A stretch of DNA of 17,017 nucleotides. Source: an uncultured Granulosicoccaceae bacterium. Lineage in GTDB: Bacteria > Pseudomonadota > Gammaproteobacteria > CALCKW01. The notes beneath the pieces are model-generated. The model did not search any database, had not been told where the DNA came from, and was given only the letters and a program-made list of their open reading frames with translations. Position 1 is the first letter of the stretch. Every line of letters begins with the position of its first letter. Shown piece by piece: positions 1-17,017 of this stretch. The stretch is taken from NCBI GenBank assembly GCA_937941555.1, contig CALDHJ010000401.1, positions 1 to 17,017 on the forward strand. The letters are read 5' to 3'. The position numbers and the translations under genes were made by a program.

Positions 1-1
1 C

Positions 2-3000
2 GAGGAGGCAAGGGGCCTTGTTGCCAAGCTTGCATCACAGGAGGCGTTCATCCGCGCCGGTATCGATCGGCCTTTTCGACTGACTGAATTGACCTTCGAA
101 CTGCGTGAATCCGGTGATCGCACTGTCATCCATGTCAGCAGCCCGGAGCCTATCAGCGAGCCGTTCCTGAACTTTCTCGTGGAAGTGGGTTGGGCGCGCG
201 GCAGTCTGGTGCGCGAATACACGGTCCTGCTTGATCCGCCGGTGTTTCTGGCCGAGCAGAGTACGGAAGTTGGTGTCACCGAAAGCGCGACTGTCGCCGC
301 CGATGATCCGAGCCTGCCGCAGCGCATCGAACGCGTGGAATCGCAGGAACTGACTGAAGATGAGCTCGAGGCCGAGCTTGCCGCCGTCAACGCCGTTATC
401 GGTGCCGAGGAAACGGCCGACGGTGCGGGTGAGCCCGTGGTAGAAGCGGCCGTTGAGCCGGCGCCGCAAGAGGTCGACGATCTGCTCATAGCAGCCGTTG
501 AAGCCGATGATACCGGTGCGGCGTCCGAGCCTGCGATCATCGCTACTGCCGCGGGTCAGGACGATGTTCAGTACACCGAGTCCGTCCTCGAGGATATCGA
601 CTCGGTCGTCGCTGAACTCGATCGGCTCTTTGACGAGGCGGGTCTCGCCTCCGCGGGCGTCGCTGAACCCGCGACGGTAACCGCGGTTGCGACCGAGACC
701 GCCACGGCACCTGAGCCCGCGTCGGAACCACAGAGCTCTGACGTGATCGGGCCTGTGCGGTCCGGGCAGACCTTGTGGAGCCTGGCGAAGGCCAATCGAC
801 AAAGCGGCGCGACGATCGAACAGACCATGATTGCGCTGCTGCGGCAGAACCCGGATGCGTTTGATGGCGATAACGTCAACGCGTTGCGGCGCGGTTCGAT
901 TCTGCGCATGCCGGCTCGCTCGGATGTCTCGTCGCTGAACGCAGCGGACGCCCGCGAACTCGTCGAAGCACAGCATGCCGCATGGCGGGCCTTGCGCGGT
1001 GACGGTGACAACACAACCTCGACGGCCCGGATCGAAGTCCCCACCGAGGCCGAAGAGTCGACTCAAACAGGTGCCGAGGACGACACCGCTGGGTCCACTG
1101 TGCCCGCGGATACGGGCGATGCGGCGGTTGCATCTGAAGGCGAGGCCGAAACGTCCGGAAGCGATTCACTGACAATCGTTGCGGCCCAACCGACCGACGG
1201 TGCCATCGGCGGCGGTGATGAAGAGAGTGCCGCCGCGGCTGCTCGGGTGAGCGAATTGGAACAGCAGTTGGCTGTGACGCTCGAGACGGTTGAAAGTGAG
1301 CGCCAGAACGCGGAAGAGTTGCAGTCCCGCGTGCTCGATCTCGAATCGGCCGTAGACAAGATGAACCGCCTTCTTGAAGTGCGCAACGCCGAACTCGAGC
1401 GTTTGCAGCAGCTCGGCGACGCGCAGTCTGCTGTTGAAGAGGCGGCTAATGCGCAGATCGAGAGTCTGCGTGCGGAGCTCGATTCAGCCAACGAGAAACT
1501 GCAGTCTTTGGTCGCCAGTGGCGACGAGCGACAAGCAGAGGCCCGCGCCCGAATCGATGCACTCCAAGCCGAGCTCGGGGCGGCCAAAGCCACCGCTGAG
1601 GCCGAAGTGGCTCGATTGACCGGTGAGGCCCAGGAAGCCAAGGCGGCAGCCGATGCCGAGGCCAAGGCAGCAGCCGAGGCCGAGGCCGCCGCGCAGGCGG
1701 CAGCGGACGCGAAGGCAGCAGCAGAGGCGAAGGCCGCTGCGGAGGCCGAGGCCGCGCGCGTTGCCAAGGAACTTGCGGAGGCTGCGGCGGCATCCGAGGC
1801 GGAGGCGTCAGCTGAGGCACAAGCACAGCGCCTTGCCGCAGAAGAAGCGCAGGCAGCACGTGATGCCGCAGCGGCAGAGGCCGAGGCACAGCGTCTGGCT
1901 GCAGCCGAAGCGCAAGCGGCGCGCGAGGCCGCTGAGGCAGAAGCCGCCAAGCCCTGGTACGCGCCGCTGCTCAACCCGCAGTACGCGACCTGGATTGGCG
2001 CCGGCTTTGCCGGATTGCTGTTCCTCTGGTTCCTGCTCGCGCGTCGCAAGCGCAACAACGAGTACGTTGAAGACATGGCCTTCGCCGACGTCGCCGAAGG
2101 CGCAATGGTTGAGACCGATGACGACATTGCCGATCAGACGCGCTACGACGACGACAGCATCGCTGACGAGTTGTCGGCAGATGCAACAACAGACGCGACG
2201 GTCGTGGCCGACAGTGTCACGGGAGCCGGTGCCGCAGCTGCTGGTGTGGCGGCAGCGGGCGTCGCAGCGGTCTCGGCAGCGACGTCGGATGACGATGACG
2301 TCACTGAACTGGTAGAGGACGAGTCGGAGTCAAGCGATCCGAACGCGGATGTGCTGGCGGAAGCAGATGTCTACTTGTCCTACGGACTTGCCGATCGCGC
2401 CGAAGAGTTGCTTGACGACGCGATCGACAAAGGGGCCGATGACGAAGTGCTGCACCACAAGCGTCTCGAAGCATTGTTCGCGAAGCAGGATGCCAGTGCA
2501 TTCAGTGAGCGTGCGGAGACCTACAAGAACACCTTTGGCGATCAGACCGAGGGGTGGTCCCGCATTGCCGGTTGGGGCGCGGCGCTCGCGCCGAGCAGCG
2601 CGTTGTTTGCCGGGGCAGCCGCGGCAACCCTTGATGATGCCGCTGACGAGCTCGAAGCAACCGAAATTGTCGAGGTGGTAGACGAGGGCGGTCTGGTCAG
2701 TCAACTTGGCGATGACTTGTCGGACACCTCTGCCAGCCTGGGTGACGGTTTGAGCAGCGAGCTCGACAGTGCGTTCGACGGCACAGACGCCAGTCTGAGT
2801 TCTGCGGGAGACGCGCTGAGTGACATTGCCGCAGGCGGCGAGCTCGACGCGACTGCGGTGGTTTCAGGTCTGGAAGACTCGGTTGATCCACTCGACAGCA
2901 CCGCCGAACTCACGCTTGCCTCGGACGACCTCAGTGGTTTCAGTGCGTCGTCCGGTCTCGACGACCTCGAATTGCCATCGCTTGACGACCTCGATGCTAC

Positions 3001-3394
3001 CAATGCCGATGGCACTTTGGTTGATGGGAGCGCGACAGGCGAGTTCGAGCGCGTTCTGGACGAGACTGATGCCGACGGTGTCGAGCTCGGTGATCAGACG
3101 CTGGACATGGAGAAACTCGAGGCCGAGTTGCTTGAAACTGACCTCAGCGGAGACGTCGGTGGTTTGGCGGATGAGCTCGATTTCGGTGCCGCTGGGTTGT
3201 CGTTGGTGGACGACGACGAGCCTGCGGACATGACGGCAACCGGCGATGAAGTGGATACCATGCTCGATCTGGCACGTGCCTACATCGACATGGGCGACTT
3301 CGACAGTGCCGGCAGCACCCTCAAGGAAGTGATCGCCAGTGGCAATGCGAGCCAGGTTGAAACGGCGCGCACGCTGCAGAAACAGCTTGGCTGA
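2..3394 (+). CDS. fimV: FimV/HubP-family polar organiser and type IV pilus assembly protein, 5' partial
   Basis: FimV-family inner-membrane protein, which in other gammaproteobacteria binds peptidoglycan and organises the cell pole for type IV pilus assembly and twitching. The frame is open back to base 2, and the residues before the TTG at 89 (LASQEAFIRAGIDRPF) continue the FimV N-terminal domain. That TTG is therefore not the start; the signal peptide and first tens of residues lie outside the window. Counting visible residues from base 2: FimV-N end with VEVGW...REYTVLLDPP; LysM about 250-304 (RSGQTLWSLAKAN); coiled coil about 416-530; Ala/Glu-rich TolA-like helix about 535-650; one transmembrane segment about 662-684 followed by RRKR; a long, very acidic cytoplasmic part with TPR-like helices about 781-870; and a FimV-C domain about 1083-1130 (DTMLDLARAYIDMGDFDSAG). 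The visible length of 1130 residues suits the family. A terminator follows, so the gene is probably its own transcription unit. Confidence 0.95.
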   Translation, partial: EEARGLVAKLASQEAFIRAGIDRPFRLTELTFELRESGDRTVIHVSSPEPISEPFLNFLVEVGWARGSLVREYTVLLDPPVFLAEQSTEVGVTESATVAADDPSLPQRIERVESQELTEDELEAELAAVNAVIGAEETADGAGEPVVEAAVEPAPQEVDDLLIAAVEADDTGAASEPAIIATAAGQDDVQYTESVLEDIDSVVAELDRLFDEAGLASAGVAEPATVTAVATETATAPEPASEPQSSDVIGPVRSGQTLWSLAKANRQSGATIEQTMIALLRQNPDAFDGDNVNALRRGSILRMPARSDVSSLNAADARELVEAQHAAWRALRGDGDNTTSTARIEVPTEAEESTQTGAEDDTAGSTVPADTGDAAVASEGEAETSGSDSLTIVAAQPTDGAIGGGDEESAAAAARVSELEQQLAVTLETVESERQNAEELQSRVLDLESAVDKMNRLLEVRNAELERLQQLGDAQSAVEEAANAQIESLRAELDSANEKLQSLVASGDERQAEARARIDALQAELGAAKATAEAEVARLTGEAQEAKAAADAEAKAAAEAEAAAQAAADAKAAAEAKAAAEAEAARVAKELAEAAAASEAEASAEAQAQRLAAEEAQAARDAAAAEAEAQRLAAAEAQAAREAAEAEAAKPWYAPLLNPQYATWIGAGFAGLLFLWFLLARRKRNNEYVEDMAFADVAEGAMVETDDDIADQTRYDDDSIADELSADATTDATVVADSVTGAGAAAAGVAAAGVAAVSAATSDDDDVTELVEDESESSDPNADVLAEADVYLSYGLADRAEELLDDAIDKGADDEVLHHKRLEALFAKQDASAFSERAETYKNTFGDQTEGWSRIAGWGAALAPSSALFAGAAAATLDDAADELEATEIVEVVDEGGLVSQLGDDLSDTSASLGDGLSSELDSAFDGTDASLSSAGDALSDIAAGGELDATAVVSGLEDSVDPLDSTAELTLASDDLSGFSASSGLDDLELPSLDDLDATNADGTLVDGSATGEFERVLDETDADGVELGDQTLDMEKLEAELLETDLSGDVGGLADELDFGAAGLSLVDDDEPADMTATGDEVDTMLDLARAYIDMGDFDSAGSTLKEVIASGNASQVETARTLQKQLG
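1823..1948 (+). repeat. 63-bp tandem repeat (two copies) in the Ala-rich part of fimV
   Basis: Two adjacent 63-bp units (1823-1885 and 1886-1948) each encode 21 residues starting AQRLAA. They match at 17 of 21 amino acids but differ at many third codon positions, so the duplication is old or under protein-level selection. They form the end of the Ala/Glu-rich helix just before the FimV transmembrane segment. I infer a rigid periplasmic spacer, as in TolA-like helices. Confidence 0.75.
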
Positions 3395-3411
3395 CAGCGA
3401 CGCCAAGCCGG

Positions 3412-3438
3412 AAAGGGCGCCTCTGGCGCCCTTTTTTT
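3412..3438 (+). terminator. Intrinsic terminator after fimV
   Basis: GGGCGCC (3415-3421), a 3-nt loop TCT, GGCGCCC (3425-3431), then seven T residues (3432-3438). Three A residues before the stem can pair with the first Ts. It lies 17 nt after the fimV stop and ends 16 nt before the truA ATG, so it separates fimV from truA and places the truA start downstream of the U-tract. Confidence 0.93.
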
Positions 3439-3454
3439 GTTGCAGAGGCACTTC

Positions 3455-4243
3455 ATGAGGCTCGCTGCTGCGGTCGAGTACAACGGTCGCCTGTTCTCGG
3501 GGTGGCAGCGACAGGCGCATGCGCCGAGTGTGCAGGCCGCGCTCGAGGAGGCGCTGTCGCGCGTCGCCGATCACCCGATCGAAGTCACTGCCTCCGGCCG
3601 CACGGATGCCGGTGTACACGCGGTCGCCCAGGTTGTGCATTTCGATTCCGAGGTCGAGCGCCCGCTGCACGGCTGGCGCATGGGCGCGAACACCCATCTG
3701 CCCGATGCAGTGTGTGTGCACTGGGTCGGCCACGTGTCGGCGGAATTCCATGCCCGCTACGACACACTTGATCGCTGTTACCGCTATGTCATCTTGAACC
3801 GAGCGACCCGCCCGGCGATTTCCAATGGACAAGTCACATTGGTGCGTGAGCCGCTTGACGCTACAGCGATGCACACCGCCGCGCAGGCCCTGATCGGCGA
3901 GCACGACTTCAGTGCCTTCCGGGCGGCGGGTTGCCAGGCGAAGCATGCGCGCCGGGAGCTGATCTCGATCGATGTCAGCCGGAACGGTGAGTATCTGGTG
4001 GTTGAGGTCGTCGGCAACGCCTTTTTGCACAACATGATTCGCATCATTGTCGGGTGTCTGGTCGATGTCGGGCGCGGTGAGCGAGATCAGGCTTACCCGG
4101 GCGAGCTGTTGCGCGGCCGGGATCGCACCGCAGGTAGTGTGACAGCGCTGCCCGATGGGCTGTATTTCGTCGGCCCGCGCTACGCAGCCGATACTGGCGT
4201 GCCGTCCTGGCGAGCGTCGACACCGTGCTTGATCGGCTGGTAG
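3455..4243 (+). CDS. truA: tRNA pseudouridine(38-40) synthase TruA
   Basis: Converts uridines 38-40 of the tRNA anticodon stem-loop to pseudouridine in the cytoplasm. The 262-residue product has the TruA N-terminus (MRLAAAVEYNGRLFSGWQRQ), the catalytic-loop motif GRTDAGVHA with the nucleophilic Asp at residue 51, and the later motif FLHNMIRIIVG. The length matches the family. I chose ATG 3455 because it begins the conserved N-terminus and has a purine-rich AGAGG at 3444-3448. A TTG at 3437 would add six residues and lies inside the fimV terminator U-tract. The position between fimV and trpF is as in Pseudomonas. Promoter not identified; some read-through from fimV is possible. Confidence 0.96.
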   Translation: MRLAAAVEYNGRLFSGWQRQAHAPSVQAALEEALSRVADHPIEVTASGRTDAGVHAVAQVVHFDSEVERPLHGWRMGANTHLPDAVCVHWVGHVSAEFHARYDTLDRCYRYVILNRATRPAISNGQVTLVREPLDATAMHTAAQALIGEHDFSAFRAAGCQAKHARRELISIDVSRNGEYLVVEVVGNAFLHNMIRIIVGCLVDVGRGERDQAYPGELLRGRDRTAGSVTALPDGLYFVGPRYAADTGVPSWRASTPCLIGW

Positions 4244-4318
4244 CCACGGCGGGCGGCGCTGCGCTGCCTTCGCAGGTCTGCAGAGCCCGGTCGAGCGCCT
4301 CTGCGCCGCGTCATCCGG

Positions 4319-4324
4319 TATACT
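4319..4324 (+). promoter_or_regulatory. Candidate -10 element directly upstream of trpF
   Basis: TATACT (five of six bases of the -10 consensus) lies 9 nt before the trpF ATG at 4334. A transcript from it would begin at about 4331, giving an almost leaderless mRNA. No convincing -35 is seen at 16-18 bp spacing. The 90-bp gap between truA and trpF (4244-4333) is otherwise GC-rich with nothing I can recognise. Confidence 0.4.
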
Positions 4325-4333
4325 GCGCGCGCC

Positions 4334-4999
4334 ATGGAAAGAGCTCTCCCACGCCGCACCCGAGTAAAGGTTTGCGGCTTCAAACACACCGAGCAGGCTG
4401 TTGCTGCCGCGGAGCTCGGCGTCGACGCGATCGGTTTGATGTTCTACGAGCCGAGTCCGCGTGCTATCGATTTTCAACAGGCCGAGCGGATCTGCCAGGC
4501 GTTGCCGCCCTTCGTCAGTGTGGTGGCGCTTTTTCTCGATGCCGAAGCAACTCGGGTTACTGAGGCATTGAACGCTCTGCCTGTGTCGCTATTGCAATTT
4601 CATGGCACCGAATCACCGGCCTACTGTGAGCAGTTCGGCCGGCCCTACATCCGGGCCGTGCCGCGCGATCAACACGCACAGGCCGCCGCCTTTCAGAGCC
4701 AATTCGGGTCGGCTGCCGGATTCCTCTACGACAGCAACACGGCAGGTCAGGCTGGTGGTCTGGGAGAGACCTTTGCCTGGGCGGACGTGGAAACCACCGA
4801 CGACAGGCCCCGGATTCTCGCAGGGGGACTCGACCCCGACAACGTTGCCGCCGGGATGCGGGCATTTGCACCGCACTCGGTTGATGTCAGCAGCGGTGTC
4901 GAGCGCGCCCGCGGTGACAAAGACCCTGAAAAAATTGCCCGTTTTCTCGCTGCCGTCGCGTTTGCCGACGCCGAGCGCAACCAGGAAATCAAACCATGA
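4334..4999 (+). CDS. trpF: Phosphoribosylanthranilate isomerase
   Basis: Third step of tryptophan synthesis: isomerises N-(5-phosphoribosyl)anthranilate to CdRP. The 221-residue TIM-barrel protein shows the family signatures: KVCGFK with the catalytic Cys at residue 14, [15 protein letters not shown] with the catalytic Asp at 133, and the phosphate-binding strands [10 protein letters not shown] and [11 protein letters not shown] 4334 has no Shine-Dalgarno sequence (the bases before it are GC repeats), and a TATACT lies 9 nt upstream. The stop overlaps the accD start (ATGA, 4996-4999), so the two are translationally coupled. trpB and trpA, which lie between trpF and accD in many proteobacteria, are absent here, as in Pseudomonas. 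Confidence 0.96.
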
Positions 5000-5901
5000 G
5001 CTGGTTCGACAAACTCATTCCTTCCCGTGTACGCACGGACGGGCAAGGAAAAGGCAACGTGCCCGAGGGCCTCTGGCTCAAGTGTGCGTCGTGCCAGGAC
5101 GTCTTGTACCGCGCCGAACTCGAGCGCAATCAGGACGTCTGCCCGAAATGCGGCCACCACAGTCGCATCCGTGCGCGGGCGCGTCTGCTGCGCTTCCTAG
5201 ATGCTGACAGCGGCGTCGAGATCGGTGCTGATCTCGAGTCGGTGGACATGCTCAAATTCCGCGACACGAAAAAATACCGCGACCGACTCAACGCGGCGAC
5301 CAAGCAGACCGGTGAGAAAGACGCGCTGATCGTCATGCGTGGTTCGCTCCACGGCGAGCCCGTTGTCGCCATGGCCTTCGACTTCGCCTTCATGGGCGGG
5401 TCGATGGGCTCGGTTGTCGGTGAGCGCTTTGCCCGTGGTGCCGAAGCGGCGCTGGCTGACAACGCGCCGCTGATCTGTTTTTGTGCGAGCGGTGGGGCAC
5501 GCATGCAGGAGTCGCTGTTCTCGCTTTTCCAGATGGCGAAAACCTCGTCCTTGCTTGCGCAGCTGGCAGACAAGGGTGTGCCCTACATCTCCGTGCTGAC
5601 TGATCCGACTACCGGCGGTGTGTCGGCGAGCTTCGCGATGCTTGGCGACCTCAACGTTGCCGAACCCGGTGCGCAGATCGGATTTGCCGGACGCCGGGTG
5701 ATTGAGCAGACGGTGCGCGAGACCCTGCCAGAAGGCTTCCAGCGCTCGGAATTTCTGTTGTCACACGGTGCCATCGACATGATTGTCGATCGGCGCGAAA
5801 TGCGCGATCGCCTGGCGTCGATTCTGCGCATGCTGTGCAAACGGCCTGCGCTCGCGACGCCCGAGGCAGAAGACGCCGATGCCACGCCTGAAAATGCCTG
5901 A
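4996..5901 (+). CDS. accD: Acetyl-CoA carboxylase carboxyltransferase subunit beta
   Basis: Beta subunit of the carboxyltransferase that, with AccA, moves the carboxyl group from biotin-BCCP to acetyl-CoA to make malonyl-CoA, the first committed step of fatty acid synthesis. The 301-residue product has the N-terminal four-Cys zinc finger (C30-x2-C33 and C49-x2-C52) and the crotonase-like core with [18 protein letters not shown] and [17 protein letters not shown]. Length is normal for the family. The start overlaps the trpF stop by four bases. The C-terminus ends in an Asp/Glu/Ala-rich tail. It is followed by folC after 53 bp, as in many proteobacteria. Confidence 0.97.
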
Positions 5902-5954
5902 TCTCGCACGATTGTCGTCGCGGGCGGTGATGTGAATCGGGCAGGGTGGTCGCG

Positions 5955-7220
5955 ATGATTGCGGACAACCTGGATGACTGGCTCGCGTACCTTGAACAGC
6001 TCCACCCGACTCCCATGGAGCTCGGTCTAGAGCGTGTCGGCGAGGTGGCGCGCGCCATGGCGCTCGACCATTTCCGTTGCCCGTTGATTACCGTTGGTGG
6101 CACCAACGGTAAAGGGTCGACGGTCAGCTACCTCGAGAGCATTTACCGCGCGGCCGGTTACCGCACCGCCTCACAGCTCTCGCCCCATCTTGTGCGCTTC
6201 AACGAGCGTATTCGGCTCGACGGTGCCGAAGCGACGGACGCCGATATTCTGCGTGGTCTCGCGGCAGTCGAGGCGGCGCGCGGCGACACTTCGCTGACCT
6301 ACTTCGAGTACACCGTGCTGGCAGCAGTGTGGTTGTTCCACGAATTGTCACCGGATGTAGTGATTCTCGAGGTGGGGCTCGGTGGACGGCTGGACGTGAC
6401 CAACCTCTGGGACGCGGATGCGGTGATCGTGACCAATATCGGACTCGACCACCAGCGCTGGCTCGGCACCGACCGCGAGGCCATCGGGTACGAGAAGGCC
6501 CACATTGCGCGACGCGGACGACCGGCGTTCTGTGGCGACAGCGATGCGCCGCAGAGTTTGCGCGACCACTGGCGTGCGATCGGGGCGGAAGGTTTTTTCC
6601 CTGACGAAGACTTTTTCATCCGCGAACAGGGTGAAGACTGGTCCTGGTCTGATGCCAAAGACACGCTGGCTCTGCCATGCCCAGGCATGTCAGGCGGTTT
6701 TCAACTGGCCAACGCGGCGCCGGTTGTCGGGGTCGTACAGGCCCTGCAGTCACGATTGCCCGTGCCGGTTTCGGCGATTGCTGACGGTTTGCGCATCGCC
6801 CGCATTGCGGGTCGGTTGCAGCCGTACCGGGTGCGGGGAACCGACGTCATTCTGGATGTGGGCCACAACGCGTCGGCTGCCGACGCGCTGGCGCAGGCGC
6901 TCGCGGATGCGCCGGGCCGGCTGCTGGCGGTCAGTGCGGTCATGGCCGACAAGGACCTCGATGCGATTCTGTCGCCGCTGTGGCAGCTGTTCGATCGGTG
7001 GTTTCTAGGCGATATCGCGATGGACAGAGCCTTGCCAGCGGCCGACTACGCGAGCCAACTGGTCGCTCGCGGCGTAGGCAACGTACAATGCGCACCAGAT
7101 CTGACGGCTGCGCTTGACGCTGCGCTCGAGGAGGCAGAGGGCACCGATACGGTGGTGGTCTTTGGCTCGAATTACACCGTTGCAGACGTGATCGAGGCAG
7201 TGACGGCTGCGGCCGACTGA
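5955..7220 (+). CDS. folC: Bifunctional folylpolyglutamate synthase/dihydrofolate synthase
   Basis: Mur-ligase-family enzyme that adds glutamate to dihydropteroate and then extends the polyglutamate tail of folates, using ATP. The product is 421 residues from ATG 5955. Visible motifs are the P-loop GTNGKGS (49-55), SPHLVRFNERIR, EVGLGGRLDVTN, TNIGLDHQRWLG, the Lys region as GYEKAHI (the family usually has EKAGI, so the His is a small oddity), and the C-terminal-domain motif DVGHN (301-305). I prefer ATG 5955 because a purine-rich AGGGTGG precedes it at 5943-5949; GTG 5946 would add three residues. It lies in the accD-folC-SPOR-cvpA-purF run. Confidence 0.95.
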   Translation: MIADNLDDWLAYLEQLHPTPMELGLERVGEVARAMALDHFRCPLITVGGTNGKGSTVSYLESIYRAAGYRTASQLSPHLVRFNERIRLDGAEATDADILRGLAAVEAARGDTSLTYFEYTVLAAVWLFHELSPDVVILEVGLGGRLDVTNLWDADAVIVTNIGLDHQRWLGTDREAIGYEKAHIARRGRPAFCGDSDAPQSLRDHWRAIGAEGFFPDEDFFIREQGEDWSWSDAKDTLALPCPGMSGGFQLANAAPVVGVVQALQSRLPVPVSAIADGLRIARIAGRLQPYRVRGTDVILDVGHNASAADALAQALADAPGRLLAVSAVMADKDLDAILSPLWQLFDRWFLGDIAMDRALPAADYASQLVARGVGNVQCAPDLTAALDAALEEAEGTDTVVVFGSNYTVADVIEAVTAAAD

Positions 7221-7250
7221 CACGCTTCTCACTGGGGAACCTGATCGACT

Positions 7251-7844
7251 GTGGAGAACTCTCTCAAACGCCGTGTTGTCGGCGCTCTCGTGCTGATTGC
7301 ACTGGCCGTGATCATCGTACCGGCCTGGCTCGACGGTTCGGCGCGTCATCTTCGCGACGAAACCGCTTTTGTCGTGCCGTTGCCTCCGCCGAGCGCTGCC
7401 GAGGCGATTGATTCAGACACGGTGGGTCAGCCACTCGAGACCGCGGACGGCAGCATTGCCGTGGCGCCGGTCGAGTCCGTCAAGACCCTGGTACCACTCG
7501 ATGTGCCGCAGGCCGAGGCAGTCACGGAGGTGCAGAGCGACGCTGACGGCGCGGAAAACACGGGCGGCAACACAGAACAGGCTGAAGTGGCCGAGCTCAA
7601 GCCACTGGCGTCGTGGATCGTGCAGGTCGGTAGCTTCGCCAGCGAGCCCAATGCCATTGCCATGGTTGATCGTTTGCGCGAGGGCGGGCTCGCGGCCTTC
7701 AAACGCGACTTCGACTCCAACGGCGAGATGGTGCATCGGGTGTTGGTCGGGCCGTACATTCGGCAGAGTGAAGCCGACAGCGTCAAGAGCACCATTGACG
7801 ACAAGTACCAGTTGAAGTCATTCGTGGCGAGCTGGCGTGACTGA
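7251..7844 (+). CDS. SPOR-domain inner-membrane protein (DedD-like)
   Basis: The 197-residue protein has a short basic N-terminus, one transmembrane segment (about 8-26), a Pro/Glu/Ala-rich periplasmic linker and a C-terminal SPOR domain from about 120 (WIVQVGSFASEPNAIAMVDR). SPOR domains bind denuded glycan strands at the division septum, and DedD in E. coli is a non-essential cell-division protein. The position between folC and cvpA is the usual one for DedD. Start is GTG 7251 with GGGGA at 7234-7238, a rather wide spacing. The gap to folC is 30 bp, so it is probably in the same operon. I am sure of the SPOR domain and fairly sure of the DedD relationship. Confidence 0.9.
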   Translation: MENSLKRRVVGALVLIALAVIIVPAWLDGSARHLRDETAFVVPLPPPSAAEAIDSDTVGQPLETADGSIAVAPVESVKTLVPLDVPQAEAVTEVQSDADGAENTGGNTEQAEVAELKPLASWIVQVGSFASEPNAIAMVDRLREGGLAAFKRDFDSNGEMVHRVLVGPYIRQSEADSVKSTIDDKYQLKSFVASWRD

Positions 7845-7880
7845 ACGCCCGCGTGATCCGTCGCAAGAGGGAGTTGACCG

Positions 7881-8411
7881 ATGCTCGAACTGATTCACCC
7901 CTTCAACTACGCCGACGTGTTCATTGTCTGTGTGTTGCTGATCAGCATGCTGATCAGCATGCGGCACGGCTTCATGCAGGAAGTGATTGGTCTCGGCTCG
8001 CTCGTGATCGCGTTCATCGTCGCCATGACCTACACCGAACAGGCGGCCGAGCAACTGCTGATGCCGCGCATCGAAAACCGCCAGGTGGCGCACGTGATTG
8101 CCGGCGTCGGGTTGTTTGCGGCGACCGTAATGGCCGGTGCGGCGATCAATTACATCGTGTCGAGTTTTTTCAAGCATGGCCCCTTGCGCAGCGCAGACCG
8201 ACTGCTCGGCGCCATGTTCGGTCTGGCTCGCGGGCTTCTCATTGTCATGGTCCTGATTATCGGGCTCGCCATGACTGATACTCCCCGGGAGAGCTGGTGG
8301 CACAGTTCACAACTGATCCAGCGGATTCAGCCGGCTTCGGCGTGGTTGGTCCAGCAAATGCCCCCCGAGTTTGAAGATTTCGTTTTCTTTCCATCGCTGC
8401 GTTCCACGTGA
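7881..8411 (+). CDS. cvpA: CvpA family membrane protein (colicin V production)
   Basis: The 176-residue protein has four predicted membrane segments (about 12-28, 34-52, 69-95, 107-131) and the CvpA-like pattern of an early Asp in the first helix (NYADVFIV) followed by RHGFMQEVIGLGS. In E. coli CvpA is needed for colicin V production; its general role is unclear, with links to envelope homeostasis. The start ATG 7881 has a good ribosome site (AGAGGGA, 7866-7872). It lies 24 bp before purF, the conserved cvpA-purF pairing. A perfect 12-bp tandem duplication in the first helix gives LISMLISM. Confidence 0.94.
   Translation: MLELIHPFNYADVFIVCVLLISMLISMRHGFMQEVIGLGSLVIAFIVAMTYTEQAAEQLLMPRIENRQVAHVIAGVGLFAATVMAGAAINYIVSSFFKHGPLRSADRLLGAMFGLARGLLIVMVLIIGLAMTDTPRESWWHSSQLIQRIQPASAWLVQQMPPEFEDFVFFPSLRST
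7938..7961 (+). repeat. Perfect 12-bp tandem duplication inside cvpA
   Basis: Two perfect copies of CTGATCAGCATG (7938-7949 and 7950-7961) encode LISM twice in the first membrane helix of CvpA. Both copies contain the palindrome TGATCA, and the junction makes GCATGC. The repeat is in frame, so the ORF is kept. Confidence 0.9.
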
Positions 8412-8435
8412 TCGCAGCTGCAAGGTAGATTCCCC

Positions 8436-9938
8436 ATGTGCGGCATCGTCGGCATCATTGGATGCAGTCCGGTAAACAACGACCTGTACGAGGGGCTGCT
8501 GTTACTTCAGCACCGCGGACAGGATGCTGCAGGTATCATGACCGGCGACACCGACGGTGTAGGCAAGGTCTATATCCGCCGCGGTGTGGGTTTGGTTCGC
8601 GATGTCTTCCGACAGGAACACATGGAGCGCCTGCGTGGCACCATGGGCATCGCCCACTGCCGTTACCCGACGGCAGGAACCAACTCGGGCACCGAAGCGC
8701 AGCCGATGTATGTCAATTCGCCCTACGGCATCGCGCTCGCGCACAACGGCAATCTGACCAATGCCGCCGAGTTGGGTGCCGAGCTCTACCGCAGCGATCT
8801 GCGACACATCAACACCCGGTCTGATTCGGAAGTGTTGCTCAACGTGTTCGCGCACGAGCTACACCAGCAAATCGACTCAACGCATTTAAACCACCAGCAA
8901 GTCTTCGCAGCAGTCGACTCGGTCCACGAACGTTGCCGCGGTGGTTTTGCGGTGGTGGCGATGATTGCCGGGCGTGGATTGTTGGCGTTTCGTGACCGCC
9001 ATGGCATTCGGCCGCTGGTGCTCGGCAAGCGGGTTGGCAGCGACGGTGAAGAGTATATGGTCGCGTCCGAAACCGTTGCGCTCAAGGGTCTGGGCTACAA
9101 ACCCGTGCGCGATCTCGAGCCGGGCGAGGCCATCTATATCGAAGCCAGTGGCGCCCTGCACAGCCACCGCGTGCCGACCAATATTCCGTTCACACCCTGT
9201 GTTTTCGAACACGTCTACTTTGCAAGGCCTGATTCCACGATCGACGGTATCTCCGTCTACCAGGCGCGCATGCGCATGGGGATCAAACTTGCAGAAAAGA
9301 TCGAGCGTGAATGGCAAGGGCACGACATCGATGTCGTGATCCCGATTCCGGAGTCGAGTCGAACTGCAGCCCTGGAACTCGCGCAGAAGTTGAACATTCC
9401 CTACCGCGAAGGCTTCGTCAAGAACCGCTACGTGGGGCGGACTTTCATCATGCCTGGTCAGCAGGTTCGACGAAAATCGGTTCGACAAAAGCTCAGCAGC
9501 ATCAACGAAGAATTCGCTGGTAAAAACGTACTGCTGGTAGACGATTCGATCGTGCGCGGCACGACGTCGGAGCAGATCATCGAAATGGCCCGCGAGGCGG
9601 GTGCGCGTCGCGTCTACATGGCCTCGGCCGCACCGCCGGTCAAGTTCCCGAATGTCTATGGCATCGACATGCCGACGCGTGAAGAGCTGATTGCCAACGA
9701 GCGCGATACCGATGACATCTGCCGCACCATCGCGGCCGACCGTCTGATTTTTCAGGACGTGGAGGATCTCATCGAGGCCGTTCGGGGCGAGAGCACTATC
9801 GAACAGTTTGAAACCTGTTGTTTCACCGGTGAGTACGTCACAGGTGATGTCGATGAGGCCTATTTCGATGCCCTGCGCAAACGCCGCAAAGACGGTTCAG
9901 ACGGCCAGGAGAAGGCCGAGTCGGTCGACATCGTCTGA
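8436..9938 (+). CDS. purF: Amidophosphoribosyltransferase
   Basis: Commits PRPP to purine synthesis: glutamine + PRPP gives 5-phosphoribosylamine. The 500-residue product starts MCGIVGIIG, so Cys2 becomes the N-terminal nucleophile of the Ntn glutaminase domain after Met removal. Further signatures are [33 protein letters not shown] and the PRPP-binding loop [13 protein letters not shown] (365-377). The length is typical of proteobacterial PurF. ATG 8436 follows cvpA by 24 bp with a short AAGG at 8422-8425. It is the last gene of the plus-strand run and converges on the minus-strand L,D-transpeptidase gene. Confidence 0.97.
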
Positions 9939-9947
9939 GATATTTGC

Positions 9948-9963
9948 CCGCGCACTCGCGCGG
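9948..9963. terminator. Hairpin between convergent purF and L,D-transpeptidase genes
   Basis: CCGCGC, loop ACTC, GCGCGG (9948-9963) forms a perfect 6-bp GC stem in the 32-bp gap between two convergent stop codons. There is no T-tract on either strand, so it may act only weakly or with Rho, or protect the 3' ends. Confidence 0.4.
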
Positions 9964-9970
9964 ACTGGGA

Positions 9971-11290
9971 TCAACGACTGCCGGGGATAGCGCGATTGCG
10001 CGCGGGTGGGGCAGCGGCTTCGCGCGGCAGCGCGTTGGCCTCTACGGTCTGCACTGGCGTATTGCGCGGTCGCGGTGTGACGCGTTCGGTCTCCAATGTC
10101 AGCCTCCACGCGCCCTTGCGCAACGCCCAATACTGCGTTTTGACGCTCTTGTCCTCATAGCGGGTGGAGCGATAGTGCTGCTTGAAGCGCACCTCGGCGA
10201 CGGGAGTGCCATCGATGTCCTCGAACATCAGCATTTCACGCTCGGACATGTCGATTTCGATGGCGGCGTTGCGGCGAGCGATTTGACGTTTGCGCTGTTC
10301 GAAGCCGCGGCGCGTCAGCTGGTCGTTGCGAAACTCGGCGTCATGCAGAGACATGAACCTATCCATGTCGCCCTCGCTCCAACTGCGGCGCCAGAGCTCG
10401 AGCGTGTCGTGCAAGTCCTGGCGCATGCTGGCGAGGGTGCTCTGATCGACCCAGTTGATCGAGTCGACCATGATCACCGGGGTCGCGCCGGCCGTGCTCC
10501 AGGCGTTCAGGCTCGGCATCACGCGGTTGCTTATGACAACACACCCCATGGAATCTCGTGGTGGCCGGGCATAACTGTCGCGAGGCTGGCCGTGAATCCA
10601 GATGCCGTAACCGGTGCGCCCGTGGAATTTGTCCCAGGCGTTCGGGTAGTCCAGCGGCAACGCGCCGTGCCCGTAGAGTTCGGGCAATTCCTCATCGGGT
10701 AGAAACGGCTGTATTCGGTACAACCCGATCGGAGTGCGGTTGTCGCCTTCGCGTTCTTTGCCGGTACCGGACTTTCCAATCGTCACGTAGTGGTCGCCGT
10801 CGAGCTGCAGTTGCCCGGCGCGGTGCGAATAGAGGTACAGGCGATTCGCCGTGAGGTCGACCATGACAAGGGTGTCTGTGTGAGGGCCGAGCTCAAGCAG
10901 ATTGGCTGGCACGCGGTCGAGACTTTGCGCGATATTGCGTTGACCGGCGAAACGCTGCCTGGCCTCTTCAGCGAGCGCTGACAACCCGTCTCCGGGCACA
11001 TCGAATACGCTTTGTTGGCCGACCAATTGGGCCATGACATCCGCGCGCACGGCATGCGCCAGCTGAAAGGTCGGGTGCTCGTCGATCAAAGTGTCGAGCT
11101 GCAGCAAAGCGTCATTGAGCTGACCAGCCCGAAGCATTTCGAGTCCTGCAGCCAGGCTCGCCTCTGCAGGGTCACGCAATTCTCGGGCTTGCGGTTTGTT
11201 CTCCGCAGCCGCAACGTTCGGGGTGGTTAGCGCCAGACACAACACCGCCAGGGCTGGCATGAGTTTCAGAGGTCTGACAGGATTTTCCAT
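9971..11290 (-). CDS. Secreted L,D-transpeptidase-family protein (YkuD) with TPR-like and NTF2-like domains
   Basis: Probable peptidoglycan-modifying enzyme. The 439-residue protein has a signal peptide (about 1-29, cutting near VAAA/EN), a short TPR-like region (about 43-90), a YkuD catalytic domain (about 138-278) and a C-terminal NTF2-like domain (about 288-410). The catalytic pair is visible: His233 in GIWIHGQP and Cys250 in SMGCVVIS. YkuD enzymes form 3-3 cross-links, attach lipoproteins or trim tetrapeptides. The YkuD plus NTF2-like order resembles Helicobacter Csd6 and Campylobacter Pgp2, which are L,D-carboxypeptidases shaping the cell; whether this protein cross-links or trims cannot be told from sequence. 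The start ATG (11288-11290) lies inside the upstream gene (25-bp overlap, different frame) without a Shine-Dalgarno sequence, suggesting translational coupling. Confidence 0.88.
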   Translation of the reverse strand: MENPVRPLKLMPALAVLCLALTTPNVAAAENKPQARELRDPAEASLAAGLEMLRAGQLNDALLQLDTLIDEHPTFQLAHAVRADVMAQLVGQQSVFDVPGDGLSALAEEARQRFAGQRNIAQSLDRVPANLLELGPHTDTLVMVDLTANRLYLYSHRAGQLQLDGDHYVTIGKSGTGKEREGDNRTPIGLYRIQPFLPDEELPELYGHGALPLDYPNAWDKFHGRTGYGIWIHGQPRDSYARPPRDSMGCVVISNRVMPSLNAWSTAGATPVIMVDSINWVDQSTLASMRQDLHDTLELWRRSWSEGDMDRFMSLHDAEFRNDQLTRRGFEQRKRQIARRNAAIEIDMSEREMLMFEDIDGTPVAEVRFKQHYRSTRYEDKSVKTQYWALRKGAWRLTLETERVTPRPRNTPVQTVEANALPREAAAPPARNRAIPGSR

Positions 11291-12039
11291 TGGTTGCTGG
11301 CGTTTCGTTGCAACAGCACGTTGCGCACGCGTTGGGTATCTGATCGGGGGTCATGCAGGCTGAATGCCACCACACTCAGGGTGTCGTTCACGCGGAGCGC
11401 CTGGACGAGCTCTGCTCGCGGCGCATAGCGTGGCGAATCGGCAAATGCGCCCAACACTTCGAGTTGCCAGGCGGCGCGAGAGTTCCCGTTCGGCGGTGCA
11501 TAGGCCGGGGTGTAGAGCCCGAGGAAGCCGGCGGTATCACGGTCGCCGAGCGCGCGCCCGTAGTCGGACACGAAATCTGCAATGGCGGCCAGTTCTGTTG
11601 GCGAAGCGGCTGTCTCTTTCGGTGACGCTGTGTGCTTGGAGATCAACCAACGCAGTGCGGGTGTCGCGGGTTCGTCGGATTCGCCGAGCGCCTTGTTGAG
11701 CGATCTGGCCGCTTGAACGGCGCGCAGTGCCTTGACGTTCTCGAACGCCGCTGCCGCGACCGGGTGAGCTGCAATTGTGGCTTCGAACTTTGCGATAGCG
11801 CCGTCCAGATCGCCCTGGCGAGCCTTGAGTACGGCGAGATTGTGGTCGGCGATTCGGAACGTCTCGGACGCGGGCTCTGCCGTACTGAGCACGTCATCCA
11901 ATGCCGCCCTGGCGTCGCTCAATCTGCCAATTTCGTAGGCCTGCGTCGCCGACTCGAGTGTCGAGGCGTGGATCGAAAAAGACGTTAGAAAAGTCAGTAG
12001 ACACAGCGTGAACCACATCGGGAGGCGTCGCTTGGGCAT
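11266..12039 (-). CDS. Secreted TPR and NTF2-like domain protein, companion of the L,D-transpeptidase
   Basis: Hypothetical 257-residue protein. It has an N-terminal signal peptide (MPKRRLPMWFTLCLLTFLT..., cut near SIHA), a TPR-like part (about 20-100; repeated A..G/ALDD and GDLDGAIAKFE patterns), a linker and a C-terminal NTF2-like domain (about 145-257) ending WKILSDL. No catalytic motif is visible. In layout it looks like the downstream enzyme with the YkuD domain removed. The start is uncertain: GTG at 12072 would add 11 residues, ATG 12039 gives the cleanest signal peptide and ATG 12018 would lose the basic n-region. None has a clear Shine-Dalgarno sequence. Its 3' end overlaps the next gene by 25 bp, so they form one operon. 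I infer an accessory or substrate-binding role in cell-wall trimming, with low certainty. Confidence 0.78.
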   Translation of the reverse strand: MPKRRLPMWFTLCLLTFLTSFSIHASTLESATQAYEIGRLSDARAALDDVLSTAEPASETFRIADHNLAVLKARQGDLDGAIAKFEATIAAHPVAAAAFENVKALRAVQAARSLNKALGESDEPATPALRWLISKHTASPKETAASPTELAAIADFVSDYGRALGDRDTAGFLGLYTPAYAPPNGNSRAAWQLEVLGAFADSPRYAPRAELVQALRVNDTLSVVAFSLHDPRSDTQRVRNVLLQRNASNQWKILSDL

Positions 12040-12118
12040 GTAAACGGGCTTCAGGAAGGTGGCGAAGAGCACAGAGAGTAGGGCGTGGGCAGTTGTTCGG
12101 AAAGGTTTTTTTTGCCAA

Positions 12119-12126
12119 TCTATAGC
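12119..12126. promoter_or_regulatory. Candidate bidirectional promoter -10 (CTATAG core) between the L,D-transpeptidase operon and metZ
   Basis: The palindrome CTATAG (12120-12125) gives a plus-strand -10 TATAGC (12121-12126) and a minus-strand -10 TATAGA (12119-12124), each four of six consensus. On the plus strand the start would fall near 12133, exactly where the SAM-II-like aptamer begins. On the minus strand GTCAAA (12142-12147, 17-bp spacing) could be a weak -35, giving a leader of about 70 nt to ATG 12039. A run of eight T (12106-12113) lies next to it. The -35 elements are poor in both directions. Confidence 0.45.
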
Positions 12127-12133
12127 GGACTTG

Positions 12134-12184
12134 AGCGCCGATTTGACCTATCAGCTTGCGGGCGCGTGAGAAATGCCGCTAAAG
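12134..12184 (+). ncRNA. SAM-II (SAM-alpha, metA-motif) riboswitch aptamer upstream of metZ
   Basis: P1 is GCGCC (12135-12139) with GGCGC (12161-12165). It is followed by the conserved GATTTGACC (12140-12148), CTTGC (12155-12159), GTGAGAAATG (12166-12175) and the 3' motif GCTAAAG (12178-12184). The pseudoknot helix P2 forms between UUGCGG (12156-12161) and CCGCUAA (12176-12182), with U12180 unpaired; G12161 is shared with P1. The three U residues of GAUUU, the UU of UUGC, and the U and A residues of GCUAAA match the positions that contact SAM in the published SAM-II structure, as I remember it. SAM-II represses methionine-synthesis genes when SAM is high, which fits the next gene, metZ. The identification is by eye, from memory of the consensus. 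Confidence 0.85.
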
Positions 12185-12207
12185 CGACGCCTGAGCACCG
12201 TTTTCGA

Positions 12208-12274
12208 TTCTCCTGCTGTCGCGTTCCCTGCCACAGAACCGCTGAGTTGTGTGGCACTGGCCCACTTTGGAGAG
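12208..12274 (+). promoter_or_regulatory. Possible expression platform of the metZ leader: hairpin and anti-Shine-Dalgarno
   Basis: Between the aptamer and metZ, TGCCACA (12229-12235) pairs perfectly with TGTGGCA (12250-12256), and AAC (12237-12239) with GTT (12246-12248) inside it. Outside this hairpin, TTCTCC (12208-12213) is complementary to the metZ Shine-Dalgarno GGAGAG (12269-12274; one G-U pair). The pair would close around the hairpin and hide the ribosome site. No T-tract terminator is seen, so control at translation is more likely. How it would communicate with the aptamer is not evident. Confidence 0.35.
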
Positions 12275-12280
12275 TGATTG

Positions 12281-13480
12281 ATGACGGACAATTCCGGTTT
12301 GAATCCCCACGCCTGGCGTGCCGAGACGCTGGCCCTTCGTGCGGCCCCGCTGCGCACGGAAGAGCGAGAACACAGCGAGGCCATTTTCCCGACATCGAGC
12401 TTCGTCTTTGACGGAGCGGCCGATGCCGCTGAGCACTTCTCGTCTGGCGGCGTCGACGACAATGTCTACTCGCGGTTCACCAACCCCACCGTTCGCGCTT
12501 TCCAGCAGCGCCTGGCCGCACTTGAAGGTGGCGAAGCCTGTATCGCCACGTCCTCCGGCATGGCGGCGATCATGACGCTGTGTCTGGGTGTCCTCAAGCA
12601 GGGTGATCATGTGCTGGCCGCACAAGGCATGTTCGGATCGACAACGGCTCAGCTCACGCGTTACATGCCGCGCTGGGGGATCGACGTCGATCTGGTGCCG
12701 CTGGCCGATGCCGAGGCCTGGCGTGCAGCAATGCGGCCGAACACCCGCCTGCTCATTGTCGAAACGCCGACGAACCCCATGATGGAAGCAGCCGACATCG
12801 CGGCGCTGAGCGACATCGCTCACTCAGGCGGCGCATTGCTGGCTGTGGACAATTGTTTTTGCACGCCAGCTTTGCAACAGCCGCTTGCCCTCGGGGCCGA
12901 TGTGGTGCTCCATTCGGCGACCAAATACCTCGATGGCCAGGGCCGCTGTGTCGGCGGGGCGGTGGTAGGGCGCCACGACCTCATCGACACAGAGCTGTTC
13001 GGATTCATGCGCAGTTTCGGCGCGTGCATGAGCCCTTTCAACGCCTGGGTGTTTCTCAAGGGCCTCGAGACCTTGCCACTGCGCATGCGTCAGCACTGTG
13101 AGAACGCCACGGCACTCGCCAACTGGCTGGTATCTCACGACAGTGTTGAACAAGCGATCTATCCCGGATTGCCGGAGCATCCACAACATGCGTTGATCGC
13201 CCGGCAGCAACTCGCGTCCGGCGGCATGGTGTCTTTCGTAGTGCGTGGTGGACAAGCGGCGGCGTGGCGGGTCATAGACCGCGTCAAGCTGATGTCGGTA
13301 ACCGGCAACCTCGGGGACGCGCGAACGACGATCACACACCCGGCGACCACCACGCACGCGCGCCTCAGCGATGAACAACGTGCGCAGGCCGGCATTGTGG
13401 GTGGCTTGCTGCGGGTATCGGTCGGACTCGAGCACCCGGATGACATCCGCGCTGATATCGAGCAGGCCCTTGCCGGGTGA
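12281..13480 (+). CDS. metZ: O-succinylhomoserine sulfhydrylase
   Basis: PLP enzyme of the Cys/Met-metabolism family that makes homocysteine directly from O-succinylhomoserine and sulfide. The 399-residue product shows SRFTNPTVRAFQQRLAALEG, ATSSGMAAIM, the Asp-containing VDNCFCTPALQQPLALGAD, and the PLP Lys at residue 215 in HSATKYLDGQGRCVGG. SATKY(L/I)DGQGR is characteristic of MetZ rather than MetB. ATG 12281 is chosen because GGAGAG (12269-12274) is well spaced; the TTG at 12278 would add one residue, and an in-frame TGA at 12275 rules out anything longer. A SAM-II-like riboswitch lies in its leader, so SAM feedback is likely. In Pseudomonas metZ follows purF directly; here two minus-strand genes separate them. 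Confidence 0.95.
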   Translation: MTDNSGLNPHAWRAETLALRAAPLRTEEREHSEAIFPTSSFVFDGAADAAEHFSSGGVDDNVYSRFTNPTVRAFQQRLAALEGGEACIATSSGMAAIMTLCLGVLKQGDHVLAAQGMFGSTTAQLTRYMPRWGIDVDLVPLADAEAWRAAMRPNTRLLIVETPTNPMMEAADIAALSDIAHSGGALLAVDNCFCTPALQQPLALGADVVLHSATKYLDGQGRCVGGAVVGRHDLIDTELFGFMRSFGACMSPFNAWVFLKGLETLPLRMRQHCENATALANWLVSHDSVEQAIYPGLPEHPQHALIARQQLASGGMVSFVVRGGQAAAWRVIDRVKLMSVTGNLGDARTTITHPATTTHARLSDEQRAQAGIVGGLLRVSVGLEHPDDIRADIEQALAG

Positions 13481-13562
13481 CAGTCCGCTGAGATTGCCGA
13501 GCTGAGAACGGTTTGGCTGCTGAGCGCGGAATCGGGTATTTTCCGGGCAGAATTACCAAATT

Positions 13563-13619
13563 GTGACTGCGCTGCCGGAACACCAAAGGCCTTCACGCAG
13601 CGGCCGCTATAGCGGTCAC
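13563..13619 (+). other. Possible structured RNA (three-way junction) in the metZ-glycosyltransferase gap
   Basis: In the 171-bp gap 13481-13651, GTGAC (13563-13567) can pair with GTCAC (13615-13619). It would enclose CGCTGC/GCAGCG (13570-13575 with 13597-13602) and a hairpin CCGC-TATA-GCGG (13604-13615, a perfect 12-bp palindrome). G13615 is shared by two helices. I recognise no known RNA family. GC-rich DNA often shows such pairings by chance. I see no clear promoter or T-tract terminator in the gap. Confidence 0.3.
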
Positions 13620-13651
13620 GGATCTCTTTCTCGCGCGCAGCGCTCAAGCCG

Positions 13652-15022
13652 ATGTCAAACAAAGTCCCTTCCGATTCGCTCAAGCGTGTGTTCCTTCTGA
13701 GCTTTCTGATCGTCTGCACCTGCGGATTGGCCATGTACCTCATTCCCACTGTCATGTTGGGGATGACGATCGAGTTCACCGGACCGCGCCACGACGGCTA
13801 TCTCGAACTGGCAACCATGCTCGCCAGTGGCGAGGGCTTCCGATTCGAACCGGGCGGTGATCCGGTTATGCACCGACCGCCTCTGTACCCGATCCTGTTG
13901 ATTCCGGCGACTTTTTTCCCGGTTGGCTGGCAGGAAATGGCTGTCATCAGCCTGAACAGTGTGCTTGCTGGCATCAGTTGCATGATGTTGATGCTCTTGT
14001 CGATCCGGCTCTTCGGTTCTCACCGGGTGGGCTACACCGCAGTGGCGCTCTACCTGGTCAGCCCTTGGTTGTATCGGTTGGTGTCCTTGCCACACACGGC
14101 ACTGCTGCAGTCGACGTTGTATCTGGCATCGGCAGTCTTGTTGATGAGCATGGTATTCGGTGACCGACACGGCCAGCCGCTCAAATCCGTCCGGTTTCGC
14201 CGCGCGGCGCTTGCCTATGGCGCAGTAGGCGGTCTGCTGACCCTGACACACGGCGTCGGCTTTCTGGTGTTCGGTGTCACGTGGTTCGCGTTGACTGTCT
14301 ATGTGGCCCTGATCGCGCCGCGGTCCACCCGGTCTGGCCGTGCCACCGCGATGCTCGCATCAGCGTGTCTGGCGGGTGTTATAGCGGCCCCTTGGGTGAT
14401 TCGCAATGCGCTCGTTCTGCCCGTAACGGTGCCGGTTACAACGGGGGCGAGTTTCAACTATTTCATGGGCAATGTGTATTGGAATCTCGGCGGTCACGAC
14501 AACGACATCGAGCGCTCCCTGCAGGACAACGCCTTGCGCGCTGGTGGTGTGGACAAGGCGGCTTCAGATGCCATGCGCTTCTGGGGCGTGATGGACCCGA
14601 CGGATGAATCCGCGTTGGCGACCAGCATGCGGGAACACATGTTGGCCAACCCGATGACGGTGTTGGAAAAATCGCTGTGGTCGCTGGCTGACAACTTCGT
14701 ACCACTTACGCATCTCGTGTACTGTCAGTTTCGCGAAGCCGCCAGTTGTGCAGGCAGCAATGTTGTCAGCCGCCTGCACCAGTTCGGGCTGAGCTTGTAT
14801 TATCTGGCATTGATTGCGCTGGCGACAGTGGCCGTGGTGCGAGGGCGTCAGCGCGGGCCTGCGCTGGTGATGTTTGCACTGGGTGGGCTACACATCGGGC
14901 CCTATTTGCCGCTGGGTCAATGGGCTCCACACGGCATCTACGGTCTCAGCGCCGTGTTGTTGCTGATCGTCTTTTCAGCGGCGTCGCTGTTGCAAGTGCC
15001 GCCCAGATCGGGCGGTCACTGA
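13652..15022 (+). CDS. GT39/ArnT-like membrane glycosyltransferase, substrate unknown
   Basis: The 456-residue integral membrane protein has about 10-11 hydrophobic segments. Its first extracytoplasmic loop carries HDGY (47-50), probably with the metal/acceptor-binding Asp48 of GT-C enzymes, then the ArnT/GT39-like pattern ASGEGFRFEPGG and HRPPLYPILL (74-83). A later PWVIRN and a larger soluble loop (roughly 270-360) also suit the family. Such enzymes move a sugar from a polyprenyl-phosphate donor to lipid A, protein or another acceptor at the outer face of the inner membrane. Neither donor nor acceptor can be deduced, and no glycan cluster surrounds it. ATG 13652 has no strong Shine-Dalgarno sequence. 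It converges with yciB, with 13 bp between stops. Confidence 0.8.
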   Translation: MSNKVPSDSLKRVFLLSFLIVCTCGLAMYLIPTVMLGMTIEFTGPRHDGYLELATMLASGEGFRFEPGGDPVMHRPPLYPILLIPATFFPVGWQEMAVISLNSVLAGISCMMLMLLSIRLFGSHRVGYTAVALYLVSPWLYRLVSLPHTALLQSTLYLASAVLLMSMVFGDRHGQPLKSVRFRRAALAYGAVGGLLTLTHGVGFLVFGVTWFALTVYVALIAPRSTRSGRATAMLASACLAGVIAAPWVIRNALVLPVTVPVTTGASFNYFMGNVYWNLGGHDNDIERSLQDNALRAGGVDKAASDAMRFWGVMDPTDESALATSMREHMLANPMTVLEKSLWSLADNFVPLTHLVYCQFREAASCAGSNVVSRLHQFGLSLYYLALIALATVAVVRGRQRGPALVMFALGGLHIGPYLPLGQWAPHGIYGLSAVLLLIVFSAASLLQVPPRSGGH

Positions 15023-15035
15023 AAGCCGCCGTACT

Positions 15036-15740
15036 TCAGGAGTCGCCTCGCGGGGGCTCTGACGGTGGCGTATCGCCTTCAGCTGCATCGTCGTCTTCTT
15101 CGATATGTCGACCGAGGTAGAGCGCCTGGCCGAGGATGAAGACGACGGTCAGGCCGAGCAGACCGAACAGCTTGAAATTGACCCAGAAGGCTTCTCGCTC
15201 GGCAGCGGTTTGGCACAACGCGAGCGCCTCACCGGTGAAATCCGCCTCACAATCAAAGGGGTCGAGTTGCTCGGCTGAGACGGTTGGCACCGCGGCGCGC
15301 AAAGCGTCCTCAGCATTGAGGTAGTGCTTGGCCACAACCAGGTTGGCGAAACCGCTGAGCACGAAAAAGCCGACCCAGATCCAGTTCAGGCGTGACCAGA
15401 CCACGCTTGGCAAGCTGAGTTGGCCGTCCAGCAGACGTTGCACGAGTGGCTTGCCGAGTAGTGAGCTGCCGAGAAAGACTGCTCCGAATAGCCAGTTGAT
15501 CAGGGTGGGCTTCCACATCACGAAGGCCTTGTCCTGCAACCACAACGTCAGGCCGCCCATCACACTGATCACCGCCAGCGACACCAAGTGCATGCGTTCG
15601 ATCTTGCGGTGTTTGATCCAGCCGATAGCGACCATCACCACAGAGGCCACAATCGCCACGGCCGTGGCGGCGTAGATGCCGTAGAGCTTGTAGGCCACAA
15701 AGAACAGGACGATGGGGAGAAAGTCGTAGAGGAGCTTCAT
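15036..15740 (-). CDS. yciB: YciB/IspZ-type inner-membrane septation protein A, with an extra loop
   Basis: Inner-membrane protein linked to cell envelope synthesis and division (YciB in E. coli, septation protein A elsewhere). The 234-residue product begins with the family N-terminus MKLLYDFLPIVLFFVAYKLY and has KPTLINWLFGAVFL, LNWIWVGFFVLSGFANL and WVNFKLFGLLGLTVVF. I chose the ATG at 15738-15740 because it starts the conserved protein; the frame stays open to an ATG at 15977, but that would add 79 non-conserved residues over the yciO start. Two features are odd. About 45 residues (about 137-184, with C164 and C176) are inserted before the last helix, where most YciB proteins have a short loop, and the C-terminus is an acidic tail. 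The usual length is about 180. Confidence 0.92.
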   Translation of the reverse strand: MKLLYDFLPIVLFFVAYKLYGIYAATAVAIVASVVMVAIGWIKHRKIERMHLVSLAVISVMGGLTLWLQDKAFVMWKPTLINWLFGAVFLGSSLLGKPLVQRLLDGQLSLPSVVWSRLNWIWVGFFVLSGFANLVVAKHYLNAEDALRAAVPTVSAEQLDPFDCEADFTGEALALCQTAAEREAFWVNFKLFGLLGLTVVFILGQALYLGRHIEEDDDAAEGDTPPSEPPRGDS

Positions 15741-15768
15741 GCGTAGAGCGGATTGTGAGAGGTGTCTA

Positions 15769-15774
15769 ATTCTA
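15769..15774 (-). promoter_or_regulatory. Candidate -10 element for yciB
   Basis: On the minus strand TAGAAT (five of six -10 consensus) ends 28 nt before the yciB ATG. The -35 at normal spacing is poor. The opposite, plus-strand direction has a possible extended -10 TGTGATACT at 15851-15859 for yciO, also without a good -35. The yciB-yciO gap of 148 bp (15741-15888) therefore probably holds both divergent promoters. Confidence 0.3.
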
Positions 15775-15888
15775 TCTGCATTTTGCGCGGCTACCGGTCG
15801 ATTTCCCGATGCGCTGTGGACTCGCACGGATAGGGTGATTGAAGCAGGCGTGTGATACTGGCGCAGGTCTACGCCAAAGCGAGCTGCC

Positions 15889-16512
15889 GTGAGCCAGTTC
15901 TTTGCCATCCACCCCGATAACCCACAGCGACGGTTGGTACGCCAAGCGGTGTCGATCGTGCAGGCGGGCGGGGTCATCGCCTACCCGACGGACTCCTGCT
16001 ATGCGCTCGGCTGTCATATCGGTGACAAGAACGCGATGGGCCGCATGGCGCGTATTCGCGCCTTGGACAAAGCGGACAACTTCACTCTCGTATGCCGGGA
16101 CCTCAGTGATCTGTCGACCTACGCCCGTGTCGACAACGCGATCTATCGGGTGCTCAGGGCTCATACGCCCGGTCCCTACACCTTTGTGCTGCGCGCGACT
16201 GCAGAGGTGCCACGCCGTTTGCAACACCCCAAGCGCAAGACCATCGGCTTGCGCGTTCCCGAGCACGCCATCGTCAGCGCGCTGCTCGAAGAGCTCGATG
16301 AGCCCTTGCTGAGCAGCACCTTGCGATTGCCCGGTGATGATCTGCCGCTGACCGATCCCGAGGAGATGCGCGAGCGCCTGCGGCACAGTGTCGACCTTGT
16401 CATCGACGGTGGGGCTTGCGGGATCGAACCAACGACCGTCGTCTCGTTTGAAACCGGCCAGGCTGTGGTTGTGCGCGAAGGACGCGGGGATGCGGCGGCG
16501 TTTTACAGCTGA
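15889..16512 (+). CDS. yciO: YciO, Sua5/YciO/YrdC-family protein
   Basis: The 207-residue protein belongs to the YrdC-like fold family of threonylcarbamoyl-AMP synthases that act in tRNA t6A37 formation. It looks like the YciO branch: MSQFFAIHPDNPQRRLVRQA, YPTDSCYALGCHIGDKNAM, NFTLVCRDLSDLSTYA, TPGPYTFVL, KRKTIGLRVP and PTTVV, with end VVREGRGDAAAFYS. YciO proteins share the ligand-binding fold with TsaC/Sua5, but their physiological role is less settled, so t6A synthesis is only an inference. The start is GTG 15889, placed by the conserved N-terminus; only a weak GAG is seen upstream. It is divergent from yciB and is followed by scpA after 54 bp. Confidence 0.94.
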   Translation: MSQFFAIHPDNPQRRLVRQAVSIVQAGGVIAYPTDSCYALGCHIGDKNAMGRMARIRALDKADNFTLVCRDLSDLSTYARVDNAIYRVLRAHTPGPYTFVLRATAEVPRRLQHPKRKTIGLRVPEHAIVSALLEELDEPLLSSTLRLPGDDLPLTDPEEMRERLRHSVDLVIDGGACGIEPTTVVSFETGQAVVVREGRGDAAAFYS

Positions 16513-16539
16513 CGGCGCCGGCCCGAGATGACGTATAAT
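16509..16539 (+). promoter_or_regulatory. Promoter for scpA
   Basis: A perfect TATAAT (16534-16539) lies 27 nt before the scpA ATG. CTGACG (16509-16514, four of six) could serve as -35, but the spacing of 19 bp is long and it overlaps the yciO stop. The predicted start near 16546 leaves a 20-nt leader with a weak CAGG at 16556-16559. Confidence 0.5.
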
Positions 16540-16566
16540 TGGCGAAACCATTCGTCAGGTTCCGCC

Positions 16567-17017
16567 ATGGACCCCGCGCCACCCGAGAGCGCAGATCAGA
16601 CCCCGACGCCCGAGGCGACCGACACGCCGGTTCAGGCGCAGATCCCGCTGGCCGTGGTGCGTGGCGAACGGCTCATGGAGCTGCCGCGCGACCTGTACAT
16701 TCCGCCGGACGCACTCGAAGTGATACTCGAGGCTTTCGAAGGGCCTCTCGACCTGCTGCTCTACCTGATCCGCAAGCAGAACCTCGATATTCTCGATATC
16801 CCGATCACCGTCATCACGCGCCAATACATGGCGTATATCGAGATGATGGATACGCTTCGGCTGGAGCTTGCGGCGGAATACCTCGTGATGGCTGCGATGC
16901 TCGCCGAGATCAAGTCGCGCATGTTGCTGCCGCGCCCTGAAGAAATAGAAGACGAGGACGACCCGCGCGCCGAACTCATCCGCCGTTTGCAGCAGTACGA
17001 GCAGATCAAGGGCGCAG
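16567..17017 (+). CDS. scpA: Segregation and condensation protein A, 3' partial
   Basis: ScpA is the kleisin that bridges SMC or MksB-type ATPases with ScpB and helps compact and segregate the chromosome. From ATG 16567 the frame is open to the window end (150 codons visible). After a Pro/Ala/Thr-rich N-terminal stretch of about 55 residues comes the ScpA core, starting [20 protein letters not shown], then [38 protein letters not shown] and an acidic segment [20 protein letters not shown], all as in gammaproteobacterial ScpA. The C-terminal winged-helix part lies outside the window. The N-terminal extension is longer than in many homologues; a later start near ATG 16675 ([11 protein letters not shown]) is possible. 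Confidence 0.93.

Follow-up and report, generated by a model that had tools for sequence, protein, structure and literature searches.

The window, by which we mean the whole 17,017-nt stretch of DNA that was analyzed, contains metZ, and a match to NF006003 at 622.9 bits (cut-off, 522) supports the identification of MetZ that had been made earlier from the letters and reading frames alone (the sequence-only reading). FimV, TruA, TrpF, AccD, FolC, and PurF also score over their NCBIfam cut-offs, and DedD-like and CvpA proteins match NCBIfam families below the cut-offs. The gene order is as the sequence-only reading described it, and the gammaproteobacterial setting that it proposed is supported by the NCBIfam matches, by named MetZ loci, and by a tree of MetZ. 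purF does not directly adjoin metZ: two reverse-strand genes, one for an L,D-transpeptidase/Cds6_C protein and the other for a protein that is TPR-like (below cut-off), separate them (positions 9971-12072). The aptamer that is our subject sits in the divergent gap between these reverse-strand genes and metZ, and its end is 84 nt from the metZ start codon. The features are collected in Table 1.

Table 1. Features of the metZ leader and of its surroundings, with positions in the window
Feature	Position	Strand	Basis or remark
purF, frequent upstream neighbor of metZ in relatives	8436-9938	+	TIGR01134; synteny
Putative -35 box, TTGTTC	12093-12098	+	Consensus match only
Putative -10 box, CAATCT	12116-12121	+	Predicted; the start would fall a few nt 5' of P1
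SAM-II (SAM_alpha) aptamer	12130-12196	+	RF00521, 32.3 bits over 12125-12203; R2, 67.8 bits
P1, 5' strand, GCGCC	12135-12139	+	Pairs with 12161-12165
Conserved loop L1, GATTTGA	12140-12146	+	Invariant or nearly so across 150 aligned sequences
P2 pseudoknot, 5' strand, TCAGCTTGCG; A12153 unpaired	12151-12160	+	Pair counts in the alignment
CTTGC	12155-12159	+	Sequence
P1, 3' strand, GGCGC	12161-12165	+	Pair counts in the alignment
P2 pseudoknot, 3' strand, C12176 and GCTAAAGCGA; C12177, T12180, and A12183 unpaired	12176-12187	+	Pair counts
GCTAAAG	12178-12184	+	Sequence
Proposed antisequestor, left arm, GCGACGC	12184-12190	+	Overlaps P2; hypothesis
Proposed anti-Shine-Dalgarno, ATTCTCC	12207-12213	+	Complement of 12269-12275; hypothesis
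Proposed antisequestor, right arm, GCTGTCGC	12215-12222	+	Inside the TCCTG[CT][TA]GTCGC block; hypothesis
Spacer hairpin, TGCCACAGAAC/GTTGTGTGGCA, between anti-Shine-Dalgarno and Shine-Dalgarno	12229-12256	+	Fold
metZ Shine-Dalgarno region, GGAGAGT	12269-12275	+	6-12 nt 5' of the ATG at 12281
metZ, O-succinylhomoserine sulfhydrylase, presumed regulated gene	12281-13480	+	NF006003, PF01053

All of the leader motifs that the sequence-only reading named are present, in the order it gave. When the window was searched with all 4227 Rfam families, RF00521 (SAM-II) was the sole family at E ≤ 1; the match spans the full length of the model (positions 1-79), with E = 5.1e-4. In the genome as a whole (3.43 Mb, 79% complete), this is the only RF00521 match at E ≤ 1e-3 (E = 2.4e-5). 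The score of 32.3 bits is formally below the family's gathering score of 36, an outcome that the sequence-only reading had listed as counting against its claim. The gathering score is a detection cut-off and not a biological feature, and we read the shortfall as a probable threshold effect rather than a refutation, because the match is the only one in the genome, because a copy from the same genus (in genome G003) reaches 38.7 bits, and because a second model, R2, gives 67.8 bits. R2 is based on 50 metZ leaders, none from the window's genus, and holds one aptamer that is identical to that of a named locus (L066). Against the window's genome, it scores the aptamer at E = 8.9e-17, and the runner-up place has just 12.6 bits. 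Another model, R1, was trained on a set that includes the window, 20 named loci, and the aptamers of L054 and L066 (which entered it under different names). For the window and those loci, R1 scores are therefore not independent evidence; hence our use of R2.

The comparison genomes comprise four of the window's genus and then relatives no closer than the class. metZ lies 3' of the aptamer in all four members of the genus, and the metZ homologues of G001, G002, and G003 are 66-80% identical to that of the window. The RF00521 cut-off falls inside this one genus: the G003 copy is over it, and the window's copy, like that of G001 (33.9 bits), is not. The G002 copy, which has a variant core (GCTAAAC), scores 23.9 bits (E = 0.0065). 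This match is weak by itself, because a looser search (E ≤ 0.1) also gave RF00521 matches in 3 of 14 control genomes, none over the cut-off; the G002 copy is assigned as a putative SAM-II aptamer from its position before metZ and its R2 score of 56.8 bits.

We aligned 150 aptamers: that of the window, 129 other RF00521 matches, and 20 found by a pattern in named genomes. Five of 135 RF00521 matches were dropped, namely L205 (probably false, without GCTAA), L158 and L189 (missed by the pattern), and L161 and L179 (duplicates), as were three of 23 named pattern matches (the duplicates L054 and L066, and L067, where the pattern is at the wrong place). With P1 and P2 as in Table 1, 93.7% of the cells are paired, versus 26-54% when the partners are slid by 1-3 columns. 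Two-sided changes were found in 101 cells and at 8 of the 15 pairs. None of 500 shuffles reached the observed percentage, the number of two-sided cells, or the covariation score, and two reached the number of pair types.

The covariation lies in P1 and in one pseudoknot pair. All six aligned pairs of P1 show two-sided changes. Five of them form in the window; the outermost (A12134/G12166 in the window) is unpaired in 36 of the 150 sequences, the window included. The four core pairs of P2 (UUGC/GCUAA) are formed in all 150 without any variation, and hence carry no covariation information. The flanking pair G12160-C12176 is GC in 140 sequences, AU in 8, CG in 1, and unpaired in 1; it is thus compensated in 9 of the 150, with no one-sided change. 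U12151-A12187 has 14 two-sided cells and is unpaired in 29 sequences, and G12154-C12185 and C12155-G12184 are unpaired in 44 and 25. Of the pseudoknot as first drawn (UUGCGG/CCGCUAA), the core pairing stands but the GG/CC extension does not: G12160 pairs with C12176, and C12177 is bulged. Pairing of P2 to C12177 works in 41 of the 150 sequences and was rejected; G12161 belongs to P1.

The leader shares with SAM-II, as presented in the accessible part of its description (PMC1273637), the P1 hairpin, the P2 pseudoknot, the GATTTGA loop, and the CTTGC/GCTAAAG core, as well as a putative promoter right before P1, a methionine gene 3', and the expected OFF logic. The promoter-like arrangement (TTGTyn, 17 nt, CAAyCT) is at the same position in three of the four same-genus leaders (the window, L010, and L005). 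Relative to the Rfam form, the common form in this class has a nearly fixed P1 (GCGCC/GGCGC) and mostly scores under the RF00521 cut-off, and where the Rfam consensus line has A and U, it has G-C (12160/12176 in the window), which is a compensated change. Given the RF00521 match, the G003 copy, the R2 score, and the covariation, the claim of a SAM-II aptamer before metZ holds: the aptamer is genuine, and it is very probably a working riboswitch. We put the probability that it is a functional SAM-II OFF switch of metZ at roughly 90%, with SAM binding and the OFF direction presumably carried over from the SAM-II family. When S-adenosylmethionine is abundant, SAM would occupy the pseudoknotted aptamer (P1 and P2), and less MetZ would be made.

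The output of the switch may differ within the class. Our own detector found a terminator 3' of the aptamer in 72 of 92 metZ-linked leaders; it is crude, in that 20 of the 92 lack a terminator by its rule, yet L150, L155, and L168 look by eye like missed terminators. A CTTTAGC-like stretch, a possible antiterminator through pairing with GCTAAAG, is present in 57 of the 92 (by a loose pattern). In contrast to most of the relatives examined, the window's genus does not seem to have a terminator: over the 130 nt 3' of GCTAA that were searched, the detector found none in the four members, the window included, and no member has a run of five or more T's there.

Three of the four genus members contain a block, TCCTG[CT][TA]GTCGC, 3' of the aptamer; the fourth (L046) is without it. 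The three copies are identical at 10 of 12 columns, as compared to at most 8 in 200 shuffles, a test that shared descent inflates. Two pairings are possible, that of GTCGC with GCGAC, where P2 ends, and that of the neighboring CTCC or TCCTG with the ribosome site; together, they would give two exclusive states and so a translational OFF switch. At low SAM, GCGACGC would pair with GCUGUCGC and keep the anti-Shine-Dalgarno away; at high SAM, P2 would claim the left arm, AUUCUCC would bind GGAGAGU, and translation of metZ would be off. The UCUCC/GGAGA region is paired in the minimum-energy fold of the window's leader, and the spacer pairs with the ribosome site in the folds of L001, L010, and L005, each with different letters. 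Translational control was also proposed for a SAM-II riboswitch from the Sargasso Sea metagenome (PMC9373788, in the text available); there, the Shine-Dalgarno sequence is inside the pseudoknot, whereas here it lies some 80 nt further 3', and an intermediate anti-Shine-Dalgarno would have to connect the two.

For the window's genus, we give about even odds to this mechanism, by which SAM would control whether the metZ ribosome site is masked. The complementarity between the aptamer end and the spacer is not significant in the window (p = 0.375) or in L010 (p = 0.459), and is so only in L005 (p = 0.048). In thermodynamic folding, the window's Shine-Dalgarno sequence is 0.42 unpaired both with and without the aptamer, and its exposure does not differ in L010, L005, or L046 either. 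The fold with GCGAC/GUCGC enforced is 2.3 kcal/mol above the free minimum in the window, and for the antisequestor the penalty over the minimum is 2.3-4.9 kcal/mol. Because the antisequestor is above the minimum and there is no thermodynamic difference at the Shine-Dalgarno sequence, folding during transcription would be needed.

A more tentative proposal is that the output is transcriptional, with SAM promoting termination (intrinsic or Rho-dependent) before metZ. This would agree with the terminators in most metZ-linked leaders, with the predicted termination at the SAM-II riboswitch of S. meliloti metZ (PMC9373788, in the text available), and with the stable hairpin in the window's spacer. 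However, the hairpin is followed by CTGGCCC, and the four genus members lack T runs in this region, which makes us doubt this alternative. We think it improbable that the aptamer is a relic, conserved while control of metZ was lost in this lineage. The RF00521 score under the cut-off, the lack of a terminator by our detector, and the GCTAAAC variant of G002 would all fit with decay, but the core positions and pairs are intact in the window, L005, and L010. Also, three genus members have kept the promoter spacing and the downstream block while the other spacer sequence differs.

It is very unlikely that the RNA belongs to another SAM class that resembles SAM-II, either SAM-V or the "SAM-II long loops" of Bacteroidetes and marine samples (PMC2864571, in the portion seen). 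According to the accessible text of PMC2704228, SAM-V has a similar pseudoknotted core and many ligand contacts in common with SAM-II but is without the final 3' pairing. In the window, P2 appears to be extended 3' (12184-12187), which is probably the very element that SAM-V is said to lack; besides RF00521 being the sole family at E ≤ 1, the SAM-V model itself had no match in the window at that threshold. Last, a chance resemblance, which the sub-threshold RF00521 score might suggest, can be dismissed, as the gap between 67.8 and 12.6 bits with R2, the location ahead of metZ in each of the four members of the genus, the covariation, and the conservation within the genus speak strongly against it.

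The sequence-only reading had suggested that the SAM-II riboswitch might be transferred, or rarely noted, in a gammaproteobacterium. We compared the window to 80 named MetZ loci, the best among at least 584; these are at most 65% identical to the window's MetZ over the best segment, and nearer records may be absent. Among these best 80, 25 have the aptamer, with at least 56 bits (R2) and at least 59 bits (R1), and the next-highest scores are 21.7 and 21.8 bits (R2 and R1). The switch-bearing records include Methylobacillus, Nevskia, Ectothiorhodospiraceae, Chromatiales, Thiotrichaceae, and Acidiferrobacterales. Not one of the records from Pseudomonas (4 in the set), Acinetobacter (6), or Halomonas (2) has the switch. 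The match in Nevskia L056 is full length. Two Solimonas metZ leaders (L080 and L101, about 2830-2947) have split, partial matches to the aptamer models and are possibly decayed or rearranged copies.

Among the loci with at least 1500 nt of upstream sequence (the other 11 of the 80 are too short), purF is on the same strand 5' of metZ in 15 of 21 loci with the switch and 35 of 48 without it. Over the 82 rows of a MetZ tree, the entries with the switch cluster, though in scattered places: the distribution of the switch requires 12 changes (mean of 22.7 in shuffles, with 0 of 500 as low), 6 of which are forced by well-supported branches. The window's MetZ is beside that of a Granulosicoccaceae member, with weak support (38/45). 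Transfer is thus not supported, as purF synteny is alike with or without the switch, which occurs widely across the class. In particular, neither synteny nor the tree (which holds no alphaproteobacterial MetZ) supports transfer from alphaproteobacteria, and a recent joint transfer of the switch and metZ is not supported. From the synteny and the tree, the switch therefore occupies an old gammaproteobacterial neighborhood, and its distribution appears to reflect either an early presence followed by losses or gains on several occasions.

The other suggestion, "rarely noted," is correct in part. The accessible text of PMC2704228 already places SAM-II in Alpha-, Beta-, and Gammaproteobacteria, against the claim; narrower ranges, in agreement with it, are given in the available portions of PMC4239095 (SAM_alpha from Rhizobiales and Rhodobacterales only) and of PMC3766115 (SAM-Alpha among motifs present in at most three groups). 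SAM-II is an already known riboswitch; in this class the switch is not rare, and its transfer is not supported.

Across 369 genomes of the class, RF00521 matches 118 at E ≤ 1e-3, 30 of them over the cut-off, and none of the 14 control genomes match at E ≤ 1e-3. R1 matches 197 of the 369 at E ≤ 0.05, a count that includes weak matches and training sequences. The gene 3' of the 135 RF00521 matches (including L205, which is probably false) is metZ in 92 cases, with metZ defined as a homologue at least 40% identical to the window's; metK in 13; a distant Cys/Met enzyme in 4; and another gene or none recognized in 26. The last group includes metF in L008, L139, and L171, by eye. We also examined 31 hand-picked class genomes, mostly with weaker R1 matches, and called genes by eye from their first residues. 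Judging from motifs in those residues, R1 matches precede what we take to be metE in L223 and L230, metX in L232 and L233, and metN-like ABC genes in L235, L239, L242, L244, and L245. L246, which we also take to be metN-like, has a partial R1 match without GCTAAAG. In L226 and L228, the gene that follows the SAM-II-like match resembles an aspartate kinase by eye.

We also searched 100 genomes from the order of genome G225, which we take to be betaproteobacterial from its MetX. At E ≤ 0.01, R1 matches 74 of them and RF00521 matches 46, of which 16 are over the RF00521 cut-off. By eye, the genes at 30 loci from this order are metZ (18), metX (5), metH (2), threonine-dehydratase-like (1), and unassigned (4), and those at 20 further chosen, mostly weaker, places are metZ (6), metK (6), metX (3), metH (2), metN-like (2), and other (1). 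Close pairs of R1 matches occur in genomes of this order, such as G399, G443, G413, G420, and G372.

Variant forms were also seen. Tandem SAM-II-like elements were found in L029, L037, L131, L190, L194, L210, L212, and L139 (in the aptamer and the next 100-150 nt). The layout is aptamer, terminator, and then all or the beginning of a second element, GCCGATTT[AG]A..ACAACTTGCGG, which continues to GCTAAAGCG in L029 and L037; some tandem elements precede non-methionine genes. Genome G248 has five RF00521 matches (L029, L127, L129, L131, and L133) and ten R1 matches, with no recognizable methionine gene directly 3' at the five loci fetched. Six metK leaders (L283, L290, L294, L295, L296, and L298) have a SAM-II variant, with G[AT]GTTAA or GATTTAA, GACAACTTGC, and GCTAAAGCG, and none of the six matches RF00521 at E ≤ 1. 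SAH riboswitches (RF01057, over cut-off) are divergent from the variant metK leaders of L295 and L298, at the start of the locus on the - strand. Finally, an insertion, sometimes hairpin-like, lies between the 3' strand of P1 and GCTAAA in L282, L284-L289, L292, and L293; L239, L242, L245, L247, L249, and L250 have the same type of form.

Two RNAs that were reported under other names may belong here. First, the accessible text of PMC4239095 describes a novel betaproteobacterial "metXZ" RNA, with no ligand given, which has six conserved regions, a terminator, and a pseudoknot (region 1 with 4 and region 2 with 6), and which precedes metX, or metZ in Methylophilales and others. By this description, the metXZ element would be like SAM-II in its pseudoknot, its terminator, its metX or metZ genes, and its taxa. 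SAM-II was found at the sites given for metXZ, among them metZ of a Methylophilaceae record, Methylobacillus rhizosphaerae (R2, 62.3 bits). We infer that the metXZ element is a SAM-II leader, because SAM-II precedes metX, metZ, metH, and metK in the betaproteobacterial-looking order of G225.

Second, Bp2_Cand287 is a Burkholderia RNA that was detected by RT-PCR; its homologues precede methionine genes, and a cis-acting role was suggested (PMC3521395, in the text available). Of 20 loci scanned with its Rfam family, RF02424 (Bp2_287), 5 gave a match that overlaps the SAM-II element (L264, L268, L256, L037, and L299). Each of these weak matches lies on the opposite strand and scores 21.9-37.3 bits, under the cut-off of 70; two have E < 0.01, and three have E of 0.29-0.68. 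The Bp2_287 sRNA is perhaps a SAM-II leader, less surely than metXZ. In the open-access literature, as far as its accessible text goes, the 2014 paper (PMC4239095) was the only one found in which metXZ and riboswitches are mentioned together, and we found no link of SAM-II in gamma- or betaproteobacteria to metXZ or Bp2_287. The under-detected beta- and gammaproteobacterial branch of SAM-II probably absorbs one of the other named RNAs and perhaps two.

These observations can be joined into one reading, which we slightly favor. In that reading, a large beta- and gammaproteobacterial branch of SAM-II, mostly missed by the Rfam cut-off, would control the methionine regulon (metZ, metX, metH, metK, metE, metF, and metN-like genes). 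The branch would include a variant of the metK type whose P2 letters differ (GACAACUUGC/GCUAAAGCGUC), forms in which an insertion separates P1 from P2, and tandem copies; metXZ and Bp2_287 would be different names for the same RNA; and the window's genus would have swapped an ancestral terminator for an anti-Shine-Dalgarno switch. Our confidence is no higher because only two of the five Bp2_287 overlaps have E < 0.01.

Taken alone, the window adds one more SAM-II riboswitch, and the wider under-detected pattern in beta- and gammaproteobacteria is of more interest. Annotation that is bound to the cut-off would overlook SAM feedback on methionine synthesis in many members of the class, because most copies are sub-threshold (30 versus 118 of 369 genomes in the class, and 16 versus 46 of 100 in the order of G225). 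Two RNAs that were reported as novel may be SAM-II. The window's genus also lends itself as a natural test case for how an aptamer may go from a terminator to a translational output.
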